Shown: piece after piece, positions 1 through 64,000 of the stretch | Numbering within the stretch: position 1 is the first letter of the stretch | Layout of the letters: each line of letters begins with the position of its first letter | Source of the DNA: a virus | Virus record (IMG/VR): IMGVR_UViG_3300009034_000020 | Span: 1 to 64,000 of that record | Length of the DNA stretch: 64,000 bases | Reading direction: 5' to 3' (one strand) | Program-made: the position numbers and the translations under genes | Notes under the pieces: model-generated | Database searches by the model: none | The model's input: the letters and a program-made list of their open reading frames with translations, nothing else | Told to the model about the DNA's origin: nothing

Positions 1-28
1 GTAGAGCTGCGTTGGTACCGGGGGACAC
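1..28 (-). CDS. possible 5' end of next leftward gene (cut by window edge)
   Basis: A GTG at 26-28 follows an AGGTGGGGG ribosome-binding-like stretch and opens a frame that stays open to base 1 (nine codons). It starts 12 bases after the stop of the preceding gene, which fits the tight packing here. The same bases also form a GGGGG/CCCCC hairpin, so this could be only a structural element. Weak call. Confidence 0.25.
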
Positions 29-39
29 GCCCCCACCTG

Positions 40-330
40 CTAGTACGGCAATACGCATATCTCACCTCTTATGATGTGTGAGGCCAGGGACTCGCTAATG
101 AGGTACTCCATCCGTAGGTGGGGGTACCGGAAGTGGGTGCAGGAACCCAAAGCCTCCACCGCCAGGAGTTCCCTGGCCGCATTACTCAACGGAGTTACCC
201 AGATAGTACGGCTACCCCATTCCCCACGGCCCAGGACCTGGATACCGTACTTGAGGAGTGATCCGTAGTAGGGGCGGGGAGCTAGGATCCCCCGCCGCAT
301 ACGAATATCTTCCGGGTTCTGCTTGGTCAC
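40..330 (-). CDS. hypothetical protein (96 aa)
   Basis: Not recognised. It starts at a GTG that overlaps the stop of the upstream gene by four bases (GTGA), the usual translational coupling in this operon. The product is basic at the N-terminus, has no predicted membrane segment and contains two Cys residues far apart. It is the last complete gene of the leftward transcript inside the window. Confidence 0.8.
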   Translation of the reverse strand: MTKQNPEDIRMRRGILAPRPYYGSLLKYGIQVLGRGEWGSRTIWVTPLSNAARELLAVEALGSCTHFRYPHLRMEYLISESLASHIIRGEICVLPY

Positions 331-782
331 GGCAGCACCAGTCCTTCCTTTGTCTTCTCCCAGTCCATCGTACCCGGCAGGACAATACCCCGCTCTGCGG
401 TCGGGGGTTCTCCCAAGGGCTCATAGCGATTGGCCGGCCGTACGTAAACTGAGCCATCGAGCTGGGGTTCTATCTCACAGCCCCAGCCTAAGAACAACCC
501 CTTCACGAACTCCCACCGCAGCTCCTTGGAGAAGCTATTGATGAAGTCCATGATGAAGCCAACGATGAATGCCTCGTGGGTGTAACCCATCTGCCGAAGT
601 GTCTCCGCGCACGCCTGCGCCCAGCACTCCCAGTCGGTCTCGGCCTTCACCTGGAATACCTGGTCGATGTGCCGGTGGACTGGGCGGGTCTCGGGCGTGT
701 GGATCTTCACCCGAATAGTGGGCTGCTGGTTCTCACAGCTCGGGTGAGTACCACCACGGCGGCGCTTCTCACCTTTGCTCAT
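327..782 (-). CDS. hypothetical protein (151 aa)
   Basis: Not recognised. A strong site (CCAGGAGGAAGAAGTC) precedes the ATG. The N-terminus is Lys/Arg rich, the middle is alpha-helical in look (many Trp/Phe: residues about 50-100), and the end is Pro/Gly-rich. It overlaps its upstream neighbour at ATGA and its downstream neighbour at GTGA, so it is clearly part of the same operon. Confidence 0.85.
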   Translation of the reverse strand: MSKGEKRRRGGTHPSCENQQPTIRVKIHTPETRPVHRHIDQVFQVKAETDWECWAQACAETLRQMGYTHEAFIVGFIMDFINSFSKELRWEFVKGLFLGWGCEIEPQLDGSVYVRPANRYEPLGEPPTAERGIVLPGTMDWEKTKEGLVLP

Positions 783-943
783 GACTTCTTCCTCCTGGCC
801 CGCCGGGCCTCTTGTCTACGCGCATCTTGTAGGATCCCATCGGATCTTGGGGCGCGGTCAAAGCTCCAGGATGTGTGCTCAGCTAGAAGTCGCTGAATGA
901 TGCGAAGCTCCAGCATAAGTTGTCTAAACTGCTCGTTCGTCAT
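779..943 (-). CDS. small basic protein (54 aa)
   Basis: Short gene found by reading the overlap signals: the ATG at 941-943 shares ATGA with the stop of the membrane protein upstream, and its own stop shares ATGA with the start at 782. The AGGAAGAAG ribosome site is inside the upstream gene. The product begins MTNEQFRQLMLEL, is helical, and ends in an Arg/Lys-rich tail (RRARRKKS), which suggests nucleic-acid binding. Function unknown. Confidence 0.75.
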   Translation of the reverse strand: MTNEQFRQLMLELRIIQRLLAEHTSWSFDRAPRSDGILQDARRQEARRARRKKS

Positions 944-1188
944 GACTTCTTCCTCATGCAGTAGATGCTAGCTGCCACGCAGACGGCCGAGAAGGTGTTA
1001 GCTACCATCCCAGTCCACCAGCCGGCGAGGGCCGCACCCGCCGCCAGAGCCGTGACTGCAACGAACAGGCAGCTCCAAGCGAAGAGGTTGAAGCCCTCCA
1101 CCCGCGGCGCCCTGATGAGCGAGTAGAGCTGCGGCAGGTAGAAAAACATCAGCCCAATGCTCCCGATGAGTCCTAGTAGTTCTACCAT
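940..1188 (-). CDS. SemiSWEET/PQ-loop-like small membrane protein (82 aa)
   Basis: Three hydrophobic helices fill almost the whole protein: about residues 3-25, 33-54 and 58-78. The first contains FYLPQLYSLIR, the Pro-Gln turn of PQ-loop/SWEET proteins. The third begins MVANTF, placing an Asn where SemiSWEETs carry their substrate-site Asn. Length (82) and three-helix layout match bacterial SemiSWEETs, which dimerise in the membrane and move sugars. The ATG at 1186-1188 was chosen because GGAGGTAACC precedes it; a longer frame upstream is out of register with the neighbour gene. A role in the phage cycle is not known. Family assignment is by motif and topology only. Confidence 0.7.
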   Translation of the reverse strand: MVELLGLIGSIGLMFFYLPQLYSLIRAPRVEGFNLFAWSCLFVAVTALAAGAALAGWWTGMVANTFSAVCVAASIYCMRKKS

Positions 1189-1190
1189 GG

Positions 1191-1601
1191 TTACCTCCGA
1201 AACTCCGGCATCTGGTCCTTCTTGAACACTACCCTGTGGTTGCAGTGGGGGCAGGCCCAGAGAACCGCGAACTTTCCCTTGAGTTGTTCCCTCCAGTCGG
1301 GCGGGGCGCCGACGATCTCGACATTCGGTTGTTCGAGGACCCACGTGGCGCTTCGTTCACCGACTAGGCGGAAGGTATCTTCACCGCAATTCCAGCAGGT
1401 GACACCGGTATCCACACTGTCCGTCAGGAGAGCACGCTGGTCCGGCTCTACCGGAGTAGGATCTTCGGTGATGTCCAGCTTCACGTAGGTCCACGGGCTC
1501 TCGGGTATGGCATCCTCGTCCCGCGGGTCGTGGCCTGGGCGCCAAATGTGGTGCCGCTGGATTGCCCGCTGTTTCTGGCTAGGATGGATCTCGCCGGGCA
1601 T
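1191..1601 (-). CDS. zinc-ribbon hypothetical protein (136 aa)
   Basis: Two Cys pairs, CWNC near residue 69 and CPHC near residue 117, are spaced as in a zinc ribbon with a long insert between the knuckles. The N-terminal half is acidic and has no clear domain. It begins ATG three bases after the preceding gene's stop, with GGTGGAG as ribosome site. Function unknown; possibly an adaptor for nucleic acid or protein binding. Confidence 0.8.
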   Translation of the reverse strand: MPGEIHPSQKQRAIQRHHIWRPGHDPRDEDAIPESPWTYVKLDITEDPTPVEPDQRALLTDSVDTGVTCWNCGEDTFRLVGERSATWVLEQPNVEIVGAPPDWREQLKGKFAVLWACPHCNHRVVFKKDQMPEFRR

Positions 1602-1844
1602 CTACTCCACCAGCCACTTATCGAAGACAGGACTCTCCCAGGCACCAGGGGGCTTCCAATCGCAGGCAGCCGCCAGTACGGCCGCCAGGGCCTTCTCCAC
1701 GCGCTCATTCGGCAGCGCTAGCGCCACGTCAACTGGCACACGCACGACGATCTCGTTGTCCCCCTCCGCACGTTCTGCGCGGATGAAAGTAAAGAGATCA
1801 CCCACATTACCTCCTAAGATACTCTTCGGACGTTCTCCTGTCAT
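1602..1844 (-). CDS. hypothetical protein (80 aa)
   Basis: Not recognised. The ATG at 1842-1844 follows GGAGGACTGAC and sits just before the stop of the polymerase-like gene upstream. The sequence alternates beta-like stretches (EIVVRVPVDVALAL) with an Ala-rich helix. No metal or membrane motif. Confidence 0.8.
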   Translation of the reverse strand: MTGERPKSILGGNVGDLFTFIRAERAEGDNEIVVRVPVDVALALPNERVEKALAAVLAAACDWKPPGAWESPVFDKWLVE

Positions 1845-1845
1845 G

Positions 1846-3045
1846 TCAGTCCTCCGTCTCTACATAGGTCTGGGGATTCAGGGTGATCCCAGACCGGCCC
1901 AGGTGAGCGATAGGGTAGCCGAGCTGGCATAGGACCTTCAGCTTGTGCTCTAGGGGAATATGTACGTCGCCCACGGTCGCCAGCATATCCCCATCGTCGT
2001 GGCCCTGAAGTATAGCTCGTTCCCACCAACGGTTGCTAACATCGTGGGCGTCTTGGGCGCCTTCACCTATCAGGCTCACCAGCGCCACCTCGATGATGTC
2101 CTGTACGGTACCAAAGACCCGCTGGCGGAAGCACTCGCTCACTGGGCTAGGGTACTCGGTCCAGCGGCCATAGCGTGTCTCGGAGCGCTGCTGCTCTCGA
2201 TACACCGTGCTCTCTAGTGCACACCAAGCGCGAATTGCTGGGAGTTTCTTGTCCAGGACATCCCGCACAAGCTGCTCCGGCTCCGCTGGTAGCGGCCCGA
2301 TGTCACCCAGTCGGTACAGTACTCCCTCATCCTGGTCTAGTACTACCCAAGCCAAGAACGGCAGTACCTCGACATGGGGAATACCTAGCTCATTCGCCAA
2401 GTGGTCCACTGGATCCTCGTCCGGCGTATCCACGAAGAGGCGATAGAGCGTCGGGTCACCAGTAAGCGAAGCCAGCACACGGAGGAACAGGTGGTCATAC
2501 TTGACCTGCCACCTCCGCCCCTCCCCGTCCGGCGGTTGGAGGGCTATGTGCCGGGCTAGTGGTAAGCTGACACTTGTGTAGTACTCCCCCAGGTCAACGG
2601 TGAGCTGCGGCTCGATAACAGCGCAGTCCAAGGCATCCTGTGCGGGGGTACTGAACGCGGCCTGGCTGCAAACAGCATAGCCAGAGCAGTACTCCAGGAG
2701 CATGAGGTCTCCTACGAAGTGCTCGGCTATAGCTCTCCGCTCTGGTGTATGCATCCCAGGCTCGTAAGTGCCGAAGATGACATCGAGCAACTTGGGTAGC
2801 ACGGAGCGGATACTGCGCGTCACCAAGAGCGGGCCTTCCCGGCCAGTCAGGAGGCCCTTCAACATGGCCGCGCGCACCTTCCACAGCGCAACGGACGGTG
2901 GTAGCTCCACCAGCCAGGCCGCGTTCTTATTGGCAAAGCCCATGCGGTTATCGTCCCACAGGGCGAAGCCGACTGTTTCTTGTGTCCGAAGCCAGTCGCC
3001 CAGCTCCAGGATACTTATCTGATCGTTGACGGTGGCGACTTCCAT
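1846..3045 (-). CDS. family A DNA polymerase paralogue lacking catalytic residues (399 aa)
   Basis: The sequence follows the layout of a PolA exonuclease-plus-polymerase protein but has lost the active sites. Residues 182-200 (KYDHLFLRVLASLTGDPTL) align with motif A of the true polymerase of this phage (NADWSQLEVWVL...TGDPTL at 593-613). The catalytic Asp is replaced by Lys182 and the following Glu by Phe187. The motif B region (about 225-250) has no R-xxx-K. Residues 290-320 (RYGRWTEYPS, then RQRVFGTVQDIIEVALV) match the polymerase thumb/palm segment after motif B. Motif C (VHD) is not found near 355-362. The N-terminal 150 residues resemble a vestigial 3'-5' exonuclease fold (VGDLMLLEYCSGY), with no DxE. 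It may be a structural or regulatory partner of the active polymerase. It overlaps the KTSC gene by one base. Confidence 0.7.
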   Translation of the reverse strand: MEVATVNDQISILELGDWLRTQETVGFALWDDNRMGFANKNAAWLVELPPSVALWKVRAAMLKGLLTGREGPLLVTRSIRSVLPKLLDVIFGTYEPGMHTPERRAIAEHFVGDLMLLEYCSGYAVCSQAAFSTPAQDALDCAVIEPQLTVDLGEYYTSVSLPLARHIALQPPDGEGRRWQVKYDHLFLRVLASLTGDPTLYRLFVDTPDEDPVDHLANELGIPHVEVLPFLAWVVLDQDEGVLYRLGDIGPLPAEPEQLVRDVLDKKLPAIRAWCALESTVYREQQRSETRYGRWTEYPSPVSECFRQRVFGTVQDIIEVALVSLIGEGAQDAHDVSNRWWERAILQGHDDGDMLATVGDVHIPLEHKLKVLCQLGYPIAHLGRSGITLNPQTYVETED

Positions 3046-3263
3046 CAGTCTACCTCAGCGTAGGAGAACCCTCCGCCCTTGACTAGCTCGTTGAAAGCCT
3101 TGCCCAGTGAGTCGGCGAACAGGATCTCAGTCACGAGCCCCGCCGGTATGTCCTCGTAAGCGTACACCCGGCCATTATTGAACTCGACCAGCAAGACGTG
3201 CTCGTCCTTGTGGTACTCGAACGAGGTAATCATGCTGGACTCAACCGCTAGCTTCTTCGCCAT
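3045..3263 (-). CDS. KTSC-domain protein (72 aa)
   Basis: Residues 5-70 match the KTSC domain, which occurs alone in phages and at the end of some lysyl-tRNA synthetases: the VESSMITSFEYH opening, a beta-rich LLVEFNNGRVYAYEDIP core and a closing SLGKAFNELVKGGGFSY. Its biochemical role is not established. I prefer the ATG at 3261-3263, which follows GGAGAGGTGG; an in-frame TTG six bases upstream is possible. Confidence 0.85.
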   Translation of the reverse strand: MAKKLAVESSMITSFEYHKDEHVLLVEFNNGRVYAYEDIPAGLVTEILFADSLGKAFNELVKGGGFSYAEVD

Positions 3264-3855
3264 GGTCAACCACCTCTCCTTCTACTACCTCTTCTTCGTC
3301 CTCCGGAACAGGGTCTAGGAGCTTCAACTCCTGGAACTTCCTAAGCATCGTCGGCGGGATCCTGGCGTTCGGGTCGGCCTGGATCATAGCCAGCGCGATC
3401 TTCTCGGCCAGGTTCAGGTGCGTCACGTCCACATCGACCTTCCTTCTTTCGACGATGAGGCCGCCCGCCTTCAGTAGGAGCTCACCCACCTTCAACCTGA
3501 TGGCATGATCGGGGACAGTAGTCCCCCAGGTGAACTTCTCGCCACAGAATGGACACTTGATCTCCTCCTTGATGCCCTTCTCTGCCTTTGCCGCGGCAGT
3601 GATGAGGCCGGTAGCCTCCATGGCGGCGAACTCCAGGGCCTTCTTAGCCCCCTCGGTCATGCTACCGAAGAGCTTGCTGTAGGCTGCTATGAAGCCGTTA
3701 TCCGTACGTATCCACCGAGACGCCCGCTGCGGCTGGATACCTGTTTCCGCGCACGCCTCGTGCCAATCGCCACAACGTATCAGCGCCTCCAGGAAGGCAC
3801 GCTGGGCCGGAGTCAGTCGATCAGCGTCTCGCCTCCGCGCTGGCCCAGTCACCAT
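3241..3855 (-). CDS. putative terminase small subunit-like DNA-binding protein (204 aa)
   Basis: The N-terminus (about residues 14-60, LTPAQRAFLEALIRCGDWHEAC then RWIRTDNGF) is the helix-turn-helix pattern of phage small terminases, which bind packaging sites. A central segment has CPFC and a helical region. The tail is very acidic (EDEEEVVEGEVVDHGEE), as in oligomerising TerS proteins. The ATG at 3853-3855 follows GGAGCCTAAC and lies just beyond the stop of the upstream gene. It lies about 42 kb from, and on the opposite strand to, the large terminase, which is unusual. It could instead be a regulatory protein with the same fold. Confidence 0.65.
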   Translation of the reverse strand: MVTGPARRRDADRLTPAQRAFLEALIRCGDWHEACAETGIQPQRASRWIRTDNGFIAAYSKLFGSMTEGAKKALEFAAMEATGLITAAAKAEKGIKEEIKCPFCGEKFTWGTTVPDHAIRLKVGELLLKAGGLIVERRKVDVDVTHLNLAEKIALAMIQADPNARIPPTMLRKFQELKLLDPVPEDEEEVVEGEVVDHGEEASG

Positions 3856-3856
3856 G

Positions 3857-4111
3857 TTAGGCTCCGCCGATGATATGCCAACGCAGGAACCGGAACTCCC
3901 AGCCGACCAGCTTCTGGCTGTATAGACCAAATGGCCCAAGCACGAGCATGAAGCCAGGCTCTTCGCCACCGAAGTAGGAGAAGAACAACCCGACCCCATA
4001 GCACTCCATGCTGTAGCCGAAGATGAAGCCGAAGGCTATGGCTCCCGGAAAGAAGTCCTCCCCGACTGGTTCGGCGCCGTATACCACTGCTGCTGGGGGT
4101 ATCGTTCGCAC
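3857..4111 (-). CDS. hydrophobic hypothetical protein (84 aa)
   Basis: Not recognised. It is rich in Phe, Gly and Tyr, with one or two possible membrane segments (about 20-45 and 48-65). It starts at GTG after AGGAGGTGTAGAGAG, immediately after the polymerase stop, and is the first gene behind the promoter at 4132-4160. Confidence 0.75.
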   Translation of the reverse strand: MRTIPPAAVVYGAEPVGEDFFPGAIAFGFIFGYSMECYGVGLFFSYFGGEEPGFMLVLGPFGLYSQKLVGWEFRFLRWHIIGGA

Positions 4112-4115
4112 CTCT

Positions 4116-6716
4116 CTACACCTCCTTGTCTAGTGTAACCACGTTTCCATTAGCTGTCAAGACCGTCGTCTGCTCTCCCAGAGAACGTCCCCAGGAGACC
4201 TCGACCGGGCATTGCCAACCTAGTTTCGTGCCATCTGGTAGTATAGTCTCTTTCGCTACCCGCTCCCAGAGGTTCTTGATGAGCCATGCTGTCTCCAACG
4301 TGTACTCTGGGCTTGGAGCCTTAGCCTCAAAGACCAGCGAGTCATGGACCTCTAAGATAATGTTGGCACGGCCCTTCAATTCCTCCGCGCCCTCGGTCAC
4401 CACATGCGCGCGGCCGTGAAGGTCATGACCACCACTCTGGATGGGGAAGTTGTAACCCTTCCGAATGAGCTTCTGTAGGTCGTACTTGTACCCCAGGATC
4501 TGGAGTATCGGGATCTCCGGGAAGTGCCGCCATCTACCGAACTTGTTCTTGATACGGTAGTCGGTCAACATCCCCCGCTCTATCTCCTTGAAGTAGGCCG
4601 GGAGGGTTGGGAAGATGTCGGTCACGTACGCACCCATCAGAGCATGGGACTCATTCATCCCACACCCCAAGCGAGACGCAGCACCCTCATCGGTGAGCCC
4701 GTAGTTGATGCCGAAGGTGAAGACCTTGGCCTTCCCCCGCAGCTCGCCGAATTCCTGGCGCCAGTCCTGGTCATCCATGCCTACCCCCACATTGGGGAAC
4801 AAGTCGCTAATCTCTAGCTCGCCCAACTTACGAGCCACATAGGTATGGACATCCTCGCCACCCAGCAGCAACCCCATCAAGGTCGGATCCCCCGTCTGGT
4901 AGCCCAGCACCCACACCTCTAGCTGGGACCAGTCAGCGTTCATCAGGACACAGCCAGGCGGGGCGATGAAGAGCTGCCGGAAGGCATCCTTTAGCCCTAG
5001 TTCCGGGATGTGTATGTCCTTCGGTGGGTTCTGGAGGTTCGGCTTCTCGTATGAATGCCGCCCTGTGTCGGCGAAGCTCACCTTGACGTGCGCGTGGATG
5101 CGGTTGTCGGAGCAGATGTAGCGCCCGTAGCCACCAGTATCGCCACCGAGGTAGGTACTATAGAACTTGGTGGCACCCTTCAAGTCCAGGATTATCGGGA
5201 TGGCAGGATGCTTGTGCTCGGCATAGAGCGCCTCCAGCACCGCCTTATCTGTCGTCACATGGTCGATACAGGGATGCTCTTTGGTGCACACCCCGCAGCC
5301 CTTGGCACCGTCTGTCCGCTCATTAGGGATGGGGAACCCAAGGTCCTTGAACAAGTACTGCTGGAGCCCCGCCGGGGCCATGCTGACCTTCTTCCCGGCT
5401 ACCTCTTGGAGCTGCTTCTCGTACTTCTTGGCGACACCCGTGTAGTGGGTGCAGAGCTTCTTGAATAGCTTCGTGTCCACCAGGACCCCGCGGCGCTCCA
5501 TCTCCCAGCAGGCGCGTACAAGGGGCGTGGTGATGTTGTCTAGTAACCAACCGCTACCCTGCTCATTGACCTTCTCCTGGAGCTGCGGCGCAATGCGGGC
5601 AACTACATCCGCATCCGCCGCGCCATACTTCCACGTGATGATGTCTGGCACGTCTATCATGCGGCGCTTCCGCTGCGACAACTGCATGACCTCCTCCTCG
5701 TAATAGGGGAGATCAGTCCAGAAGGCGGTCAGATCTGTCAAGTGGTGCGACACGTTCTCCTGGAGGGCACGGCTGAGGAACAGTGTGTCTTGGTCCAGGT
5801 TCTCTACCCGTAGACCGAATGCTGTAGCAGCGGTGATGATCTCTTCGTCCTGGCGGCGCTCCAGGAACCGAACGTCGAAGTGTGCGTTCTGCCCCTGCTT
5901 CGGCTTATCGGAAGCGAAGATCTCACGCAGCAGGCAGATTACCTCAGCCCACTCGTTGTCGTTCCAAAATGGCTCCCAGCCCTGCCGGAGGATGGGTACG
6001 ATATAGCCAACGCCACCCTCATTCGGTGAGAAGGTGATGCATATCAGCTCGTCCCGCATCCAGTCTAGGCCCGTGGTCTCGGTGTCGAAGGCGAATGACT
6101 TGACCTCCGGCCCCACCAGGTAGGTCCGCAAGGCACGCAGGTCCGGCAGGGACAGGATAGGGGCGTAGTCGCCCATGTTCTGGCTACCTACCCCAGACTT
6201 CGCTAGACGAGCGGCCTTCTGCATGTGCGCCACGACCATCGGTGTCGCCGCCCACCTCCGCATGACGAATGCCGGGTGGTATGTTGGGACTAGGGGGATC
6301 CCAGTATCCTCCTGAACGAGGGTCTGTCCCGCCACGTCGCCGAGGACCATACGCCGGTAGAGCGTAGCTAGAGCCGGCACGCCCAGAGTCACGATGACCT
6401 TGGGCTGCACCCGCTTGATGATCTCGATGACGTTGGGCCGGCAGTTGGCCAGCTCTTCCGGCCTAGGCGTCCGGTTACCCGGCGGCCGGCAGAAGCAGGC
6501 GTTGAGTAAGTAGATCTCAGATGGCTTGAGACCCGCCTGCTTCACTAGCGTTGCTAGGACACGCCCAGCCTTGCCGACGAACGCCTTTTCCTGCTCGTCC
6601 TCTTCCCGCCCAGGAGCCTCTCCCAGGAAGAGGAGGTCGGCATGAGCAGGGCCTCGGCCCTTGACGATCTTAGTCCGGCTCTTGACCAGGCTCGGACACT
6701 TCTGGCATGTGGTCAA
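4116..6716 (-). CDS. DNA polymerase I with N-terminal family 4-type uracil-DNA glycosylase domain (866 aa)
   Basis: Residues 1-170 form a uracil-DNA glycosylase of the iron-sulfur type: GEAPG at 32-36, the CRPPGNRTP segment at 76-84, HPA at 147-149, and Cys4, Cys7, Cys76 and Cys92 placed as 4Fe-4S ligands. Residues 205-380 are a DnaQ-type 3'-5' exonuclease with D211-T-E213. The polymerase carries motif A NADWSQLE (593-600, Asp595), motif B R660...K664...F668..YG and motif C VHD (790-792), all intact. An extra Cys cluster (474-483) lies in the insert before motif A. Polymerases with a glycosylase-like N-terminus are known from SPO1-type phages. The start is TTG at 6714-6716 behind GGAGCAGGTTACG, inside the upstream gene. 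This is the replicative polymerase; the glycosylase could sense or remove uracil ahead of synthesis. Confidence 0.93.
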   Translation of the reverse strand: MTTCQKCPSLVKSRTKIVKGRGPAHADLLFLGEAPGREEDEQEKAFVGKAGRVLATLVKQAGLKPSEIYLLNACFCRPPGNRTPRPEELANCRPNVIEIIKRVQPKVIVTLGVPALATLYRRMVLGDVAGQTLVQEDTGIPLVPTYHPAFVMRRWAATPMVVAHMQKAARLAKSGVGSQNMGDYAPILSLPDLRALRTYLVGPEVKSFAFDTETTGLDWMRDELICITFSPNEGGVGYIVPILRQGWEPFWNDNEWAEVICLLREIFASDKPKQGQNAHFDVRFLERRQDEEIITAATAFGLRVENLDQDTLFLSRALQENVSHHLTDLTAFWTDLPYYEEEVMQLSQRKRRMIDVPDIITWKYGAADADVVARIAPQLQEKVNEQGSGWLLDNITTPLVRACWEMERRGVLVDTKLFKKLCTHYTGVAKKYEKQLQEVAGKKVSMAPAGLQQYLFKDLGFPIPNERTDGAKGCGVCTKEHPCIDHVTTDKAVLEALYAEHKHPAIPIILDLKGATKFYSTYLGGDTGGYGRYICSDNRIHAHVKVSFADTGRHSYEKPNLQNPPKDIHIPELGLKDAFRQLFIAPPGCVLMNADWSQLEVWVLGYQTGDPTLMGLLLGGEDVHTYVARKLGELEISDLFPNVGVGMDDQDWRQEFGELRGKAKVFTFGINYGLTDEGAASRLGCGMNESHALMGAYVTDIFPTLPAYFKEIERGMLTDYRIKNKFGRWRHFPEIPILQILGYKYDLQKLIRKGYNFPIQSGGHDLHGRAHVVTEGAEELKGRANIILEVHDSLVFEAKAPSPEYTLETAWLIKNLWERVAKETILPDGTKLGWQCPVEVSWGRSLGEQTTVLTANGNVVTLDKEV
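4132..4160 (-). promoter_or_regulatory. leftward promoter inside the 3' end of the polymerase gene
   Basis: Minus strand TTGACA - 17 bases - TACACT. The GTG of the gene at 3857-4111 lies about 20 bases downstream, so terS-like, KTSC and the polymerase paralogue can be expressed apart from the polymerase. Confidence 0.7.
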
Positions 6717-7164
6717 CGTAACCTGCTCCTAGCACAGCCAATACCTCTAGAGCCTCCTCGTCCGTCTCGACGATGAGCGAGCAGGCTTCCTTGACAAAGA
6801 TATGGCTATGGATGTTGTTCGGCTCCATGAGCACTAAGATGTACTTCCCATGATCATGCGCCCGCTGGATCTCCATGCAAGTGCCAATGGACACCTGGTC
6901 AGCGCCCAACAAGCGAGCGAAAAGGACATCGCACGTACGTACGTCGAAGCAATCGCGGCCATAGACGCCCTTCTGGGAGCTGACTGGGTGCTGTTCATAG
7001 CCCTCGGTAGTGAACTTCCGCACACGCTTCAGATGTTCCTTACCACGCATGGGGGACACGGCGGTATGACCTAGCTGGTGGAGTTGTGCGGCATACTCCT
7101 CACGCCACTCGACAGCACCCTTGTAGGTCTGCCCCGCAATCGGTCCTGCTAGATAGATTCTCAT
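6670..7164 (-). CDS. nucleoside 2-deoxyribosyltransferase-like protein (164 aa)
   Basis: The N-terminus MRIYLAGPIAG and the block GADQVSIGTCMEIQRAHDHGK (about 89-109) are the two signatures of the nucleoside 2-deoxyribosyltransferase-like fold: a Rossmann-like opening and the Gly-Thr/Glu active-site segment. Enzymes of this fold move deoxyribose between bases or hydrolyse modified nucleotides. The gene is coupled to both neighbours (ATGA with the gene upstream, 47-base overlap with the polymerase), pointing to nucleotide supply or clean-up for replication. Exact substrate unknown. Confidence 0.8.
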   Translation of the reverse strand: MRIYLAGPIAGQTYKGAVEWREEYAAQLHQLGHTAVSPMRGKEHLKRVRKFTTEGYEQHPVSSQKGVYGRDCFDVRTCDVLFARLLGADQVSIGTCMEIQRAHDHGKYILVLMEPNNIHSHIFVKEACSLIVETDEEALEVLAVLGAGYVDHMPEVSEPGQEPD

Positions 7165-7490
7165 TTCCTCGGCCTCCTACTGAGCCGCATGATCTCCTTG
7201 CGGAACTTCTCCTTCTGGTCGCCGGTGAAGTAGCGGCTGTACTGCTCCTCCCGAATGTCGTTGATGAACCGCAAGCAGGCTTCCCGACCTACAGCAGCAG
7301 GGTCCTCGCCGGACATGACTTCACTAGGGCCGTTGCACGAGCAGCCGATGCCATACCAAACGCCTACCTCGCCACTAATGCTGATGCCGACAGCTAGGTA
7401 CTCCCACTCGTAGCCGCCGCCTAGGTCGCCTAGCTCACCAAGCGTCAACGTCCATCCTTCTGGGGGCTCGAAGTCGAACTCTGGTGTCAT
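7161..7490 (-). CDS. hypothetical protein (109 aa)
   Basis: Not recognised. A longer frame exists, but the ATG at 7488-7490 is preceded by GGAGGTGCAGT and shares ATGA with the resolvase stop. The first half is beta-rich with a GIGCSCNG turn, and the C-terminal third is helical and basic (FRKEIMRLSRRPRK). Confidence 0.8.
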   Translation of the reverse strand: MTPEFDFEPPEGWTLTLGELGDLGGGYEWEYLAVGISISGEVGVWYGIGCSCNGPSEVMSGEDPAAVGREACLRFINDIREEQYSRYFTGDQKEKFRKEIMRLSRRPRK

Positions 7491-7975
7491 ACTGCACCTC
7501 CAGCCTTGGAATCGAAACAGGCGATGCACACCGCATCGTAGAAGTCCTGTGGGTGATCGTCCTTCAACCCCTTGAAGTGGGCAAGCGCCCACCTCTTGAT
7601 GTCTTCCTTCGAAGCATGTCCATCCCCGAGCACAGCACGCTTCCACGTTCCTGGGTCCACAAGGGTATGGTTCTGCCCGCGCAAGTACAGGAGCGCACGG
7701 ATAGCACCGACGACGATAGACTGATCGATGATGGCCTTGCGATTGATCTTGCGTGCGCCGCCACCCACCACCACAGGTCGCTCCACGTAGATCCAGTCAC
7801 ACGTGTCGAACTCTGGGATGGCGTGATAGAAGAGGTCTACGAGCATACAGAGCCGGTCTTCTGCCCGGCGCCCCTTCGCCTCTACTCGGCCAACGTGCAC
7901 AATACCTGGGGCCTCCGTGTCGGTGACGGCCCAGGTGATGGCCTTTGTATCCGGGTCAATCCCTACGACTCGCAT
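7487..7975 (-). CDS. RuvC-like Holliday junction resolvase (162 aa)
   Basis: The RNase H-like fold of RuvC is recognisable: MRVVGIDPDT (Asp7), WIYVERP (Glu65), then the late acidic pair in DFYDAVCIACF (Asp144, Asp147). The length is close to bacterial RuvC. Such enzymes cut branched DNA formed in recombination-dependent replication before packaging. The ATG at 7973-7975 lies 20 bases inside the upstream gene and follows GAGGTGGGG; upstream in-frame ATGs lack a ribosome site. Confidence 0.88.
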   Translation of the reverse strand: MRVVGIDPDTKAITWAVTDTEAPGIVHVGRVEAKGRRAEDRLCMLVDLFYHAIPEFDTCDWIYVERPVVVGGGARKINRKAIIDQSIVVGAIRALLYLRGQNHTLVDPGTWKRAVLGDGHASKEDIKRWALAHFKGLKDDHPQDFYDAVCIACFDSKAGGAV

Positions 7976-8300
7976 CTTCTTCCCCACCTCTCTCTTGTGG
8001 GTAAGGACGATCATCCAACTCGGGATGCTGGGCGAGATACTCCAGGAGAGCAAAGGCGCACCAGGCCACGGAGGCTAGGTGATGCTGCCCATCCTCGCCA
8101 TCTAGTTCCTCCCCGCCCCACCATTTCCAAGCGTGTCTCTGCATCGCCGCGAAAATCCGGCCGAACGCGATGCCCTTCTCCCAGTTGCGGTCGGTGTACT
8201 TCCTTGCGCCCATAGTGTAGACGTATACCAACTGAGCCAGTGGACCAGGGGGGAGTAGATCGTACCGGAGTTTCCCGTCGTCACTCTTATCGCCGGCCAT
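7956..8300 (-). CDS. dATP/dGTP diphosphohydrolase-like protein (MazZ/DUF5664 type, 114 aa)
   Basis: The pattern DDGKLRYDLLP, then GARKY..RNWEKG, a His-Trp helix (RHAWKWWGGEELDGEDG) and HHLASVAWCAFALLEY follows the all-alpha MazG-like fold annotated as dATP/dGTP diphosphohydrolase N-terminal domain. Homologues lower dATP/dGTP and occur in some phages with 2-aminoadenine DNA. No PurZ is seen in this window, so base replacement cannot be claimed. The gene shares one base with the stop of the gene upstream. Confidence 0.75.
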   Translation of the reverse strand: MAGDKSDDGKLRYDLLPPGPLAQLVYVYTMGARKYTDRNWEKGIAFGRIFAAMQRHAWKWWGGEELDGEDGQHHLASVAWCAFALLEYLAQHPELDDRPYPQERGGEEDASRRD

Positions 8301-9133
8301 CAGAACGCCCTCTCTACGATGGCTAGGATCTCGTCGCGGGTGTAGGTCACCGCGCTGGGTGTCTTCCCCTCGTAGACATCACTCGGGGGAGCGTCACTGA
8401 CACCATAGCGCCCACGGGCAGTACTGTTGTGGGCTACATAGAGGCCCACACCCTCGCAAGCGTAACGCCAGCACAGGATAATCTGAGCCAGCGTGTCCTG
8501 GTAGTCCATCCCCCCGTACATCTGTATGACTGGGTAATACGGGGCAGAATGTAGAGTCTTGAAGCACTCGTCGAAGGTCCTCTGGATGAAACCGAACGAG
8601 TGGTCGGGGTAGAATGCTTCAGGGTAGACCATAGGCATCCACCCATCTATGCCTGCCCGGACAAAGCCCTTCTGGTAAGGCTGCTCCGGGCGGCTACCGC
8701 GGGTATCCACGCACGCATAGATCCGCCCCGCCGGCTTGGCGTCCCGGAAAGCCCGTACTAGACGGATAGCATTCTCGTAGCTCTGGACGCGGCCGGCAGT
8801 GTAGGTCGTGCCTTCCCATTCCACCTCGGCGTTCACTACTGCGAAGTCGGCGCCCTCTCGGCAAGCACGAGCTAGTACCTGACCTTCGGCCTCCGGCTTG
8901 CGGCCATAGGCATAGATCTCAGCACCCAGCTTGAAGCCGTTCGCCTTCACAGCGTAGACCACGCTCTGCCACGGTACGTGCTGGGAGCTCTGGTAGTTGT
9001 AAAAGGTGGCACCGTTACCGCACTTGGCGATGATGGCGTCACACCGGAGGAACCTGGCAATATACACCAGCTCCCGCAGGTTCTCGTTGGTGGGGTAGAT
9101 GTACGCCCACAGCGCTCGTTCAAACTCTTGCAT
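8300..9133 (-). CDS. TIM-barrel glycoside hydrolase-like protein (277 aa)
   Basis: The protein opens with FERALWAYIYPTNENLRELVYIARF and continues in beta/alpha units (DAIIAKCGNG, FKLGAEIYAYGR, ADFAVVNAEVEW, AGRIYACVD, DGWMPMVYPEAFYPD, YPVIQMYGG), the rhythm of a TIM barrel like those of GH25-type and related cell-wall proteins. Candidate acidic residues sit in AVVNAEVEWE. There is no signal peptide. The 56-aa membrane peptide next to it raises the possibility of an endolysin/holin pair, but the position inside a replication operon argues for caution. Confidence 0.6.
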   Translation of the reverse strand: MQEFERALWAYIYPTNENLRELVYIARFLRCDAIIAKCGNGATFYNYQSSQHVPWQSVVYAVKANGFKLGAEIYAYGRKPEAEGQVLARACREGADFAVVNAEVEWEGTTYTAGRVQSYENAIRLVRAFRDAKPAGRIYACVDTRGSRPEQPYQKGFVRAGIDGWMPMVYPEAFYPDHSFGFIQRTFDECFKTLHSAPYYPVIQMYGGMDYQDTLAQIILCWRYACEGVGLYVAHNSTARGRYGVSDAPPSDVYEGKTPSAVTYTRDEILAIVERAF

Positions 9134-9136
9134 CTC

Positions 9137-9307
9137 CTACTCCTTCGTGTCCACATGGAAGAACAAACGTCCGACGATGAATGGCAGGATAAGGGGAACT
9201 CCCCATATCTGCCAGATGACCACGCAAGCCACGGTCAAGATGAGGCCGTTGACTAGGAGCCCCACCGGCTTGAACGTGAAAGTGAGTGGCCCTTTTGTTA
9301 GCCACAT
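9137..9307 (-). CDS. small membrane protein (56 aa)
   Basis: The ATG at 9305-9307 follows GGGGGACTAAG, two bases after the metallophosphoesterase stop, and the frame ends four bases before the TIM-barrel gene. Two hydrophobic segments, about residues 15-35 and 36-51, are joined by a short turn, with basic residues outside. Size and position beside a hydrolase-like gene fit a holin-like peptide, but no holin family can be assigned by eye. Confidence 0.7.
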   Translation of the reverse strand: MWLTKGPLTFTFKPVGLLVNGLILTVACVVIWQIWGVPLILPFIVGRLFFHVDTKE

Positions 9308-9308
9308 C

Positions 9309-10553
9309 TTAGTCCCCCTCTTCCTCTTCTATGCTGTACTCGTAAGTCACACCTTCTACCTGGAACCGGCCGCCGAACGGCTGGACCAGGGTCGGGTGCA
9401 CGGCGCCCTCGATGATCTGGCTATAGGCGAAGCCATGCTGCCAGTCAGCAAAGGCATCATAGTCCGGGCTCAACTGACATAGGCAGCCCATCACTGTCCA
9501 GCTCTGGGACTGACCCTTGTCACCTAGCCAGGAGTAGATCTGGTTGCGGTGGAAGTGGCCGCAGAGGCCGCTAGAACGGACCTTCTCGCCCATCCACTTC
9601 GCGCAGTGCTTGATGTTGGCGTTCATGCGGAATGGACCATGCGTCACGATGAACCCAGCGTAGTCGATCCGGCCAGGGAAGGGCATGTGCATGATGCCCC
9701 TCTTCTTGAGACCGAGGATCGAGTCAATCGAGAGCATCGGGTCGCCGTCCTCGTTACGCAGGTTCGTCAACTCAGGACCTCGACTCCAGAGGTAACGCTG
9801 GAGCCGGTGCTCGTGGTTACCATCGACCCAGATCTGCTCAGCGTTAGGGACTGCCTGCCGGTGATAATCCAGCATGTGCCGGGTCCCGGCGAACTCGCTC
9901 TCCAAGTCGAAGAACCGCGTCGGGTTCTTGATGAAGACGGAGATCGTATAGGCGTCCATCTTGTCTCCGCAATAGAAGATCTTGTCAGGCTGGAAGTCGA
10001 TGAGCGCCCGCTGTACAGCCATCCACAATCCCTTCTCTTGGAAGGGGTAGTGAAGGTCAGCGATGTAGAAGGCGCGCTCGCCTTCCCGGACATCAGTCAG
10101 TACTGCTACCAGGGGCTTCTCCTTGATAGCGAACAACCCCTGCTCATAGCGGACCTGGCGCCGGGCGGCATTGTGGGCAGCCTCCGCGCACTGAGGATCG
10201 CAGAAGATGTTGGTGTCGGCCCGCGGCTTGAACTTCTTCCCGCAGTAGGTACACTCCCGTTCGTCCAGCGGGACAGCCCCACGAGCCGCAGCCTGAGCGG
10301 CCTGGCGCTTGCAGAGTATCGAGCAATACTTCTGGTTCGCCGGGCGAATCGCCGCCAGCTTCCGAGAGCAACCGTCTCGGGCACACTTCACGCGCTTCTG
10401 CTTCTGGTGACCAGTCCGACGCTCGTCATTCTCGACCCCACGCCGGCACCTAGCAGAACAGTATGCCTTGTTAGGCAGTGCGTCCGCAGGGAGCTCGTTC
10501 TTACATTCCTTGCGCCTACAGATCCGTGATCTCTTGTGTGAGCTGTCTACCAT
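9309..10553 (-). CDS. metallophosphoesterase with three N-terminal zinc fingers (414 aa)
   Basis: The N-terminal 130 residues hold three treble-clef-like fingers, each with a CxxxC or CxxC knuckle followed about 15 residues later by YC..RC, YC..LC or FC..QC. The rest is a calcineurin-type phosphoesterase with all metal motifs: ADLHYPF (DxH), CGDKMDAY (GDxxD), DGNHEHR (GNHE), THGPF and GHFHR. It likely hydrolyses a phosphodiester or phosphomonoester, with the fingers guiding it to nucleic acid or a partner. The start ATG at 10551-10553 lies five bases after the upstream stop; farther in-frame starts lie inside the SbcC gene. Confidence 0.85.
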   Translation of the reverse strand: MVDSSHKRSRICRRKECKNELPADALPNKAYCSARCRRGVENDERRTGHQKQKRVKCARDGCSRKLAAIRPANQKYCSILCKRQAAQAAARGAVPLDERECTYCGKKFKPRADTNIFCDPQCAEAAHNAARRQVRYEQGLFAIKEKPLVAVLTDVREGERAFYIADLHYPFQEKGLWMAVQRALIDFQPDKIFYCGDKMDAYTISVFIKNPTRFFDLESEFAGTRHMLDYHRQAVPNAEQIWVDGNHEHRLQRYLWSRGPELTNLRNEDGDPMLSIDSILGLKKRGIMHMPFPGRIDYAGFIVTHGPFRMNANIKHCAKWMGEKVRSSGLCGHFHRNQIYSWLGDKGQSQSWTVMGCLCQLSPDYDAFADWQHGFAYSQIIEGAVHPTLVQPFGGRFQVEGVTYEYSIEEEEGD

Positions 10554-10557
10554 GTCG

Positions 10558-11229
10558 TTACTCTCCCTCTCCTGGGCCACGCAGCCTCTTGATAAGAGTC
10601 ACGCCACCCGGCTTCTCAACGAGATACGTAAGGTCCGCTGCATCAGCCATCTCAGGCTCATGGCTAACCAGTGGTGCTACTTGGAGCTCCAGCCGCTTAG
10701 TCATCTCCTGTAAGAGCTGGCATAGGGCGGGCCGGTATTCAGCGCTAACGTGCGAGAACGGCTCATCCAACAGCAGCAGCCGCCGGAGTGGGGGCCGTAC
10801 GCTCAGCGTCAGCAAGATACGCAGCAGGAAGTCCATGACCTCTACCAGGGAGCCCCCATCTGCCTTCAAGGGGTCCTCGATCTTGAGGTCTCCGTCGTAC
10901 AAGATGATCTTGCTGCTGCTCACGCCCCGGACCAGCTTGGTCTCCACCTCAATGCGGAGCGGACGGCCGAACACAGTAGTCAGCCCCTCGCTAACCACGC
11001 CGGCTAGCGACTTCTCGAAGGCGCCGCGCCATTTCTGCTCTAGGCTTTGGAGGATAGCCAGAGCCGCCTTGTGGAGCTCGGCACCAGTTGTCTCACGCAG
11101 GAAGCAGTCGTGGGCCTCCCCTATCTGCTGGTCTAGGAGGTCAGCCTGGCCCCGCCAGCGCTCTAGCTGGGCCTGTGCTGTTCTCAACGTGAAGGCAATG
11201 ACCTTAGTCTTCTGATCCAGCAGTACCAT
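10558..11229 (-). CDS. SbcC/Rad50-like ATPase, C-terminal half (223 aa)
   Basis: This is the second half of an SMC-type recombination ATPase. A coiled-coil start (about residues 1-60) leads to an ABC signature-like segment (ADGGSLVEVMDFLLR), a Walker B (RRLLLLDEP) and an H-loop (PLVSHEPEMA). Walker A is missing here and is found in the separate gene at 12635-13561. Together they would make the T4 gp46/SbcC equivalent that partners the SbcD-like nuclease encoded between them. The ATG at 11227-11229 follows GGAGGAGATTG and overlaps the upstream coiled-coil gene by 26 bases. Confidence 0.88.
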   Translation of the reverse strand: MVLLDQKTKVIAFTLRTAQAQLERWRGQADLLDQQIGEAHDCFLRETTGAELHKAALAILQSLEQKWRGAFEKSLAGVVSEGLTTVFGRPLRIEVETKLVRGVSSSKIILYDGDLKIEDPLKADGGSLVEVMDFLLRILLTLSVRPPLRRLLLLDEPFSHVSAEYRPALCQLLQEMTKRLELQVAPLVSHEPEMADAADLTYLVEKPGGVTLIKRLRGPGEGE

Positions 11230-11470
11230 CAATCTCCTCCAGAACTCCATCCAGGCGCGTGGCGATACCATCCACTACCTCCTCGGCATCCCGCAGCATG
11301 GTATCTGCCTGCTCTTGGAGGTCCTTGTGTATGTCGAAGCCGAGGTCGTTGAGCTCTTCCGTCAAGGCAACAGCAGCCTTGTGGGCCTCGCCTTGCCGGG
11401 CCTGGAGCTGGGCGAAGTCTCGCTCAGCCGCCCGTAGCTTGTCACGTAGGGCTACTAGCTCGGTGTTCAT
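11204..11470 (-). CDS. coiled-coil protein within the split SbcCD locus (88 aa)
   Basis: Almost the entire product is predicted helix with heptad spacing (ELVALRDKLRAAERDFAQLQ and onward) and an acidic C-terminus. The start shares ATGA with the SbcD-like stop, and the 3' end overlaps the SbcC C-half gene. It could supply part of the returning coiled-coil arm of the split ATPase. No other function is apparent. Confidence 0.85.
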   Translation of the reverse strand: MNTELVALRDKLRAAERDFAQLQARQGEAHKAAVALTEELNDLGFDIHKDLQEQADTMLRDAEEVVDGIATRLDGVLEEIDGTAGSED

Positions 11471-12483
11471 AACCCCGCCTCCTCAAGGTAGTGCTTAGCG
11501 AGCTGGGCAGCACTAGACTTGCTATCCCCGAGCTCGGCTAGCACCTCATCTAGCGTCATTTCTTCTGCCTGAAGACCGCCCGCTATCGTCCCGACGAATT
11601 GCTGGATCTCGTCGGAGACGCCTTCCTCGTCCAGCGGGCGGTCTTCAAAGACTTCTCCAGCGGGTAGGACCTTTGACAGTCCATGTCGAGTTAGCTTCAC
11701 ATGAGCCCCGTAGGATGACGCCTCGTCGATCTCGTCGTCCACCTCCAGCAGGAGGACATGGAGACCCCGCGAGAGATTAGATTGGGTACGGGAGATCCTA
11801 GAGATGCTCCCGATGTTGGCGAACAGCTTGTGCGTTGGAGCCTTCTTCGTCTTCCGGATCACGGTGACGCCCAGGTCCTCGTGGATATGGCCGGCCAACA
11901 CTACGTCGATGCCGTCTAGCGGCAACGCAGTGACGTTCACCGAGTCGTACTTCCGTTGAGCACCAGGGGGGAGGATAGGCCCATGCGCCACCAAGATGAC
12001 AGCCGGGCGCACCCTGAACTTGTTGATGATCTCCTCCTCTTCTTCTGCCAGTACGTAGTACTCTGGGTCAGAAGACCGCTCTGCGTCCCACGGGCGCCCT
12101 ATCAACACCGTGTTCTTGAAGACGACGGGGCCAACGAGTGGAGTGATGACCCCAGCCTTAGCTAGTACCCCCAGCGGCTGCTTGCTCAGGCTATCCAAGC
12201 CCTCAGAGCTGAGATCATGGTTGCCGGGGACCACCCAGTGTGGATGCTCGTCCGGCCAAGAGCTGAACAAGTAGATGAGCTGGCCCACTAACCGGTGGCT
12301 GACCCGATTCGGGCGCTTCTGGTGGAAGATGTCGCCAGTGCAGAGGGTAGCATTCGTCCGCCACTGGAACGCCATCTCCCTAATCTCCAGCAGCTTCTCG
12401 TAGATGCTGGTCGTGTAGTCATCGACGCGCCCGAGTGGAGGCTTGTCGGCGATGTGTGGGTCGTTGTAGACCAAGATCCTCAT
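11467..12483 (-). CDS. SbcD/Mre11-like nuclease (338 aa)
   Basis: The phosphoesterase motifs of SbcD/Mre11 (T4 gp47) are in order: YNDPH (residues 6-10), CTGDIFH, VPGNHDL, VAHGPI and AGHIHED. With SbcC it forms the MR-type nuclease that opens DNA ends for recombination. The C-terminal 90 residues are acidic and helical, as expected for the segment that binds the SbcC coiled coil. The start overlaps the stop of the 59-aa Cys-rich gene at ATGA. Confidence 0.92.
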   Translation of the reverse strand: MRILVYNDPHIADKPPLGRVDDYTTSIYEKLLEIREMAFQWRTNATLCTGDIFHQKRPNRVSHRLVGQLIYLFSSWPDEHPHWVVPGNHDLSSEGLDSLSKQPLGVLAKAGVITPLVGPVVFKNTVLIGRPWDAERSSDPEYYVLAEEEEEIINKFRVRPAVILVAHGPILPPGAQRKYDSVNVTALPLDGIDVVLAGHIHEDLGVTVIRKTKKAPTHKLFANIGSISRISRTQSNLSRGLHVLLLEVDDEIDEASSYGAHVKLTRHGLSKVLPAGEVFEDRPLDEEGVSDEIQQFVGTIAGGLQAEEMTLDEVLAELGDSKSSAAQLAKHYLEEAGL

Positions 12484-12659
12484 GGCAAGTACTCCAGTGG
12501 GCTAAGGAAGCGTCGTGCTCCACAGCATGTACACTCAGACCACCCGGTAGGTATCCGCAGGTCCTTCTCTTCGAGGACCCACTCAGCCTCCCATCGGTGC
12601 TGCCCCTTGAGCCAGCACAGTACATGCCCTGCTGCTACTTGAATGGGCAGTGATCGCAT
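12480..12659 (-). CDS. small Cys-motif protein between SbcC N-half and SbcD (59 aa)
   Basis: The ATG at 12657-12659 follows GAGGGGGCTAAGGT and overlaps the last 25 bases of the SbcC N-half gene. The stop overlaps the SbcD-like start (TGA inside ATGA). The product has Trp-rich beta-like segments and ends with ECTCCGARRF, a Cys cluster. Its coupled position and the adjacent zinc hook suggest a hook partner or regulator of the split complex; that is inference. Confidence 0.75.
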   Translation of the reverse strand: MRSLPIQVAAGHVLCWLKGQHRWEAEWVLEEKDLRIPTGWSECTCCGARRFLSPLEYLP

Positions 12660-13561
12660 ACCTTAGCCCCCTCACATGCACGCGCGTAGTCCCTGCGCAG
12701 CTTCTTGATAGCGAATGTAGTATTCGCTACTAACTGGTCCACTGTGTCTGCCTCCACACGTGCGCGCGCGTACCTTATTATAAGGGGTTCGACATTCACC
12801 AAGAGGTCCAGGCGGCGGTTGGTCTCCTCCAGGTCTTGCCCGATGGGATCGAGGTCAACTGACGCTAGCTTCTCCAGCTCGACTTGAGCTGCGGCTATTT
12901 CTTGAACACGTGCCACGATGTCCTGCGCCTTAGTCGCTAGCTCCAGCTCCTCCCCAACCCCATCGAGCTGTTCCTGGAGCTTTTCGAGGGGCGGGAGTGC
13001 ATCCCGCTGTGCCTTCAATTCGCCAAGCAGGGCCTCCTTGGCCGCTGCCTCTCGGCGGTGCTGGTCCCCTACCCGCTTGCACTCCATCTGGGCGACGACC
13101 ACAGTATCCGCCCGAGTGACCTTGCCGAAGATCTTGGCCTGCCGGGACCCGCTCTCGCTCAACACGAAGATAGGGTCAAACTGAGAGGCAAGCTGGGGGG
13201 TAAGTGCGGTGTCCTTGTCTACTTCTAGCTCCCCTATCGCCAACCGTTCCCGGATCTCAGCCGGTACCTCGTGCCCTACCTTGGTGAACATCTTCCCGTC
13301 GAGGCCATAGGTGGCGCTCTTGCCCCGCGGCTTTGTCCAGGTCACACAGCAGTCGTCGAACTCCAGGACGACAGTGCACTCCTTCTCACCCTGGCGTATG
13401 AAGTCATCGCCAGTAGCATTCAAGAGAGCGCACCGAATAGCCCGGACAACAGCGCTCTTGCCGGCCCGGCCAGGGCCAACGAGCACTGTGAGCTGCCCAA
13501 GGTCTAGCTCAGCGTGCTCGATACTCTGGAAGTTGGTGACCCTAACTGCCTTCAGGCTCAC
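12635..13561 (-). CDS. SbcC/Rad50-like ATPase, N-terminal half ending in a zinc-hook CxxC (308 aa)
   Basis: MSLKAVRVTNFQSIEHAELD followed by Walker A GPGRAGKSA (residues 29-37) is the classic Rad50/SbcC/RecF start. A Q-loop region (QLASQFDPIF) follows, then about 150 residues of coiled coil. The protein ends with CDHCPFK: the Rad50 zinc-hook CxxC at residues 302-305 is almost the last thing encoded. The returning arm and Walker B are on other genes (11204-11470 and 10558-11229). The start is GTG after GGGGGACAAAC, 20 bases inside the upstream gene. Confidence 0.9.
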   Translation of the reverse strand: MSLKAVRVTNFQSIEHAELDLGQLTVLVGPGRAGKSAVVRAIRCALLNATGDDFIRQGEKECTVVLEFDDCCVTWTKPRGKSATYGLDGKMFTKVGHEVPAEIRERLAIGELEVDKDTALTPQLASQFDPIFVLSESGSRQAKIFGKVTRADTVVVAQMECKRVGDQHRREAAAKEALLGELKAQRDALPPLEKLQEQLDGVGEELELATKAQDIVARVQEIAAAQVELEKLASVDLDPIGQDLEETNRRLDLLVNVEPLIIRYARARVEADTVDQLVANTTFAIKKLRRDYARACEGAKVCDHCPFK

Positions 13562-13748
13562 GTTTGTCCCCCAGTACGAGGTGGGCCTCGTCCATCACTG
13601 CCAGGAAATCCGCCACCACAACGTTGTCGAACATGATGTCATCGTACTCACGGCAGTAGGTCTCAGCGTCCGCATTGAGGTCCACGAGCGCTCGGAGTAC
13701 CTTCCGCAACGCAGCAGCATCTGCTAGTGCATCATCCTGTTTGCTCAC
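13542..13748 (-). CDS. hypothetical protein (68 aa)
   Basis: Not recognised. It is a small acidic, helical product wedged between recA and the SbcC N-half and overlapping both. It starts at GTG after GGAGAAGACCC. Its placement suggests a link to recombination, with no motif to define a role. Confidence 0.8.
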   Translation of the reverse strand: MSKQDDALADAAALRKVLRALVDLNADAETYCREYDDIMFDNVVVADFLAVMDEAHLVLGDKREPEGS

Positions 13749-14775
13749 GGGTCTTCTCCTTCGGTAGTGGGATCTCCCAGTCAGATGGTGACTTGGCTAT
13801 CAGCTTCTGGAGTTCCTTGTCTGCCTCCAGGATAGGGCCGAAGTCCGCATGGCGGAACTTCCTGCCTTTGTAGTCGTACCATCCCTTGTTCTCCACGATG
13901 ATGCCAGCCTCTACAGCGCAATCGAGGGATGACCCTACCTTGTCGATGCCAGTCTGAAAGTCGATGTCGAATAGGCACTCGCGGTAGGGGTTGTGCACCG
14001 TACTCTTCACGATGTGCGCCTTGACCTTGATACCAGTCGGCCTCTTCGGGTTGGCCCCCAGCCGTTCTACCTCCATCAGGTGGACCTTCAAGCTGGACCA
14101 GTAGTTGAGCGTCTTCTCCCCAAGCATCGTCATCTCGTCCTTCTTCCACCTAGAGAAGTCTACCTTGTGGCGGAGCTGGTTGACGAGTACGAGAGCAATG
14201 CGCTCTCGTGCGATGAGGGGGTGGAGTTTGCGGAGCGCTCGGCTAAGCTCTCGGGCATGTGCTGCTACGTTGGTCTCGCCAAAGTCTGCCTCTACGTCGG
14301 CCTTCGATGGAGAGCCAGCGATAGAGTCGTAGACGATGGTAACCAACCGGTCAGGGAATTGCTTCCGGGCTACCACGATAACGTCCCTGATCTGACGCAG
14401 CACATCTTCTAGTGTCTCGCCTTGGAGCTGCATGAGCAGCTCATCCGTGATGCCCAACCGAACAGCACGGTCCATCCAATAGCGCCGCTCACTATCCGCC
14501 AGCACAGCGATACCTCCGCGCCGTTGTGTCTCGGCCAGGAGGTGGAGGCCAACGGTTGACTTACCGCTGGCCTCCGTGCCAATGAGAGTAGTGAGGCGGC
14601 CTACAGGTATACCAGGGTGGCCGAACATGTAGTCCAGCACTGGGCACTGGGTACTCACGTACTCAGTGACCTTGGAAGCAAGCTGAGCGCCAGCGCCGAC
14701 GATGATCTTGTCGTCCCCAAGGGTCTCTTGGAGCGACTGAAGTTCCTCGACCTGGCGCTTGCGGCTACTCGGCAT
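13732..14775 (-). CDS. RecA/UvsX-type recombinase (347 aa)
   Basis: The RecA core is clear: Walker A GTEASGKST (66-74), the aromatic-linked strand LADSERRYW, Walker B TIVYDS near 145-151 and the L2-side motif VLVNQLR. It polymerises on single-stranded DNA and drives strand exchange in recombination-dependent replication. The ATG at 14773-14775 overlaps the SSB gene by 11 bases, so SSB and recombinase are made together. Confidence 0.95.
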   Translation of the reverse strand: MPSSRKRQVEELQSLQETLGDDKIIVGAGAQLASKVTEYVSTQCPVLDYMFGHPGIPVGRLTTLIGTEASGKSTVGLHLLAETQRRGGIAVLADSERRYWMDRAVRLGITDELLMQLQGETLEDVLRQIRDVIVVARKQFPDRLVTIVYDSIAGSPSKADVEADFGETNVAAHARELSRALRKLHPLIARERIALVLVNQLRHKVDFSRWKKDEMTMLGEKTLNYWSSLKVHLMEVERLGANPKRPTGIKVKAHIVKSTVHNPYRECLFDIDFQTGIDKVGSSLDCAVEAGIIVENKGWYDYKGRKFRHADFGPILEADKELQKLIAKSPSDWEIPLPKEKTREQTG

Positions 14776-15805
14776 TCGATACAGCCTTCCGCAACCGCTT
14801 CATTGCGGCCCCGCCATCCGCCTCGGCATCCTTCTTCGGGCGGCCACCACGCTTCTTCTTCGGGGCCTCTTCAGGCTCGGCCTTCGGGGCCTTGGCCGTG
14901 GGGTCAGGTTCAGAAGGTGTACCAGCAGCCATGGCCTCCGGGAGTGCCGCGCCAATCTTGGCGAGCTCCTCCTGGATCTCTGGGCTGGGGTCCTCTTCCT
15001 CGTCCTCGCCCTCGGGTACCTCCCTGTACTCGCCCTCGATAGCCTCTGCCTCCTCCCCGTCTACCGGGATGGCCCCTCTCTTCAGGCGGGGCGTCTCTTC
15101 ATCTCCATCGACCTCCGTGAACGGGTCGCCGGTGCCCCGGCCCTCGATCAACGCTTCTACTTCACCCTCACTCATGAAGGTGACTAGCTCGGTCAAGTCG
15201 TACCGGGTCTCAAGGATCTCTTCCTTGCCGGGGAAGGGACAGGGGTCGGTCACGGTGATCTTGTACTCCGAGTGCAGGTCCTCTCGCAGGCGCCGGATGA
15301 GGACATTGCGCCCCGTCTCCATGTGAGTCAGGTCACCCGCATGCTCAAACTCGTCGTCGAGTGCACGCAAGACCTTGGGGCGGATGGCCATCACGTAGAC
15401 GAGCTCGTCCACCAGCTCGCCTTCGTCGTCCAGCTTCACCACGTTGGCGTAGCTGTTCCACGTGGGGCGGAGGCGGTCGGCCTCATCCTTATTGCCGGCA
15501 TTCCGCAGGCGGTAGGAGAGCTGACACACGGGGCAGTCGCCGATCTCCATCTTCTTCAGGCAGGCGATAGTGCGCTGCGCACCGGGGGGACCCACGTTGA
15601 AGTGGACCGCCACCGGCCAGTACCACGTGTGCTTACCCGTCTCCGGGTGGACCATGTTCTCATGCGGCGGCAGGATGCGAATGAAGTTTGGAAGGTACTT
15701 CGTCTCGCCACCTCGGAGCTTGAAGAACCGAGGCCCGGCCTGCATCTTGTCTCGGAACCTCTCCGAGCTCTCCTGGTCAGCGGTAGGGTAACTGTAGTCG
15801 CTCAC
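14765..15805 (-). CDS. gp32-like single-stranded DNA-binding protein (346 aa)
   Basis: The region FKLRGGETKYLPNFIRILPP followed by CPVCQLSYRLRNAGNKDEADR and SYANVV matches the zinc-containing OB-fold of T4 gp32-type SSBs in phages. An acidic stretch (about 225-285) resembles the gp32 acidic tail. Beyond it, however, comes a basic tail with an AT-hook-like KKRGGRPKK and ending KRLRKAVSNAE, which is unusual. It starts at GTG behind AGGAGGTGCATCA and is the first gene behind the promoter at 15841-15870. Confidence 0.85.
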   Translation of the reverse strand: MSDYSYPTADQESSERFRDKMQAGPRFFKLRGGETKYLPNFIRILPPHENMVHPETGKHTWYWPVAVHFNVGPPGAQRTIACLKKMEIGDCPVCQLSYRLRNAGNKDEADRLRPTWNSYANVVKLDDEGELVDELVYVMAIRPKVLRALDDEFEHAGDLTHMETGRNVLIRRLREDLHSEYKITVTDPCPFPGKEEILETRYDLTELVTFMSEGEVEALIEGRGTGDPFTEVDGDEETPRLKRGAIPVDGEEAEAIEGEYREVPEGEDEEEDPSPEIQEELAKIGAALPEAMAAGTPSEPDPTAKAPKAEPEEAPKKKRGGRPKKDAEADGGAAMKRLRKAVSNAE

Positions 15806-15823
15806 TGATGCACCTCCTAGTGA

Positions 15824-16744
15824 TCATTGGTTGCAACCTAACTGTACCATAGGCTGGCGTGCCTTGTCAAGAGCCTCCGCCACTTGCCGGTCTGTAGCGG
15901 AGCAGGGATCCTCCCCCTCTGGGAGTTGGGCCACGTAGACCTGGAACCCTGATGCCATCAGAGTATCGGCATCCCTACGAGCGGCGGCGCGGCCAGCCTC
16001 GTCGCCGTCTCTCATCAGGATGATACCACGGAAGCCATGTGTACGCAAGAGGTTGACCTGATGGTCGCTCAGCACCGTGCTCAGTGTCGCTACCGCATTC
16101 TCCCGGAGCCGGAGGGCATCGAGTACTCCCTCGACCACGATGCATAACGGTGGCGTCACGGTGGATAGGTTGAACAGGGCCTGACTAGCTTTGCTGTGCT
16201 CGGGCATCAGGACCTTCTTCTCCATGGTAGGGAACATGGCACGAGCGATGAATGTAATGAGCCGTCCATCTGTCCACACGGGTATGATAAGGCGGTAAGC
16301 ATACAGCCCATGCAGGCAGTACCCAATCCCATAATGGGGAGCCAGGGAGGGGCGGAGGCCCCTGCTCTGCAAGTAGCGAGCTGCCATGTCGTCCACCCCA
16401 CTCGATGGGATGAACTCTTTAGGCAGCTCCACCTCTACCTGTGTTATCTCCGCTGGCGGACGTACTACCTCGCCACCCTTCCGCCGCTCGCCAATGATAC
16501 GCCCAGCTAGCATGTAGGCATCGAACCTACCCATGTCCAATAGCTCCCTGAAGAGCTGGGACAAGCTACCCGACTCGTCGCAATGGAAGCAGATCCAAGC
16601 ACCATGTTCAGTACTGATGTATAGATGGCCGGTATCGTCGCCGCAGGTATCGTGCACCATGACAACCTCGGTCTCACCAGAGGCGAGGCGTGGCGCAAAC
16701 CCGGCACCCTCTAGCGTGTCAAGCAGTAGCTCAACATCAATCAT
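15824..16744 (-). CDS. DnaG-type DNA primase (306 aa)
   Basis: An N-terminal zinc site (VHDTCGDDTGHL ... WICFHCDESG, about residues 30-60) precedes the primase core and a TOPRIM domain with IVVEGVLDAL and LMRDGDEAGRAAA. It makes RNA primers on the lagging strand with the helicase encoded immediately upstream. The ATG at 16742-16744 overlaps the helicase stop by eight bases, behind AAGGAACACC. Near 306 aa it is about the size of T4 gp61. Confidence 0.9.
   Translation of the reverse strand: MIDVELLLDTLEGAGFAPRLASGETEVVMVHDTCGDDTGHLYISTEHGAWICFHCDESGSLSQLFRELLDMGRFDAYMLAGRIIGERRKGGEVVRPPAEITQVEVELPKEFIPSSGVDDMAARYLQSRGLRPSLAPHYGIGYCLHGLYAYRLIIPVWTDGRLITFIARAMFPTMEKKVLMPEHSKASQALFNLSTVTPPLCIVVEGVLDALRLRENAVATLSTVLSDHQVNLLRTHGFRGIILMRDGDEAGRAAARRDADTLMASGFQVYVAQLPEGEDPCSATDRQVAEALDKARQPMVQLGCNQ
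15841..15870 (-). promoter_or_regulatory. leftward promoter upstream of the SSB gene
   Basis: Minus strand TTGACA - 18 bases - TACAGT, inside the last codons of the primase gene, about 35 bases before the SSB start. Suits the high demand for SSB and RecA. Confidence 0.7.
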
Positions 16745-18080
16745 GGTGTTCCTTGAAGGGGTCGCTCTCTCTCTTCTTGAACCAGGGGTAGCCAGTGTCG
16801 GCATCACGCCCAAAACCGACTGTCATCTCGCAGCCCTTGCCTCTGGAGGCATGTAGGCTGTCCTTGAGGACGTAGAGCTTCATGACAGGGCCACGTGGAT
16901 CGTCTGTCTGCTCCTCCCTAGTCTGGGACAGGCCCAGGACAATGTGCGCCCGGCGTACCTTGTCGAAGCAGTCACCTACTTGGCGTAGGCTGACTACTCC
17001 CTTGTCCACCGCATCCTTCGTAGCCTGGGTGCTAGTCCAGATCGCCACCTCTAGCTTGCGCGCCACGTCATTTCGCAGCGCCGTGTAGATCTGCCCCTGC
17101 GCCTCGTACCGGTTCTTCGTCTGGCCCAGCGCACGTAGGTCATCGGCGCTGTCGAGGATGATAAGGTCAGGCTTGAGGCCCGCCCGGTCCAGGTCCTGGA
17201 CGGCAGCGATTAGCTCTGGTACGGTCTCCACGTCCTGACGCACGTCGAAGAACGCTTTGTCCAACCCCTTCCGTTCTCGCCACGCCTTCAGCACCTCCAT
17301 CAGCTCCTTGCCCTTGGGTAGCTTGGTGATGGGCTGCCTCAAGATGGCAGCGACGATGCGCCGGCTAGTCTGTGTTGGGGTGAGCTCAAAGGTGTATACG
17401 AGCACCCGCTTGTTGGCGAGCCATGCCTTCGCCGCCAGGTAAGCTAGCGTCATGGACTTCCCAACGCTGGTGGCGGCGAGGACTACTGCAAGGTCATTGG
17501 GGTGGAGACCCCCGTCTATGTGGTCGTCAAGGTCGCCGCTACCTAGGGGTAGGCCAGTAGGGATAGCGCTCGGCGCTCTACTCACCCACTCCATGCGCTC
17601 ACCCATCTCGGGCAAGAACCCTACCGTGGTGATGCGCGTGTCCTCTTCGTCCCGGAGCTGGCGTAGGGTAGCTAGCTTGTCCGCCGCCTCCTCAACATGA
17701 CCTCGCTCAAGCAGGGTCTGTGCCTCATCAGCGGCTCGGTACACCCACCTCCCACGCAGCCACTCGGCAGCCTGGTCACGGACAGCAGGTAAGGACCCAC
17801 CCTCGGCCAGGTTCTCATGCATGATCTGGAGGTAGAGGCTGAACAGTGCCTGACCCTGCTCCCGTGGGTACTCCTCCAACCGGGCCTTGACTGCCTGTGG
17901 GTAGAGGATACCATGCTGCCGCTTCCAATAGTCGAGCGCCAGCTTCGCCAGCTCCTTGAGCAGGCCCCGGTCACCAAAGTCTTTGGGCTCAATTTGCTTG
18001 GCATGTGCCTCCATGAACTCTACATCCGAGAAGAGGAGGGCGGCGCACCATAGGAAAGGTTGGCTCAGCTTGCTAGCCAT
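16737..18080 (-). CDS. DnaB-type replicative helicase (447 aa)
   Basis: An N-terminal helical domain (about 1-150) is followed by a RecA-like core with Walker A AATSVGKSM (202-210), Walker B DLIILDSADD and the late LKDSLHASRGKG segment typical of DnaB/gp41 helicases. It unwinds DNA at the fork and recruits the primase next door. The ATG follows GGAGTAGGCC. Confidence 0.93.
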   Translation of the reverse strand: MASKLSQPFLWCAALLFSDVEFMEAHAKQIEPKDFGDRGLLKELAKLALDYWKRQHGILYPQAVKARLEEYPREQGQALFSLYLQIMHENLAEGGSLPAVRDQAAEWLRGRWVYRAADEAQTLLERGHVEEAADKLATLRQLRDEEDTRITTVGFLPEMGERMEWVSRAPSAIPTGLPLGSGDLDDHIDGGLHPNDLAVVLAATSVGKSMTLAYLAAKAWLANKRVLVYTFELTPTQTSRRIVAAILRQPITKLPKGKELMEVLKAWRERKGLDKAFFDVRQDVETVPELIAAVQDLDRAGLKPDLIILDSADDLRALGQTKNRYEAQGQIYTALRNDVARKLEVAIWTSTQATKDAVDKGVVSLRQVGDCFDKVRRAHIVLGLSQTREEQTDDPRGPVMKLYVLKDSLHASRGKGCEMTVGFGRDADTGYPWFKKRESDPFKEHHD

Positions 18081-18083
18081 GGC

Positions 18084-18353
18084 CTACTCCTTCGGTTCGA
18101 ACATAGGACAGGCACCACAGCGGTTCACCTCCCGGCAGAAAGCGAAGGGCTGGTCGCCAACGTACTGACCACCGAGGTCATTCACCCCGCCAAACCCTTC
18201 CTTCCCCGTGACGAAATCAATGGCGGGTGGTCGGGGCGCAGCCGCGCACATCTGGTTCCACCATGTGTACCGATGGTAGTCCATGAACCATCGGCCAGTA
18301 TCAACGAAACGATGGTGGCGACAGTCGTGACAGATAGTTACTGCTGCGGCCAT
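18084..18353 (-). CDS. Cys-rich small protein (89 aa)
   Basis: The sequence starts with CHDC and has three further Cys near the end (FCREVNRCGACPMF), spaced like a metal-binding site of four or more ligands, plus several His. Unknown function. It lies between the helicase and an unknown gene, with GGAGCTAGGGTC before the ATG. Confidence 0.8.
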   Translation of the reverse strand: MAAAVTICHDCRHHRFVDTGRWFMDYHRYTWWNQMCAAAPRPPAIDFVTGKEGFGGVNDLGGQYVGDQPFAFCREVNRCGACPMFEPKE

Positions 18354-18703
18354 GACCCTAGCTCCTTCATCTGCTTCTCAATGCGAGTATGCAACACCCA
18401 GAACAACACGAACGGTTGTTCCTTGCCCTCCATCTCCTCGCGGAAATTTCTAAAGAAAAACAAACACATCTCCTGGAGAACATGTGTTCCGTACTTCTCC
18501 AGTGCCTTCTTCCCCAGCCGGTAAGCGACACCATGCGAGCCGCCGTAGATACCTCGGCTATTGCAGCGCTCGAACCACCAGCGTACGAATCTTTCCAGCG
18601 GCTTAGGCCCAGTCACTGCTGTGGTCCCCGCCGGCACCTCTACGTCCTCATGGAGATAAAGGGTGCCGCCACCATACTTGTCGAGGAGCCTAACGCTACG
18701 CAC
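18338..18703 (-). CDS. hypothetical protein (121 aa)
   Basis: Not recognised. The upstream part of the open frame overlaps the gene at 18696, so I place the start at the GTG 18701-18703, which has AGAGGG nine bases before it. The product is rich in Arg, Trp and Phe with a GIYGGSHGVAYRLGKKALEKYG block that could bind a nucleotide or nucleic acid. Confidence 0.7.
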   Translation of the reverse strand: MRSVRLLDKYGGGTLYLHEDVEVPAGTTAVTGPKPLERFVRWWFERCNSRGIYGGSHGVAYRLGKKALEKYGTHVLQEMCLFFFRNFREEMEGKEQPFVLFWVLHTRIEKQMKELGSWPQQ

Positions 18704-19697
18704 TAGACACAGCCCTCTTGTAGCTCCACTCGGTATTGCAATCCAGACAACGGAACTTCGGGGCAAACCCACCACAGGTAGTAGCAAACCCACCACAGGT
18801 AGGGCACCGCGTACCGCCCGCCCGCCAATGACACAGGCCCACGAACTCGTCCCGGAGTTGTTTTGCAGTCCTACCATCCGGTGTACCCAGTGTCACCGGT
18901 ACCTTGAACTTGCGGCGTAGCCAGTCGGCAGTCTTCTCCTGCTCCTCTAGTGTACTACGGACATGGCTGTAGTACAAGTGCTCCAGCTCCATGTGCTGGC
19001 AGCGGAAGCCATCTTCGTGAAGGCCAGTAGCACCCCAGCCTACCACCGCAGCAAGCACCTGCTTCGCCGCGCCGGTGTCTTCCCCGGTGAAGATGGTATT
19101 CTTCCAATCCCAGTGACCGTACAGCCCGCACATGCACTGGTTCTTCTTCAAGTGCAGCCGCGCAGCCGCCCTCCGCACCGCTTGGTGCTCCTTCTTGACG
19201 ATAGTAGAACCACCGTTCATACTCAAGCACATCGCTGTCTGATACCGGCCGTTCCAGATACGGCCGTACTGGCCACAGAGGTGTGGCAGTCTATGAACGG
19301 GCTTACCAGTCGCATTGTCGATGAATATCCGGTCCGTGACGTAATCGAAGGTACGCCACCCACGACATGGCTGCCCTTCTTCCCACACCCCCTCTGGGAG
19401 CACCGAGGGCAACTTCCGGAAGCGAATGACAATCGTCGCTTCTGGAACCAGCCTGAAGTACTCATTGCTGGGCCGCGCGAAGTCCAGGTCTACCGAGAGG
19501 ATCTCGTTCCGGTCCCCGATGATCTCCTGCGCCTCGGCTTTGAGGACATCGAGGTCGAGCCTACCTGCGCCTGGGTCTACCTTTATTAGCAGGTAGTTCT
19601 CCGTAATGCTGGCTCCGCCGGCCCTGTCTATCTTCGTATCGTGCGTTACCCAAGCCTTCTCGATGATGTGCAGCGCTTCCCCACCCTCGTCAACCAC
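18696..19697 (-). CDS. hypothetical protein with C-terminal zinc ribbon (333 aa)
   Basis: The first 250 residues match nothing I know and contain several scattered Cys/His. The last 45 residues form a zinc ribbon (CPTC ... CLDC). It is lengthened by an in-frame 21-base tandem duplication in the DNA at 18763-18802 that doubles TCGGFA. It starts at GTG behind GAGGTGCGCT. Confidence 0.8.
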   Translation of the reverse strand: MVDEGGEALHIIEKAWVTHDTKIDRAGGASITENYLLIKVDPGAGRLDLDVLKAEAQEIIGDRNEILSVDLDFARPSNEYFRLVPEATIVIRFRKLPSVLPEGVWEEGQPCRGWRTFDYVTDRIFIDNATGKPVHRLPHLCGQYGRIWNGRYQTAMCLSMNGGSTIVKKEHQAVRRAAARLHLKKNQCMCGLYGHWDWKNTIFTGEDTGAAKQVLAAVVGWGATGLHEDGFRCQHMELEHLYYSHVRSTLEEQEKTADWLRRKFKVPVTLGTPDGRTAKQLRDEFVGLCHWRAGGTRCPTCGGFATTCGGFAPKFRCLDCNTEWSYKRAVSSA

Positions 19698-19818
19698 AGC
19701 GCACCTCTACCTTCTCGCGCACGGGGGCAATGGGCACCGTGATGGGCGTAGCGATGAGCGGCGCCTTCAAGGGCTTGGGTACCTGCACTGTCCGCACGTG
19801 CTCTCCTATCTGAGTCAT
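19690..19818 (-). CDS. small proline/valine-rich peptide (42 aa)
   Basis: The ATG at 19816-19818 shares ATGA with the RNA ligase stop and follows GGAGATGGCCGA. The frame runs into the next gene by eight bases. The sequence is a chain of short Pro-Ile/Val segments (VPKPLKAPLIATPITVPIAPV), probably extended rather than globular. The junction signals support translation. Confidence 0.6.
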   Translation of the reverse strand: MTQIGEHVRTVQVPKPLKAPLIATPITVPIAPVREKVEVRCG

Positions 19819-20561
19819 TCGGCCATCTCCCATGCTGCTCTCTCGAAGTCCTTGGTCTTCAGCTTCCATACTACCCGCTTACCCTGGTTAGTGTACAGGT
19901 ACGGGTTGGTGCGGGCAACGATGCCCTCGGCCATGACGTTCTGGTGGTGCTCCTCACCGTGGTCCTGCCAGGCTACCGCGGAATACATGCACCCACCTTC
20001 TTGCACCACACCCACAGCGAAGTCCGTGTCGCAGTTGTCGTTGAGGACCGGCACGGTCTTGATGCCCAGCTTGTTGGCGATGTCCTCCACGTCGGCCCAC
20101 TTTAGCCACCACTGCTTGTTCTCGTCATCCTCGACCACCACGTCGAACAGGCGGAAGCTGACGCCTTGCCGGTAGTTGCCTCCACCCTTCTGGATGCGCT
20201 CCCCGTAGCCCTCGCCGAAGAGCCACAGCCTCTCGATGTCGGTGTGGTCCCCGAAGACAGGCCCGAATGCCTCTGGCGGGAACATGGCCTTGAGCTGGGC
20301 CAATAGGAACGGTGGTATCTCTGCCTTGTCGGTCTTGCCGAAGAACTCTACCTCCGTTGGCATGTAGCCTCCGGGTGCTATAGGGGGCAGCATCAGCGAC
20401 CTATTAGGCGTCACGCACACCCGGATGTTGGTGCCGTCTATCTTCTCGGTGATGAACCACCGGTCGATGAGGCCGAACTCAGGGCACCGCAGTTGGCCGG
20501 GGATGACCTTATGCGTGTCCTCGTTCCGGTCGAACAGGGTCTCTATCTTAGGGTATTGCAT
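19815..20561 (-). CDS. RNA ligase (T4 Rnl2-like nucleotidyltransferase, 248 aa)
   Basis: All nucleotidyltransferase motifs are present: motif I EKIDGTNIR with Lys40, motif III WLFGEGYG, motif IV AEGIVAR and motif V WKLKTKDF. The length and lack of OB-domain motifs favour an RNA-repair ligase over a DNA ligase. With the tRNA cluster of this genome it could mend tRNAs cut by host defence nucleases. I chose the ATG at 20559-20561, 14 bases inside the upstream gene; the earlier frame lacks a site. Confidence 0.88.
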   Translation of the reverse strand: MQYPKIETLFDRNEDTHKVIPGQLRCPEFGLIDRWFITEKIDGTNIRVCVTPNRSLMLPPIAPGGYMPTEVEFFGKTDKAEIPPFLLAQLKAMFPPEAFGPVFGDHTDIERLWLFGEGYGERIQKGGGNYRQGVSFRLFDVVVEDDENKQWWLKWADVEDIANKLGIKTVPVLNDNCDTDFAVGVVQEGGCMYSAVAWQDHGEEHHQNVMAEGIVARTNPYLYTNQGKRVVWKLKTKDFERAAWEMAE

Positions 20562-20877
20562 TAGGGTTGCACTCCTCCTCGGGTAGGTCCTCGATACCAG
20601 TTTCACAGATGCACTCGGTGTCAGCGATGACGTGCACCGGGTCTGTCACGTAGGTTACCCGCTCGCCTATGACCTTAGTCACCAGGCCAAACGGGCTAGT
20701 CTGGGGCGGCACATCGCTCTGGTGTACCTGGCCCCGGCTATCCATCACCCCGTAACAATGCCCGTCTAGGGGGGTGGAGTCACTGGCAGTAAAGACCAGA
20801 ACAACGGTGAACATGAGCAAGGCGAGGAGACCCACGCAGAAGCTGATGATGGCCGTTTCCATCCATGCATTTCTCAT
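20548..20877 (-). CDS. single-pass membrane protein with Cys-containing outer domain (109 aa)
   Basis: MRNAWMETAIISFCVGLLALLMFTVVLVF gives one strong membrane helix (about 8-30). The remaining 75 residues are polar with four Cys (HCYGVMDS, ECICETG, EECNP), suggesting an exported, disulfide-bonded domain. GGAGTAGCAGGATC precedes the ATG. Membrane proteins this early in a phage operon often act in superinfection exclusion; this one is unidentified. Confidence 0.8.
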   Translation of the reverse strand: MRNAWMETAIISFCVGLLALLMFTVVLVFTASDSTPLDGHCYGVMDSRGQVHQSDVPPQTSPFGLVTKVIGERVTYVTDPVHVIADTECICETGIEDLPEEECNPNAIP

Positions 20878-21116
20878 GATCCTGCTACTCCTTTCTTCTT
20901 GATATTGATGAATAAGGGGCACTCCCACACTGGTAGTACCAGGTTCTCCCGCATACAGACAGCGTACACCAGGTTCGCTATCGGGCAATTCAACTCCCTG
21001 TCCTCGGGGTGGAAGAACCCACATTGCCAGCACAGGCAGAACTCGCGGTGCTTGCCTCGTAGGTCGGAGCGGACAGCCACCTCTCTCCCGTAGTGCTCGT
21101 AGTGCTCAATACACAT
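20874..21116 (-). CDS. Cys-rich protein (80 aa)
   Basis: CLCWQCGFFH, NCPIAN, VCMREN and ECPLF give a regular series of Cys that resembles a small phage family often seen next to metabolic genes; metal or iron-sulfur binding is likely. The ATG at 21114-21116 follows AGGATAGGTAGGGTC. The stop overlaps the next start at ATGA. Confidence 0.75.
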   Translation of the reverse strand: MCIEHYEHYGREVAVRSDLRGKHREFCLCWQCGFFHPEDRELNCPIANLVYAVCMRENLVLPVWECPLFINIKKKGVAGS

Positions 21117-21124
21117 GACCCTAC

Positions 21125-21364
21125 CTATCCTCCTAGGCCGAGGCAGTCCTCTATCCAACGCACTGCCTCTTGCCAACTAAGGCCCAGCACAGGGCCGATG
21201 AACTCACAGGTCTCGTCGTTGTAGACATCTCCATGCCAGCCGCCAAAGGGACCACACTTCTCGCTGCCCCTTGTGACTGGCTCCCACATGAGGCCAGCTA
21301 GACTCCAACCCTTGGCCTCGACTGCCTCCCGTATCTTACGCCTCGCCAGCGTCTCCCTCACCAT
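21125..21364 (-). CDS. hypothetical protein (79 aa)
   Basis: Not recognised. GGAGGATAAGGTC precedes the ATG. The N-terminus is basic and helical, and the C-terminal half is Trp- and Gly-rich with a closing amphipathic helix (SWQEAVRWIEDCLGL). Confidence 0.8.
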   Translation of the reverse strand: MVRETLARRKIREAVEAKGWSLAGLMWEPVTRGSEKCGPFGGWHGDVYNDETCEFIGPVLGLSWQEAVRWIEDCLGLGG

Positions 21365-21376
21365 GACCTTATCCTC

Positions 21377-21694
21377 CTAATCTGCGCCGGCTACGTCACC
21401 GAACACGTCCGTCAGGGCGATGATTTCGACGGCCTCGTTCTGGTCTACGTCCCGGTACTCATGGCCTGTCCACATAGTGAGGTGGACGTGGCCTTCTGGC
21501 TCATCCCCCCTGTTGCCGGTGCAGAAGAAGATATGCAGGGTACCATACTCCTGGTCCCGACGTGAAGCAACTGCCTTGAGCATCAGGTCCATGAGCTTGT
21601 CGCTCGGCATCTGAGGCGGCACGTCCAGCTCGTACTTGCCCGTGTAGGGGATGTTCTGGAGCTGTATTGGGGTCTCTTCTCTTCTTGTCACCAT
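21377..21694 (-). CDS. hypothetical protein (105 aa)
   Basis: Not recognised. AGGAGAAGGTC precedes the ATG. It is a mixed alpha/beta composition with a YGTLHIFFCTGN strand and HVHLTMW, and no complete metal motif. Confidence 0.8.
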   Translation of the reverse strand: MVTRREETPIQLQNIPYTGKYELDVPPQMPSDKLMDLMLKAVASRRDQEYGTLHIFFCTGNRGDEPEGHVHLTMWTGHEYRDVDQNEAVEIIALTDVFGDVAGAD

Positions 21695-21703
21695 GACCTT
21701 CTC

Positions 21704-21793
21704 CTATCTATCCGCAATGCGGATGAGTGCTACGAGCACAGTGAACCACACCAGAGCAATACCGGCCGACAGTACGCCGGGACAACCAGCCAT
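21704..21793 (-). CDS. possible 29-aa membrane peptide
   Basis: The ATG at 21791-21793 lies behind GGGTGGGGGCTGTGG. The product is one hydrophobic helix (GVLSAGIALVWFTVLVALI) with an Arg-containing end, and its stop sits just before the next ribosome site. It competes with the overlapping frame 21730-21873; at most one need be real. Confidence 0.35.
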   Translation of the reverse strand: MAGCPGVLSAGIALVWFTVLVALIRIADR

Positions 21794-21873
21794 CCACAGC
21801 CCCCACCCAGCAGCGTAGAGCCCATGGCCGGCAAGCTGATGACTCTGTATAGTTCCTGTAAGTCCTCCAGCAT
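21730..21873 (-). CDS. possible small protein (47 aa)
   Basis: The ATG at 21871-21873 comes three bases after the upstream stop with AGAGGTAGGTC in front. The product begins MLEDLQELYRVI and turns hydrophobic with several Cys. It overlaps the 29-aa membrane peptide frame. Start signals favour this frame; composition favours the other. Confidence 0.4.
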   Translation of the reverse strand: MLEDLQELYRVISLPAMGSTLLGGGCGWLVVPAYCRPVLLWCGSLCS

Positions 21874-21876
21874 GAC

Positions 21877-22257
21877 CTACCTCTTCTTCCTCGTCTCGAT
21901 AGTGTGCGCGTGGCCCACTTCATTCGGGGCCTCACTGAACCAGCGTTTCCCTACCAACCCTATCCGGTGCATGTGTACACCCGGCTTCGTTGAGGTGTAC
22001 TCCGGGCCGGACGAGACGGTCCCATCCTCGGTGATGTGGTTGTGGAAGAAGCCACCAGCTACTGGTTCATACAGCTTCACCGCCTGCTCCTTCCCTATGG
22101 CAGCAGAGAGCGTGTCAATCACCAGTCTAAGCTCCTCGGTAGTGCAGGTGATACTGTTAGCTACGTCCTCTCCTCCGTAGGCGGCGCCGGCGAGGTCCCG
22201 GCACGTCCGCCGCACCTTCGGCGGTACCTCGACTCGTACTAGATCCTCCTTATTCAT
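21877..22257 (-). CDS. hypothetical protein (126 aa)
   Basis: Not recognised. The ATG at 22255-22257 shares ATGA with the 34-aa membrane peptide and follows AGGAGGACAAGAGAG. Residues 70-110 contain several His (FHNHITEDG, GVHMHRIG, VGHAHT), a possible metal site. Confidence 0.8.
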   Translation of the reverse strand: MNKEDLVRVEVPPKVRRTCRDLAGAAYGGEDVANSITCTTEELRLVIDTLSAAIGKEQAVKLYEPVAGGFFHNHITEDGTVSSGPEYTSTKPGVHMHRIGLVGKRWFSEAPNEVGHAHTIETRKKR

Positions 22258-22358
22258 CTCTCTTGTCCTCCTGCCCAGCTCACGGCTAGTACCCCAGCCA
22301 ATGCGCCGGCAATGATGGCTACCGCCATCACGAATGCCCAACCGATACCCACACCCAT
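22254..22358 (-). CDS. 34-aa single-helix membrane peptide
   Basis: MGVGIGWAFVMAVAIIAGAL leads a single Ala/Gly/Val-rich helix with a short polar tail. AGGAGG lies upstream of the ATG, and the stop overlaps the next start at ATGA. It is typical of the tiny membrane peptides scattered in this operon. Confidence 0.6.
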   Translation of the reverse strand: MGVGIGWAFVMAVAIIAGALAGVLAVSWAGGQER

Positions 22359-22374
22359 GACCCTATCTATCCTC

Positions 22375-22752
22375 CTACTTCCCCCCATGTGCCTTCTTCC
22401 TCATGTCCCTGATGATGTCCATCAACGTAGCCCACGTCTCCCCGAAGAAGAAGCGCTTCGATATGGGGAGCGGGATGAAGAAGAGAGCACCGGGGTCCAA
22501 GGTGTCAGCATACTCTCGGAGCTGTGCCCCAGTCAGTATGATGCGAGCACGGCCCTTCATCTTGTTGCAGGCAGAGCACGCCAGTACTAGATTCGCTGGG
22601 CTGTTCGCGTAGTCAGCCTCCTCATCAGAGATGGAGGGGTCTACGTGGTCCAGCTCCGTGGCGACGGCGCCACAGTAACGGCAACGTCCGTGGTCTCGAC
22701 GGTACACACTGTCTCTAGATTCACGACGGACGTACCTGTACTTGTCTGGCAA
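22375..22752 (-). CDS. HNH endonuclease (125 aa)
   Basis: CRYCGAVATELDHVDP, then NLVLACSACNKMKG, is the ββα-metal HNH signature with two structural Cys pairs. Free-standing HNH proteins of this size are homing or packaging-linked nucleases; being far from the terminase argues for the former or a recombination role. The start is probably TTG at 22750-22752 with TAAGGAAA close before it, a weak site, so the N-terminus is uncertain. Confidence 0.85.
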   Translation of the reverse strand: MPDKYRYVRRESRDSVYRRDHGRCRYCGAVATELDHVDPSISDEEADYANSPANLVLACSACNKMKGRARIILTGAQLREYADTLDPGALFFIPLPISKRFFFGETWATLMDIIRDMRKKAHGGK

Positions 22753-22968
22753 TTTCCTTACCCCTTTACCCTTACCCCGGAAAAAAGAGAGAAGAGCAAC
22801 ATTTCCGGCGGGCGGGCATCTTTCCTGGTATGTCTTCCTATATCTATACTACCTTCAGCTTCGGGACCCCAGATTCGGCTATTCGGATTTTCCCCTTACC
22901 GGGCACCCGTTATCGGGTCCCCGCTAAGGGTAATTGGCGAACGGGTCCCCGCTAAGGGTAATCTGGGA
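22753..22968. repeat. intergenic region with AAGGGTAA iteron-like repeats
   Basis: This is the largest gap inside the leftward arm (216 bp). A 21-base unit, CGGGTCCCCGCTAAGGGTAAT, occurs twice, at 22914-22934 and 22942-22962. GCTAAGGGTAAT of the second copy (22951-22962) is a perfect inverted match to ATTACCCTTAGC at 22978-22989. Further TTACCC units lie at 22758-22778 and TTACCGGG near 22896. The middle (22830-22860) is AT-rich. The layout suits an origin, an operator array or a transcript-end hairpin; no consensus promoter was found. Confidence 0.6.
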
Positions 22969-23217
22969 CTATTCCGCATTACCCTTAGCCCGATGGCGGC
23001 GGTGTGCGGGGTCTGCGAAGATGGCCCGCACTTGCAGCTCGTCTACCGGCCGGTGCGCTGCCTCGAACACTGCGTCCGGTTCGAGTAGGGCAGCAGCACA
23101 CCACATGTGGAAGTGGGGGTTGTCCATCCGAATGAACCGCCAGTCCTGCCCTTTGATGCCTGTCCAGATGACGGTCATGGCGAGGATTTCCAATGGCCCC
23201 CTTGTGAGGTCCTTCAT
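22969..23217 (-). CDS. hypothetical protein (82 aa)
   Basis: Not recognised. Its stop lies inside the hairpin described for the adjacent intergenic repeats. The start shares ATGA with its upstream neighbour. It is Trp/His/Met-rich in the middle (NPHFHMWCAAALL) and basic at the end. Confidence 0.75.
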   Translation of the reverse strand: MKDLTRGPLEILAMTVIWTGIKGQDWRFIRMDNPHFHMWCAAALLEPDAVFEAAHRPVDELQVRAIFADPAHRRHRAKGNAE

Positions 23218-23408
23218 GTTAGCGGGTCTCCCCCCAACCGCCTGATGGCAGTGTCGATATGGTATATCGCCTTGGATGCTGGTACCACAAAGTGATAGAA
23301 GCCTTCGGGGTCCTCGAACTTGGGACCTGCATTGCCCATAGCTACTCGGGCTACAAGTACCCGTCGCCTCTCTTTCAATAGTCGTATCTTCTCTTGCGTG
23401 GTGGTCAT
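23214..23408 (-). CDS. hypothetical protein (64 aa)
   Basis: Not recognised. A basic helical N-terminus (EKIRLLKERRRVLVARV) is followed by a short beta segment. It is coupled at both ends by ATGA overlaps, between the SF2 helicase and the 82-aa gene. Confidence 0.8.
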   Translation of the reverse strand: MTTTQEKIRLLKERRRVLVARVAMGNAGPKFEDPEGFYHFVVPASKAIYHIDTAIRRLGGDPLT

Positions 23409-24844
23409 GCTAGTATCTCCTTGACCTTGGTGCGCACCACGGTGTACACCTCGCCCGCTTGGTAGGTCCGCAGCCTAGCGGCTGAGTGCCTGCCTAGGTA
23501 CTTGCCGGTGTCTTGGAAGTCGAACACTGTCAGGCGGTCCTTGCCCTCAACGTGCCTCATGCCTCGGCCTACCCGCTGCACTAGCACGTGGCCTGCCTTC
23601 CCACCGCCGGCGATGAATAGGTGCCGGATGTTCGGGATGTCCAGGCCCTCGTCTGCTATGCGGCTGGCCACGAGGCACGGTAGCTTGCCGTCCCTCATCG
23701 CCTGCCACGTCTTGTGGCGTAGGTTGCTGGCGTCATCCCCGCTTAGGAATGGGCAGTGCAGGGCCTCGCTCAGTATCTTGCCATGAGCTAGGCGTTCGAC
23801 TAGGATGAGCGTGGGACCCCTCTTCTGGAGGATGATGGCCAGGCCCACGATGGCCAGGTTGCGTGCCGTGTTGAAGATGATGCCCGAGCGGTAGGCCCTC
23901 TGCCAGTTGCTGTCATCGGGCATGTCCATATCCTCGTCTAAGAAGAAGATGTCCGCTGGTACTAGGCGCCCATACTCCACCCCCTCCTTCGGAGGTAGGG
24001 CGTGGATGATTGGGCCTGTCCAGCCTACTACCCTAGTGTATGCCTCGTTGTCGCCCTTACTCTTGAAGGGCGTGGCTGAGTAGCCGAACCGATAGCGTGC
24101 ATTCTGGATGTGCTGCATCACCCGGCCGAAGGTGGTGGCCGGTAGGTGCTGCACCTCATCCACATGCACCTGACCTATCTCGTTGAGCCAGAGCTTCATC
24201 TGTTTCGGGTGGTCCTGGATGCGGCGCACGATGGTCTGGAACGTGGCTACCGTCACGGTGTGTGGCTTCCACTTCCCGTCGCCCCCTTCGCCGATGATAC
24301 CAGGCGAGCCCGGCCACGTCTCCCTGAAGCGGTCACGTGTCTGCCGTAGCAGGTCCGTGCGGTGCACTAGCACCAGGGCCTTGCGCCCTATCTGCCGGGT
24401 GAGTTCGATGAGTACCACTGTCTTGCCTGCGCCAACTGGATGGTGGATGATGCCTCGTTCATCCTTCCTGGCCTTCTCGATGGCTGCCTCTTGATAGGGT
24501 AGCAGCTCGACGTTGGTGCGGACTATCTCTGCCCGGAGCAGCGGGTCCACGTCCAGGCCCTCCCGCATGTCGGCAATGGGCAGCTCGATATTGTCGGCCC
24601 GTAGCTTAGCTATCACGTGCGGCACTAGCCCCGCCGGGAACCGCCCGGTGTCCATGTTGACCACGTGCACCCAGCCATCCCAGCGGTGTTCCTTGTAGGC
24701 TGTGCTGAACGAGTAGCCCGGCTTCCGATAGGTCAGCATCTGAGCAACCTTCGTGCGCAGTGGCCCATGGATGGAGGCGTAGACGTTGCCTACCTTGATG
24801 AAGCTATCGTTGCTCAAGTGCGATGTCGCCCTTCTCGCCGACAC
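23405..24844 (-). CDS. UvsW-like SF2 helicase (479 aa)
   Basis: Superfamily 2 motifs are in order: Q-like LLPYQEAAIE, Walker A HPVGAGKT (135-142), DEVQ in VHVDEVQHLP, GYSATPF, a second RecA lobe (LILVER ... LVASRIADEGLDIP) and motif VI QRVGRGMRH. An N-terminal 100-residue domain resembles that of T4 UvsW, which remodels branched DNA and switches replication modes. The start is uncertain: GTG at 24842-24844 inside the upstream gene, or a TTG at 24815-24817. Confidence 0.9.
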   Translation of the reverse strand: MSARRATSHLSNDSFIKVGNVYASIHGPLRTKVAQMLTYRKPGYSFSTAYKEHRWDGWVHVVNMDTGRFPAGLVPHVIAKLRADNIELPIADMREGLDVDPLLRAEIVRTNVELLPYQEAAIEKARKDERGIIHHPVGAGKTVVLIELTRQIGRKALVLVHRTDLLRQTRDRFRETWPGSPGIIGEGGDGKWKPHTVTVATFQTIVRRIQDHPKQMKLWLNEIGQVHVDEVQHLPATTFGRVMQHIQNARYRFGYSATPFKSKGDNEAYTRVVGWTGPIIHALPPKEGVEYGRLVPADIFFLDEDMDMPDDSNWQRAYRSGIIFNTARNLAIVGLAIILQKRGPTLILVERLAHGKILSEALHCPFLSGDDASNLRHKTWQAMRDGKLPCLVASRIADEGLDIPNIRHLFIAGGGKAGHVLVQRVGRGMRHVEGKDRLTVFDFQDTGKYLGRHSAARLRTYQAGEVYTVVRTKVKEILA

Positions 24845-25190
24845 AGAGGTAAACCTCGGCAGCGTAGTAGTGCGCGTTGCCCTTGCCCGGTGGGTCTACC
24901 CGTGCATCCGTTGCGCTGATACATAGGAAGCGTGGACCCTTGTTCTCTACGCCAGGCTTCTCGTCGGTGAAGACGTACCACCGTGTGCCTCTATCGAACA
25001 TCCCGTCCTTCAGGTCTACGTCGATACGAGCCCTCCAGGCGTAGTCCGCCGCATCCTTCAGTGGTGATGGTGTGTGGGTGGGTGTGGCTGTGGCCGTAGA
25101 GCTCGGGGTTGCGGTAAAGATGGTGTCGCCCGCAGCCATGGCCAGCCCCCAGAGGGTCAGGGCCAATGCGAAACCTAAGAGCTTCTTCAT
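24804..25190 (-). CDS. secreted protein with Thr/Pro-rich linker (128 aa)
   Basis: MKKLLGFALALTLWGLAMA is a clear signal peptide, followed by a Thr/Ala/Pro-rich stretch (about 23-42) and an 85-residue domain with two Cys. GGAGGACTAAC precedes the ATG at 25188-25190. An exported protein from an early operon may act at the cell envelope, for example in exclusion of other phages; no family recognised. Confidence 0.8.
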   Translation of the reverse strand: MKKLLGFALALTLWGLAMAAGDTIFTATPSSTATATPTHTPSPLKDAADYAWRARIDVDLKDGMFDRGTRWYVFTDEKPGVENKGPRFLCISATDARVDPPGKGNAHYYAAEVYLCVGEKGDIALEQR

Positions 25191-25191
25191 G

Positions 25192-25398
25192 TTAGTCCTC
25201 CACGAATGAGACCAAGCCATGGTCGGCGAGCTCTTCGATGCACGCCGTGACCTTGGTCTTGCTTACGCAGCCCGCCAGCTCTTGCAGGTCTGTCATGGTG
25301 GCCTCGTTGATAGGCCAACGCAGCAGCCCGGAGTACAGCCGCCAGGCGGGGTCACTCAGAACGTCTTTCCATGTGGGGTCTTGGACCGGCTGGCCCAC
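25192..25398 (-). CDS. small winged-helix-like protein (68 aa)
   Basis: DLQELAGCVSKTKVTACIEEL reads as the recognition helix pair of a winged helix-turn-helix, and the remaining residues fit the short wing. It starts at GTG behind GGGAGGTGCATC and is the first gene after the promoter at 25420-25448, which it might regulate. Confidence 0.7.
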   Translation of the reverse strand: MGQPVQDPTWKDVLSDPAWRLYSGLLRWPINEATMTDLQELAGCVSKTKVTACIEELADHGLVSFVED

Positions 25399-25419
25399 GA
25401 TGCACCTCCCACTACCCCT

Positions 25420-25448
25420 AGTTTACAGGGTCTGCCTGATGATGTCAA
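25420..25448 (-). promoter_or_regulatory. leftward promoter upstream of the winged-helix gene
   Basis: Minus strand TTGACA - 17 bases - TAAACT, about 22 bases before the GTG at 25398. Confidence 0.7.
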
Positions 25449-25737
25449 CTACCCTTGCGAGCTGGGTCACGCCGCCGTCACACACTGGGCAACGCACGAC
25501 CTTGCTCTTGGGCGCTCGTATGTTGAGGCCAGCGGCGTGCGGGCACATGTGTAGCTCGGTTGCTGGGCATGGCTCGCTCGTCTTCGGGTTTTCACCCCGA
25601 CATTTCCACACGTGGTACTGCGGTGCCTTCTTGCTGAAGCCCCGGTACACCATGGGCAGCGGGCGCTCATGGTTGTGGATGACCTCGTTCTGCCCACCCT
25701 TGCGGAAGGGTAGACGCACCTCTTCCTCAGTAGACAT
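25423..25737 (-). CDS. zinc-binding hypothetical protein (104 aa)
   Basis: Four Cys/His groups (WKCRG, PCPATE, HMCPHAAG, RCPVCDGG) suggest one or two zinc sites. ATG 25735-25737 has GAGGAAAACGGCG before it; an alternative GTG at 25750-25752 overlaps the upstream stop. Function unknown. Confidence 0.75.
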   Translation of the reverse strand: MSTEEEVRLPFRKGGQNEVIHNHERPLPMVYRGFSKKAPQYHVWKCRGENPKTSEPCPATELHMCPHAAGLNIRAPKSKVVRCPVCDGGVTQLARVVDIIRQTL

Positions 25738-25748
25738 CGCCGTTTTCC

Positions 25749-26027
25749 TCACTCCCCTTCACTGGTGAAGGGGAACACGTCCCCGTTTTCATCCGCCTTC
25801 TTCTCTTCGTAGACCACTGCTACCCGGCGGTAGAACTCCTTGCTCACGCAGTCCAGTACACCCATCACGTTGTTGATGGTAGTGTAGGTGAGGCCGTGCC
25901 ACTCTAGGTAGCCCAGCAGCACCTTGGTGATGGCGAAGTTGAGCTCGCCTGGGGTCTCGCACTGGCGTCCTACTCCTTGAGCCTTGCGTTCCTTCTCTAC
26001 CCGCTTCTCTTGTGGGATGTATGGCAT
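25749..26027 (-). CDS. DUF6899-like conserved phage protein (92 aa)
   Basis: MPYIPQEKRV, then CETPGELNFAITKVLLGYLEWH, INNVMGVLDCVSKEFYRRV and KKADENGDV follow a small family common in phage genomes and annotated as a domain of unknown function. AAGGGGGTCTAAC precedes the ATG. Confidence 0.85.
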   Translation of the reverse strand: MPYIPQEKRVEKERKAQGVGRQCETPGELNFAITKVLLGYLEWHGLTYTTINNVMGVLDCVSKEFYRRVAVVYEEKKADENGDVFPFTSEGE

Positions 26028-26028
26028 G

Positions 26029-26223
26029 TTAGACCCCCTTTTCCTTGTAGCCCTTGGCCTCTGCCCAACAGTCATCGCATAGGTGCGCTAGGTCGTCGGC
26101 GGCCCCCTCGTTGAGGCACGTCGCCTTGTTGCACTGAGGGCAGGTCCATAGCTCCCCGTCTTGGCAGTTGACATGGTTCTTGGACTGGCACCCTGGTCGG
26201 TGGTAGCTCAGTAGCTCAGGCAT
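26029..26223 (-). CDS. zinc-finger protein (64 aa)
   Basis: CQSKNHVNC, CPQCNKATC and CDDC give at least three Cys pairs in 64 residues, enough for two zinc sites in a RING- or ribbon-like arrangement. GAGGAAGAG precedes the ATG. Function unknown. Confidence 0.8.
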   Translation of the reverse strand: MPELLSYHRPGCQSKNHVNCQDGELWTCPQCNKATCLNEGAADDLAHLCDDCWAEAKGYKEKGV

Positions 26224-26232
26224 CTCTTCCTC

Positions 26233-26427
26233 TCAGTCTACTCCCTGCACGTGCAGGTCTGGGTTGTCCTCTTCAGCCATCTTCTTCAGCTCGAAGGCAG
26301 TGCGTAGCAGGGTTAGACCTGATTGCCCCTCACCTAGTCGATTGCGCAGGATGGCGTACATCCTGTCTATCGACAGGAGCACGACGGGCTTACTCAGTGT
26401 CCCCGCTTGGTTCGCTAGCTGTACCAT
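26233..26427 (-). CDS. hypothetical protein (64 aa)
   Basis: Not recognised. The ATG at 26425-26427 lies 38 bases inside the upstream gene behind AGAAGGTCACC. The product is helical with an acidic end. Confidence 0.7.
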   Translation of the reverse strand: MVQLANQAGTLSKPVVLLSIDRMYAILRNRLGEGQSGLTLLRTAFELKKMAEEDNPDLHVQGVD

Positions 26428-26683
26428 TGGTGACCTTCTCCTCCTTCTTGACCAGAGGGGGAATACCGAGAAGGGCACGCCCTAGCTCTGTCAAGTTGTA
26501 GCTCCGTATCGGCTCGCGCTTGTCGCTAGCCACCAGCTTGTCCCTGACCAACCCGACGACGACCGGGGTAGGGACAAAGAGTTGCTCGCCCCCGCTTCGC
26601 CGCAGGTAGTAGTCGCCGCCTGGTACTGTGCACACCAGGGCAAAGCCTTGTCGTATGCGGTCTAGTACTTGTGCTCTCCTCAT
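26390..26683 (-). CDS. hypothetical protein, possibly winged-helix (97 aa)
   Basis: The order RAQVLDRIRQGFALV, YYLRRSGGEQLFV, VVVGLVRDKLV and YNLTELGRALLG resembles a small winged-helix protein of the kind seen as phage regulators. GGGGAGGAAGTC precedes the ATG. Not assigned to a family. Confidence 0.75.
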   Translation of the reverse strand: MRRAQVLDRIRQGFALVCTVPGGDYYLRRSGGEQLFVPTPVVVGLVRDKLVASDKREPIRSYNLTELGRALLGIPPLVKKEEKVTNGTASEPSGDTE

Positions 26684-26697
26684 GACTTCCTCCCCTG

Positions 26698-26910
26698 CTA
26701 GACGCCTACTAGGATACGGCAGACGCGCTTCCTGGTCCCGCTACCTCCTCGGTAGCCTTCCTCATAGATGTCGTAGGGGTCGCTGAGTAGAGTGACCCAA
26801 TCTGCGATTAGCCGAAGCTTCTCCCCGTCCTCCGTGAGTCGGATAACGACTTGCGTCCCAGCAGGCGTCCTTACGGTCAATTCTTCGTCCTTCGTGAGTT
26901 CAAGTTCCAT
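26698..26910 (-). CDS. hypothetical protein (70 aa)
   Basis: Not recognised. The N-terminal 35 residues are strictly beta-like (ELTVRTPAGTQVVIRLTEDG) and resemble small translational-regulator folds such as CsrA only superficially. AGAGAGGACA precedes the ATG. Confidence 0.75.
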   Translation of the reverse strand: MELELTKDEELTVRTPAGTQVVIRLTEDGEKLRLIADWVTLLSDPYDIYEEGYRGGSGTRKRVCRILVGV

Positions 26911-26922
26911 TGTCCTCTCTCC

Positions 26923-27288
26923 TTACACTCTCACCGGGCCGTGCCCGTAGCTATCTGCTGACTCAGCTTGGCGTGCCCGCTTCCTCTCGGCTGCCTGCCG
27001 GCGCTCTATCTCCTCTGCGGACACCCTCGGCTTGGGCCAGCACTTCTCTTCGTGTGCTGCCTTTGCATTTCGGCAGTGCTCCGAGCAGAACATGGGCTCA
27101 TCCCTGGTGTGCTCCTGGCGTATGGTCAGGTCTACGTCTGTCCTGGCACACCATAGGCACATCCAGATGGTCACATCGTAGGCCACGCAGGCAGCACGCT
27201 CCTGCCACCTGTTGTAGTGCGCTTCGAGCTCCTTCTTGTCTGCCTCTGGGCCGGGGGTATTAGGCAGTGGTCCCCTAGCCTCGTCCAT
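26923..27288 (-). CDS. zinc-finger protein with basic helical tail (121 aa)
   Basis: CLWCAR followed about 20 residues later by FCSEHCRNAK forms a treble-clef-like knuckle. The C-terminal third is a charged helix (EEIERRQAAERKRARQ). The ATG at 27286-27288 overlaps the upstream stop by 14 bases. Likely nucleic-acid binding. Confidence 0.75.
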   Translation of the reverse strand: MDEARGPLPNTPGPEADKKELEAHYNRWQERAACVAYDVTIWMCLWCARTDVDLTIRQEHTRDEPMFCSEHCRNAKAAHEEKCWPKPRVSAEEIERRQAAERKRARQAESADSYGHGPVRV

Positions 27289-27637
27289 GGATGCCGCCCC
27301 CCTCGCCCTCTTCCCCATTCCCTAGGTCGATGTCGCCGAGCCCCATCCGCTCCAGCTTGTCGCTCTCTTTGGCCTTCTCTTCCTTAGTGGCCTCGCGCAC
27401 CACCTTGAAGCGGATGGCTGCGCCCATCAGCAGGGCGCCGAATATCTGGGCGAACATCAGGACGTTCGGGCGCAGTGAAGGCGGGAAGCTCTCCAGGAAG
27501 AGGCCAACCCCGTGCTGCATACGCTCGTCGAACTCGATGAGCTGTTGGACAGTACTGGCGTACCTCTGCGCTTCCTCCATTACCCAGTGCGCCGTCTCCT
27601 CAGTGCCGCCCTCGCCAGTGTGTTCTTCTTCTCCCAT
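27275..27637 (-). CDS. hypothetical protein with one hydrophobic segment (120 aa)
   Basis: Residues 58-78 (VLMFAQIFGALLMGAAIRF) could cross a membrane; both flanks are acidic and helical, and the end is Glu/Gly-rich. AGAGGAGTAAC precedes the ATG. Unknown. Confidence 0.75.
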   Translation of the reverse strand: MGEEEHTGEGGTEETAHWVMEEAQRYASTVQQLIEFDERMQHGVGLFLESFPPSLRPNVLMFAQIFGALLMGAAIRFKVVREATKEEKAKESDKLERMGLGDIDLGNGEEGEGGGIHGRG

Positions 27638-27638
27638 G

Positions 27639-27956
27639 TTACTCCTCTCTTTCTAGGTCGATGTCGTCGATGAGTGCCCAAAGCCTGACCATCTTCGGGT
27701 TTGCGTTCTTGCGGTCCCACCTGGGTAGGCCACGGATGGCGTAGGCGACCGCACGCACCTCGTAGCGGAGCCTCCTCAGCTCCCTTACCGTGGTGCTTGG
27801 ACCTCCCCCTCCCAGCCCATCAATGATGTTGTCCAGCTCCACGAGCCTGGGCTCTGCCCCGAAGTCGCCATCCAATTGGGGCCAGTCGGTGTCTTCAAAG
27901 ACGCCATCTATCACCGCTGCCTCTCGCCACTCCTTTAGCCGCTCTAGTCCTGTCAT
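27639..27956 (-). CDS. hypothetical protein (105 aa)
   Basis: Not recognised. It is coupled to the upstream gene at ATGA, acidic at the N-terminus, with a central Gly run and an Arg-rich helix (TVRELRRLRYEVRAVAYAIR). Confidence 0.75.
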   Translation of the reverse strand: MTGLERLKEWREAAVIDGVFEDTDWPQLDGDFGAEPRLVELDNIIDGLGGGGPSTTVRELRRLRYEVRAVAYAIRGLPRWDRKNANPKMVRLWALIDDIDLEREE

Positions 27957-28195
27957 TCGTCATCGCCTCCTTCTACCGTATACGACTTTCCTTCTGCCAC
28001 AAGGGCATCGACCAACCGTTGGTTGATGGCCGCCCTTGTCTGCGTCCCGAACTCTTCCATGTCTTGGGGCATGACGCCAGTTTGGTGCCACTCCTTCACC
28101 TCATCAGGTGTCGGCACATGCCTGGCCTCCGGGGAGCGCCTGATGACTGTCATCCCCCGCTCCTCATCCCAGTAGGTCCGTCCTCTTGGGCTCAT
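27953..28195 (-). CDS. hypothetical protein (80 aa)
   Basis: Not recognised. The motif DEVKEWHQTGVMPQDMEEFGTQTRAAINQRL resembles a short helical adaptor. It is joined by ATGA to the lipoprotein gene upstream and to the next gene downstream. Confidence 0.75.
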   Translation of the reverse strand: MSPRGRTYWDEERGMTVIRRSPEARHVPTPDEVKEWHQTGVMPQDMEEFGTQTRAAINQRLVDALVAEGKSYTVEGGDDE

Positions 28196-28659
28196 TGTAG
28201 TTCCCTCCTCACCCAGTTATACCGCTCTAAGTCTAACTGTTGTAGGCTGGCCTTGTCCAGGTTGTAGAGCGCACAGCTATTGGCGAAGTCCTCCAATGGC
28301 GTCGGTCCCCACGTCCACACTGTCCCGACCGGGAAGCGGCCCTCCCAATCTTGACCTTCGCTCGTGTCGTACCACTCACGCAGGTCTAGCGTTGGCTCCT
28401 GGCCTAGCTCCTCCAAGATGACGGCGTGTTGGTGTGCATGGCATAGTTCATGCAGCACGACAATACTCCCGGCCTGAGTGTGCACCACTACCTCACGTAG
28501 CGGGGCGTAGTAGTAGTTAGCCGAGTGCTTGCCGAAAGGGCATACGTTTGTCGAAGTGCAGCCGGTGTCTGTCCGATGCACATGTACGCCATCGGGTAGG
28601 CTCATACATCCAGCCAGCAGCACAGCGGCCATGCTTAGGGCCGGCGCCAGCAGCTTCAT
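28192..28659 (-). CDS. lipoprotein with HExxH metallopeptidase motif (155 aa)
   Basis: MKLLAPALSMAAVLLAGC is a lipoprotein signal with a lipobox Cys at residue 18. The mature part contains IVVLHELCHAHQH, a gluzincin-type HExxH zinc motif, and about 55 residues later EDFANSCALY, a plausible third ligand. Further Cys pairs could form disulfides outside the membrane. A phage-made surface protease-like lipoprotein could modify the envelope or block superinfecting phages; substrate unknown. Starts by ATGA overlap. Confidence 0.8.
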   Translation of the reverse strand: MKLLAPALSMAAVLLAGCMSLPDGVHVHRTDTGCTSTNVCPFGKHSANYYYAPLREVVVHTQAGSIVVLHELCHAHQHAVILEELGQEPTLDLREWYDTSEGQDWEGRFPVGTVWTWGPTPLEDFANSCALYNLDKASLQQLDLERYNWVRRELQ

Positions 28660-28889
28660 GCCGCGCCCCCTTGTGGGCCATAGTCGATGTGGAAGCCCTC
28701 GAACACGGCGATGACTAGCTCTTCTGCTCGCCAGTCGGGGTCAAGGGCAATGGCGTTGGCGATGGCCCCCGCTGGGTCATCGGCCTCGACCCCCTCGACG
28801 TAGGTCCGGCCTTGTAGGTCAGCGTCGTCGCTGCCCGCAACCTCCGGGTCGTAGTCTATCGTCAGCCCGACAACTGTGTACTTCTTCAT
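28656..28889 (-). CDS. hypothetical protein (77 aa)
   Basis: Not recognised. It is acidic, opening with a beta strand (KKYTVVGLTIDYD), then GVEADDPAGAIANAIALDPDW, a layout shared with small phage proteins of unknown role. GGGGGGACTAGC precedes the ATG. Confidence 0.75.
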   Translation of the reverse strand: MKKYTVVGLTIDYDPEVAGSDDADLQGRTYVEGVEADDPAGAIANAIALDPDWRAEELVIAVFEGFHIDYGPQGGAA

Positions 28890-29116
28890 GCTAGTCCCCC
28901 CTCTGCTGCCTGCCGCCGTGCCTCATCTGGCACGAGGTCACTGGTGGCGACGGTGCGTGCGTCTACGTTGCAGTACGCCAGCAGGCGGTCCACAAACGCA
29001 CACGCCTCGTCCCTTGTGTCGAACTCACCGAGGGGGTCGGGCAGCCCGATGTCGTGGTACTCATCGGCCTCCTCGTCTATCTCCTCGATGGAGACCCATA
29101 CCTTATACGTCGTCAT
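28886..29116 (-). CDS. hypothetical acidic protein (76 aa)
   Basis: The same general layout as its downstream neighbour: an N-terminal strand (MTTYKVWVSIEEIDEE), an acidic loop, then FDTRDEACAFVDRLLAY. The two may be distant paralogues. TAGGAGGAACCAGC precedes the ATG at 29114-29116. Confidence 0.75.
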   Translation of the reverse strand: MTTYKVWVSIEEIDEEADEYHDIGLPDPLGEFDTRDEACAFVDRLLAYCNVDARTVATSDLVPDEARRQAAEGGLA

Positions 29117-29130
29117 GCTGGTTCCTCCTA

Positions 29131-29394
29131 TCAGAAGCAGTCTACCAGGAAGCTCACGTCCCACTCGTACTGTTCGAGGACAGCCAGAGCCTCCTTCCAG
29201 CCTTGGGGGTCTCGTTCCTTTAGCTTGGCCGTGAATGCTTGACGCTTAGCCTCGCCTTCTATGCTGATGCGGAAGGTGAACGTGTACTCATCGTCCGCAT
29301 TGAAGCCCATCTCTACAGCGATGTCGTAGAGGGCCTCGGACAGGTGCCGCCCCTTAGTTGCTATGTCTACGATAGGAATGGCGGTGATGGTCAT
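29131..29394 (-). CDS. hypothetical protein (87 aa)
   Basis: Not recognised. GGAGGTAGAGTAGC precedes the ATG. Alternating strands (DEYTFTFRISIEGE) and helices (AFTAKLKERDPQGWKEALAVL) give a compact alpha/beta look. Confidence 0.75.
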   Translation of the reverse strand: MTITAIPIVDIATKGRHLSEALYDIAVEMGFNADDEYTFTFRISIEGEAKRQAFTAKLKERDPQGWKEALAVLEQYEWDVSFLVDCF

Positions 29395-29395
29395 G

Positions 29396-29662
29396 CTACT
29401 CTACCTCCAATCCGATGAATGCCTCCAGGTGCAGCCCCTCTATCAGCTCGAATGCTGTGAGGTTGCTGCCCCACGGTCCTGTGATGAGGCGGTCGAAGTC
29501 GTCCTCGTTCGCTGCCTCGATGGCCTCGATGCACGGCCCCACCCACACCTCACTCACTGCCGGGAAGTGATTCACTGTGAGGTGGTAGCGCAGTGCTGTT
29601 TCAAGTGTGGCGTGTCCCTCCCGCACAGACTCGGCCATGCCTATCGCTCTCATCGTGCCCAT
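29396..29662 (-). CDS. hypothetical protein (88 aa)
   Basis: Not recognised. It is helical and acidic, without metal or membrane motifs. GGAGGTATAGC precedes the ATG. Confidence 0.75.
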   Translation of the reverse strand: MGTMRAIGMAESVREGHATLETALRYHLTVNHFPAVSEVWVGPCIEAIEAANEDDFDRLITGPWGSNLTAFELIEGLHLEAFIGLEVE

Positions 29663-29663
29663 G

Positions 29664-29891
29664 CTATACCTCCGTCTCTTCCCCTGTCTCTAGGTCCGAT
29701 ACGTTGTCCACCTCCCAGGTGCCGCCGACCTCCTCGAACTCCTCGGGTTCGAGCTCGGCTGCCCGCTCGCAGATGTACGCAAGCAAGTCCTCTCCGTCAG
29801 CCAGGATGGAGGCGTACTCCTCCTCGGTCAGCTCCACGGTGGCGGTCTTGACTCGGGTCTCCTGTACTGTGACCTCGTACTGTCGTGCCAT
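29664..29891 (-). CDS. acidic protein (75 aa)
   Basis: MARQYEVTVQETRVKTATVELTEEEYASIL suggests a strand-helix start; the C-terminal half is strongly acidic (LEPEEFEEVGGTWEVD). A longer frame exists, but AGGAGGGCAGAC before the ATG at 29889-29891 fixes the start. Acidic mimics are common among early phage inhibitors; no evidence beyond charge. Confidence 0.75.
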   Translation of the reverse strand: MARQYEVTVQETRVKTATVELTEEEYASILADGEDLLAYICERAAELEPEEFEEVGGTWEVDNVSDLETGEETEV

Positions 29892-29901
29892 GTCTGCCCT
29901 C

Positions 29902-30069
29902 CTAGATACCGCTTCTGAGGCCGAACGTCTCGCCTCGCTGCTCTGCCTCGTGCCTCGCCCCTTGGAGGCAGCCCCGGTGCACCAGCAAGTACTTCTTGTG
30001 ATATACCAGCGCCTTGGTGGCGTCAACCCTCCGACCAGGGCAATGCTCGTAGTCGCACTTGTATCCCAT
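29902..30069 (-). CDS. small zinc-finger-like protein (55 aa)
   Basis: GGAGGTAGGATAGC precedes the ATG at 30067-30069. CDYEHCPGR near the start and HKKYLLVHRGC about 22 residues later make a C-C-H-C set. The tail is basic and charged. It fills a gap between two coupled genes exactly. Confidence 0.7.
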   Translation of the reverse strand: MGYKCDYEHCPGRRVDATKALVYHKKYLLVHRGCLQGARHEAEQRGETFGLRSGI

Positions 30070-30070
30070 G

Positions 30071-30319
30071 CTATCCTACCTCCCCCCGGACCAACCTCCG
30101 CAGTGCTACTATTGCTACCTGGAGCTGGTCGATGGCGTGGTACTTGCCCCAGTCCCCGTACTGATAGGCGTCGTAGAAGATGTCCTCTTGTGCGCGTGTG
30201 AATATCTCCTCGACCAGCCCTTGAATGGACTGCGGTAGTGGCGTTGAGCACTCGGCGCAGCACGTCTCGCCGTCCGCAGGCTCAAACTCCCGCTCTTCGC
30301 ATAGTGGGCACTTCTCCAT
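30071..30319 (-). CDS. zinc-ribbon protein (82 aa)
   Basis: MEKCPLCEERE and TCCAEC form a zinc ribbon over the first 25 residues, followed by two helices (SIQGLVEEIFTRAQEDIF, AIDQLQVAIVALRRLV). It is preceded by the first copy of the conserved 37-nt element, with AAGGAGGAAGGAATC at the start. Confidence 0.8.
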   Translation of the reverse strand: MEKCPLCEEREFEPADGETCCAECSTPLPQSIQGLVEEIFTRAQEDIFYDAYQYGDWGKYHAIDQLQVAIVALRRLVRGEVG

Positions 30320-30342
30320 GATTCCTTCCTCCTTCTACTCTA

Positions 30343-30379
30343 AGTATCGGCACCTCACCGAGATTCTGAACCCCTGACC
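30343..30379 (-). promoter_or_regulatory. conserved 37-nt leftward element, copy A
   Basis: One of three gapless copies (others 32313-32349 and 33846-33882). On the minus strand it reads GGGGTTCAG, about 17 bases, then GTGCCGATACT, followed 25-30 bases later by a ribosome site and start codon. It sits directly behind the stop of one gene and in front of the next, as a leftward promoter would. Confidence 0.6.
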
Positions 30380-31075
30380 TTAGCTCTTCTTCGGTGGCTT
30401 GGAGTAGAGGGACACGTATCCCTCATCTCCCATGATGCTCAGCCGCTCGTACCCGATGAGGATACGGCGCCCATCCTCGTGTAGCTCCCTTGCCTTGTCG
30501 GCGATGACCATAGCTCCCTCAGTACCGGCTACCCTCACATCGTAGAGCTCACGCTCCCAGCCATCGGCCTCTGGCTCGCCGACGTTGAAGAACATCCCGA
30601 AGAGTGCACCTTCACGGAAGAGTTTCTCCATCTCGCACTCGAACCCGGCGATGCCCTCGTCCTGGAGCACCTCTTCGACGCACTGTAAGCACACCATCTC
30701 ACACTCGTCGATGATGCGGTAGTACGTCATGTGTCCCCGGTCCTCTGCTATCTGACGCTCGCACCGCTCGCAGTTGAACGTGCCCTCGTCGAGCCCGCCC
30801 TGGTCCCAGCAGTGGACGCAGTAGCGGAACCCGGTGCCGCTCTCCTCGTCGTCGAAGGGCGAGAAGTAGTAGCACTGTTCCGTTAGGTCATCCTCTAGTG
30901 TCCACTCCTGGCAGCCGTCGCATTCCGCTTGTTCCTCACCTGCTAGCAGGCGGCAGGTGGTGCAGCGGTCCTTGAGTACGTTGGTGTAGGTGTCGGTCGC
31001 CCACGGTGGGCGAGGGCAGCCACAGCCCACGCATACCGGCTGCTTCTTGCCTTCTAGGGTTGTCTGTGCTGGCAC
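30380..31075 (-). CDS. multi-zinc-finger protein (231 aa)
   Basis: Cys pairs appear about every 20-30 residues in the first 130: CVGCGC, CTTC, CDGC, YCVHC, CERC and CLQC. That is enough for three cross-braced or tandem fingers. The C-terminal 90 residues have no Cys and are alpha/beta. I set the start at GTG 31073-31075, behind GGAGGACTAGAC, rather than an ATG farther upstream that lacks a site. A protein- or nucleic-acid-binding scaffold is likely; no known family. Confidence 0.75.
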   Translation of the reverse strand: MPAQTTLEGKKQPVCVGCGCPRPPWATDTYTNVLKDRCTTCRLLAGEEQAECDGCQEWTLEDDLTEQCYYFSPFDDEESGTGFRYCVHCWDQGGLDEGTFNCERCERQIAEDRGHMTYYRIIDECEMVCLQCVEEVLQDEGIAGFECEMEKLFREGALFGMFFNVGEPEADGWERELYDVRVAGTEGAMVIADKARELHEDGRRILIGYERLSIMGDEGYVSLYSKPPKKS

Positions 31076-31077
31076 GT

Positions 31078-31215
31078 CTAGTCCTCCTTCTGACCATACT
31101 CCCGCTGGCACAACGTGCACCATGGGATAGGCCGCTTGGGGTCATGGCGGTGGTGATTCACCTCACACCCGGCCCTCTTTTTCAGTGCATACCCCGAAGC
31201 TGGCTTGTCAGACAT
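31078..31215 (-). CDS. small zinc-finger-like protein (45 aa)
   Basis: The ATG at 31213-31215 follows GGAGGTGCGAGG. The peptide has a Cys-His cluster (GCEVNHHRHDP) and a WCTLC knuckle. It ends two bases before the next gene's start. Confidence 0.7.
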   Translation of the reverse strand: MSDKPASGYALKKRAGCEVNHHRHDPKRPIPWCTLCQREYGQKED

Positions 31216-31241
31216 CCTCGCACCTCCATTGTACTTGACGC

Positions 31242-31547
31242 TTACCTACACGACGGCGGAGCTCCACCCCTCTCCGATAGCGCCCTCACTCGGGCTGCAT
31301 AAGCGGCGTTGCTCGCCGATACTCGCGGACCTATTGAGCATCCATGAACATCCATGAACGCTTTTTCACGCTCTAACCCTAGGCATCGGGTGATTTGCCG
31401 GGCCGCTTGCTCATCCAGCAAGCACACCTGCCGGGAGTACCACAGCCGCCAGCAATGCACGCAGTCGGCGTTGTTCGGGCGCCCATCGGCCCAGTGTGTA
31501 TGCGGCCCGTCATCGCCTCGATACCATGGATGTACTTGACACTGCAT
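31242..31547 (-). CDS. hypothetical Cys/His protein (101 aa)
   Basis: Not recognised. CQVHPWYRGDDGPHTHWADGRPNNADCVHCW in the first 35 residues looks like a metal site of Cys and His. The DNA at 31337-31357 has a short direct duplication of ATCCATGAAC. GGAAGGTAAGTC precedes the ATG. Confidence 0.75.
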   Translation of the reverse strand: MQCQVHPWYRGDDGPHTHWADGRPNNADCVHCWRLWYSRQVCLLDEQAARQITRCLGLEREKAFMDVHGCSIGPRVSASNAAYAARVRALSERGGAPPSCR

Positions 31548-31550
31548 GAC

Positions 31551-32051
31551 TTACCTTCCCTCTAGCCAACAGGCCGAACTCGGCCACGTGCCAGCCTTGA
31601 ACGCCTCATCGATGCACGCCTCCGCTTGGGCTAGCCACTCTCGGGCGATGAGCCGTCCGCCCCGCTCGCTTGACACCGGCATCCAATACTGCACGTATCC
31701 CACCAGCCTCTTCGGAGGCTGGTCGCAGACGAAAGCCCTGACCTCCCCCGGACAGTTGGTCCATCGTAGCACCAGCGCCCATGCTAGGGCCTCTTCCTCT
31801 AGCGTGTGATGGCCCTTCTTCTTGTATCGCCTGAACGCCTCATCCCGTTCTGGTAGGTCAAGTGCGGCGTGTCCGAACTCATGTAGCTGCGTCATCTTGT
31901 CCGCCCACTCATGCCCGATGGGCAGTTGCAGGTGGTCGCAGTCTTCCCCGATGGCTAGCTTCCATGCGTACTCCTCGTTCACCATCCCTAGCCTAACTGC
32001 TCGTCCCATGCAGTGATACTCGCCTTGACCTTCGGTGTATCGTACCTCCAC
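31551..32051 (-). CDS. HExxH metallopeptidase-like protein (166 aa)
   Basis: MTQLHEFGHAALDL carries the HExxH zinc motif, and about 25 residues later HTLEEEALAWALVLRW provides a Glu-rich helix where ImmA/IrrE-type peptidases keep their third ligand. No signal peptide, so it would act in the cytoplasm, perhaps on a repressor or host factor. It starts at GTG behind AGGAGGTGACGTAGCA. Confidence 0.7.
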   Translation of the reverse strand: MEVRYTEGQGEYHCMGRAVRLGMVNEEYAWKLAIGEDCDHLQLPIGHEWADKMTQLHEFGHAALDLPERDEAFRRYKKKGHHTLEEEALAWALVLRWTNCPGEVRAFVCDQPPKRLVGYVQYWMPVSSERGGRLIAREWLAQAEACIDEAFKAGTWPSSACWLEGR

Positions 32052-32065
32052 TGCTACGTCACCTC

Positions 32066-32293
32066 CTAGGCTCGCCGGGTGGAGAGTAGCACGTTCCCAT
32101 CATACCACGCCTCGATGTAGTCCACCGTTTTAGTGAAGCGCTGCGCTAGGGTGTCGATGATACCCTGCACTTCCAGGGTCTCGGCACGCCCGAGTGCCAG
32201 TGGTAGACCTAGCTTCTCCAGCATGGCCGATAGGCCGGTCACCCTCTGCGAGCCGTCGCGCATCGTGCTACGTATGGTCCAGAACTCCAGCAT
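32066..32293 (-). CDS. hypothetical protein (75 aa)
   Basis: Not recognised. The ATG at 32291-32293 follows GGAGGGATTGAAC, directly behind copy B of the conserved 37-nt element, which makes it the first gene of a transcript. Helical; the closing segment DYIEAWYDGNVLLS is beta-like. Confidence 0.75.
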   Translation of the reverse strand: MLEFWTIRSTMRDGSQRVTGLSAMLEKLGLPLALGRAETLEVQGIIDTLAQRFTKTVDYIEAWYDGNVLLSTRRA

Positions 32294-32312
32294 GTTCAAT
32301 CCCTCCACTAGT

Positions 32313-32349
32313 AGTATCGGCACGTCGCCGAGAACCTGAACCCCTATCC
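32313..32349 (-). promoter_or_regulatory. conserved 37-nt leftward element, copy B
   Basis: Aligns without gaps with copies A and C. The minus-strand GATACT at the left end lies about 26 bases before the ATG at 32293. The right end overlaps the stop of the gene at 32344. See the finding on this element. Confidence 0.6.
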
Positions 32350-32637
32350 TAGCAACTCCACCTCGGAGTGCATCACCCGTATGTACACTGTCTCTTGGGC
32401 GAAGCAATCCTTCACTCGCGCCCGTATCGCGTCCGCCTCCAATTGAGGCTGCCCGGCGAAGCCGATGTAGTAGGGTATCACTTGCTCAGCACCCCATTGC
32501 TCGGTCATGCCGAAGCATTGCGGGCCTAGAGTGAATCCGCCATAGAGTGATAACACCCACTTCTCGAAGTCCGCTTGACTCAGCTTCCACCACCTCGCTT
32601 CGACAACTGGCACTAACACCTTCGCCTCGTACCTCAT
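32344..32637 (-). CDS. hypothetical protein (97 aa)
   Basis: Not recognised. The ATG at 32635-32637 follows AAGGTTAGGC. The N-terminus MRYEAKVLVPVVEARWWKL is beta-like, and the middle is rich in Gly and aromatics. It resembles the size class of small phage proteins with a ferredoxin-like look, without a defining motif. Confidence 0.75.
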   Translation of the reverse strand: MRYEAKVLVPVVEARWWKLSQADFEKWVLSLYGGFTLGPQCFGMTEQWGAEQVIPYYIGFAGQPQLEADAIRARVKDCFAQETVYIRVMHSEVELLG

Positions 32638-32653
32638 GCCTAACCTTCCCTTC

Positions 32654-33349
32654 CTAGACTTCACGCAGCACAGCATGGGGCTCCGGCCACCCTCTAGTAC
32701 TATCCCATAGCATCCACTGGGCGGCGAAGCATGAGACTCCAAGCTGCACACTGAGGCGTCGAATCTTCGCCTCGATTCTAACGTAGGTCCGACGATTGAT
32801 AGCCTTCCCTATGTTCTTGCCAGTGAAGAGGCGATAGAGCCATGAGTCAACGCAGCATACGTCCGATGCTACAGGGTCCGCCAGTGCTACAGCGAACCGA
32901 GCCTTAGCTATCCCGAGACCCTTGACCCTATCTTCTAGCCTGTCAGCCCACTCTTTATGAGTAGAGCCATTGCGCCCGTAGGGTGTCGAATCATACGCCC
33001 AAGAGCGGGCGAACCTAGACAGGTACCTAGCTTTGCTCTTGTAGTACATGATAGGCGGCCGTATCTTGTCCAACACTGAGGCGATAGCGCGCCAGTCTAG
33101 GCGCTGTAACTGCCGGGCACCTAGGCTCCGCATTGCACGGTAGGCTGATATGTTCGCCTCTATCCTAGTGTTCACACTGAGGATGCTGAACACAACCCGC
33201 CAGAACACTAGCCTATTGGATGGTTCATGCTGGATGGCCGCTGTGTATTCTCGGTATCGCCCGAGCGCTACGTCCGCCAGTGCCAGTGCAGACTCCTCGT
33301 CGAATCGTACTAGCTTGGGCGTGCCATCCAGGGTCAACTGTAGAGCCAT
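32654..33349 (-). CDS. HhH-GPD DNA glycosylase-like protein (231 aa)
   Basis: VFSILSVNTRIEANISAYRAM (helix near 53-73), then a helix-hairpin-helix VKGLGIAKARFAVAL (142-156), then VCCVDSWLYRLF with Asp168, is the order of EndoIII/AlkA-type glycosylases. No iron-sulfur Cys cluster and no obvious catalytic Lys, so it may be monofunctional. It may remove damaged bases, protect phage-modified DNA or act on host DNA. GAGGGAAC precedes the ATG. Confidence 0.65.
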   Translation of the reverse strand: MALQLTLDGTPKLVRFDEESALALADVALGRYREYTAAIQHEPSNRLVFWRVVFSILSVNTRIEANISAYRAMRSLGARQLQRLDWRAIASVLDKIRPPIMYYKSKARYLSRFARSWAYDSTPYGRNGSTHKEWADRLEDRVKGLGIAKARFAVALADPVASDVCCVDSWLYRLFTGKNIGKAINRRTYVRIEAKIRRLSVQLGVSCFAAQWMLWDSTRGWPEPHAVLREV

Positions 33350-33435
33350 GTTCCCTCACCTACTCCGAATCTTGGAGCCTAGCAGGGTTGCGCACCTTCT
33401 AGGCTCTGAGGCTAGGAGTAGGAACGATGCTGACG
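33350..33435. repeat. short intergenic region with inverted repeat
   Basis: Inverted arms GAGCCTAG (33375-33382) and CTAGGCTC (33399-33406) flank 16 bases, and a further CTAGGAG follows. Candidate operator or hairpin upstream of the glycosylase-like gene; no consensus promoter identified. Confidence 0.45.
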
Positions 33436-33639
33436 TTATCCGGCGAGCCCACAGCCCTTGTACTTAGGGCTCACCCATGCTAGCACTCGGTTCCTGAACG
33501 CAGCATCATGCACTGCATCCAGTGGGTCAACGCTTCGCCGGTAGATAGGGCATGTCTCCGCATGGGCTCCGCGGCGTAGGGCGAACCGTGTCTCCGATGG
33601 TAAGCCCTGAACGTAGCACGTGCACCTGTTGTCAGTCAT
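33436..33639 (-). CDS. hypothetical Cys protein (67 aa)
   Basis: CTCYVQGLPSE at the N-terminus and ETCPIY at residue about 29 provide three Cys plus His; the rest is a basic helix (AAFRNRVLAWV). Unknown. AAGGACGGTGAGCT precedes the ATG. Confidence 0.7.
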   Translation of the reverse strand: MTDNRCTCYVQGLPSETRFALRRGAHAETCPIYRRSVDPLDAVHDAAFRNRVLAWVSPKYKGCGLAG

Positions 33640-33642
33640 AGC

Positions 33643-33825
33643 TCACCGTCCTTCGGCTGCTAGCACCGTTACGATGTAGGATGCCAGCCGGTCTACATCG
33701 GCTTGCCTGACACCGGTCTCTACTAGGAAGTCGTCCATAACTGGCTGCGTCAGGCCCTCTAGCACATTGACTAGGCGCTCGGCGTCTAGTGCTGCTAGCT
33801 TCAAGGTAACAGCTTTGCGTTGCAT
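33643..33825 (-). CDS. hypothetical helical protein (60 aa)
   Basis: Not recognised. An all-helical composition (TLKLAALDAERLVNVLEGL ... DRLASYIVTVLAAEG). GGAGGGTAGAATCA precedes the ATG, right behind copy C of the 37-nt element. Confidence 0.75.
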   Translation of the reverse strand: MQRKAVTLKLAALDAERLVNVLEGLTQPVMDDFLVETGVRQADVDRLASYIVTVLAAEGR

Positions 33826-33845
33826 TGATTCTACCCTCCAACTGT

Positions 33846-33882
33846 AGTATCGGCACGTCGGACGAGGGTCTGAACCCCTACC
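33846..33882 (-). promoter_or_regulatory. conserved 37-nt leftward element, copy C
   Basis: Third gapless copy. The minus-strand GATACT lies about 26 bases before the ATG at 33825; the right end overlaps the stop of the basic protein at 33878. Confidence 0.6.
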
Positions 33883-34108
33883 TGTAGGGTCCGCCCTTCC
33901 GAATCCTAGGAGCCCTACCCTTCGGCACGCCTACTAGCCTAACCCGTCCAGTGTGTCGGCGCTTGTGTGTCCCATCGGGCTCAGGCTCATGCATCCGCCG
34001 GTTGATACTCGCCCGCTCTGACCTTAGCTTCCCCATAGTGAACGCCTCCCCTGTAGGTGTCGCAGGATACCAGCATCCTCGACTCGGCCTAGGTAGCATC
34101 ATCAGCAT
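33878..34108 (-). CDS. small basic protein (76 aa)
   Basis: First leftward gene behind promoter 34145-34173. GGAGGCGAGTCG precedes the ATG at 34106-34108. The product is strongly basic from residue 27 on (KLRSERASINRRMHEPEPDG, KRRHTGRVRLVG, APRIRKGG), which suggests nucleic-acid binding, perhaps as an early regulator. No family. Confidence 0.75.
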   Translation of the reverse strand: MLMMLPRPSRGCWYPATPTGEAFTMGKLRSERASINRRMHEPEPDGTHKRRHTGRVRLVGVPKGRAPRIRKGGPYR

Positions 34109-34133
34109 CGACTCGCCTCCAATGGTCTCACCA

Positions 34134-34250
34134 TCATCATCGACACAGTAGTACCCACACAGTAGGGCGTCAAGTGCAGAACCTAGGCAATTCTAGGTGT
34201 CTAGACTCAGGCTAACGCGGGCTCCTGCATCGTGTTGCTAGGGTTAGGGT
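34134..34250 (-). repeat. control-region repeat, copy R1
   Basis: A 78-base block (34134-34211) and a trailing GCTAGGGTTAGGGT (34237-34250) recur in R2 at an exact offset of 330 bases, with 71 of 78 bases identical in the block. It contains a leftward promoter, a GTCTAGAC palindrome (34199-34206) and an 18-base palindrome ACCTAG-GCAATT-CTAGGT (34181-34198). Confidence 0.85.
34145..34173 (-). promoter_or_regulatory. leftward promoter PL1
   Basis: On the minus strand TTGACG - 17 bases - TACTGT, ending about 37 bases before the ATG at 34108. The palindromes of R1 lie just upstream, in activator or operator position. Confidence 0.7.
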
Positions 34251-34429
34251 TGCGCCCTTGACCTCAGCTTCCCCCTGTATACCTTCCTCGCATCTGTCGA
34301 TAGTGTTCGGCAGCTTTGACAAGCCCAACGAAAGGCTGCCGGTGCCGTGAATCTGGGGAGTCCGCAGAGTAGACGTAGCATTTCGATTGCTTCTCGTTCC
34401 ACCATCGGCTTTCCGCAACATACCGGCAT
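34244..34429 (-). CDS. zinc-ribbon protein (61 aa)
   Basis: MPVCCGKPM and, after 25 residues, FRWACQSC make a typical two-knuckle zinc ribbon. CGGAGGCACAGCC precedes the ATG at 34427-34429, while the overlapping frames here lack ribosome sites. First gene behind PL2, so among the first expressed; probably regulatory. Confidence 0.75.
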   Translation of the reverse strand: MPVCCGKPMVEREAIEMLRLLCGLPRFTAPAAFRWACQSCRTLSTDARKVYRGKLRSRAQP

Positions 34430-34463
34430 GGCTGTGCCTCCGAATCTAGCCTCGCTTCTACTC

Positions 34464-34580
34464 TCATCATCGACACAGTAGCACCCACACAGTAGGGGCG
34501 CAACCTCAGAACCTAGGCAATTCTAGGTGTCTAGACTCAGGAGAACCTGCACTCGTGGGCCTTGACGCTAGGGTTAGGGT
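34464..34580 (-). repeat. control-region repeat, copy R2
   Basis: Second copy of the R1 block: 78 bases (34464-34541) plus GCTAGGGTTAGGGT (34567-34580). The 18-base palindrome (34511-34528) is unchanged between copies; most differences fall in the -35 region of the embedded promoter. Confidence 0.85.
34475..34503 (-). promoter_or_regulatory. leftward promoter PL2
   Basis: Minus strand TTGCGC - 17 bases - TACTGT, a weaker -35 than PL1. It drives the zinc-ribbon gene at 34244-34429. Confidence 0.6.
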
Positions 34581-35011
34581 AGGTGCCAGTTGACCGGCGA
34601 GGCGACCACCGATGGCACTCTCCAGATACGATGCATCTGTGCCCGGTGTCTCTTGTCTAGAGATTCTTGAATCGGGGTCAATTCGCTTGAATAGGTGGAG
34701 GTTTGGGCAGATATGCCTAGTATTCTCTAGATTTGCGTAGGTTTGTGAGTATGCGCGCGCAAAACCAGCACGATGCTAGGAGCAGATGTGGCACGACGCC
34801 ACATTCATTTCCGAACGGGCACGTCTTCGCTAACAACGCCTCGACTATTACTTTGATCCCGGTCTCCGCGGCTGAAAATTGGAAAAATTGGAGCATACGA
34901 GCCCTTGAAAATGCCCCAGACTCGATTTGAAGCTACGGAAAGCTGTATCCTGACCCACCGTATATCGGGAAAACACCGGAATGCTGGGGGTCAGAAAACA
35001 GGAATTGGACC
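34581..35011. other. non-coding part of the bidirectional control region
   Basis: No convincing gene. It holds a hairpin ATGTGGC-ACGAC-GCCACAT (34786-34804), a TATTCTCTAGAT (34721-34732) identical to sequence inside two rightward promoters, a related TGTCTAGAGATTC near 34656, and AT-rich runs near 34870-34890. It is the switch point between leftward and rightward transcription and a candidate site for replication start or repressor binding. Confidence 0.6.
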
Positions 35012-35040
35012 TTGACAGCTCGGGATCCGCGTGTTATCCT
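35012..35040 (+). promoter_or_regulatory. rightward promoter P0
   Basis: TTGACA (35012-35017) - 17 bases - TATCCT (35035-35040). The first gene starts 51 bases downstream. Confidence 0.8.
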
Positions 35041-35090
35041 AAAGAAGGTGTAAAATCCAGCTCTGAGAACCATAAGTAAGGAGAGCCCCA

Positions 35091-35423
35091 ATGCCTATCA
35101 AGCCAAAGCCGCCTGGACCAATCGTCTACCCAGTTGCGGATACCCCAACGCCGTTCGACGTGACCCTGGCGGTCGCGGCGACTGCCGAAGACCTGGTGAC
35201 AGTACCTGCCCTCAAGAAGGGCCGGGCGATCTCCATTGTCAACGAGGGGCCGGGGGATGTCGCTGTTGCGTTCGACGCGGACGCAGTGGTGACGGATCTA
35301 CTCCTGTTGGAGGGAGACGCCTACGACGACCACGATCTGGAGATCAGCACTAAGGTGTCGTTCATCAACGTGACTGCGGCTGCACAGCCGCGGCTGCGTG
35401 GTATCCTCTGGAGCGGTCCCTAA
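35091..35423 (+). CDS. hypothetical beta-rich protein (110 aa)
   Basis: Not recognised. AAGGAGAGCCCCA precedes the ATG. After a Pro-rich start (KPKPPGPIVYP) the chain alternates short strands (FDVTLAVAA, DVAVAFDADAVV, KVSFINVTAA), like small phage surface or adaptor proteins. First gene behind P0. Confidence 0.8.
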   Translation: MPIKPKPPGPIVYPVADTPTPFDVTLAVAATAEDLVTVPALKKGRAISIVNEGPGDVAVAFDADAVVTDLLLLEGDAYDDHDLEISTKVSFINVTAAAQPRLRGILWSGP

Positions 35424-35590
35424 TGCCCATTAGGCCAGGCCGCAGCCGGAAGGACAAAGATGACCTTCTGGCGGCTCTGCTGACCATCGCCGATACGCAG
35501 ATCCCCGGCAGCAGCTCCGTCAAGGACCGGGAGGCGTCGGTGCGGCTGTGGCAGGAGCTGCGGGATCTGCTTGCTAAGGAGGACCCCTAG
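35423..35590 (+). CDS. small helical protein (55 aa)
   Basis: ATG 35423-35425 overlaps the previous stop (TAATG). A basic start (MPIRPGRSRKDKDD) and helices with RLWQELRDLLAKEDP at the end. Its TAG stop is part of the -35 box of promoter P1. Confidence 0.7.
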   Translation: MPIRPGRSRKDKDDLLAALLTIADTQIPGSSSVKDREASVRLWQELRDLLAKEDP

Positions 35591-35616
35591 ACACTATTCT
35601 CTAGATATGGTATCCT
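35588..35616 (+). promoter_or_regulatory. rightward promoter P1 (conserved-spacer family)
   Basis: TAGACA - 17 bases - TATCCT. The spacer CTATTCTCTAGATATGG is nearly identical to that of P3. Confidence 0.75.
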
Positions 35617-35639
35617 AAACTGAAAGGGGGTGAGCACGA

Positions 35640-35801
35640 ATGTGCAACATCCATGTTGGCCGCTATGCCGACCCGCAGACCAGGAAAGACTGGCAGGGGT
35701 GGATCGAGCCCGACGACAAGTCGTGGATCGCGTTTGTGGCGGCGGATGGCCGGCCGGTCGTTTTCCTAGATCGAGACCCGAAGACCGGCGCGGTGTGCTA
35801 G
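35640..35801 (+). CDS. small hypothetical protein (53 aa)
   Basis: The ATG at 35640-35642 follows AAGGGGGTGAGCACGA. MCNIHVGRYADPQTRKDWQG, then two beta-like segments (KSWIAFVAADGRPVVFLD), form a compact sequence. Preferred over the overlapping longer frame, whose product is low-complexity Arg/Pro. GC-rich inverted bases follow the stop (35810-35828). Confidence 0.7.
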   Translation: MCNIHVGRYADPQTRKDWQGWIEPDDKSWIAFVAADGRPVVFLDRDPKTGAVC

Positions 35802-35844
35802 GGGATTCCCGGTGGCGGGACGAGCCGCCTGCTCCCCAAACTCC

Positions 35845-35873
35845 TAGACACTAACCCCCAGACATGGTATCCT
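35845..35873 (+). promoter_or_regulatory. rightward promoter P2 (conserved-spacer family)
   Basis: TAGACA - 17 bases - TATCCT with the divergent spacer CTAACCCCCAGACATGG. Confidence 0.75.
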
Positions 35874-35922
35874 TGAATTGGCCTGGAGCAAATGCCCAGA
35901 GCGATGAAAGGAGCGAAAGCCC

Positions 35923-36171
35923 ATGCAAGCATTCACCGTCTACATCACCGTTAGATCCACGGAGCAGCTACCTAGACCGGATGATGATTCCGTCTTGGTG
36001 AAGGCCACCACGCAGGGGCTGAGAGAACCGTACTCTGTCCTACAAGGTGGCGATACGAGCTTGTTCTTTATTTGCCGGTCGCAGTACGCGCCACAGGCCG
36101 GCGATGCGCTAGAGGTGACCATCAAGGCGCACGGCCCGGCAGGAGAAACCGAGTCAGGAGAAACCGAGTAG
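35923..36171 (+). CDS. hypothetical protein (82 aa)
   Basis: Not recognised. GAAAGGAGCGAAAGCCC precedes the ATG. Beta-rich (AFTVYITVRS, SLFFICRSQYAP, DALEVTIKAHG), with an ETESGETE repeat at the end from an in-frame duplication. It has its own promoter P2. Confidence 0.75.
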   Translation: MQAFTVYITVRSTEQLPRPDDDSVLVKATTQGLREPYSVLQGGDTSLFFICRSQYAPQAGDALEVTIKAHGPAGETESGETE

Positions 36172-36189
36172 GGGCCTTGCTCCAGGCCC

Positions 36190-36218
36190 TAGACACTATT
36201 CTCTAGACATGGTACTAT
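36190..36218 (+). promoter_or_regulatory. rightward promoter P3 (conserved-spacer family)
   Basis: TAGACA - 17 bases - TACTAT, spacer CTATTCTCTAGACATGG. The next gene starts 27 bases on. Confidence 0.75.
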
Positions 36219-36244
36219 GGAGGTGACACTTGAGGAGGTGCATT

Positions 36245-36517
36245 ATGGCAGGTCTTAGCCATGGTCCCATTCGGGACTCAAAACCAGAACGAATCGAGCT
36301 GACGCTTAGGCTGGAGTACCGGCCTGAGCACGCGCCCTACGTGTGGGGCGCGGAAGTAACGAACGGCTTCACGAATGGCGCCGGTGGCGGGCAATCGCCC
36401 ATCGAGGCCATCAGCATCGCGCTGGGCGGCCTGGAGAGTAGCATCCTACGCATGGACGACGACCTGAAGTACCAGGTGATGACTTACCGCCCGCCCAGCC
36501 TGGACGAAGATCGCTAG
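36245..36517 (+). CDS. hypothetical protein (90 aa)
   Basis: The sequence IELTLRLEYRPEHAPYVWGAE, then GGGQSPIEAISIALGGLE, resembles small phage proteins with a double-stranded-RNA-binding-like or HicB-like beta-alpha layout. ATG at 36245-36247 behind AGGAGGTGCATT. Confidence 0.7.
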   Translation: MAGLSHGPIRDSKPERIELTLRLEYRPEHAPYVWGAEVTNGFTNGAGGGQSPIEAISIALGGLESSILRMDDDLKYQVMTYRPPSLDEDR

Positions 36518-36527
36518 GAGGTACATC

Positions 36528-36902
36528 GTGGCAGGTGCACTATTCAACCCATTTTCAAATGCCCCAGGATACGGCCGGGGCGCAACCCCGAAACAACCGC
36601 CGAGCAGTCCTTTCACCGTGGACGACTGCATTGAGTACATCAGGCAGTTGGACCTACGGCTAGCTAACGCCGAGCTCGCGCTGACGCGACACGCTATGCT
36701 CACGAGGCCAATGAACTACCGGGAGCACCTGATAGAAGAGCTGGCGGGTGAGCTGGAGTGCGCCGACTGGAGCGACATCGAGGAAGCGCTCACCAACATC
36801 CTGCGTGCCCTGGCGCCTGGGTTAGAGGTGGAGCGCATCGATCTCAGTGCGCACCAGGAGAACATAGTCCAGCAATTCGAAAAGGAATACCGGGAGGTGT
36901 AA
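36528..36902 (+). CDS. hypothetical protein (124 aa)
   Basis: Not recognised. It starts at GTG behind AGGAGGTACATC. Pro/Gly-rich first 28 residues, then an all-helical domain (DDCIEYIRQLDLRLANAELALTRH, EHLIEELAGELECADWSDIEEAL). Confidence 0.75.
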   Translation: MAGALFNPFSNAPGYGRGATPKQPPSSPFTVDDCIEYIRQLDLRLANAELALTRHAMLTRPMNYREHLIEELAGELECADWSDIEEALTNILRALAPGLEVERIDLSAHQENIVQQFEKEYREV

Positions 36903-36903
36903 T

Positions 36904-37410
36904 GTGGGCGACTTGGTTGGTGCAGAAGTACGGAATGCGCTGGGCTACTTGGCGGACCTGGTGGGGAAGCTTCAGAGCCAGGTAGATTACCTGGAGAAGG
37001 ACCGAGACGAGCTGGTAGTGCGCGCGGCGATCTTGGAGACACAGGTAGAGGCCCTGGAGGAGCGCACGGGTACGGCGACCCCGACTTGGACGTTCTACTC
37101 GCCTCCCCCGGCACCGTACGTCGGCGGCGAGCTCGAGGCAGTAACTGGCTTGGCCGCGGAGGCGTTGTACCAGAAGCAGCTCCTGGATGCGCTGGCAGAT
37201 CGGATAACGGAGCTGGAGGAGGGCGCCGACGAGTCGGCGAGGTACAACGAAGAGGTGGACCGGTTCAACGCGGAGGTCGAGGCCGACCTGGTTCCGAGAG
37301 AGCTGGCGCAGCGGATAGCGGACCTGGAAGACGCGCAGTGGCTGCACCATGTAGAGGATGGCTCGTGTGCTCGGGTCCCGATTCACCACAAGGTGATACG
37401 GGATGACTAA
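36904..37410 (+). CDS. coiled-coil protein (168 aa)
   Basis: Two coiled-coil blocks (about 15-55 and 85-145) are separated by a Pro-rich linker. GTG at 36904-36906 behind GGGAGGTGTAAT. Function unknown; oligomeric scaffold by appearance. Confidence 0.75.
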   Translation: MGDLVGAEVRNALGYLADLVGKLQSQVDYLEKDRDELVVRAAILETQVEALEERTGTATPTWTFYSPPPAPYVGGELEAVTGLAAEALYQKQLLDALADRITELEEGADESARYNEEVDRFNAEVEADLVPRELAQRIADLEDAQWLHHVEDGSCARVPIHHKVIRDD

Positions 37411-37648
37411 GCTGCCCGAGGTCTGTTCCTGGTCTATAGAACCCGAGGCCCGCTGGTTCTCGCGTTGCCGGTGCTGTAGGCGCTTGCGAGTGCGTACCTA
37501 TTACTTCGAGGTATATGGCAAGCACTGTGGGATCCACGGATCGTGCTGGTGGTACGAGTGCCTGTGGTGCTTTGTGAGGACCCTCACGGGTGTGCTCGAA
37601 GTAGAGGCAGGTTCTCCAGAGGATCCTTTCCTGGACAAGGACTGCTGA
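37403..37648 (+). CDS. Cys-rich protein (81 aa)
   Basis: Nine Cys, including CRCC, the CGIHGSC and CLWC groups and a terminal DKDC, in 81 residues: probably a metal-binding module. It overlaps the previous gene by eight bases. Its TGA stop lies between the boxes of promoter P4. Confidence 0.75.
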   Translation: MTKLPEVCSWSIEPEARWFSRCRCCRRLRVRTYYFEVYGKHCGIHGSCWWYECLWCFVRTLTGVLEVEAGSPEDPFLDKDC

Positions 37649-37660
37649 ACGTGCTACACT
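37632..37660 (+). promoter_or_regulatory. rightward promoter P4
   Basis: TGGACA - 17 bases - TACACT. Downstream lies a strong ribosome site (GGGAGGAGACC) in front of an eight-codon reading frame at 37711-37737, whose stop overlaps the GTG start of the next gene: a possible leader peptide. Confidence 0.65.
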
Positions 37661-37733
37661 GGATTAGTAAGGGTCCCATGTTCTATCCACTGAGTTACCG
37701 GGAGGAGACCATGAAGACGAAGGGGAGAACGCC

Positions 37734-37868
37734 GTGAAGCTGACCATCTGTAAAGAATGTACCGCGAAGCGGCACAAGATCGTTGCGCATGAGGAAGGCA
37801 AGTGCGATGCCGAGGGCACGCGCGAGGTAGCGGCGATCTTGAAGCTCCGGCCGAAGGAGAAGAAGTAG
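37734..37868 (+). CDS. small zinc-knuckle-like protein (44 aa)
   Basis: GTG at 37734-37736 behind GGGGAGAACGCC. MKLTICKECTAKRHKIVAHE followed by GKCDAEG gives C-C-H-H-C in 26 residues; basic tail. It may be translationally coupled to the eight-codon frame before it. Confidence 0.65.
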   Translation: MKLTICKECTAKRHKIVAHEEGKCDAEGTREVAAILKLRPKEKK

Positions 37869-37892
37869 CACGAGCGCAGTTGGAGGTGCATC

Positions 37893-38147
37893 ATGGCAGA
37901 AACGCGAATCGCGTTCATCCTGTTGGGAATAAACGAGGATAGGGCTCTGGAGATCCTAGCGACTTCTAGAGTCCTCGACCGGGACCTGCTCGACCGGGCG
38001 GCTAACCTATTCCGGTGTCGCATAGCCAGCGAGTTCCACATCCTGCGGGTCCTTGACAACACGAACGGGATGCTCGGCAGCGCTTTGCTGCCAGTGGAGA
38101 TTACAGTCACCGCTACCGTCTCGGAAGAGGCGCGCGGGGACCTCTAG
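37893..38147 (+). CDS. hypothetical protein (84 aa)
   Basis: Not recognised. GGAGGTGCATC precedes the ATG. Helical, with DRALEILATSRVLDRDLLDRAA; the last 25 residues are beta-like. Its last base is the first base of the tmRNA-like RNA. Confidence 0.75.
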   Translation: MAETRIAFILLGINEDRALEILATSRVLDRDLLDRAANLFRCRIASEFHILRVLDNTNGMLGSALLPVEITVTATVSEEARGDL

Positions 38148-38227
38148 GGGGCGAAGGTTCGACCGGCAGTAGAAAGCCCCACGCTAGGGACTCTGTTGGG
38201 ACGGGGGTTCGAGTCCCCCCGCCTCCA
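38147..38227 (+). ncRNA. mini tmRNA-like RNA: tRNA-like domain without mRNA domain
   Basis: The 5' end GGGGGCG pairs with CGCCTCC (38220-38226) as a seven-pair acceptor stem with a G3:U70 pair and discriminator A (38227): the alanine identity set of tmRNA. Next to the 5' arm comes GGTTCGACCGG, the tmRNA D-loop-like signature. Next to the 3' arm comes GGGACGGGGGTTCGAGTCCCCC, i.e. the tmRNA T-arm with its leading GGAC. Instead of about 300 nt of pseudoknots and tag frame there are only about 35 nt between, able to form a CCCA/TGGG helix. No normal anticodon arm can be drawn. The 3' tail is not encoded as CCA. It could be a reduced tmRNA, a decoy substrate or a relic. Confidence 0.65.
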
Positions 38228-38235
38228 CTGATAAC

Positions 38236-38261
38236 ACCAGCGTTTGCGCACATTCGCTGGT
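38236..38261 (+). other. hairpin between tmRNA-like RNA and tRNA-Ser
   Basis: Arms ACCAGCG (38236-38242) and CGCTGGT (38255-38261) pair perfectly around a 12-base loop. No T-run follows, so a processing signal is more likely than a terminator. Confidence 0.5.
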
Positions 38262-38274
38262 AATTCTATCCCGT

Positions 38275-38362
38275 GGAGGGGTGGCCAAATGGCAAGGCGC
38301 TGGCTTCGAAACCCAGTGAGGCGCTACGCGCTATGGGAGTTCGAATCTCTCCCCCTCCGCCA
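38275..38362 (+). tRNA. tRNA-Ser (CGA)
   Basis: Acceptor GGAGGGG/CCCCTCC, D-stem GCC/GGC, anticodon loop TTCGAAA, long variable arm GGCGC-TAC-GCGCT, T-loop TTCGAAT, discriminator G and encoded CCA. The pair below the anticodon loop is a C.C mismatch. The long variable arm confirms serine. Confidence 0.92.
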
Positions 38363-38365
38363 CAA

Positions 38366-38456
38366 GGCTGGGCCGCGGAGATTGGCGAGCCGCGCCGGCC
38401 CGTAAAGTCGGTGGCCCTTGAGGTCTGAGCATGTTCGAATCATGCCCCAGCCACCA
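38366..38456 (+). tRNA. tRNA-Tyr (GTA), C33
   Basis: Acceptor GGCTGGG/CCCAGCC, D-stem GCGG/CCGC, anticodon stem CCGGC/GTCGG, loop CCGTAAA, long variable arm as in bacterial tRNA-Tyr, T-arm GCATG/CATGC, A73 and encoded CCA. Position 33 is C instead of the near-universal U, and position 8 is also C. Confidence 0.88.
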
Positions 38457-38457
38457 T

Positions 38458-38531
38458 GCGCGACGAGTCGGACGGTAAGACATTTGCGTGCCATGCAAAG
38501 GGAAGGAGTTCAATTCTCCTGTCGCGCACCA
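38458..38531 (+). tRNA. tRNA-Gly (GCC)
   Basis: Acceptor GCGCGAC/GTCGCGC, short D-stem GTC/GAC, anticodon stem TTTGC/GCAAA with loop GTGCCAT (U33 normal), T-loop TTCAATT, A73 and encoded CCA. Position 8 is G. Confidence 0.92.
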
Positions 38532-38532
38532 T

Positions 38533-38608
38533 AGGGGATTAGCTCAGTTGGTAGAGCGCTTGGTCTACACCCAAGATGTCGGGGGTTCAAGTCCCTCATC
38601 CCCCACCA
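38533..38608 (+). tRNA. tRNA-Val (TAC), C33
   Basis: D-stem GCTC/GAGC, anticodon stem CTTGG/CCAAG with loop TCTACAC (anticodon TAC, C33), T-stem GGGGG/CCCTC, A73 and encoded CCA. The first acceptor pair is an A.C mismatch (AGGGGAT against ATCCCCC). Confidence 0.88.
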
Positions 38609-38609
38609 T

Positions 38610-38684
38610 GGAGGCGGTAGTGTAACGGCAGCACGGTAGGTTGTGGCCCTGCTAGTTCGAGTTCGAATCTCGACCGTCACCCCA
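38610..38684 (+). tRNA. tRNA-His (GTG)
   Basis: Anticodon stem GTAGG/CCTGC, loop TTGTGGC. G at 38610 faces C73 (38681), the extra G-1:C73 pair that defines histidine tRNAs. The acceptor GAGGCGG/CCGTCAC has one A.A mismatch and one G.T pair. CCA is encoded. Confidence 0.9.
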
Positions 38685-38685
38685 T

Positions 38686-38760
38686 GGGGGACTAGCTCAC
38701 CTGGGAGAGCACCGGTCCTGCAAACCGGAGAACAGAGTTCAAGTCTCTGGTCCTCCACCA
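38686..38760 (+). tRNA. tRNA-Ala (TGC), C33
   Basis: Acceptor GGGGGAC/GTCCTCC contains the G3:U70 alanine identity pair; D-stem GCTC/GAGC; anticodon stem CCGGT/ACCGG; loop CCTGCAA (C33); A73 and encoded CCA. Confidence 0.9.
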
Positions 38761-38787
38761 ATTATGCCGTGACAGCGGGTCGCCCCC

Positions 38788-38816
38788 TTGACAACCGGCG
38801 CCCGAGGTGCTACTAT
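38788..38816 (+). promoter_or_regulatory. rightward promoter P5
   Basis: TTGACA (38788-38793) - 17 bases - TACTAT (38811-38816), directly behind the tRNA cluster. Confidence 0.8.
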
Positions 38817-38823
38817 GAGAGCA

Positions 38824-38902
38824 AGGACTGGGGGACAATACAGTCCATTAGCCGGTGGGGTGCCGAGGCAACTAAATCACGTGAACCCCCGGCATCAGTC
38901 CT
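38824..38902 (+). ncRNA. structured 5' leader of the coiled-coil gene
   Basis: AGGACTG (38824-38830) can pair either with CAGTCC (38841-38846) or with CAGTCCT (38896-38902), two exclusive helices. Inside, GCCGG-T-GGGG (38851-38860) pairs with CCCCCGGC (38886-38893). The element begins where transcription from P5 should start and ends before the ribosome site. A regulatory leader or small structured RNA is likely; no known riboswitch class is recognised. Confidence 0.5.
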
Positions 38903-38919
38903 AGCCGAAAGGAACACGC

Positions 38920-39195
38920 ATGAGTGTGTGCAGAGGGTCCTCTGGGGATTGTACCCATTGCGCTACAGCTAAGGTATCTCTAGAGGCACGGGTCGCACAG
39001 GCTGAGCGCCGCCTTGCGCAGCTTGAAGAGGCACACACCAGCCTAGCTAAAGCCCTGACTGAGTACCATGGTCAAGTTGGCTCAGCTATTGGGCTCCTCT
39101 CCATGAACCTCAACGAGCTCCTGGACCGCATGACCGAAATGGAGGAGAGGCACGACACAAGTCTCCTCGGCGCAGGAGAAGATCGGCAGCACTAA
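38920..39195 (+). CDS. coiled-coil protein (91 aa)
   Basis: CRGSSGDCTHC near the N-terminus is followed by a coiled coil (about 20-78: ARVAQAERRLAQLEEAHTSL and onward). AAAGGAACACGC precedes the ATG. A strong terminator follows, so this is a single-gene transcript with a structured leader. Function unknown. Confidence 0.75.
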   Translation: MSVCRGSSGDCTHCATAKVSLEARVAQAERRLAQLEEAHTSLAKALTEYHGQVGSAIGLLSMNLNELLDRMTEMEERHDTSLLGAGEDRQH

Positions 39196-39224
39196 CAAAC
39201 GGCCTGGCAGGGGCGATATTAGAG

Positions 39225-39254
39225 AACCCCTCTCGTAATACGGGAGGGGTTTTG
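39225..39254 (+). terminator. rho-independent terminator
   Basis: AACCCCTC (39225-39232) pairs with GAGGGGTT (39244-39251), the stem continuing partly inward, then TTTTGG. The best terminator in the window. In the leftward direction the same stem ends in CTCTAATA and could also stop transcription. Confidence 0.85.
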
Positions 39255-39421
39255 GCAATGGGGGCCAGGTCAATTCCGCCGGACTATTGTCGCGCCGCCC
39301 GGCGTAGAGGCGCGCGATCCCGGCCCCCGCCCACCTCGCCGCCGATGGCGCCTTTGTGGTCGAGCGAGGGGGGCATTACTATGATAGCGGGTCCGCCATG
39401 TTTTGTCAAGCTGGGGTGTAT
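39255..39421 (-). ncRNA. possible leftward small RNA
   Basis: A consensus leftward promoter (39381-39409) points into about 120 GC-rich bases without a convincing gene, ending at the bidirectional hairpin 39225-39254. The predicted transcript is roughly 150 nt and highly self-complementary. Inference only. Confidence 0.4.
39381..39409 (-). promoter_or_regulatory. leftward promoter in the 39.4 kb divergent region
   Basis: Minus strand TTGACA - 17 bases - TATCAT. Confidence 0.65.
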
Positions 39422-39451
39422 TAGACATTACCACGTACCATGTGGTAAGAT
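39422..39451 (+). promoter_or_regulatory. rightward promoter P6 with operator-like palindrome
   Basis: TAGACA - 18 bases - TAAGAT. Between the boxes lies a perfect palindrome TTACCAC-N7-GTGGTAA (39428-39448) that a dimeric regulator could use to block the promoter. Confidence 0.65.
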
Positions 39452-39589
39452 ATGGATGTGATGATGACGTTAGCTCCCTTGTTGCTGCTAGTCCTTGTGG
39501 GCCTCATCATTAGAGAGGGTCTGTTCTGGAGTGAGGTGCATCGTGCCCGGAAAGCTACGCTGTCCAATTTGCTATCGCTGGTGTGGTAG
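39452..39589 (+). CDS. possible leaderless membrane peptide (45 aa)
   Basis: ATG 39452-39454, or further in-frame ATGs at 39461 and 39464, falls almost at the predicted transcript start of P6 with no ribosome site. The product has one strong hydrophobic helix (LAPLLLLVLVGLII) and a basic tail, and overlaps the next gene in another frame. Plausible but weak. Confidence 0.4.
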   Translation: MDVMMTLAPLLLLVLVGLIIREGLFWSEVHRARKATLSNLLSLVW

Positions 39590-39728
39590 GCCCCAGCGGC
39601 GGATGAAGTTCGCCAGCAAGGCAGCGCGCCGCGCCTACATCACCGAAATCAAGAAGCTCGGGGTCGTGGTTCTGCACGCCGAGTGTCAACGATACATCGA
39701 CATGTTGAAGGAGGCTGGCTCGTGGTGA
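39543..39728 (+). CDS. small zinc-finger protein (61 aa)
   Basis: GTG 39543-39545 behind GAGGTGCATC. CPICYRWC near the start and AECQRY later make a zinc site around a basic helix (RRMKFASKAARRAYITEIKK). Its stop overlaps the start of the HExxH protein. Confidence 0.7.
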   Translation: MPGKLRCPICYRWCGRPQRRMKFASKAARRAYITEIKKLGVVVLHAECQRYIDMLKEAGSW

Positions 39729-40237
39729 GGAAGAGATGTCCTACGTGCGCCGATGAGAAGGGTGACGACGCGCGTATGGAGAGGGTCAAGGCCCTGGTAG
39801 AACCACTGTTGTTTCGGCTCGGTGTCGCCCAGCAGTATTCAGTCCGCATTTGCTTCCTTGCGGCCCTAAAGTCGGAGAAGAATGCCCTCCCTAATGGAGG
39901 TCCACGCATCATAGCTGCGCGCGTGTCCGAGGACTACCCGTACCGCGTGATGCTTATCGAGCTGAACCGCGCCTTCTTCGACAACTCCTCTGACTACGAT
40001 GTCGTTAGGACCGTTGTGCACGAGATCCTGCACATCACGCCCTTCGGCCCCCTCCACCGTTACGCTGGGAAACTTCTGGGGAAGCCCCCGCAGGAAGACG
40101 AGATGTGGCTTTGCGAGGAAGAGGAGTCGGTGGACTTGCTGGCCCTGTGGATCTCCAGGCTTTGGGTGGACTACAAGGAAAAGGTGGATGAGGCTACTCC
40201 TCCCCCGCCGGCTCGTAGCCTGAAGCGGAAGAGCTAG
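39722..40237 (+). CDS. HExxH metallopeptidase-like protein with N-terminal CxxC (171 aa)
   Basis: VVRKRCPTC opens the chain. RTVVHEILHI (about residue 100) is an HExxH motif, and EEEESVDLLALWIS about 45 residues later offers acidic ligands. The overall order resembles small SprT/ImmA-like phage proteins. GTG 39722-39724 behind AGGAGGCTGGCTC. Likely a cytoplasmic zinc protease or a non-enzymatic zinc protein. Confidence 0.7.
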   Translation: MVRKRCPTCADEKGDDARMERVKALVEPLLFRLGVAQQYSVRICFLAALKSEKNALPNGGPRIIAARVSEDYPYRVMLIELNRAFFDNSSDYDVVRTVVHEILHITPFGPLHRYAGKLLGKPPQEDEMWLCEEEESVDLLALWISRLWVDYKEKVDEATPPPPARSLKRKS

Positions 40238-40533
40238 AGCGCCCCTACCGGTGGGAAGTGCTCAACTAGGTGGTCGTGGGGGACGAAGCGGATCTTGACT
40301 TCCTTTCCGCACTTCCTGCGGAGGACTATGAAGATGTCTTCCTTGAGCTGGTCCAGGTACGACGAACCCCAGCGGAGTATGATAGATACCAGCTCGTCAA
40401 GGGTACCAGCGCGCCTTTGTTCCAGCAAACCCGGTGTCCAGCGCTCAAGATTGACGCCAGACGAAGCCGTGGCGATAGCTAGGTCGCGGTCGATCTTGGA
40501 CAGGTCAAATAGGAAAGCGGCGTAGGTCTGCAT
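40234..40533 (-). CDS. hypothetical protein (99 aa)
   Basis: Not recognised. The ATG at 40531-40533 overlaps the stop of the 34-aa peptide, with GGAGAGGATCACTG in front. Helical; last gene of the short leftward operon, ending tail-to-tail with the HExxH gene (four-base overlap of the 3' ends). Confidence 0.75.
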   Translation of the reverse strand: MQTYAAFLFDLSKIDRDLAIATASSGVNLERWTPGLLEQRRAGTLDELVSIILRWGSSYLDQLKEDIFIVLRRKCGKEVKIRFVPHDHLVEHFPPVGAL

Positions 40534-40637
40534 CAGTGATCCTCTCCTCTGTAGCGGTACATGCTGTAGGCGATGAGCAGGGCCAGTGGAATCAAGATGG
40601 CTGCAAAGCACAGCCAGGCCGCTAGCTCTCCACCCAT
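40533..40637 (-). CDS. 34-aa membrane peptide
   Basis: MGGELAAWLCFAAILIPLAL continues as one long hydrophobic helix, then a short YRYRGEDH tail. The ATG lies inside the upstream gene and the TGA overlaps the next ATG. No clear ribosome site, so expression would rely on coupling. Confidence 0.55.
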   Translation of the reverse strand: MGGELAAWLCFAAILIPLALLIAYSMYRYRGEDH

Positions 40638-40984
40638 TCGACTTTGCTCTGGTCTGGGCTGAATCTTGGGCAGCCGCAGTACATCGAGGCGCGCGATAGG
40701 GCGTGTAGACATCGGCTAGAGGGATCTACATTGTCCCAGTCAACGTCATCCTCATCGTCCTCGTCGTCGCCGTCGAATGCTGCCCTGACCTTCGCTACCT
40801 CTCCAGCCAGCAGCGCGATGAGCACTGGGATCTGGAGAATAGCTGCTAGACGCCGGTAGCGTCTCGGGATCATGGGGTCGAGTGGCGTGGAGCCCTCCTT
40901 GGACAGGGCCAACTGGACGCACTCGCTGAGCTGGACAGCGTTGGTGAAGGCGGCGAAGAGGCTAGCGATTGTTTGGAACCTCAT
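40622..40984 (-). CDS. hypothetical protein with hydrophobic segment and acidic run (120 aa)
   Basis: Residues 48-62 (LQIPVLIALLAGEVA) are hydrophobic; DGDDEDDEDDVDWDNVD follows, then four Cys in the last 30 residues (RCLHAL ... MYCGCPRF). Unknown. Confidence 0.7.
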   Translation of the reverse strand: MRFQTIASLFAAFTNAVQLSECVQLALSKEGSTPLDPMIPRRYRRLAAILQIPVLIALLAGEVAKVRAAFDGDDEDDEDDVDWDNVDPSSRCLHALSRASMYCGCPRFSPDQSKVEWVES

Positions 40985-41396
40985 CCTCGTCCTCCGTGCA
41001 CCGGTCGATGGCTTCCTGGACGGTCTCGCAGTCTCCGCCAGGACCCACGACGCAATCGGGCGTTTCTCCCTTATCTTCGAACCCGATACCTGAGAAGGTG
41101 CGCGTCACGTCGAGGTTTATGACCCCGAGCGGCGTGCTGATGAAGAGAGACCCGCCACCGTAGCCGTAGCGCCGGTCTATGTCCATATCGACGCTCAGGC
41201 CGAAGCCGCAGAGCGTCAGGAAACCGGAGACGTAGATCTCTTCTATGCTGACGCGCACGGTGACGCCGAGGTCACACATGGTCGCGCTCTTGGCGATTTC
41301 CTTGATCCCCTTGTTCCGCCAGCCTTCGAGACGAACAACGAGCTCGCCGTCTATCTCTGTAGCCCTCGGGTCCATTCGACCGAATGCGAACTTCAT
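40962..41396 (-). CDS. hypothetical protein (144 aa)
   Basis: Not recognised. A beta-rich, Gly-rich core (GVTVRVSIEEIYVSGFLTLCGFGLSVDMDID) suggests a beta-sandwich. GGGAGGCACGAC precedes the ATG at 41394-41396. Acidic C-terminus. Confidence 0.75.
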   Translation of the reverse strand: MKFAFGRMDPRATEIDGELVVRLEGWRNKGIKEIAKSATMCDLGVTVRVSIEEIYVSGFLTLCGFGLSVDMDIDRRYGYGGGSLFISTPLGVINLDVTRTFSGIGFEDKGETPDCVVGPGGDCETVQEAIDRCTEDEDEVPNNR

Positions 41397-41572
41397 GTCG
41401 TGCCTCCCTTGACGTGAATGGCTGCCGTAGTTGTGATTACGAGCTCCATGGGCTGGAGATCGTCGTTGCACCGCGGCGACTCGCAATAGAGTAGTTCGTG
41501 CCGCTGGTCTATGCTGCGCGTCCGTTCAAGGACGGCACCGCACTTGGGGCATTGGTAGTCGTACCGGGGCAT
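41393..41572 (-). CDS. FmdB-family zinc ribbon protein (59 aa)
   Basis: MPRYDYQCPKCGAVLERTRSI, then YCESPRCND, is the pattern of FmdB-type putative regulatory zinc ribbons, common in bacteria and phages and of unclear biochemical role. GGAGGTGCGTC precedes the ATG, and the stop shares ATGA with the next gene. Confidence 0.8.
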   Translation of the reverse strand: MPRYDYQCPKCGAVLERTRSIDQRHELLYCESPRCNDDLQPMELVITTTAAIHVKGGTT

Positions 41573-41582
41573 GACGCACCTC

Positions 41583-41726
41583 CTACGCCGGGACTGTTAC
41601 AGGCTCCTTCATCGGGGCTACTGGCGCAGGCGCCTTTGCCGGCTTCTCCACTTTCTTCGGTTTCTCGATGATGATGGGCTTAGGGTCGCTCTCCTCAACG
41701 TAGAGCGGCTTACCGATCCTTGTCAC
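41583..41726 (-). CDS. Pro/Lys-rich peptide (47 aa)
   Basis: GTG 41724-41726 behind AGGAGGAATCCA. From residue 15 on it is PKPIIIEKPKKVEKPAKAPAPV, an extended, basic low-complexity chain. Possibly a linker-like or DNA-contacting peptide. Confidence 0.65.
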   Translation of the reverse strand: MTRIGKPLYVEESDPKPIIIEKPKKVEKPAKAPAPVAPMKEPVTVPA

Positions 41727-42294
41727 TGGATTCCTCCTGGTCGAGCCAACCGTTGGCTTCTTGACAAGCCCGGCAGGCATTGGGGTCGGTCTCTGGGTCG
41801 AGCAGCGGAACGCCGAGCTCATCAGCGATCCGACCTAGTACGTCTGTGAGTTTCTCTAGCTTCCACCCAGTAGGAGTGCCCTCTTCACTTAGCTGGTCCA
41901 TGGTGTAGAGGACGGCGTTGACTTTAGGCACGGCGATGAAGTCGATTCGGTACTTCGACATCCGGCCACCCTCGGTATGCAGCGCTACCGGGCCGATGCC
42001 GGTTACGTGAGCAACTGCGGTCTGGTGGCTAGAGACCGGCCAGAGGCGATGGAAGTAGAACCCACAGGTGCAGTCTAGTATCATGCTGGTGTGTTCGGGG
42101 ATCTCCCCCTTCATGTGGCGCTGCCGTTGCTCGGGTGTTACGTGGTCGGCGTACTGTAAGAAGCCCCTACACTTGGACTCTGGCGATACACCAGTATGCA
42201 CGTGCATCCCATTCAGCCCGATGAGCGTGGGCCTTTGGGTCTTCTTGCAGCGACCGACAGTGTAGGCTCGCCAGCCGTGAATCCGTGTCGCCAT
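41710..42294 (-). CDS. hypothetical protein (194 aa), probably leaderless
   Basis: Not recognised. CTCGFYFHR and CRACQ provide Cys pairs; several His lie in the middle. The ATG at 42292-42294 lies only about ten bases behind the TACAAT box of the promoter at 42304-42332 with no ribosome site, so the mRNA would start at or next to the start codon. First gene of the leftward operon 40.2-42.3 kb. Confidence 0.75.
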   Translation of the reverse strand: MATRIHGWRAYTVGRCKKTQRPTLIGLNGMHVHTGVSPESKCRGFLQYADHVTPEQRQRHMKGEIPEHTSMILDCTCGFYFHRLWPVSSHQTAVAHVTGIGPVALHTEGGRMSKYRIDFIAVPKVNAVLYTMDQLSEEGTPTGWKLEKLTDVLGRIADELGVPLLDPETDPNACRACQEANGWLDQEESSDKDR

Positions 42295-42303
42295 AGCATC
42301 TCT

Positions 42304-42332
42304 ATTGTACCTGGCCTGCTGGAAGCTGTCAA
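42304..42332 (-). promoter_or_regulatory. leftward promoter of the 40-42 kb operon
   Basis: Minus strand TTGACA - 17 bases - TACAAT. Its -35 box is seven bases from the -35 box of the rightward promoter, so a single regulator could control both. Confidence 0.8.
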
Positions 42333-42339
42333 GTCCCCC

Positions 42340-42368
42340 TTGACATGCGCGTGTACAGGGGGTATAAT
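42340..42368 (+). promoter_or_regulatory. rightward promoter of the structural operon
   Basis: TTGACA (42340-42345) - 17 bases - TATAAT (42363-42368), a perfect consensus. Confidence 0.88.
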
Positions 42369-42409
42369 GATCAGGAGAGTAGGCACTTTAGCCTCTAAGG
42401 AGGACGTGG

Positions 42410-42760
42410 ATGATTCAGACCATAACCAAGAAGGTGACCATCGCCAGCGGCGCCCAGTTATCGACTGCTTGCGAGTGCCAAGGGCTGATGCTGGTGGCCA
42501 TTCAGTTTACGGCCTTCACCGGCACCGCCCTAACGTTCCACGGCAACGTCGATAACTTCGACGGGACCTACGTCGAGATCCTCGAAAGTGGCGCCGGCGG
42601 CGCGGTTACCTGGGTTGTAGCCGCGAACAAGATAGTTGTCCCGGCTGGCAGTACGGCTCTCATTGCGGGCCTTTGTGGGCTCAAGATCAGGAGCGGTTCC
42701 TCCGAAGGCGGCGACCGGATAGTGACCTTGCACTTCGTCAACACGAACCCGGCGATATAG
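42410..42760 (+). CDS. small structural-type protein (116 aa)
   Basis: MIQTITKKVTIASGAQLSTACE with short strands (VAIQFTAFTGTALTFHG, VTWVVAANKIVVPAGSTALI) and a LKIRSGSSEGGDRIVTLHF end is typical of small beta-sandwich proteins encoded among phage tail or head genes. AAGGAGGACGTGG precedes the ATG. First gene of the structural operon. Confidence 0.75.
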   Translation: MIQTITKKVTIASGAQLSTACECQGLMLVAIQFTAFTGTALTFHGNVDNFDGTYVEILESGAGGAVTWVVAANKIVVPAGSTALIAGLCGLKIRSGSSEGGDRIVTLHFVNTNPAI

Positions 42761-42769
42761 GTGGGACTG

Positions 42770-43309
42770 ATGCTAAAGTTTCTACATCGTCTTGCCTTTA
42801 CGGCACGCGCCATCCCGGCTGGGCTGCGCGGAGAGTTGATGGTAGGCCACGCGACACTGGCCCTCAAGATCACACGCGCTGATGGCACAGTCGAGGACAA
42901 GGGAATTGTGTCCCGTAAGAAGGTCACACGCGCCTGGGTCAACGACCTCGTGGATGCCATGTGCGATGCAGCCGGGTCCGGTGCACTAGCGACCTTCAAC
43001 GACTACATCTACCACGGTGCCGGCACAGGCACCACCGGGGAAGCCAACACAGACACCGATCTAGAAACGGACACTGGTGAAACGCGGGGTACCGGCACCC
43101 GAGTGGACAATAGTACTGCCGCGCAAGGGATCTACCAGAGCGTTGGCGTGGTTACGTTCACGGGCGCCCACACGATAGCGGAGCACGGGCTCTTCAATGC
43201 TATTACCGGGGGTACGCTCTTGGACCGTTCTGTACACGCCGGCCAAGCCGTCAATTCTGGAGACACCGCGACGTACACATACATAGTAACACTCGATCCA
43301 GAAGCCTAG
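42770..43309 (+). CDS. structural-type protein (179 aa)
   Basis: VNDLVDAMCDAAGSGALATFNDYIYHGAGTGTT then a Thr-rich loop and a strand-rich end (TYTYIVTLDPEA) match a pattern often found in phage particle proteins. The ATG at 42770-42772 (TAGGTGGGACTG) is preferred over a GTG nine bases upstream. Confidence 0.7.
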   Translation: MLKFLHRLAFTARAIPAGLRGELMVGHATLALKITRADGTVEDKGIVSRKKVTRAWVNDLVDAMCDAAGSGALATFNDYIYHGAGTGTTGEANTDTDLETDTGETRGTGTRVDNSTAAQGIYQSVGVVTFTGAHTIAEHGLFNAITGGTLLDRSVHAGQAVNSGDTATYTYIVTLDPEA

Positions 43310-43318
43310 GGGGTAGTA

Positions 43319-44326
43319 ATGGCGTTTACATCCGGCGTTTATGTGGGCAACGCTGCTGACGACACTGCTATTACCGGCGTGGGCTTCCAGCCTAATGTCG
43401 TCATTATCCACGGATACTCCAACTCCTTTGCCCTCTGGCGGCAGACGGGGATGGCCGCGACTAAACCTATCGACAGTACTATTGCCGCTTCCTACGCCGA
43501 TGGTATCAAATCTTTGGACGTAGACGGCTTTACAATCGGCACGAACATCTACGTCAACGCGGTTGGGGTTTCCTTCTATTGGATGGCCTTCATGGACGAT
43601 GGAGCCGCTGATTGTGAAGTCAAGTATGGCTCCTACATGGGGGACGGCGCCGACAACAGAGACATCTCGGGAGTTACTACCCCAGTGTGGGTCTTCGTCG
43701 GCACGCTGGACCAAGCGAAGAGGCCGCGGCACCGCATCAAGAACCTAAACCCGGTGTCGGATACGTCTTGGCCGTGGGATGATCCCGCCGCAGCCTCAAA
43801 CTGTATCCAGAAGCTGGGGGGTGATAACCCAGCTCAGGCGGATGGGTTTGAGATTGGCTCGCACACCGATGTGAATAAGTCAGGCGATACGTACCATTGG
43901 TTCGCTTTTCAAGCTAAAACCAATGTGCTGGTGGAGAACACCTACGATGGTAACGGGGTAGACAATCGTTCTATTGCTGGAGTAGGCTTCGCGCCGGAGA
44001 TGGTCTGGGTCCATGAGATCGGTGGTGGGAAGAGCTGGTGGTTTACGGATTCTCACCCCGCAGACTTGACATTGGGGGGTCAAGTTGGCTGGGGGATAGC
44101 TGATGCGATCCAAGCTCTCGAAGCAGATGGCTTCCAGGTCGGCACCTACAATGAAGTCAATCAGAATCTATACACGTTTCGCTACTTGGCTTTTGGTGTC
44201 GGGGCGGTGGACTACCCAATCGCCCTCGCTGGCGCTCTTAGCGCTGGCTGGGCTGCGGGTACCTTGAGCGCGGCTTACGTGCTTAGACGCCAGATCGCCG
44301 AGCGTATCCGCAGGTTCTTCAACTAA
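43319..44326 (+). CDS. surface protein of three DUF7483-like repeats (335 aa)
   Basis: Three homologous units: about residues 6-95, 105-200 and 205-298. Each opens Y-x-GNG(A)D-(x)-I-x-GV-F-P and closes DGF-x-G...VN...Y-WFAF. Such repeats occur in phage appendage or receptor-binding proteins. The C-terminus adds a hydrophobic Ala/Gly stretch (IALAGALSAGWAAGTLSAAYVL) and a basic end, like a membrane anchor. Exposure on the particle is an inference. Confidence 0.75.
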   Translation: MAFTSGVYVGNAADDTAITGVGFQPNVVIIHGYSNSFALWRQTGMAATKPIDSTIAASYADGIKSLDVDGFTIGTNIYVNAVGVSFYWMAFMDDGAADCEVKYGSYMGDGADNRDISGVTTPVWVFVGTLDQAKRPRHRIKNLNPVSDTSWPWDDPAAASNCIQKLGGDNPAQADGFEIGSHTDVNKSGDTYHWFAFQAKTNVLVENTYDGNGVDNRSIAGVGFAPEMVWVHEIGGGKSWWFTDSHPADLTLGGQVGWGIADAIQALEADGFQVGTYNEVNQNLYTFRYLAFGVGAVDYPIALAGALSAGWAAGTLSAAYVLRRQIAERIRRFFN

Positions 44327-44336
44327 GGAGGAGACT

Positions 44337-44687
44337 ATGAGTCTTTACAGCGAGCGGAGCCCAGCGCAGGAGCTGACTCCCGATATGAACGTGCCCTCCT
44401 TCCCTGTGCCGAAGGAGTACTCGGAGGATCTTCCCGGCTTCCTCCAGGTCCTCATCAGTCAGTACGATGAAGTCAAGGATGAGCTGAGTAGGATCTGGGC
44501 GGACAAGTACAAGTCCCCTTCCCCGATAGGGACAGTGCACGAGAAGTCCGATGTCCGAAAGCGGATGGAGCGGGACAGGCACGAGGAGGAGCTGGAGGAG
44601 AAGGAGCAGGCGCTCCTAGCTCAGATCCGTGAGCTGCGCGCTCTGATCCCACCTAAGCCGCCGGCTGACCTCAGCTCGAAGAAGTAG
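44337..44687 (+). CDS. coiled-coil protein (116 aa)
   Basis: A Pro-rich start, then a long charged coiled coil (KRMERDRHEEELEEKEQALL). AAGGAGGAGACT precedes the ATG. Between the appendage gene and the terminase; function unknown. Confidence 0.75.
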   Translation: MSLYSERSPAQELTPDMNVPSFPVPKEYSEDLPGFLQVLISQYDEVKDELSRIWADKYKSPSPIGTVHEKSDVRKRMERDRHEEELEEKEQALLAQIRELRALIPPKPPADLSSKK

Positions 44688-44724
44688 CGTGGAAACGCTA
44701 GGCACAGCGGGAGGAGTACCGGCC

Positions 44725-44964
44725 ATGAACAAACGGCGTGAGGTTATCAGCGAGAAGGCCCGGCGGAAGGGGAAGGACGCGGCTCGTGGCAAGATGTCTA
44801 AGGGCGCCCAAAAGCGCATCTCGGAAAAGATCGAGCACCTGATCGAGAGCGGCGAGTTCCCCAACACCCCGAAGGGCCGAGCACGGGCTGCCGGAATGGC
44901 CTACTCGATGGAGCGTGCGGGGCGCTTGCGGCGCGGTGGAAAGTACGTCAGGAAAGGGAAGTAG
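44725..44964 (+). CDS. small basic protein (79 aa)
   Basis: Lys/Arg-rich throughout (KRREVISEKARRKGKDAARG, RLRRGGKYVRKGK). Possibly bound to packaged DNA. GGAGGAGTACCGGCC precedes the ATG at 44725-44727. Confidence 0.75.
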   Translation: MNKRREVISEKARRKGKDAARGKMSKGAQKRISEKIEHLIESGEFPNTPKGRARAAGMAYSMERAGRLRRGGKYVRKGK

Positions 44965-44965
44965 T

Positions 44966-45559
44966 ATGGCCAGACGACACTTAGGCGGCCGCCTACCGAG
45001 CCCGGATGCACTCCTGGGCCAGAAGAAGACCTCCGCCCAAGCTATCCACGAACGTAACATCCGTGCCGAGCAGCGTGGTGCTGCCATCAAAGCGGCCGCC
45101 CGGACGCTCATCCGTAAGGAAGCCGCGGCAGGCCGTGGTATGGGCATGGAGGCAGCGGGTGCTCGTCTACGGGACATTAGCGGGCAGCTCAAAGCGGCGG
45201 GGAAATATGCTCAGAAGCGCTTCACTGGCGGCCTACCGACAGAGAAGGGCCGTCAGTTGTACTTCCAGGTTACCGGTAAGGCGTTGAAGGTCGAGAGGCC
45301 CATCGCGGAGTTGGCTCTTGGCCGCTACATGACGGGGGTTCGTAAGAGCTTCCCAGTAGAGCCCGAGCGTATTGGGCGAGAGGCTGCCCGGATGCGGCTT
45401 CGGACCCCGACGACGAGCCGGGTCTCAAGCATTGCGACACCACCTGGTCCTGCGTTGCGGGCGCCTAGGGCGTCTAAGAAGCGGGGCATAGGAGAACGAG
45501 TTCTACATCCGAGTCTTGGAGACATCAAGAGTTTCTTCAGGTGGACTGTGGGACGCTAG
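44966..45559 (+). CDS. basic protein (197 aa)
   Basis: High Arg/Ala/Lys content, helical first half, Pro/Arg-rich second half. ATG 44966-44968 behind GGAAAGGGAAGTAGT. It belongs to the set of basic proteins around terminase and portal (44725, 44966, 47437, 50950, 51123) and may be internal to the head. Confidence 0.75.
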   Translation: MARRHLGGRLPSPDALLGQKKTSAQAIHERNIRAEQRGAAIKAAARTLIRKEAAAGRGMGMEAAGARLRDISGQLKAAGKYAQKRFTGGLPTEKGRQLYFQVTGKALKVERPIAELALGRYMTGVRKSFPVEPERIGREAARMRLRTPTTSRVSSIATPPGPALRAPRASKKRGIGERVLHPSLGDIKSFFRWTVGR

Positions 45560-45594
45560 AGGGAGGCGTGCTGTGAAAGAGGAAGGAGGCAGCG

Positions 45595-45711
45595 ATGGAA
45601 TGGGAGACTGTCCTGATTCTAGTCAACTCCCTCGATACGCTGCTGGGAGTCGGCATCCTTGCCTTTGCTGGGTATGTCGCATATCGCCGATGGTGGAAGC
45701 GTGACAGCTAA
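45595..45711 (+). CDS. 38-aa membrane peptide
   Basis: GGAAGGAGGCAGCG precedes the ATG. MEWETVLILVNSLDTLLGVG continues as a hydrophobic helix with an Arg/Trp/Lys end (YRRWWKRDS). It ends 11 bases inside the terminase start. Size and single helix are compatible with a small holin or membrane anchor. Confidence 0.65.
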   Translation: MEWETVLILVNSLDTLLGVGILAFAGYVAYRRWWKRDS

Positions 45712-47434
45712 TGTACCGGTAAAGGAACTCTTGTTCGGCGGGATCGACCCAGAGAGCGATCTGCACAAGATCCTCCTGGACCCGACCCCGGAGTGGACGC
45801 AGAAGTGGATCGAGTCCTTCTTGAGCATCGACTCGGAGCAGGGCGCTATCGTTTCTTTCAAGCTCTACCCGCAGCAGGTCCAGATGCTCTACGGTGGGAC
45901 CGGCCGCGACGTTACCATCAAGGGCCGCCAGACGAGGGCTTCCTCGTTGTTGCTGGCCCGCAACCTCCGCCGCATGACGACCGGCTCGGGGTTGAAATGC
46001 GTGGTAATGACGCAGGACGACCAGACGACAGCTACGTTCCGGGAAAGGCTCAAGCACCACCTGCGTGACCTGGCTACGCACGGGCTGGAGTACATAATCG
46101 CCCTGGACAACGACAACGAGCTGGTGATTGGCGACCTGGAGAACCGTTACATGTTCACCTCGGGTGAGCAGCGAGTCGCTGGGCGAGCCATTACCGGACA
46201 CATAGTCCATCTCTCTGAGGTGGCCCACTATCCGATGGACAAGGCGTACACGCTCCTCGGCGGTATTACGCCGTCCGTGCCTGGGCCGCCCTATGGGCAA
46301 TTCGACATGGAGAGTACACCAAAGGGGGCGGAGGGTGTCTTCTACGAGCACGCGATAGGTGCCAAGCCGATGAACCCAGAAGACGATTGGACGGTCCACC
46401 TGTACCCCTGGTGGTTAGAGCCGCGTTATGTCGTGGGTACCGGAACTGCGGTAGATAAGAAGGTAACGGAAACGGAACTCGCTCGGCGAATCGCCGAGTT
46501 CGAGCCTAGCCCGGATGAAGCGAAGCTCATAGAAGAGTTCGGGCTAAGTGTCCCACAGATCTTGTGGCGCCGAGTCACCTGGCGGGCGATGGCGAAGACT
46601 GATACGCCGTTCCTCCAGGAGTTTGTCGAGCGGATCGACACGTGCTTCGTAAGCGCGAGCGAGAACTTCTTCGCTAGCCCGGATGGCGTGGACCACCTGG
46701 CCTACTACCGTGTCGGGCTGCGGGAGCCGGTCATGAAGAAGGAGACGCTACCTTGGGCTGGCGGAGACATCAGTTTCTTCGGGTCGAATCTGTCGATCTG
46801 GGAGTTCCCACAACCGGGTGAGGTATACGTCGGCTGGATGGACTGTGCCGGCGGTGGCCTCGATGAGAGGAGCGACTTCACAGCGTTGACGGTGCTGAAC
46901 GTGCAGACGATGCACCACGTGGCTACCTTGCGGTTGAAGGTAGCGCCGACTGAGGCGGCAGCCATGGCCGCTGCCGTGATGAAGTACTACAATTCGGGAG
47001 CCCTAGGTGGCGAGCGAGATGCATACGGCGCGACCTGCGTGAGCACTCTAGAACGGATAGGCTACCGGAACCTGTGGTACTACACCGATCCTACGAGGAA
47101 TGTGGAGCCGCAGGTATGGGGCCACCCGACACAGGTGCGGGACAAGATCCTGGAATCCCTACGCAAGCAGGTCTTCGAGCATAGCCTCGTGACCTCAGAC
47201 AGGATACTCCTCCAGGAGATGGGTTCCTTCGGTTGGGCTAAGGCTCGCGGTACGCGGAAGGCAGTAGGAAAGCAGAGTCACGATGACCTTGTGTTATCTA
47301 TGGCGGGGGCCACGTATATCGCGCCCTTCTATCGCGCCCGAGCTAAGGCCCCGGATGAGCCCATATTGATCGATAAGCACGGGCTGGTTATAAGAAAGGG
47401 GTCGCGTAAAGGCCCCCAGCCGTGGATGAGGTAG
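45701..47434 (+). CDS. terL: terminase large subunit (577 aa)
   Basis: ATPase domain: residues 71-85 (VTIKGRQTRASSLLL) are the TerL Walker A region but with Arg where Gly/Lys is usual. HIVHLSEVAHYP is the Walker B-like segment of this TerL group, followed by the coupling motif FDMESTPKGAEG. Nuclease domain: WMDCAGGGLDERSDFT, a central acidic segment and KQSHDDLVLSM give the RNase H-like triad. It pumps DNA into the head and cuts concatemers. The start is GTG 45701-45703, inside the membrane peptide gene; ATGs upstream lack sites. Confidence 0.93.
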   Translation: MTANVPVKELLFGGIDPESDLHKILLDPTPEWTQKWIESFLSIDSEQGAIVSFKLYPQQVQMLYGGTGRDVTIKGRQTRASSLLLARNLRRMTTGSGLKCVVMTQDDQTTATFRERLKHHLRDLATHGLEYIIALDNDNELVIGDLENRYMFTSGEQRVAGRAITGHIVHLSEVAHYPMDKAYTLLGGITPSVPGPPYGQFDMESTPKGAEGVFYEHAIGAKPMNPEDDWTVHLYPWWLEPRYVVGTGTAVDKKVTETELARRIAEFEPSPDEAKLIEEFGLSVPQILWRRVTWRAMAKTDTPFLQEFVERIDTCFVSASENFFASPDGVDHLAYYRVGLREPVMKKETLPWAGGDISFFGSNLSIWEFPQPGEVYVGWMDCAGGGLDERSDFTALTVLNVQTMHHVATLRLKVAPTEAAAMAAAVMKYYNSGALGGERDAYGATCVSTLERIGYRNLWYYTDPTRNVEPQVWGHPTQVRDKILESLRKQVFEHSLVTSDRILLQEMGSFGWAKARGTRKAVGKQSHDDLVLSMAGATYIAPFYRARAKAPDEPILIDKHGLVIRKGSRKGPQPWMR

Positions 47435-47436
47435 CT

Positions 47437-48024
47437 ATGCCAATCAAAGGGGAACCACTTTCGGAAGAGATGCGCCGGGTATTCTACGGCCGTACGGCAC
47501 CGAGTACCTACAAGCTACACGCTACCGAGAAGGTGAAGATCCGACAGCGCCTCAAGGCGTTCGAGAAAATCAAGCAGCCCGAGGAACTTCAGCGGCGAGA
47601 GACCTACCGTTTGCGCGCTGCGCGGGAGGGACGGGTAATGCCTTTGGGACGCGACGTTGGTGGTGCCCGCCGGGGTCTAATACCCGGCTTGCCGCCGGGG
47701 CCAATGAACATCTTCGCGGGGATGGGCCTTGCCGGCTTGGGAGCTAAGATCGCCGCACCGGGGGCAGCGAAGGGGCTCTTCTACGTCGCTAGGCGGGGAG
47801 CATTCTACAAGCTCGCACAGGCCCTCGGTGGTGCTATGGCATCTACGAGACAGCCTGCCCAGCCAATAGAGACTCCGCACTCAAGGGTAGAGTACATCAA
47901 GGAAGCAGCCCGGAAGGTTGTGGGTAAGGTCCCCCGAGACATACCACAGGGAGCAATGCGAACTAGCCCCCGACGTGAGTCTATCGCAGAAGAAGTCAAG
48001 CGGATGCGCGGGAGGGTGCGGTAA
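47437..48024 (+). CDS. basic protein between terminase and portal (195 aa)
   Basis: A basic helical start, then a Gly/Ala-rich hydrophobic stretch (PMNIFAGMGLAGLGAKIAAPGAAKGLF, about 88-115) and a basic tail (SPRRESIAEEVKRMRGRVR). Might be a virion protein with a membrane-active segment. ATG 47437-47439 behind GAGGTAGCT. Confidence 0.75.
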   Translation: MPIKGEPLSEEMRRVFYGRTAPSTYKLHATEKVKIRQRLKAFEKIKQPEELQRRETYRLRAAREGRVMPLGRDVGGARRGLIPGLPPGPMNIFAGMGLAGLGAKIAAPGAAKGLFYVARRGAFYKLAQALGGAMASTRQPAQPIETPHSRVEYIKEAARKVVGKVPRDIPQGAMRTSPRRESIAEEVKRMRGRVR

Positions 48025-50000
48025 TGACCGAAGTCATGTTCCTGGAGGGCGGTGAGGCCGCAGCAGTCATGCAGACGGTCTCGAAGCGCCTCCAGTACGC
48101 CCGGCACTACTGGAAGCCTCTGCACATGCGGCAAGACTACTGGATGTCGATGTACACCTTGCTCGACACGATCCAGCAGTCCAAGCCTCTGGGCTATCGC
48201 CGGTTCGTCTCCAACGAGCCCAAGACTTCTGTCGAAGCCGCCCAGGCGATCCTCACTAGGAATGAGACCAAGTGGCGGATTGACCTCACTCGTGACGAGA
48301 CCGAGACTGATGAGGAGCGTCTTGTCGTAGGCAAGGTCGAGCGCACTCTCGCCGGCATCATCTACGATGTCGATGAGATGTTCTCCATGCGAGGCGAGAT
48401 GCCCTTCTGGAAGCGCATTGCTATGCAGGCGCTGCTACGTGGGTGGATCTGGGCGAAGGTCCACGTCACCACAGAGGCTCTCAACTACCGAGAATCCCCC
48501 CTGATCGCAGACGTGTATGACTCGCGGACTGTCTACCCGCTCTTTGACCAATATGGCCTCAACTGCGTCATCATCCAGCGCCTGACCACACTCGGCGAGT
48601 TGGTCATGCTCTACCCAGACCGATTCGGCGACTTCGAGAATAAGCAAGACTACAACCCATGGGCGCCGGCAGTGAAGGTAGAGTACTGGAGCAACGCCCG
48701 CGGAAACCAGCCAGGTATTACGTGTACACTCGCCACAGTAGGTGAAGCCTCAAGAGGAGGTAGCTACCATCTCTTGGAGGCCCCGCTCGGTGCGGGCACC
48801 CGGTGGGTTATCCCGCCCTACTTGCATGGCTACCCGCCACAGGCACTCCCTGTCGTGGGCGTGCCCTGCAACGGTATCAACATCGAGGCTAAGCCCGCCC
48901 TAACTGGTGTGCTGGAGCAGCGCCTCACGGAGCGCGCCGACCTCATGGCGATGCAGCTCATGAGCTGGCATGGTCCTGGCACCGGCGTGGCTGACACGGG
49001 GCGGAGCATCCTGAGCTCTGTCGAGGAGCAGATGCCGCAGTACAACGAGCTCATTGCCACCATCTTCCAGCACTTCACCATCGGGACCTATGGCACGTGG
49101 GTGTTCACTACACCTATGGGCGAGATCCCCGAGTGGGAAGGTGGGATCGAGGCTAAGATCGCCATGCGACCTGGTGAGAGCGCTAAGCGCTATGAGCCGA
49201 CCCCCATCAACCAGGACGCCTACCGCCTAGTGGACATCTTGACCAACGAGCGGGAGAAGGGCGTGCTGAGTAGCATCCTTAGCGCCGTTGGTCCCTTCCA
49301 GGGCACCGGTGTGCTGTTCCAGCAGATCACGAACTCCGCGCTAAACGCGCTAGAGCCGTTCGTCAGTGGCATAAAGCAATTTGGTACCCGTGTAGGTGGA
49401 TCAGTCCTGAAGCAGATGCAGCTCGCCGCTGGTGAGCTAGAGCCCTTCGAGGTGACTTCGCCTACCTACTTCCGCATCGAGTTCAACCCGAAGACAGACC
49501 TAGACGCTGGCCGGCGCTACCGGGCTGTCCCGGTAATGAAGCCCGCACTGCCTGACGACCTTACGGTTCGCCTTACAGCAGCCCGTATGGCTCTCGACCC
49601 GCGGCGTCCGATGCTGTCGTTGGTCACTGTCCTGGAGACAATCCTCATGTCGGAGGATCCCGAGGGCGAGGCGGACAGGATCTGGGAAGACATGGCGAAC
49701 ATGGACCCGGTTATCATCGTGGACCAGATCGCCGACGCCATGGAGCGCTTGGGCGAGCCAGAGATGGCGGCCCGAATGCGCGAGCAGGAGTACCGTATGA
49801 GGCTCATTGAGGACATCAAGTTCCGTCAGATGACGGGCAACATGCCCGCTCAGCCTGGACGTGCGGCTGGTGCTCCGCCGGAAGCCGGTTCTCCCGAAGC
49901 CACGCGCCGCACCGGCGAGGGCCGGGAGGGCGCTGGTGCTGGCATGAGTGATGAAGGGCTTCGGATGATGGGCGCCATGGGTGAGAGGACTGGAGTCTAA
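48024..50000 (+). CDS. portal protein (658 aa)
   Basis: It lies after terL and before the head genes. The length and features are those of large phage portals: LQYARHYWKPLHMRQDYWMSMY, a helical core, the long ILTNEREKGVLSSILSAVGPFQGTGVLFQQITNSALNALEPFV clip/stem-like stretch, and a Gly/Ala/Glu-rich disordered tail. It forms the twelve-part ring through which DNA passes. Assigned from position and composition; no single diagnostic motif. Confidence 0.82.
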   Translation: MTEVMFLEGGEAAAVMQTVSKRLQYARHYWKPLHMRQDYWMSMYTLLDTIQQSKPLGYRRFVSNEPKTSVEAAQAILTRNETKWRIDLTRDETETDEERLVVGKVERTLAGIIYDVDEMFSMRGEMPFWKRIAMQALLRGWIWAKVHVTTEALNYRESPLIADVYDSRTVYPLFDQYGLNCVIIQRLTTLGELVMLYPDRFGDFENKQDYNPWAPAVKVEYWSNARGNQPGITCTLATVGEASRGGSYHLLEAPLGAGTRWVIPPYLHGYPPQALPVVGVPCNGINIEAKPALTGVLEQRLTERADLMAMQLMSWHGPGTGVADTGRSILSSVEEQMPQYNELIATIFQHFTIGTYGTWVFTTPMGEIPEWEGGIEAKIAMRPGESAKRYEPTPINQDAYRLVDILTNEREKGVLSSILSAVGPFQGTGVLFQQITNSALNALEPFVSGIKQFGTRVGGSVLKQMQLAAGELEPFEVTSPTYFRIEFNPKTDLDAGRRYRAVPVMKPALPDDLTVRLTAARMALDPRRPMLSLVTVLETILMSEDPEGEADRIWEDMANMDPVIIVDQIADAMERLGEPEMAARMREQEYRMRLIEDIKFRQMTGNMPAQPGRAAGAPPEAGSPEATRRTGEGREGAGAGMSDEGLRMMGAMGERTGV

Positions 50001-50950
50001 TGCCTGAACCACCGATACCAGAAGACATTCCTGCAACGGATAGCCCGCTGTGGGAAATCGGGCTACGCTCGCTCCTCTACTGGAAGATCTGGCAGCAGCA
50101 GGAAGGCAAACTGACTGCTGAGGGAGAAGCGGCGTGGGAGGATACAGCGGAGGCTTATTACCAGAGTGACCCCGACCGGTTCATGGCGGTAACAGGAGAA
50201 CTAGGCGCCGACTTGCCCCCAGAGGCCAAAGAGTACATCGGCCTCTCCACGGAGGGGGACATCACGCAAGCGCTCATCAACTTCCTGGGGGCTCCCACTG
50301 CTACGACTACTACGGGGAGGCGGGTAACTGTGGAGCGCCGGGCTAGGTACATCGACATCCCAACTGAAGAAGGGTGGCTGGCAGGTGCCTCGAACCTGGT
50401 GGATTCCTTCACCCGCTCCTTCCTGGGCTACATCTCAGAGATGCGCCAGGGAGGCCAGCTCGTTGAAGCACAGGCCACGTGGCTCCGCCAGAACATCGGT
50501 GAGTTCTACAGCGCCTATCAGGCTGAGCTTGCCAAGCGCGCCGAGGCTGGTGAACTAGAGTTCGGGGTTACTGGCATCCCCAAGGATATTACCGAGCTAG
50601 AGAAGGTCGGCGTCCGGCCTGGGGAAATCGTCTCCCAGGACATCGAGTCGTACATCAGCAGCATCGAGCAGCGGCTGGCCGACCCCGAGGGCCTTACGCC
50701 CGAGCAGGTCGCGCAGCTCAAGCAGACATCCACCAGGATGGAAAGCATGAAGGAGGAGTTCTGGGGGACAGAGGAGCTTATCACTCGTCCTCGCCTAGAG
50801 GTGACAATGGGGTACACGCCCACGGAGTTCCTCAAGGAGTTCTACGACGAGGGTGCGCTCAAGGCGCGAATCGCTGCCAAGCGTCCAACTACTAGGCCCG
50901 GTACTGCACCGGGGGCTATTGGCGCGGGCGGTAGGCCGCGGAGGATCTAA
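50000..50950 (+). CDS. hypothetical head-region protein (316 aa)
   Basis: Not recognised. Acidic N-terminal 100 residues, a helical middle (WLAGASNLVDSFTRSFLGYISEMRQGG), and a Pro/Thr/Gly-rich basic tail. Overlap with the portal (TAATG) supports a particle-assembly role. Confidence 0.75.
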   Translation: MPEPPIPEDIPATDSPLWEIGLRSLLYWKIWQQQEGKLTAEGEAAWEDTAEAYYQSDPDRFMAVTGELGADLPPEAKEYIGLSTEGDITQALINFLGAPTATTTTGRRVTVERRARYIDIPTEEGWLAGASNLVDSFTRSFLGYISEMRQGGQLVEAQATWLRQNIGEFYSAYQAELAKRAEAGELEFGVTGIPKDITELEKVGVRPGEIVSQDIESYISSIEQRLADPEGLTPEQVAQLKQTSTRMESMKEEFWGTEELITRPRLEVTMGYTPTEFLKEFYDEGALKARIAAKRPTTRPGTAPGAIGAGGRPRRI

Positions 50951-51123
50951 TGGGAGTAATCTCACGACGAGCTGACAGGTTTGTACGGAACAGGATTGGA
51001 CGCCGATCATCGGCGGTCGAGCCTAAGCCGCGAGAGAAGAAACGGCGTGCTAGAGTTGCTAGCCTCTTCACCGACCTGAACGTACGTCGTCGGAAACTGC
51101 AAAGGCTTAGGAGGGGATTGTAA
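50950..51123 (+). CDS. very basic small protein (57 aa)
   Basis: ATG 50950-50952 overlaps the upstream stop, and its TAA overlaps the next ATG. More than a third of residues are Arg/Lys (RRADRFVRNRIGRRSS, KPREKKRRARV, NVRRRKLQRLRRG). Protamine-like; a candidate DNA-condensing head protein. Confidence 0.7.
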   Translation: MGVISRRADRFVRNRIGRRSSAVEPKPREKKRRARVASLFTDLNVRRRKLQRLRRGL

Positions 51124-51671
51124 TGCCTAGAGATGCAGGTGGTGGAAGCCCTCTATCTAACTTGGCCGCACGTCGTCGCATGATCCAGAAGACGCGCGAG
51201 AGCCTATTCGGTCAGGGCGAGCGTGGCGTTGAGCCCGTACAACGCCCTATCCCCGGTCGCGTACCGGCGGAGCCCAAGAAGGGAGCCCCCGCGCCCGTAG
51301 CCGGCGAGGAGGAAGGGATTACCGACGAGCAGCGCCAGGAGATGATTCGTGAGACCATGACGACCATGGCCAAGATGCAGGCGGGTGGTCGCCCAACGAT
51401 GCCGCAGAAGCAGTACGAGCCGCAGGCACCAGGACAAGCTCCGATGGTCCCGCGCCTCCAGGAATGGGGTGCTGAGAAGCTCTCTCCCGAGATGCAATTC
51501 TACCGGATTGCCGGCAGGAACCCGTCTCCGCGTGAGCTGGCGGTCTTCAGCTCCCGGATTGAACTAGAACGGGAGCTTGGGCGTGTGCCCACTCGCTCCG
51601 AGCTGAAGGCGTACATCGCCCGTGGAGTCCCGATGAGCCCGGCGCATCCACGCGCCTTTGAGGCAGACTAA
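51123..51671 (+). CDS. hypothetical head-region protein (182 aa)
   Basis: Not recognised. Basic and Pro-rich first 110 residues, then FYRIAGRNPSPRELAVFSSRIELERELGR, a helical segment. Coupled to the 57-aa protein and to the giant protein. Confidence 0.75.
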   Translation: MPRDAGGGSPLSNLAARRRMIQKTRESLFGQGERGVEPVQRPIPGRVPAEPKKGAPAPVAGEEEGITDEQRQEMIRETMTTMAKMQAGGRPTMPQKQYEPQAPGQAPMVPRLQEWGAEKLSPEMQFYRIAGRNPSPRELAVFSSRIELERELGRVPTRSELKAYIARGVPMSPAHPRAFEAD

Positions 51672-54600
51672 TGGGCAGTCCTTGGGACGTAATCAAGGGA
51701 GGTGCTCAGAAACTGGGCGACGTTGTTGAAGATGTCGCCCTATTCCCCGTCAAGGCTTCGACGAAGATCTGGCAGCATACAGGCTGGCTCTTCGGAGTTG
51801 AACCCGGCTTCCTGCCTAAAGAGGAAGACATCAAGATACAGGCAGAGGCTGCCTTGGAGGCCAAGTCGCCAGAGCAGGCCCGTGAGATCATCAACTCCTA
51901 TATCGGCCACGAGTCTGGTGACGCTGCTATTGTGCGGATGATGCAGCGGCAGGGGCTCCTAGAGCGCACGCTGTTCTCTACAGAACCCGAGGACGCCTAC
52001 CTATCTATAGACCCCTTCAGCAACACAGGCCGGACCTTGTTCGCCTCGGGAGCGCTGGGAGATCAGTACGGCGGCATTGACCCCTGGATGTTGTCAGATA
52101 CAACCTTGCAGGGGCTGATGGAGGAGAACCCCCGCATGATGTGGTTGTACATGCGGGAGAAGGATCCTCTTGCTATGATGCCCGTTGTCGCCGAGACAGA
52201 CATGGAGAAGGTCGGGCAGGGCCAGTCTGGCAAGTGGTACGACTCCATCTTCGACCTTGGAGGCAGGATCCTCGGTGGTGGCAAGGACATCGGTATGCGC
52301 ATTATCATGGTCCCCGAGCGGTTCGAGGAGATGGCCGGCTGGTACTATTACAACGACATCCCCGATGCACACATGCGCCTCCAGATGGCCCACCAGATGT
52401 ACGAGTACAACCTCAACTTCTGGGACTGGGACAAGACACACGAGGCCGGCGCCCGCAATGCCATGGACGAGATCACGGCTAGGGGCCTGCGTGGCGAGGA
52501 AGCCGCGGAGGAGCTGGCAAAGTACATGGCGACAGACAACATGGGCCTGGCCGGCTCGGTAACAGATCTCGTCGGTAAGATCCTCTACGATCCTTTGTGG
52601 CTGGTACCCGTTGGGAAGGTTGCCCAGTTGGGGGTAGGTATGCCGCTGCGTGCAGCGACAGGCGCCCCGAAGATCTCGCGGCTTCTTCGCTTCTTCGCTC
52701 CGGCTACGCGCCGGGCGATGAAGGACGCCCCGAGGGGGACCTACACCTGGAAGAAGATCTACGAGATGGACGCCCTCACCCATGCAGACTTCCGGGCAGC
52801 GAGTGCTGGGAAGGGGGCGCTCGCTTTCCTCGCCGAACGAGACCCCGGAGCCTTCGGCCGGCTGGTCGCCCGCCAGATGCAGTACAAGATCTACCCACAC
52901 ATGGACGATATTGCGCGTGACCTCGGTGTGGGTGGGAAGATGATGGATGACCTGCTCCGCACTTTCCAGACAGGTAAGCTCCAGGGCTGGGTGAAGCAGG
53001 GTATCCCCGACCTATTCGACGAGCCTACAGAGGCTATAGCGAACTTCTCTCGTCGTGCCTGTTCCCAAGGCGAGTTCACCATGGGCGTGAACCAGAAGCT
53101 GAGCGACATCGCAGAGAGCCCCTTCTGGTCCGCCTTCAATCGCTACGACGAGATCGCTTCAGAAATCGGCGAGCATGTCACTGCTCCTGGGGTACTGAGT
53201 GCTGGGACCCGAACCACGATACGGAAGTTGGCCGATGACGTTGTGCGCCTGGCGGCGCAGGGCGAGAGGCCCAGCCCGACTCTCCAGCGGCTAGGGCAGA
53301 ACCTCCATGAGGCTGCGCGGACTGGCAATAAGGTTGCTATCCGACAGCACTCCGATGAGCTACTTTCGACAGTACGGCTTGCGCGCAGCACTACCATCGA
53401 GACCCATTTCCTCGACCAGGCCAACAATGCTATGGTCACTGCCCAGAAGGCGGTCTTCCGTAACTCCGCCGCGGGCCGGATCTTGGTGGATAAGTGGATG
53501 CCTATAGTCGGTGGGATGCGCCAGGCGATTGCCGGCATTACCCTGAACAACCCCGGCTTCGTCTTCCTGAACATCATGAGCAACATGGCCCGGCACATGT
53601 GGACCTTCGCTCGGCACCCAGGACTGGCCGGTCGAACCTACTCCCAGTCCCTATTCGCCGAGATGACAGCAGTCTTCCCGAGAGGCGGCAAGTACCCGGC
53701 ACTCTTCCTGCGGAGGTTGGGCGGGCATCCGGGCCTGACGCCACGTCGAGTAGAGCACTTCATCTCCAGCCAGACCGGTATCCATGAACTCCTCGCTCAG
53801 CGTGTCGCCCGAGGGGAGCTCGGGCCATCGGAGATGATGGAGCTCCTGGCGAAGGAATCTCAGCAGCCGATCAAGCACTTGTTTGAAGCTCCCCGCAAGG
53901 TCTTCGGCCTCAACCAGGATAAGCTCATGTTCCCCGTCTACCTGGCGGGCCGCATGGACTCTGCCGCCCGGCGTGGCGCCTTCTTCGCCTCGCTCAATGA
54001 GCAGGCCGGGCTAATGGCTGTCCCCTCGTGGGTTGGCCGCGGGCCTGGGCGTGCACTAGCCGACGACTTGGCGCGGATGGGCGTCGAGGGATCGACAGCA
54101 CGGCGTATCGAGTCCCAGCAACTTGACGATCTCCGGGCCATCATGACTGGGGAACTAGAGGTTCCCGCCGGCAAGACGGCCGAGGGGTTCTTCCTGGAGC
54201 GTGCTCTGGTACGGGCCGACCAGATCGAGCAGGGTGTAGCCACAGCAGGAGGCTTCTCCGTTACTGACGTTGCCTGGCGCTGGGCAAAGCTAGGCGAGCC
54301 GCAGGGCCTCGGGCTCCTAAGCGATGATGCTGCCCGCGCAGCCTTGCGTGACATCTGGCCGCTTGCCGACCAGCTACATGTCGAAGTTCTGGAGCCATAC
54401 CTGGCAGAGGTCATCGCTGGGAAGCGTACCCTTCGCTCCTTGAACCACATGATCGACGCGCGGGTCATGCCGTACTACGGGGAAGCAGACATCATGGCCC
54501 AGCTTAGCAACATGCACAACATGATCCGCAACCCGACCACTTACCTGGATGGCCTACGATTGAGCAATCGCGCAATCGTTGCGGAGATGGCGGATGATGC

Positions 54601-57598
54601 CCTCCATCTCCACCGGCACATGCAGCGAGTGCTTGTGGGCTGGGAAGGGAACCCCAAGAACTGGAAGCGGATCAAGGAGTTCAACCGACTCCAGGGCGAG
54701 GTTACCGCAGAGCAGGGCCGGCGCCTGACGGACATCAACGAGAGATTCTACCAGAAGGCGGCCCGCGAGGGCCTAGAGTCCGTAGAGTATACCGATGACC
54801 TTGCTCGCGCGTGGGACGAGTACTTCGAGATCAAGGACAAAGCCTACAAGGAGCTCCACAACTTCGTGCGCACGGAGACAGGAAAGGTCCTAGGAGACGA
54901 CCAGGTGCGAGTCGTTGACGAGTGGTACGACGGCCTGCGGAAGACGCACCAGCAACACCGGGCTAACATCCAGGAAGCCGCGAAGGAAGGTACCTTCGAG
55001 GCGTGGGGTAAGGCCGGTGAGAAGAACAAGATCCTCTACGAGACCAACGCGAAGCGCCGTGCTGGGATCTTCGGACATGGTGTAAACGACCCGCCTGCCG
55101 CACAGCAGATAATGGATGCTTCTGGGCCGCTGGCGAAGGAAGTTGACACGTATGCTCAGTACCTCAAGGCCGAGCTCCGGGCAGCCTTGCCTGAGCTCAA
55201 GACCGGTAAGCGCGCGCTCGCTGCCCCGCTTCGGGGGAGCGCTGCGGAGGAGATCCGCGCGAACGCCAAGCAGGTCATGAACAACTGGAAGGCGGCTAGC
55301 CAGGAGGTCGTAGGCACGGCGATGGCTAAGACCGACTTCATCATGCTCAACTACAACAACCAGTACGGCTTCGACCGCCTGTTCCAGGCGTTCATGCCCT
55401 TCTTCTTCTGGCCGACACGAGACACAATCCACTGGGCCGTCCGCGCAGCCCGCCAGCCCGGCGCCTTCGTTGGTGTGTGGCAGGCCATGTTGTGGCCGAA
55501 AGCCTACTCGGAGCAGTACGGCCTTCCCGAGCGCCTGCAATTCAACATCCCGGTCTACATGCCGGGGTTGGGCGAGGCGCTGTCGAAGACACCTATTGTC
55601 GGCGAGATGCTCAGTGACGCTAGCTTCAGCCCGCTCTACTTCATCGACCCCATCCGGCTGATGTTCCCATTCACGTCCTGGCGTGATCAGTACGACAGCC
55701 CGATGCGCCGTGACACTCCGGCTGGCCGTACACTTGACTTCATGGAGAATTGGTTCCCCATGATGTCCGTCAACCCATTCGCCAAGATCATCGGCGCTGA
55801 GACTGGGCTGCTCGACAAGGATGCCTGGTCGAGCGTGCAATTCTCCGGCGGTCCCTACGGGATCCCGCTATCGGCTACCGGCCAGGCTGCCGGCCGCTGG
55901 TTGTACGGCGGTGACCTTGATGCCATCCCCGAGGAGGAGATGTACAGCTACACCGAAAAGGGATACTTCAGCATCCCCTTCCTGGGCCGGGCCTTGAATC
56001 TTGAGCCCGACCGCTTCGACATCTACCGAGCCGAGCGTGCTACCTGGGCGCTGGCCGCAACAGACGACCTCCTACCTGGTGAGCCGCACGATGTACAGGC
56101 CAAGGCGGCCATGCTAGCCGTGCGGGACCACAAGGGCAAGGCATGGGCTACGGCTGTGCGCGCTGCGGAAGGCGAGGACTTCCTGCGCATGGCTACCAGC
56201 TACATCGGCTTCCCCTTCGGTGGATTCAAGGGGATGCAGGAGGGCGAGCGCATCTGGTACGGGCTCCGCGGAGCCTACTCCGAGTACGCTGAGGAGGGCA
56301 AGATCGACGAGTTCTTCGAGAAGTACCCCGAGTTCCAGGTGCGAACCGCAGTAGTACGCGGCCTCAGCGACCCGGATGCAAAGCGCCGGGCCATCGACAC
56401 ATCGCTCTTCTACGATGACGTAGAGAAGATCGTAGAGGCGCCTTATGCTACACAGATCGCCCGGATCCAGTCCGAGTTGACCACTCTCGCCCACCTCACA
56501 CAGACAGACTCGGTGAGAGAACAGGTTAGCTTCCTCAAGAAGGAGCTGGGGGCCATCCGAGTCGAGCAGAAGGGCCTACGCACACTAGTCGAGAACATGT
56601 ATCCATACCGAGATACCACCATCTCGCTCCGGCACCCGCCTCGGGACTACGCGCTGCGTGCTGTAGACGATGAGTGGTACGCGCTGAGCACGACGTGGTA
56701 CGAGAGCGACGGTGATGCACTAGCCGACTTCGAGAGCCTGGAAGAGGCGCAGGAAGCATGGCTCTCCCAATTCCCAGCCTATGGCACGGGTGGGAGCTAC
56801 ACCGAGAAGGACTGGCAGGATGCCTTCAACGACTACGCCAACCTCACACTGAAGTACGGGAAGGCTATGCAGTCGGCCGCTCGGGATGAAGAGTGGGAGC
56901 TCCGTGATTCACTGAAAGAAGAAATGAACGCGAAGCTAGAGGCTGCGCACGAGCGCTGGGCGCAGGGGCTCTCACGCCGCGACGTGGAGAGCTATCTCGC
57001 CTCGCGCAAGCGCCCGAAGACGCCCGAGGAGGTCGAGTTCCTGTACGCGCGCGACCTACGTGAGATGTGGATGAGCCTCGTAGCACGTGGCTCGCCGTTC
57101 ACCAGCAGAGAGAAAGGTGACATCAGCGACTTCTTCCGGTCCATGCCGGTAATCCAGAAGCACTACCCATTCAAGGCCGCGCCTCTGGAGAACTTTACCA
57201 TCGAGCAGCGGTTCGCCATGTTCCGCCGAGACGAGATCTGGGACCGCTATTACGCCTTCAGCGATCCAGGCGTGGCGGTGGACTTCATGAAGGTCGTTGG
57301 TGAGGAGCTGAACACGATCAACGAGTTCCTGGGCCTACCCCCTATGCGGCTCATCGACTACCGTCAGCCCCCGCCTGAGCTGGGCGCCGGCGACCCCTTC
57401 CTTGCGCTGATGCAAATGCGACTCGCAATCCTGCGTGAGGCTGGCCTGGAGGAGGACGCGAAGGAAGGGGAAGAGCCCATGGACGCCGAGACGCTCCAGT
57501 ACTATTCGGAGCTCCTGGCGGCAGATCCCGATGACCCTAGCCCGCTGAGCACTAGCGACGTTGACTGGCTTATAGCGCAGTGGGCCGATCCTGATTAG
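51671..57598 (+). CDS. giant virion-associated protein (1975 aa)
   Basis: A single frame of 5.9 kb between portal and scaffold. Mostly helical and charged, with four hydrophobic zones: about residues 298-330, 617-640, 1240-1260 (PFFFWPTRDTIHWAV) and 1322-1337 (YFIDPIRLMFPFTSW). The section around 1225-1340 recalls the PFxxFW region of large polyvalent phage proteins that travel with the DNA. C-terminal coiled-coil stretches lie near 1560-1800. No polymerase, protease or lysozyme motif was found. Best guess: an internal or ejected protein; a tape-measure role is unlikely at this position. Confidence 0.8.
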   Translation: MGSPWDVIKGGAQKLGDVVEDVALFPVKASTKIWQHTGWLFGVEPGFLPKEEDIKIQAEAALEAKSPEQAREIINSYIGHESGDAAIVRMMQRQGLLERTLFSTEPEDAYLSIDPFSNTGRTLFASGALGDQYGGIDPWMLSDTTLQGLMEENPRMMWLYMREKDPLAMMPVVAETDMEKVGQGQSGKWYDSIFDLGGRILGGGKDIGMRIIMVPERFEEMAGWYYYNDIPDAHMRLQMAHQMYEYNLNFWDWDKTHEAGARNAMDEITARGLRGEEAAEELAKYMATDNMGLAGSVTDLVGKILYDPLWLVPVGKVAQLGVGMPLRAATGAPKISRLLRFFAPATRRAMKDAPRGTYTWKKIYEMDALTHADFRAASAGKGALAFLAERDPGAFGRLVARQMQYKIYPHMDDIARDLGVGGKMMDDLLRTFQTGKLQGWVKQGIPDLFDEPTEAIANFSRRACSQGEFTMGVNQKLSDIAESPFWSAFNRYDEIASEIGEHVTAPGVLSAGTRTTIRKLADDVVRLAAQGERPSPTLQRLGQNLHEAARTGNKVAIRQHSDELLSTVRLARSTTIETHFLDQANNAMVTAQKAVFRNSAAGRILVDKWMPIVGGMRQAIAGITLNNPGFVFLNIMSNMARHMWTFARHPGLAGRTYSQSLFAEMTAVFPRGGKYPALFLRRLGGHPGLTPRRVEHFISSQTGIHELLAQRVARGELGPSEMMELLAKESQQPIKHLFEAPRKVFGLNQDKLMFPVYLAGRMDSAARRGAFFASLNEQAGLMAVPSWVGRGPGRALADDLARMGVEGSTARRIESQQLDDLRAIMTGELEVPAGKTAEGFFLERALVRADQIEQGVATAGGFSVTDVAWRWAKLGEPQGLGLLSDDAARAALRDIWPLADQLHVEVLEPYLAEVIAGKRTLRSLNHMIDARVMPYYGEADIMAQLSNMHNMIRNPTTYLDGLRLSNRAIVAEMADDALHLHRHMQRVLVGWEGNPKNWKRIKEFNRLQGEVTAEQGRRLTDINERFYQKAAREGLESVEYTDDLARAWDEYFEIKDKAYKELHNFVRTETGKVLGDDQVRVVDEWYDGLRKTHQQHRANIQEAAKEGTFEAWGKAGEKNKILYETNAKRRAGIFGHGVNDPPAAQQIMDASGPLAKEVDTYAQYLKAELRAALPELKTGKRALAAPLRGSAAEEIRANAKQVMNNWKAASQEVVGTAMAKTDFIMLNYNNQYGFDRLFQAFMPFFFWPTRDTIHWAVRAARQPGAFVGVWQAMLWPKAYSEQYGLPERLQFNIPVYMPGLGEALSKTPIVGEMLSDASFSPLYFIDPIRLMFPFTSWRDQYDSPMRRDTPAGRTLDFMENWFPMMSVNPFAKIIGAETGLLDKDAWSSVQFSGGPYGIPLSATGQAAGRWLYGGDLDAIPEEEMYSYTEKGYFSIPFLGRALNLEPDRFDIYRAERATWALAATDDLLPGEPHDVQAKAAMLAVRDHKGKAWATAVRAAEGEDFLRMATSYIGFPFGGFKGMQEGERIWYGLRGAYSEYAEEGKIDEFFEKYPEFQVRTAVVRGLSDPDAKRRAIDTSLFYDDVEKIVEAPYATQIARIQSELTTLAHLTQTDSVREQVSFLKKELGAIRVEQKGLRTLVENMYPYRDTTISLRHPPRDYALRAVDDEWYALSTTWYESDGDALADFESLEEAQEAWLSQFPAYGTGGSYTEKDWQDAFNDYANLTLKYGKAMQSAARDEEWELRDSLKEEMNAKLEAAHERWAQGLSRRDVESYLASRKRPKTPEEVEFLYARDLREMWMSLVARGSPFTSREKGDISDFFRSMPVIQKHYPFKAAPLENFTIEQRFAMFRRDEIWDRYYAFSDPGVAVDFMKVVGEELNTINEFLGLPPMRLIDYRQPPPELGAGDPFLALMQMRLAILREAGLEEDAKEGEEPMDAETLQYYSELLAADPDDPSPLSTSDVDWLIAQWADPD

Positions 57599-57604
57599 TA
57601 GCCC

Positions 57605-57633
57605 TTGACAAGCTAAGGGATAACGTGTATAAT
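57605..57633 (+). promoter_or_regulatory. promoter of the scaffold-capsid genes
   Basis: TTGACA (57605-57610) - 17 bases - TATAAT (57628-57633), perfect consensus, seven bases after the giant gene. It gives extra transcription of the abundant capsid proteins. Confidence 0.88.
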
Positions 57634-57670
57634 CAAGTTAGCATTACCAGTAGGAGGAGGAAACTGAGAC

Positions 57671-58621
57671 ATGGCTGGTGAAGTCAAGACCGACGAAGAG
57701 GGGACTAAGTATCAGGAAGTGACACCGGGCACTCCCGATGACCCTTTCCGCGACAAGTCCAAGGACCCTTCGCCGGCAGCTTCGGAGACACCACCGGAGA
57801 AGCCAGCGGAGACCCCAGCGGCTAGTCCTGGAGAAGGCACGGAAGGCGAGGGCGCTCCTACTAAGCCCACTCCTGCCCCAGCCAAGGACCCGGCCGGGGC
57901 GGCGCCGGATGCCGAACCTACTCCCGAATCTGAGGCTGAGGCCGCAGAGGCTGCAAGGGCAGCGGAAGCAGAGAAGCAAGCGGCGATAAAGAAGCTAAAC
58001 GACTACGCCGAAGAGCAGGCCCGCGAGAAGGTAGAAGCGGTGCGTCGAGAGGCGCAAAGTACTGCCGACAAGCGGGATGCAGCTCGGCAGGCGGAGATCG
58101 AGCGGCTACAGCAGGAAGAGCGGAAATCCAGGGATGAACTCCGCGAGCTGAAACTGTCGGGCCTTAGCGACGAGGAAAAGGCAGCCATGCGGAAAGCCTG
58201 GGAACAGGACGACCGCAAGGAGGGCCTTGACGCTTACGCTAAGTTACTCGAAACCCAGCATCAGGAGCTTGTGGTGACGCTCTTGGTACGGGACTACGGG
58301 GAGTACGGTGTCACTGCCAAGGACCTGGCGGAGCTTGAATCTCCAGAGGAGATGGAGCTCTTCTGTGCGGAAGTGAAGTCGGCCTACCTCGAAGAGATGC
58401 TGAAGCAGGCCCGCGAGGGCAAGGCACCCGATGGGAAGCCTGCCCCAGCAACACCAGCACCGGCTGAGAAACCCGCTCCCGCTGGAGCACATGCTCCGAG
58501 CGATGCCGGTGGTGGGGGCTCGCCACCACCTCCGAAGGAGCCTCGAAAGGACCAAGGTCCCGAGGCGCTGGAGGAGAACCTGCGCGGACTGGAGTGGGAG
58601 AGCGTTCGAAAAGAAAAGTAG
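57671..58621 (+). CDS. head scaffolding protein (316 aa)
   Basis: An acidic Pro/Ala/Glu-rich N-terminus, a long coiled coil (about 100-165: AEAARAAEAEKQAAIKKL and onward), a helical middle, and a Pro/Gly-rich linker before a charged C-terminal helix: the composition of phage scaffolds. It lies directly before the major capsid gene. The C-terminal helix probably binds the capsid protein. Confidence 0.85.
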   Translation: MAGEVKTDEEGTKYQEVTPGTPDDPFRDKSKDPSPAASETPPEKPAETPAASPGEGTEGEGAPTKPTPAPAKDPAGAAPDAEPTPESEAEAAEAARAAEAEKQAAIKKLNDYAEEQAREKVEAVRREAQSTADKRDAARQAEIERLQQEERKSRDELRELKLSGLSDEEKAAMRKAWEQDDRKEGLDAYAKLLETQHQELVVTLLVRDYGEYGVTAKDLAELESPEEMELFCAEVKSAYLEEMLKQAREGKAPDGKPAPATPAPAEKPAPAGAHAPSDAGGGGSPPPPKEPRKDQGPEALEENLRGLEWESVRKEK

Positions 58622-58642
58622 TAACCAAGGAGGTTACCTGAA

Positions 58643-59854
58643 GTGTCTGGCACGATGGAAACCCAGCGTGTCGCTGGTACTGTCGGCGGTTACCCCGCGG
58701 AGATCGACAGCACGTTGAAGGTGCGGTGGGTAGCACCACTGCTCGTCAACATGGCTGAGCGCTCCACGGACCTGCTGAAGTACTTCGGCGGCGTAGAGGC
58801 TTTCCAGTACAACAACACCAAGATCGAGTGGGTAGAGGATGACCCCTGGAACCGGCGTGTAACCCTTGCCGCCAACATGACTGCTGCTGTGACAACCATG
58901 CAGATCACCGGCGCAGCACACCGCTTCCCAGTCGGCACCATCTTTCACAACTCGAACCCGAATAGCGCCGGCGTTGCCCACAACGAGTTCTGCCGAGTTA
59001 CGGGCCACGTGGACGCCAACAACCTGACCGTACAGCGCGAGATCGCTGGTGGTGGATCCATGACCAACGAAACATGGGCGACCACGGATGAGGTCTTCGT
59101 GTCCGGCTTCTCCATGCACGAGAACGACAACTGGGTCTTCCGGCCTACGGCCGTCTTCACGATGCCGTACAACCACTCCCAGGTTCACTCGGTCGGCGTG
59201 CAGGAGTCCTTCCGCCGGATGGAGACTGCCATCTACGGACTCCAGGGAAGTGACCTAGACAAGCAGGCTGCCGACACCGTTGCCGAGCAGTTTGTGTTGA
59301 TGGAGATGGAAGCCGCGCACGGCGCCCGCTCCGCAGGTACTTCCAGCATTCCTTCCATGTTCGGTGGCGTCAAGTATTACGTGACTGCGGCCAACGGCGC
59401 GCAGATCACGGACTGCGGCGGCGCTGCGCTGGCCAGGAAGGACATTGATGACCTTCTCCAGGCTCTGTACTACTCTGTGGGCGGCGACAAGATGGCCCGC
59501 ACCATGGTAGTTTCGGCCTGGGCGAAGAGGAAGATCTCGGCGTTCTTCTCCACGGCAGAGCGCTTGGGTCCTGGCACTCAGGACGCAGGTGTAGTCGTGG
59601 ATCGGTTGAACACCGACTTCGGTGTCATCGACATTCTCCTGCACACCGCTGTGCAGCAGGATGAGATCCTGTTCCTACGGCGCGAGAACCACAAGCTCGG
59701 GCATCACGGTACGCTGGGAGCTCCGCAGCTTCGCCAGTTGCCGCCTAGCTCGGCCGGTCCCCGCGTGCAGCAGGCTTTCTACGCGGACCTGTCCATGATC
59801 AACAGTGCGCCGCGTTCGGAGGGTCGGATCAGTAACTTCAGTACCACGAGCTAA
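58643..59854 (+). CDS. major capsid protein (HK97-fold, SU10/DUF5309-like, 403 aa)
   Basis: The N-terminus leads into WVAPLLVNMAERSTDLLKYFGG and an EDDPWNRR loop. Later KDIDDLLQALYYSVGG and VVSAWAKRKISAFF, then DFGVIDILLHTAVQQDEILFLRRENHKLG, follow the SU10-type major capsid pattern. Position after scaffold, size and the dedicated promoter agree. GTG start behind AGGAGGTTACCTGAA. Confidence 0.88.
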   Translation: MSGTMETQRVAGTVGGYPAEIDSTLKVRWVAPLLVNMAERSTDLLKYFGGVEAFQYNNTKIEWVEDDPWNRRVTLAANMTAAVTTMQITGAAHRFPVGTIFHNSNPNSAGVAHNEFCRVTGHVDANNLTVQREIAGGGSMTNETWATTDEVFVSGFSMHENDNWVFRPTAVFTMPYNHSQVHSVGVQESFRRMETAIYGLQGSDLDKQAADTVAEQFVLMEMEAAHGARSAGTSSIPSMFGGVKYYVTAANGAQITDCGGAALARKDIDDLLQALYYSVGGDKMARTMVVSAWAKRKISAFFSTAERLGPGTQDAGVVVDRLNTDFGVIDILLHTAVQQDEILFLRRENHKLGHHGTLGAPQLRQLPPSSAGPRVQQAFYADLSMINSAPRSEGRISNFSTTS

Positions 59855-59884
59855 GGCCCGTAAGCTGAAGAGAGGAGATAGCTG

Positions 59885-61300
59885 ATGTCCGACAATCCCA
59901 TTACTGGGTTCAGAGAAATCCGGGAGGGTCTCGCCGACCAGACCGGCGGCCTCCCTGAGCTAGATCTTGACGTTACCATTGATCTCGGCGCCGGGTCCAT
60001 CGACACAGATGAGATTGCAGACGACGCGATCACGGGACTCAAGACCGTAACTACGGCTATCGGTGACTATCAGAAGGGCACCGAAGTCGCTATCGATCAC
60101 GCGGACGGCCTTGCGGCTCACGATCTGTTGGCCGCCGACGCTTCCCTTGATCGAATCGCCCTTGTTCTGGGTGTGGCCACGGAAGCCGCCGCTGGCGGCC
60201 CTGACTTCGATGTCGGTTCCGAGACCACTGACCCTGCCTCCTGCATGGAAGACATTGCGGCTGGCGCGTGGGAAGAGGGCGACAAGTTCGTAGGCATCTG
60301 CCTTCTGCCGGCAACGGAGAAGTTGGTCTGCACGATTGCCGCCGCAGGTACGGCTGGAGCAATCACGTTCCACATCCTGACCTGTGAGGCGAACGTCGAG
60401 ACTGCGCAGATCGCCGACCTCGCGGTTACCACTGCGAAGATCGCCAACGATGCAGTCACTGGACTAAAGACTCCGAAGTCCGCGGTCGGTGAACTAGCCG
60501 AGAACGTCGTCACAGAGCAGGCAGTTGACCACGCTGATGGTGGCCCGGTTACCCTGTTGGCAGCCGATGCTACTATGGCGCGGGTGGTCCTCTGCTACGC
60601 AGAGTGCACGGAAACCTTCGCTGGCGATATCACCCATCCCGAATTCGACGTAGGCTCCGCGACTACAGCCACCGATGGCATGTTCAACGACATCGGCGCC
60701 GGTGACGCTGAAGACGGAGACAAGATGGTCGGTATCATCGACCTTCCCGCTGGGGAAGCGTTGGTCTGCACGATCAACGACGCAGGTTCTGGTGCTGGCG
60801 CTGCTGGCGTGATTACCTTCCGCTGCGTACCGATCCTCATCCAGAAGCTAGAAGGCACCAACCTGACCGACAAGGCTGTTGGTTACCTTGAGCTTGCTAC
60901 CGCGGTTACGATTGACCATGGCGACGGCGCTGGTCCACACGACCTCCTGGCCGCTGATGGCTCTAACGCGCGTGTATGCCTAGTCTACGCAGAAGCTACC
61001 GAAGCTCCTACAGGCTGTGAATGGGACGTTGGTTCTGAGACAACGGCTCCTAACGCCTGCTACGATGACCTCGGCGCTGGAGCGTGGATAGTAGGTGATC
61101 GTTTCGTCGGTATGTGTGACCTACCGGCGGGTGAAAAACTCCAGGTCACGTTCAACACCGCTGGCACTACGGGTACGATTCTCTTCCGTGTGGTTGTGCT
61201 AGGCGCAGACCTTGAGATTCAAACAGGTCAGATCGCCGATGCATCTATCACCGGAGCGAAGATCGCGGCCCACGTGCACAGAAGCCCCGACTGGTTGTGA
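59885..61300 (+). CDS. repeat-built head decoration/fibre protein, N-terminal part (471 aa)
   Basis: After MSDNPITGFREIREG come three full units of about 130 residues and the start of a fourth. Each unit has an IADxAITGLKT segment, VDHxDG...LLAAD, a W/FDVGSxTT strand, a DIGAGxWxxGDxxVGxxxLPAxE strand pair and xxGTAGxITF. The frame ends abruptly in the fourth unit at the TGA 61298-61300, while the same unit continues in the +1 frame (see next entry). Beta-rich surface repeats next to the capsid gene indicate decoration or head-fibre function. Confidence 0.82.
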   Translation: MSDNPITGFREIREGLADQTGGLPELDLDVTIDLGAGSIDTDEIADDAITGLKTVTTAIGDYQKGTEVAIDHADGLAAHDLLAADASLDRIALVLGVATEAAAGGPDFDVGSETTDPASCMEDIAAGAWEEGDKFVGICLLPATEKLVCTIAAAGTAGAITFHILTCEANVETAQIADLAVTTAKIANDAVTGLKTPKSAVGELAENVVTEQAVDHADGGPVTLLAADATMARVVLCYAECTETFAGDITHPEFDVGSATTATDGMFNDIGAGDAEDGDKMVGIIDLPAGEALVCTINDAGSGAGAAGVITFRCVPILIQKLEGTNLTDKAVGYLELATAVTIDHGDGAGPHDLLAADGSNARVCLVYAEATEAPTGCEWDVGSETTAPNACYDDLGAGAWIVGDRFVGMCDLPAGEKLQVTFNTAGTTGTILFRVVVLGADLEIQTGQIADASITGAKIAAHVHRSPDWL

Positions 61301-62384
61301 GTGGGATGTCGGTTCCGATACTACGGACACCGATGCCTGCTTCGACGACATCGGTGGAGGCGCGTGGGAAGTTGGAGACCGTCTTATCGGTGTATGTGAC
61401 CTGCCCCCGAGTGAGGCACTGATCGTTACATTCACTACCGCCGGTACTGCGGGTACCATCAACTTCCGAATAGTTGACCTTCTTGGTCAGACTAAGTTGA
61501 CTGGCGACAACCTCTACAACACGGCTGTCAACTCCCTCGACAACCCAACTGCGGCTGGAGTCGAAGTAGACCACGGGGACGCTTCTCCGGTTCAGGTCCT
61601 CGCGGCGGACGCTAACTACGACCGGTTCGTCCTTGTGACCGCAAGGTGCACCGAGTCGTATGCTGGCGCCCCAGACTGGGATCTGGGCTCCGCTACTACG
61701 GATCCCGATTGCATCTTCGATGACATCGGTAGTGGGGCGTTCATCCTGGGACGCCGGTTCATGGGTGTTGGCTTCCTACCCGCGACCGAAGCACTAGTGT
61801 GCACGCTCAACGTGGCGGGTACTGCCGGTAAGATCATATTCTATGTCGATGTTGTGGAGTCACGACCGATTGAGCGCGACATCGGTACTATCCAGTTGGA
61901 TATTACCTCGGCGCGCGAGATCGCCGCCAACGCTATCCAGAACCTGGCCGCACACGGCGGTATCATGGCTCAGGACAGCGTGCCGGACCTCAACCGCGTG
62001 AACGCGGCTGTGGACAAGGCGCTACGGTTGGAATGGGCAGCCAACGAATTGGATGAGATCCAGTTCGGCCCTATCGCCGTTCCGGCGGACTTCGACGATA
62101 GCCAAGACATGACCATCCACCTGATGGGTAACATGTCTGCTGCCAATGATACCCCGGCTGTCGATGTGCACTTCTACGTTGGTGTAGGTGACACTGAGTG
62201 TGGCGGAAACACCACGGCCTTCGGATCGACCTTGGCTGAGGAGACTGTGACAATCGCTAACGGCGACTTGGCCGCAGCTCCTAGCTTCTGGAACATCTCG
62301 TTGATCCCTGGTGCGCACGCCAACGACGCTCTGTACATCTACGCTGCGTGGATCGAGTACAAGCGAAAGCCGAGCACCTGCTAA
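61212..62384 (+). CDS. continuation of the repeat protein in the +1 frame (about 390 aa)
   Basis: The homologous part begins at CTEAPTGCEWDVGS (about 61275) in the middle of repeat unit four, continues through a complete fifth unit, and ends in a 150-residue C-terminal domain (LEWAANELDEIQFGPIAVP, VDVHFYVGVGD, LYIYAAWIEYKRKP). No ribosome site or good start codon exists in the overlap, so independent translation is unlikely. About 50 residues of unit four are missing at the junction. Either an out-of-register deletion between repeats, an assembly collapse, or recoding. Confidence 0.7.
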   Translation: MRFKQVRSPMHLSPERRSRPTCTEAPTGCEWDVGSDTTDTDACFDDIGGGAWEVGDRLIGVCDLPPSEALIVTFTTAGTAGTINFRIVDLLGQTKLTGDNLYNTAVNSLDNPTAAGVEVDHGDASPVQVLAADANYDRFVLVTARCTESYAGAPDWDLGSATTDPDCIFDDIGSGAFILGRRFMGVGFLPATEALVCTLNVAGTAGKIIFYVDVVESRPIERDIGTIQLDITSAREIAANAIQNLAAHGGIMAQDSVPDLNRVNAAVDKALRLEWAANELDEIQFGPIAVPADFDDSQDMTIHLMGNMSAANDTPAVDVHFYVGVGDTECGGNTTAFGSTLAEETVTIANGDLAAAPSFWNISLIPGAHANDALYIYAAWIEYKRKPSTC

Positions 62385-62393
62385 GGCTACTGA

Positions 62394-62424
62394 CTTGGGG
62401 GGCCGGTGACCCCGGTCCCCCAAG
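62394..62424 (+). other. long hairpin between head genes
   Basis: CTTGGGGG (62394-62401) pairs with CCCCCAAG (62417-62424), and the inner bases GCCGG/CCGGT extend the stem to 13 pairs around a five-base loop. No T-run; the next ribosome site follows at once. Likely mRNA processing/stabilising, or attenuation between genes. Confidence 0.65.
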
Positions 62425-62439
62425 AGGAGAGGAGAGCAC

Positions 62440-62883
62440 ATGAGCGACAATCCAATTAGTGGCCGAAGCGCAGTCCAAGAGGGTGCACGTAGCCCTGTTG
62501 GTGAGAGAGAAGCAGTGGTTCGCGCCGTCGTAGCCATGTACGCCGTTGGCGAACATGGCGGTGCGGTTGGCACCGTCTACCTGGACAAGAAGCTCCCACC
62601 GGGAGCAGTGGTGTTTGCAGGCGGAATGCGCGTGATCACCAGTCCTGTAGGTGGTGGCGCAAGTGTCGGCGTGAACCTTGAAGGCGCCAGCGATATTGTC
62701 GCTTCTGCCGCAATTAGTGGAGCTCCTTGGAGCACCACCGGCAACAAGGACATTATCCCTGACGGCACCGGTACAGCGATGGTGAGAACCACCGACTACC
62801 GGCAACTAGCAGTAACGATTAGCGCGGCAGCTCTCACGGCGGGCATCTTCATCGTGTACCTGCTGTACGTGCTAGAGGAATAG
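62440..62883 (+). CDS. head protein, decoration-type (147 aa)
   Basis: The N-terminus MSDNPISGRSAVQEG repeats that of the protein at 59885. The remainder is beta-rich (VAMYAVGEHGGAVGTVYLDKK, GAVVFAGGMRVIT, YRQLAVTISAAALTAGIFIVYLLYVLE) as in small capsid-surface proteins. GAGGAGAGGAGAGCAC precedes the ATG. Confidence 0.75.
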   Translation: MSDNPISGRSAVQEGARSPVGEREAVVRAVVAMYAVGEHGGAVGTVYLDKKLPPGAVVFAGGMRVITSPVGGGASVGVNLEGASDIVASAAISGAPWSTTGNKDIIPDGTGTAMVRTTDYRQLAVTISAAALTAGIFIVYLLYVLEE

Positions 62884-62896
62884 GAGGAAGAAGAAG

Positions 62897-63328
62897 ATGC
62901 CTGTTGGAGGTTTCGAACCACAGACAGACATACGCCTCGCTGTAGTCCCTGCTGAGGCTGCTGTTGAGGGCACTCCGACTATCGCAGAGCTCGGACTGTT
63001 GGCTGTTCCTGACGGCGCCAACTTCCAGTTGGAACTCGTGTCGGTCGGTTGCGTGATGCACACCCTGCCCATCGACGCAGGCGGTGTCACAGTTGACATC
63101 GAGTGGTGCGACGACTCGGCCTCGGATGCAGTGACCGACCTGTTGGCGGGGTATGACCTGACCGCTGGTGGATCTACTGTCCTGGTCTACAACCAGATCT
63201 GGCGTGGTAGTCAGATCCTGGATCCAGGTGACGCTGTAAACGCCGAGTTCGCTACGGACGGTACAATCAGCACACCGGGTCAGGGTCTCGCGTTCATCGT
63301 CGAGTTCCGCGTGCTGAAGCACAGCTAG
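62897..63328 (+). CDS. structural protein, tandem paralogue 1 (143 aa)
   Basis: MPVGGFEPQTDIRLAVVPAE ... TPTIAELGLLA ... VDIEWCDDSASDAV ... IWRGSQILDPGDAVNAEF ... FIVEFRVLKHS. Nearly the whole chain aligns with the next gene. Beta-rich, no signal or membrane part. Position suggests a decoration or head-completion protein. Confidence 0.75.
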   Translation: MPVGGFEPQTDIRLAVVPAEAAVEGTPTIAELGLLAVPDGANFQLELVSVGCVMHTLPIDAGGVTVDIEWCDDSASDAVTDLLAGYDLTAGGSTVLVYNQIWRGSQILDPGDAVNAEFATDGTISTPGQGLAFIVEFRVLKHS

Positions 63329-63339
63329 GAGGGGAAGAC

Positions 63340-63765
63340 ATGCCTTATGGAGGTTTCGAACCGCAGACAGCGGTACAGGTAGTAGTCATTCCCGCGGACG
63401 CGGCGCTTGAAACGACGCCCACCATCGCAGAGCTCGGATTGCTAGCTTGTCCAGACAATGCCGGCATGAAGTTGGAGCTCCTAGCGGTCGGTGTTGTCGC
63501 CGAGACCATCCCGGTAGATGCCGGCGATCCCGCGACGGTTGACATCGAGTGGTGTGACGACTCGAACTCGGATGCAGTAGCGGACCTGGAGGCGAGTTTC
63601 AACTTGCTGACCATCACGGCCAAGGTCTACAACGAGATCTGGCGTGGTAGTCAGATCCTAGATCCAGGTGACGCTGTGAATGCCGAGTTCACGGTCACTA
63701 CACCCGACACGGCGGCCGAAGGCATTGCGTTCGTCGTCGAGTTCCGCGTTTTGCAGCGCAGTTAG
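63340..63765 (+). CDS. structural protein, tandem paralogue 2 (141 aa)
   Basis: Clear duplicate of the preceding gene: GGFEPQT, TPTIAELGLLA, VDIEWCDDSNSDAV, EIWRGSQILDPGDAVNAEF and FVVEFRVL are shared, with divergence mainly in the loops. The Cys in EWCDD is kept in both. Confidence 0.75.
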   Translation: MPYGGFEPQTAVQVVVIPADAALETTPTIAELGLLACPDNAGMKLELLAVGVVAETIPVDAGDPATVDIEWCDDSNSDAVADLEASFNLLTITAKVYNEIWRGSQILDPGDAVNAEFTVTTPDTAAEGIAFVVEFRVLQRS

Positions 63766-63785
63766 TTTAGCAGGCTCGGGCGGGC

Positions 63786-63800
63786 GGAGGCAGAGCCTCC
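63786..63800 (+). terminator. weak hairpin, possible terminator
   Basis: GGAGGC-AGA-GCCTCC followed by TTCCTC. Six strong pairs but only a poor T-run. Confidence 0.4.
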
Positions 63801-63859
63801 TTCCTCGATGCACCTCCGCTGCTTCTGCCCCCCTGGACCTAGCCAAGAAGGAGGCTACC

Positions 63860-64000
63860 ATGATGCAGGATGAGAGGCTATACGAAGGTCCTAGGACGGA
63901 AGAGCGTCAAGCTGCTGAGGAAGCGACTCAGGCAGTCACCGCATCCGCCAAAGAACTTGCGGGACAGCCAATAACAACTATGCCCGAAGAGGTAAGGCAG
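63860..64000 (+). CDS. hypothetical protein, 5' part (47 codons, cut by window edge)
   Basis: AAGGAGGCTACC precedes ATG 63860-63862 and the frame is open to the end. MMQDERLYEGPRTEERQAAE and onward is helical and polar. Too short to identify. Confidence 0.75.
   Translation, partial: MMQDERLYEGPRTEERQAAEEATQAVTASAKELAGQPITTMPEEVRQ

Follow-up and report, generated by a model that had tools for sequence, protein, structure and literature searches.

The window analysed here, a stretch of 64,000 nt that forms part of a virus record of 72,816 bases, carries a gene for an inactivated homologue of the family A DNA polymerases at positions 1846..3045 of the minus strand. The assignment draws on the open reading frame itself, on homology of its product to PolA, and on a homologue in a second virus contig (L002). 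Sequence comparisons make it secure that the C-terminal half of the 399-aa product (approximately aa 140-399, 260 residues) is a true, very divergent and shortened family A palm/fingers. Most of its catalytic residues have been replaced, and the gene is kept by purifying selection about as strong as that on the polymerase encoded nearby. We put the chances as about even that the protein is a family A pseudoenzyme serving the phage replisome as a non-catalytic, protein-binding subunit of a structural or regulatory kind. The case is built on only two related genomes.

The first-pass annotation had placed a 399-aa product at these positions; the frame is indeed intact, with an ATG start at 3045, and it lies on the minus strand, the plus-strand reading of the same interval being full of stops. 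Upstream is a KTSC-domain gene (3045..3269, minus strand) whose stop overlaps the start of the inactivated polymerase gene by 1 nt (tgATG), an overlap that is repeated in L002, and the gene downstream starts within two bases of the stop. The wider setting is, as had been claimed, a replication gene cluster that includes an intact PolA. Along the minus strand the order runs DnaB-like helicase, primase, single-strand binding protein (SSB) and RecA/UvsX recombinase (these four at 13732..18080), SbcC- and SbcD-like genes, a RuvC-like resolvase, a fusion of UDG, 3'-5' exonuclease and family A polymerase (UDG-exo-PolA), three small genes and the inactivated homologue. The 866-aa fusion (4116..6716, minus strand), encoded about 1 kb upstream of the inactivated homologue and its candidate partner, is intact, matching PF03167, PF01612 and PF00476 with catalytic residues present. 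The fusion is of a known type, since PHROG 17 spans the UDG and the polymerase in a single alignment. Directly before it, at 6670-7164 (minus strand), is a nucleoside 2-deoxyribosyltransferase-like protein, a possible link to the nucleotide pool or to modified bases. The protein encoded at 3241-3999 (minus strand), conserved at 226-252 aa, has an apparent HTH and a CxxC...H zinc-like motif and no family match; by eye it resembles small terminase or DNA-binding proteins.

The relationship to PolA is below Pfam detection. Pfam and PHROG scans of the 399-aa protein gave no match, and PF00476 misses it even when the search is limited to this virus record. In a phmmer search against all PDB sequences the protein found Taq PolA (E 5e-4, aa 181-325), the only other matches being to kynureninase at E 0.15 or worse, and a two-sequence profile reached Taq with an E of 1.2e-4 (hmmsearch); across both searches kynureninase stayed at 0.1 or worse. 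A forward PolA HMM scored the protein above 5000 shuffles and above the window's other ORFs, the real polymerase excepted; the score was weak, so that a profile-profile comparison was needed. Against a reference profile of 80 diverse bacterial PolA loci, hhalign aligned aa 179-351, the span from motif A to motif C, with a probability of 95.5%, an E of 1.4e-8 and a score of 69.8, whereas the maximum among 150 column-shuffled controls was 29.5 against the same PolA profile and 31.2 against any profile. Local alignment of aa 136-399 to 73 bacterial PolA palms gave a mean z of 9.9, and when 50,697 phage records were searched by tblastn, the sole match (E 0.09) was to a bona fide bacterial-type PolA, aligned from motif A to C. 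Taken together, these results secure homology for the C-terminal part, and through its palm/fingers the protein belongs by descent to the family A DNA polymerases. The palm resemblance that the first pass had seen by eye is thus borne out, and profile comparison, the kind of check that it had proposed, did match the protein to PolA. The motifs that it had listed as common to the 399-aa protein and the 866-aa polymerase, TGDPTL (aa 195-200) and (F/Y)GRW-xx-(F/Y)P (aa 292-298), are likewise there.

Loss of the active site was judged from columns that are invariant in active PolAs, the neighbouring 866-aa polymerase included, and hhalign and three MAFFT modes agree on the assignment of these columns. 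The column of the catalytic motif A Asp holds Lys182 (2500..2502; this codon and those that follow are on the minus strand), which is also Lys in L002, and Phe187 (2485-2487) stands in place of the motif A Glu. In the motif B remnant (aa 232-245, 2311..2352) the Arg, Lys and Phe have become Ala232, Leu236 and Glu240, with Gly241 and Tyr244 kept, and the Q-helix Gln is Phe311. The counterpart of PolA FGRW/FGRR is YGRW at aa 292-295 (2161..2172), with its Arg294 kept, and motif C retains His349-Asp350 (1996..2001), ILQ-G-H349-D350-D aligning with ILQ-V-H-D-E. Earlier claims that Lys182 occupies the motif A Asp position and that motif B lacks R-xxx-K therefore hold, while the claim that there is no VHD motif C was mistaken. 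The description of the protein as catalytically dead fits the loss of most catalytic residues and has to be qualified by the survival, in motif C, of one of the two catalytic aspartates. Measured against a family A enzyme, the motif A Asp/Glu and the motif B R-xxx-K-xxx-F are missing and the motif C His-Asp is present, the states of motifs B and C being known from one protein only, as the L002 copy ends before both. With the motif A Asp/Glu, the motif B Arg/Lys/Phe and the Q-helix Gln replaced, and with no room for a normal thumb, templated nucleotide addition should not be possible.

The lack of room follows from length. Motif A is preceded by just 181 residues. The neighbouring polymerase, counted from the end of its UDG domain, has about 235 more, which leaves the 399-aa protein too short to hold both an exonuclease domain and a thumb. 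About 45 residues lie between the N-terminal domain (aa 1-135; 2641..3045, minus strand) and the palm, and no alignment to a thumb was found, its absence being judged by length. The position of the N-terminal domain and its predicted beta-beta-beta-alpha start would fit a degenerate exonuclease domain, a reading that the sequence does not support. The by-eye alignment to the exonuclease region of PolA gained no backing from the statistics: hhalign scores against exonuclease domains fall within the shuffled null, and the mean z to bacterial exonuclease domains is 0.13. Nor does the 399-aa protein have a PF01612 match or a recognisable DEDD set. Where PolA has the end of the exonuclease domain and the thumb sits aa 104-166 (2548..2736, minus strand), one of the best-conserved segments when the two phages are compared (AEHFVGDLxLLEYCSGxAVCxQAAF...DALDCAVIEPQLT). 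C120, C126 and C141 (window 2623-2688), inside this stretch, are conserved in both phages.

Structure prediction, which the first-pass annotation had suggested as a check, gave an answer that depends on the input. AF2 run on the two-sequence alignment without PolA rows reached a pLDDT of only 38. With PolA rows it reached a pLDDT of 64 and a pTM of 0.56, with good confidence for aa 1-50 (pLDDT 83-89) and for the palm/fingers, and the top PDB fold matches of this PolA-guided model were all family A polymerases, a match that is partly circular because the PolA rows bias the input. In an alignment with PolA split into exonuclease and palm rows the exonuclease part was misaligned, and that version was dropped.

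The L002 homologue is 66% identical to the window protein over 213 aa, the contig end cutting it after aa 219, and the L002 polymerase is 74% identical to the window's 866-aa polymerase. Gene order is the same in both phages (polymerase, small ORF, 252-aa type gene, KTSC gene, inactivated homologue), with one extra ORF inserted in L002 such that the homologue lies four genes past the polymerase. The inserted ORF (L002:10859-11311), absent from the window, resembles an HNH homing endonuclease on visual inspection. An acid is found at position 184 in both phages, Asp in the window protein and Glu in L002. Estimates of dN/dS for the inactivated homologue were 0.16-0.25 (three methods, 205 codons) versus 0.10-0.16 for the polymerase, all of them approximate with dS near saturation.

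Whether related phages keep both genes with the same substitutions had been posed as a further question. L002 keeps both genes, with the same Lys182, and it is the only relative found: contig scans and tblastn, in which close relatives alone are detectable, yielded no other in viral contigs, genome contigs, phages or plasmids, and the neighbourhoods of several other phage PolAs hold no inactivated companion. Such a gene is likely to be rare, as far as these sequence scans can tell. Matches to the motif A pattern in L107 and L108 were due to chance, and a 389-aa protein beside the polymerase of L011 proved unrelated. The phage PolAs of L008, L009 and L011 have non-canonical motif A surroundings (EQDLNQA, SCDYVNL and DIDLSSA, respectively) with the Asp kept.

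As to the origin of the gene, a tree built from palm sequences places the inactivated homologue on a maximal branch, loosely with bacterial-type PolA, and its FGTVQDI is closer to bacterial QGTAADI than to the neighbour's QSGGHDL. A clade that joins it to the neighbouring polymerase gives a slightly poorer fit and is neither supported nor rejected (p-AU 0.119). The earlier description of the protein as a paralogue of the same phage's polymerase is therefore compatible with the test without being supported by it; on these sequences the gene could be either a duplicate or an acquisition.

Comparison with known systems helps to define what is unusual here. Bacterial PolA (PF00476; Taq, Klenow) shares with the 399-aa protein a collinear palm/fingers from motif A to C, the YGR/FGR motif, the GT of the Q-helix region and the motif C His-Asp, and it differs in its catalytic motif A and B residues and its thumb. 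The spacing from motif A to C is 168 aa, versus 175 in Taq and 177 in E. coli, figures that we take from the known numbering of these enzymes. The UDG-exo-PolA of the same phage (PHROG 17 type) resembles the inactivated homologue in TGDPTL, FGRW-xxFP, adjacency and a synteny common to two phages, and is unlike it in being catalytically intact and in carrying QSGGHDL.

Extra divergent PolAs have been described in phages as divPolA1 and divPolA2 (PMC11348598). In the divPolA1 of Flavobacterium immuto phages and their relatives the thumb is reported to be truncated and the exonuclease domain inactive, with the catalytic palm conserved (PMC11348598). Like the protein studied here, it is a family A protein of approximately 400-440 aa with a truncated thumb, additional to a regular DNA polymerase and encoded near SSB, RecA-type and helicase genes; unlike it, divPolA1 keeps the palm catalytic residues. 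As closer kin divPolA1 was rejected, its hhalign score of 17.1 being at noise level compared with 69.8 for the PolA profile. The divPolA2 of barbaviruses, reported to have an active palm (PMC11348598), is likewise a divergent extra PolA in a phage genome and has no sequence similarity to the inactivated homologue. Inactivated polymerase modules that serve as subunits are known from the C-terminal half of Pol epsilon (PMC2669801) and from ImuB (PMC12926913). In these systems, too, a module without catalysis is kept beside an active polymerase, but they are cellular and belong to families B and Y, whereas the present case is a family A protein encoded by a separate phage gene, with a partner that is only presumed. 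No inactivated family A companion, from phage or otherwise, is described in the open-access literature searched.

If the inactivated homologue is a replisome subunit, it would be translated together with the replication proteins and would most simply contact the UDG-exo-PolA. The known geometry of family A suggests that Lys182 may pair with the surviving Asp350 in a salt bridge that takes over from the metal ions, and this would account for the retention of motif C. Contacts might be made through an acidic surface and through aa 104-166, the best candidate. The protein has a pI of 4.8 and a net charge of -24 (its palm/fingers part has a pI of 4.6), which together with the missing thumb argues against its holding primer-template as PolA does. 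That said, acidity is weak evidence, since the neighbouring polymerase (net -20 for the exonuclease and polymerase part) and SSB are acidic as well.

Other explanations for a conserved, inactivated PolA can be entertained. The protein might act outside the replisome, for example by decoying a host defence or factor that recognises PolA, or by regulating host PolA or the partners of that enzyme. Such a role would suit its faster divergence relative to the polymerase, its acidity, its lack of a thumb and its narrow distribution; we consider it unlikely, given the location in a replication cluster of conserved order, selection similar to that on the polymerase, and the absence of neighbouring accessory genes that point to counter-defence. 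The first-pass annotation had offered a processivity or regulatory role, which is plausible; processivity through DNA binding would make the protein a fork-tethering factor of the UDG-PolA. The gene is close to the polymerase, and a search of the virus record turned up neither a beta-type or gp45-type clamp nor a thioredoxin, leaving the processivity factor unaccounted for. That absence alone does not assign the job to the inactivated homologue, and it carries little weight: the record is possibly incomplete, the host could supply such factors, and the gp45 search had a weak control, its profile picking up no proper positive. A protein with no thumb, no basic residues in motif B and a net charge of -24 seems quite unlikely to bind DNA in this manner.

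It is also conceivable that the active site has moved and not vanished, with the acid at position 184 replacing the lost Asp of position 182 and working with His349-Asp350 in a divergent nucleotidyl transferase. The presence of that acid in both phages and the retained motif C His-Asp are in keeping with this idea, and in divPolA1, too, the motif A Asp is followed two positions later by another Asp. Yet Ala, Leu and Glu have taken the place of the motif B Arg, Lys and Phe that hold the incoming nucleotide, and with the Q-helix Gln gone and no thumb this is improbable. The very long branch and the loss of domains could, finally, mean that a polymerase gene, acquired or duplicated, is decaying here without function. 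Decay is hard to reconcile with an ORF and a start-stop overlap that have both stayed intact in two phages despite near-saturated synonymous divergence, or with the dN/dS values given above, and we give it almost no credence.

The replisome-subunit reading has a more specific form, in which the phage replicase is a family A heterodimer of the active UDG-exo-PolA and a catalytically inactive, PolA-derived subunit. We hold this version tentatively and think it somewhat doubtful. Many phages, as well as mitochondria, have polymerases of family A, and inactivated subunits are already known in B- and Y-family systems. If the heterodimer were real, the pseudoenzyme principle of those polymerases would extend to family A, and a partnership with the phage PolA would make this the third family to have taken the same route to a multi-subunit replicase.

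Elsewhere in the window, six tRNA genes (Ser, Tyr, Gly, Val, His and Ala) are clustered at 38275-38760 (plus strand). The large terminase subunit, encoded at 45659-47434 (plus strand), is very divergent, its best phage matches being approximately 23-30% identical, which indicates that this phage is remote from cultured phages.

Follow-up and report, generated by a model that had tools for sequence, protein, structure and literature searches.

SbcC/Rad50 is naturally split just after a hook-like CxxC in phages and Bacillota

The window, a stretch of 64,000 nucleotides, covers most of a 72.8 kb viral record in IMG/VR. Five open reading frames were confirmed on the minus strand at 10558-13561, where an earlier note on this DNA had placed them (Table 1). 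They encode an N-terminal half of SbcC/Rad50 (N-half), a 59-aa protein, an SbcD-like nuclease, an 88-aa helical protein (cc), and a C-terminal half of SbcC/Rad50 (C-half). The coupling of all five genes by overlaps, described in that note, is real, with overlaps of 25 nt (N-half/59-aa), 4 nt (59-aa/SbcD), 4 nt (SbcD/88-aa), and 26 nt (88-aa/C-half). The split genes lie within a recombination/replication block together with a RecA/UvsX-like protein, a single-strand DNA-binding protein, a primase, and a RuvC-like resolvase. SbcD matched Pfam Metallophos (E 1.3e-14); an SbcD/Mre11 partner is thus encoded with SbcC, and in most loci it adjoins or is fused to N, cc, and C. Against the nearest relative (L010), dN/dS was about 0.20 for N, 0.27 for SbcD, 0.40 for the 88-aa gene, and 0.33 for C, values that indicate purifying selection on each of these conserved genes. 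A DNA-level search of the phage collection with the window gave zero matches. The next downstream gene (9309-10580, minus strand) encodes a second metallophosphoesterase (phrog_221), conserved in L001, whose N-terminus apparently holds three Cys-rich zinc-ribbon repeats.

Table 1. Features of the split SbcC/Rad50 locus in the window.
Feature	Position	Strand	Remarks
SbcC/Rad50 N-half, 308 aa	12635..13561	-	N-lobe with Walker A, arm, terminal CxxC
Terminal CxxC (CDHC), hook-like, at chain end	12647..12658	-	
59-aa Cys-containing ORF	12480..12659	-	Probable lineage-specific insertion
SbcD/Mre11-like nuclease, 338 aa	11467..12483	-	Calcineurin-like phosphoesterase motifs
cc, predicted 88-aa helical hairpin subunit	11204..11470	-	Homologues in nearly all complete loci
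SbcC/Rad50 C-half, 223 aa	10558..11229	-	PHROG 15167, PDB profile, AF2 model and Foldseek
RecA/UvsX-like recombinase, just upstream (context)	13732..14775	-	Pfam RecA E 2.5e-39; PHROG 97 UvsX-like

The N-half showed the Walker A motif GPGRAGKS and the C-terminus ...KVCDHCPFK-stop. Its N-lobe spans residues 1 to ~150 and is followed by a helical arm of 151 residues and by the CxxC at 302-305, with 3 residues between this motif and the stop. The earlier description of an N-half with Walker A, one arm, and a stop right at the CxxC was therefore confirmed (CDHC-PFK-stop). The protein matched Pfam AAA_23/AAA_15 and phrog_16465 ('exonuclease', E 3.7e-25). When seven N-halves were combined into a profile, it detected Rad50 N-lobes in the PDB (5f3w_B, E 6e-10). 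The single-chain AF2 model of the N-half was of low confidence (pLDDT 71, pTM 0.41) and matched Rad50 and SMC heads, with P. furiosus Rad50 as the best Foldseek match. The N-half thus has a Rad50-related N-terminal ABC lobe with Walker A.

The C-half showed Walker B (LLLLDEP) and the H-loop (VSHE), and matched phrog_15167 ('ATPase', 211 positions) over its full length with an E-value of 1.3e-17. A profile of six C-halves detected the Rad50 C-lobe chains 3qkr_B, 1us8_B, and 1f2t_B in the PDB (E ~1e-9). In the AF2 model, again of the single chain (pLDDT 77), one helix at 2-87, comprising the arm stub and the joint, preceded the C-lobe. The best Foldseek matches were 1ii8_B, 9a9j_B, and 1f2t_B, each the C-terminal chain in a two-chain structure of P. 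furiosus Rad50. The C-half thus forms a C-terminal lobe that includes Walker B, the D-loop region, and the H-loop, and D155, E156, and H190 were invariant among its homologues. The earlier note had also listed the ABC signature; it is present in degenerate form, as ADGGS instead of SGGE/Q. All C-half homologues carry xGG[AGS], in which the serine and the glutamate/glutamine are substituted and the glycines largely kept, and none of this corresponds to the canonical SGGE/Q. As the signature serine is not conserved in the C-halves, ATP cycling may differ from that of canonical Rad50.

Profiles and models of the two halves matched chains A and B, respectively, of P. furiosus Rad50 (1f2t/1f2u/1ii8). 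On the intact phage SbcC family phrog_77 (967 positions), a Bacillota N-half aligned with positions 298-602 and a C-half with 741-955. The two lobes and the hook are not arranged in one polypeptide with a mid-chain hook, but are encoded by separate ORFs, and N- and C-lobe occur on one chain only in secondary armless fusions.

IMG/VR was searched with profiles built from closer sequence pairs. In the closest relative (L001/L010), the N-half is 72% identical and the gene order sought in other phages, N-SbcD-cc-C, is the same. Both cysteines of the CxxC were invariant in 17 IMG/VR N-halves, and the chain ended 3-16 residues past the motif in 23 of 24 phage or prophage N-halves, Microbacterium phage Magritte alone being without CxxC; these sets contain near-duplicates (e.g. 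L019/L021 and L023/L028/L029) and so represent fewer independent lineages. The four-gene set recurs in phages, in Bacilli prophage-type loci, and on Bacillota chromosomes. The three genes concerned in Magritte (gp2, gp155, and gp228) lie far apart, and the C-half of Tunturi_5 lies ~100 kb from its N-half. Because the genes of these two phages are tens of kilobases apart, joint expression is an assumption. Matches to phrog_1499 were rejected as additional family members, as the Bacilli ones lack a terminal CxxC and end in TWKAGEF and similar sequences.

The 59-aa Cys protein, which the earlier note had counted among the parts of the system, had to be dropped. L001/L010 lacks it: there the N and SbcD genes overlap each other, and a 101-aa ORF follows SbcD instead. 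The 59-aa protein also gave zero PHROG or Pfam matches above the cut-off. It is probably a lineage-specific insertion outside the system. Several phages carry a PD-(D/E)XK nuclease and a sliding-clamp-like processivity factor between SbcD, cc, and the C-half (L002, 8164-10667; L007, 14177-16621). In Magritte the annotated nuclease gp244 adjoins the cc gene gp245. A PEP-CTERM sorting-signal protein was found inside the recombination cluster of another phage (L008, 7867-8502; Tunturi_5 gp179).

Close copies were found in Brevibacillus, Sutcliffiella, and Paenibacillus genomes; as they cluster with Bacillus phage vB_BboS-125, they are probably prophages. Of 299 genomes from one Bacillota class, 40 carried the C-lobe family, as did 65 of 398 sampled Bacillota genomes (~16%, about one sixth), both counts including the seed genomes. 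This Bacillota C-lobe is nearly always an open frame of ~210-280 aa. The Bacillota loci (L070-L103) have the order SbcD-N-cc-C and often lie between recA and rny-ymdB, forming a recA-sbcD-N-cc-C-rny operon. The N-cc-C order was seen in 32 of 35 distinct Bacillota loci, and the remaining 3 were fusions. In these three genomes (L089-L091), SbcD, N-lobe, and C-lobe form one chain of ~700 aa without arm or hook, which indicates that the parts belong together. The armless chains look like re-fusions, since the C-lobe tree places them within the Bacillota clade of split forms. In one further genome (L077), SbcD and N form one chain of 937 aa, with cc and C separate. Full-length canonical SbcC, defined as an open frame >1,000 aa with a strong TIGR00618 match, was detected in 0 of 30 genomes with the split versus 8 of 20 lacking it (one-sided hypergeometric p ~2e-4, calculated by hand and ignoring the shared ancestry of the genomes).

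Two explanations would remove the need for a split SbcC altogether. An assembly or sequencing artefact in one intact sbcC, against which the earlier note had wanted a safeguard, has a negligible probability and nothing in its favour: the identical break is found in independent IMG/VR contigs, in three cultured phages, and in bacterial genomes, which rules out sequencing error as its cause, and N and C are genomically distant in Magritte and Tunturi_5. The break in SbcC/Rad50, which closely follows the hook-like CxxC, is natural, conserved, and no error. Alternatively, the N-half and the C-half could be unrelated stand-alone proteins that share no ATPase. Their cataloguing as separate PHROGs (16465 and 15167) and their lack of linkage in two phages would suit this explanation, but each protein keeps its own half of an ABC active site, fusions join the N- and C-lobe, and the operon is conserved, so that we consider it very improbable.

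The N-half arm varied from 151 to 322 residues across 17 lineages. Over these lineages cc measured 75-97 residues and the C-half stub 72-82, both near-constant. Spearman coefficients against arm length were −0.08 for cc and −0.04 for the C-half stub. Arms of at least 190 residues showed internal similarity at 44 residues (z 6.7) and 47 residues (z 5.3) against block shuffles. The lineage arm lengths rise in steps of roughly one unit (151, ~200, ~243, and ~290-300). This pattern fits an arm made of a variable number of helical units of ~44-47 residues; unit-built arms of this kind were seen, for example, in L026, L028, and L006. Judged from sequence, the cc protein has a conserved G-x-x-P-like mid turn flanked by two helical stretches, and the copy of phage vB_BboS-125 belongs to PHROG 18563. 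It was absent genome-wide in the three armless fusion genomes and present in 3 of 3 armed controls. Magritte has kept cc although its arm lacks the CxxC; the cc homologue is gp245, and gp1, tried as a candidate, was ruled out.

The earlier note had proposed that the 88-aa protein completes the returning arm. The N-half, cc, and the C-half would then form one antiparallel pair with a zinc hook at the tip, broken only in its covalent continuity. The N-cc-C gene order equals the chain order, the lengths in this window agree (88 + ~60 versus 151), and the N-halves stop near the presumed start of the return helix of E. coli SbcC. These points stand for the window, but they do not extend to the family: cc and the C-half stub stay constant as the arm varies in length, the mid turn of cc is typical of a hairpin, and Magritte has cc without the CxxC. 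The proposal is therefore unlikely. Since cc is lost with the arm, is kept in the armed but CxxC-less Magritte, and does not scale with arm length, it is probably an arm-binding subunit, neither a spliced-out return arm nor tied to the zinc motif. A different geometry concerns the CxxC itself. In E. coli SbcC the hook (CPLCGSTSHPAVEAY) occupies residues 506-509 of 1,048 and is mid chain, and the phage N-halves stop near the start of the following return helix (e.g. CPICGHP-stop). Nearly all Bacillota N-halves extend a further 13-32 residues. Many N-half tails carry an additional His or Cys (CPFCGVEHETSSC, CPLCEQTHKGGGC), for which reason some of them may close a zinc site alone. The N-half AF2 model shows three helices, interrupted at 234-243, and its last helix aligns to the returning arms of Rad50/SMC chains, such as 3qku_A (to 743) and 5dny_B (to 908). 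Such an alignment would place the CxxC nearer the head, by the C-half stub. Of the hook of free chain ends suggested earlier, the position of the CxxC near the chain end holds; this end may lie at the arm tip and bridge two complexes or, as in this alignment, nearer the head. The N-half arm could thus fold back, and the terminal CxxC on the return strand would use zinc to staple the N-half to the C-half or to cc rather than two complexes to each other. The extra His or Cys of the tails agrees with such a staple. However, model confidence is low at the turn, and lineages whose arms differ by one unit would have their chain termini at opposite ends of the bundle; we regard this fold-back as conceivable but somewhat doubtful.

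The gene set is conserved, the halves complement each other in motifs and fold, selection is purifying, and three genomes have SbcD joined to both lobes; on these grounds we are confident that the locus encodes a naturally split SbcCD (Mre11-Rad50) complex made of separate N-half, C-half, SbcD, and cc chains. The N-half and the C-half are predicted to bind non-covalently and to rebuild one ABC-type ATPase head, to which the N-half would contribute Walker A and the C-half Walker B and the H-loop. SbcD would dock at the arm base, and its predicted nuclease activity would cut DNA ends to serve phage recombination driven by RecA/UvsX. The N-half would carry nearly the whole arm, its units varying in number with the lineage, and would end right after the putative zinc-binding CxxC. 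The cc protein would be a constant fourth subunit packed on the arm. The CxxC ends might either join two complexes via zinc or form a local site with the His/Cys of the tails. Beyond this, we put forward tentatively, and with less than even confidence, a widespread Rad50 variant with a non-covalent arm ring. Its hook would be built of free C-terminal CxxC ends, cc would control the opening, exchange, or lengthening of the arm by helical units, and the variant would replace canonical SbcC in many Bacillota.

No description of a split SbcC/Rad50 was found in the open-licence literature, and PHROGs lists the three parts in unconnected families (16465, 18563, and 15167). The split is apparently undescribed. 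By descent and lobes the protein is an SbcC/Rad50, and it departs from the family in the number of chains and in the signature. The Rad50 hook is usually viewed as a stable clasp in one continuous chain. A natural chain break past this clasp, an arm length that changes by units, and a small arm subunit make the need for a covalent arm testable. The analysis also suggests a function for PHROGs 16465, 15167, and 18563 and for the recA-linked operon.

Phage SbcCD in recombination and replication is known from T4 gp46/gp47 and from jumbo phages, where a one-chain SbcC has been described; for SPN3US, separation of the SbcC and SbcD genes is reported, and nothing more (PMC5105663, PMC7824862). SbcD-SbcC fusions include those of Bacillus phage 0305phi8-36 and Anaerostipes, in which, according to PMC3175470, the authors found one SbcC P-loop segment missing; its passages on these fusions report no separate C-lobe. 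These fusions may be the SbcD-N form seen in L077.

The system shares with SbcCD/Mre11-Rad50 (E. coli SbcC, archaeal Rad50) the N-lobe with Walker A, the arm, the hook-like CxxC, the C-lobe with Walker B and H-loop, and the SbcD/Mre11 partner. It differs in that SbcC consists of two or three chains, with the CxxC at a chain end, a degenerate signature, an extra cc subunit, arm units of ~44-47 aa, and a short C-half stub. The closest likeness in chain organisation is the two-chain P. furiosus Rad50 head (1f2t, 1f2u, 1ii8), in which an N-lobe and a C-lobe chain form one ATPase head. This crystal construct is reportedly artificial and lacks the hook as well as most of the arm. The C-half best matches are the C-terminal chains of this head, and the split described here therefore resembles the crystallographers' construct, except that it occurs in nature and its break falls within the arm region.

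Follow-up and report, generated by a model that had tools for sequence, protein, structure and literature searches.

The question raised by the locus at 38147–38227 of a viral DNA stretch of 64,000 nucleotides (IMG/VR record IMGVR_UViG_3300009034_000020, positions 1 to 64,000; hereafter the window) is what kind of RNA, if any, is encoded by a sequence which resembles both ends of a tmRNA while lacking the middle. The initial annotation proposed a mini tmRNA which could be charged with alanine and act as a decoy or inhibitor of host trans-translation. To this end the sequence was compared with covariance models, its fold was predicted, relatives were sought in viral and bacterial sequences, and the resulting family was analyzed for covariation.

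Structure and surroundings of the window element

The element lies on the plus strand and reads, from its 5′ G1 to the discriminator A73, GGGGGCG-AAGG-TTCGAC-CGGCAGTAGAAAGCCCCACGCTAGGGACTCTGTTG-GGAC-GGGGGTTCGAGTCCCCC-CGCCTCC-A, comprising a tRNA-like domain and a capped connector helix. Scanning of the window with Rfam (cmscan) gave a match to the tmRNA family RF00023 at 38147–38230 with 61.8 bits (E 1e-21; gathering cut-off 47 bits), which extends over the whole length of the model, from position 1 to 374, apart from a deleted interior. This bears out the proposal that both ends match tmRNA and that the middle is missing. Of the tmRNA and tRNA covariance models, the former fitted and the latter did not, with no tRNA match (RF00005) at this place listed by ARAGORN or Rfam. 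The model of permuted two-piece tmRNAs (RF04321) reached 21.6 bits against a cut-off of 47, and the 5′ part of the element precedes its 3′ part. ARAGORN, the customary finder, called the six tRNAs downstream in the window and did not call the mini tmRNA.

The acceptor stem is formed by GGGGGCG (38147–38153, containing G3) and CGCCTCC, which contains U70 and is followed by A73 (together 38220–38227), with seven of seven pairs between 38147–38153 and 38220–38226. The G3:U70 pair and A73, the alanine identity elements noted from the outset, are thus both present. The D-loop AAGG-TTCGAC (AAGGTTCGAC; 38154–38163) has no D-stem, as is found in tmRNA, and by homology is the region contacting SmpB, with the equivalents of G19 and U17 kept. 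It is followed by the connector helix P2, the strands of which are CCGGCAG (38163–38169) and CTGTTGG (38193–38199), and by the GGAC variable-loop motif (38199–38202) containing the A334 equivalent. This directly precedes the T-arm GGGGG-TTCGAGT-CCCCC (38203–38219), a perfect stem of 5 bp.

The element is not a complete tmRNA, since just 35 nt lie between TTCGAC and GGAC and these form a helix, with neither pseudoknots nor the mRNA-like domain of the tag frame. It corresponds instead to a "TLD only" tmRNA as defined in PMC4131195, being a phage RNA of approximately 80 nt with the tRNA-like domain of tmRNA and no tag frame. The initial estimate of about 35 nt in place of these parts was correct in length. 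However, this stretch is not arbitrary filler, as it is made up of the conserved 7 bp P2 enclosing an asymmetric internal loop rich in purines and a short capped hairpin, P2b (GCCCCACGCTAGGG; 38170–38192). An asymmetric internal loop is likewise present in the connector helix of normal tmRNA, as seen in the consensus of the Rfam alignment. The mini tmRNA would appear to retain everything up to this loop, with the helix closed off at the point from which the pseudoknot ring would otherwise start. Unconstrained folding recovered the acceptor, connector stem and T-arm. The folding energy is ordinary (z −0.66) and its z-score uninformative, so the assignment of a mini tmRNA rests on comparative evidence.

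As first described, the element stands at the head of a tRNA cluster, with six tRNAs (Ser-Tyr-Gly-Val-His-Ala; ARAGORN) on the same strand at 38275–38760. Its A73 (38227) is followed by C, T and G (A-C-T-G, 38227–38230), meaning that CCA is not encoded, whereas it is encoded in all six of these tRNAs. On the other side lies an 84-aa ORF without a PHROG match (37893–38147, plus strand), the TAG stop codon of which (38145–38147) has as its last base the first G of the mini tmRNA. Just past the tRNA cluster there is a good sigma-70-like promoter (TTGACA-17-TACTAT, 10/12; 38788–38816). Elsewhere in the window, the structural region encodes a phage protein of 1975 aa (51671–57598) with no PHROG match, and the terminase is 20–30% identical to those of known phages.

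Relatives, conservation, and carriers

A first scan of viral contigs, using TTCGAC followed by a short gap and a tmRNA T-arm, picked out 26 stretches, of which many are RNAs of this kind. Further scans were conducted with a looser pattern and with acceptor and T-arm letters but no D-loop letters; the family totals are lower bounds. At least 111 distinct sequences were identified at no fewer than 145 loci, mainly on viral contigs and including named phages and one MAG contig, with a median length of 79 nt to A73. These relatives carry the same short form rather than a full tmRNA, so the window copy is no deletion artifact. The two checks named at the outset, on model fit and on relatives, thus both came down on the side of a mini tmRNA. 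Run over 1.28 Mb of sequence resampled from the window by a Markov model, the structural finder gave no matches. In a MAFFT alignment of all relatives the 5′ strand of the acceptor was misplaced, and a covariance model (R1) was therefore built from 22 relatives of equal D-loop length with the window copy left out, and it scored the window element at 60.7 bits (E 3.3e-11). The exact sequence of the window copy had no match in the viral contigs scanned, and relatives sought via the recombinase protein yielded none that were confirmed. A terminase-based search gave one contig, an 80% relative, with no tmRNA match; with just 3.5 kb of sequence ahead of its terminase gene, this contig does not reach the homologous place, as the window element lies 7.5 kb upstream. 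Outlying shapes with a long connector hairpin (RNA of 91–95 nt; L018:11594-11684, L043:5845-5939) or a very short one (66–67 nt; L051:1914-1980, L072:1661-1726) were also found, all with G3:U70.

The structure of the mini tmRNA is under selection. In an alignment of 96 members fitted to the model, 96.3% of cells are paired and 562 changes are two-sided. The covariation score is 0.646, compared to 0.128 for shuffles and at most 0.087 for slid controls, and covariation is seen in all four helices. An unfitted alignment of 22 sequences is concordant (0.632 vs. 0.149). Cells of P2 are 94% paired, with six covarying pairs, and those of P2b 87%. By direct count in 107 sequences, connector pairs 1–5 are formed in 86–97% with all pair types occurring; the connector region was in no search pattern, but sequences had been filtered for four or more pairs over eight positions.

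G3:U70 is found in all 96 aligned relatives. When the search pattern contained no acceptor letters, all 38 sequences recovered had G:U at acceptor pair 3, with pairs 4–7 variable. A73 is present in 111 of 111 distinct relatives. Where the pattern had no D-loop letters, 68 of 71 sequences keep the U17 equivalent and 69 of 71 that of G19. In cryo-EM, U17 is part of the pocket of SmpB Trp122, the G19C change prevents SmpB binding, and A334 is a base contacting SmpB (PMC8363625). As GGAC formed part of the search patterns, conservation of this motif with its A334 equivalent is not an independent test. A tag frame or bare stop hidden in the internal loop was also considered and rejected: 61 of 62 U-initial triplets there are UAA, UAG or UGA, but 28 of the 90 scored sequences have no U in the loop and GG is uncommon in either group, indicating that the stop-like triplets reflect purine composition.

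The mini tmRNA is strongly phage-biased. The first search pattern matched 54 stretches in the genomes of 84,980 species; only one of these stretches, on a contig of a Mycobacterium sp. MAG (L113), is a true member by structure. The other bacterial stretches were rejected as mini tmRNAs, being, as judged by sequence, mostly ordinary tmRNA ends, several of which (L098, L108, L123, L126, and others) look like 3′ ends. No further case was identified with R1 in 396 genomes of Actinomycetota. In 40 viral contigs checked, each with one strong match to the mini tmRNA, no full-length tmRNA was found, and no SmpB was found in 41 contigs including the window phage, with controls that worked; in both cases the contigs may be fragments. 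No tRNA gene occurs within 1.5 kb of the mini tmRNA in 88 of 111 carriers, and in all 20 cases with the nearest tRNA no more than 300 nt away, the two share a strand. Encoding of CCA mostly agrees with that of the neighboring tRNAs, the window copy being an exception.

Named carriers are the Streptomyces phages LuckySocke, GiJojo, pSt2308, Shaeky, BRock, and Alone3, all with the element within tRNA clusters and unannotated, except in GiJojo, where a hypothetical CDS is placed on top of it. This CDS (gp44, L262:994-1236) is probably a false gene. Diverged copies occur in three phages which also encode a full-length tmRNA, namely Tomas (NC_070781; mini 88030–88107, full-length 97147–97421), Riptide (PV654398; 83298–83374 and 94862–95130) and Daubenski (MN444876; 86343–86419 and 97446–97728). 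The copies of Tomas and Riptide have GAT for GAC and TGAA for GGAC.

Two further kinds of RNA were observed during this work. Pistol ribozymes (RF02679, 54.2 and 50.7 bits) accompany the mini tmRNA at a distance of 2–3 kb in two viral contigs (L019:6292-6379 and L015:5916-6012, both on the minus strand). Permuted two-piece tmRNAs are found in a viral contig (L024:1171-1574, minus strand) and in phages of Xanthomonas, Alcaligenes, and Stenotrophomonas (L132–L135), in records without such annotation at the matched place.

Proposed action and alternatives

Structure, conservation, phage bias and coexistence with full-length tmRNA are observed features; what we infer is that the window element is probably a phage TLD-only tmRNA which, following host processing, would bind host SmpB and competitively block host trans-translation during infection. 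The gene keeps the parts of tmRNA for alanylation, delivery by EF-Tu and SmpB binding, with the pseudoknots and tag reading frame seemingly exchanged for the short capped connector helix. Transcription would most likely occur together with the neighboring tRNAs, and both ends would most likely be processed like those of a tRNA, with CCA added by the host. The RNA could then bind host SmpB and, if charged, also EF-Tu and stalled ribosomes; as it supplies no template, the outcome would be a competitive block of host trans-translation. The lack of a full-length tmRNA in the 40 carrier contigs and of SmpB in the 41 indicates that the target would be the SmpB of the host.

The decoy role first suggested for the element finds support in precedent. 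An RNA of the TLD-only type resembling that of mycobacteriophage DS6A is reported in reviews citing Mao 2009 to strongly inhibit tmRNA in Escherichia coli, whether chargeable or not, perhaps by titrating SmpB (PMC4131195, PMC11915505). Since such an RNA is reported to inhibit even when uncharged, and since the SmpB-contact bases are conserved in carriers found to lack SmpB, inhibition by occupation of SmpB is the best explanation at this time. Certain observations sit less comfortably with it. The window copy has no encoded CCA though its six neighboring tRNAs do, and the inhibition described in these reviews is that of another RNA, expressed in E. coli. In addition, the full-length tmRNAs of the three Streptomyces phages would be expected to be hit by a general inhibitor too. 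Their coexistence with the mini tmRNA is not explained by simple inhibition, and replacement of the host system by that of the phage may be offered as speculation.

The main rival is that of rescue without a tag, in which the charged mini tmRNA, together with host SmpB, takes over the peptide of the stalled ribosome, which is afterwards freed through drop-off plus peptidyl-tRNA hydrolase or some other release route, thereby sparing phage proteins the degradation tag. We consider this unlikely, but every feature for charging and SmpB contact is indeed retained, and the mitochondrial tmRNAs that serve as its model are tag-less yet co-occur with SmpB, a 2025 survey suggesting that they help with incomplete mRNAs (PMC11915505). 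Tagless rescue is at variance with the activity reported for a similar TLD-only RNA in the review literature, which is inhibition, charged or not (PMC4131195), and no stop template was identified in the mini RNA.

A role outside trans-translation, as an alanine donor or a decoy of AlaRS or EF-Tu, for example in amino-acid transfer or in regulation by the uncharged RNA, appears very unlikely. The invariant G3:U70 and A73 would make the RNA a substrate of AlaRS, but the SmpB contacts U17 and G19 would be needless in such a role and are nevertheless conserved.

That the element is a decayed or misassembled full tmRNA, a functionless deletion remnant, is an idea to which the two matching ends and missing middle might lend themselves, but for the family it is already refuted, since at least 111 distinct sequences show compensatory changes in every helix and the 40 carrier contigs have no full tmRNA, and for the window copy, in which no pairing is disrupted, it is scarcely credible. 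That Tomas, Riptide, and Daubenski each carry the mini and the full tmRNA as distinct genes also argues against a mere deletion product. Equally improbable is an attachment-site remnant left by integration into host ssrA, a common integration target matched at its 3′ end only, at an annotated integrase, by the phages MCACPph1 of Moorella and MR13/MR15 of Pseudomonas, since the window copy also has the 5′ half, the D-loop, and the covarying connector helix, and heads a tRNA cluster.

Returning to inhibition through SmpB, a wider proposal can be made, more tentatively than that for the window phage itself, that TLD-only tmRNAs are a large family of phage RNAs dedicated to counteracting rescue. 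These would serve many unrelated phages to capture host SmpB and shut down trans-translation, and some Streptomyces phages would add a full tmRNA of their own in replacement of the host system. If more than 100 diverse phage sequences keep the mini tmRNA under strong structural selection, the blocking or redirecting of ribosome rescue by RNA would be a common phage strategy. As LuckySocke, GiJojo, pSt2308, Shaeky, BRock, Alone3, Tomas, Riptide, and Daubenski are cultured Streptomyces phages, the mini tmRNA is directly testable.

Comparison with known systems

Full-length tmRNAs of phages such as Bxz1, Wildcat, PegLeg, and Daubenski are likewise phage-encoded and have the same ends, and those of PegLeg and Daubenski are found among tRNA genes, but they keep the mRNA-like domain and are approximately 280–400 nt long. 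The mitochondrial tmRNAs of jakobids and oomycetes (RF02544) have kept the tRNA-like domain and lost the tag frame and pseudoknots (PMC3985003, PMC11915505). These are, however, organelle-encoded, usually permuted and in two pieces, whereas the phage mini tmRNA is one closed piece of approximately 79 nt. The plastid tmRNA of Mallomonadaceae, without CDS and of approximately 65 bp (PMC11915505), is similar in size and also has no tag frame; it differs in being organellar, and is likened to the phage RNA by description. The truncated tmRNA fragment in the crystal structure with SmpB, EF-Tu, and the ribosome (as cited in PMC8363625) binds all three without the pseudoknot ring. That fragment is man-made, in contrast to the natural phage RNA with its own conserved internal loop and cap.

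The closest known system is the TLD-only tmRNA of mycobacteriophage DS6A (tmRNA Website 11587; Phage__Mycobacterium.9; PMC4131195, PMC11915505). No report of a broad phage family of this kind was found in the literature searched, which lay largely outside subscription papers and preprints. The 2025 update of the tmRNA database lists nine "standard, no CDS" sequences among 97,179, and truncated forms were rejected during its curation (PMC11915505). The silence of ARAGORN on these RNAs and this rejection of truncated forms would account for phage TLD-only tmRNAs having been overlooked. What is new here is the size of the family, its shared architecture, the named Streptomyces phage carriers and its invisibility to ARAGORN. 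DS6A, likened to these RNAs by its published description, is a single published phage case, compared to at least 111 distinct sequences in the present work. TLD-only tmRNA was thus already known as a kind, hitherto almost singular, and the evidence presented here indicates that this kind is a widespread family of phage RNAs.
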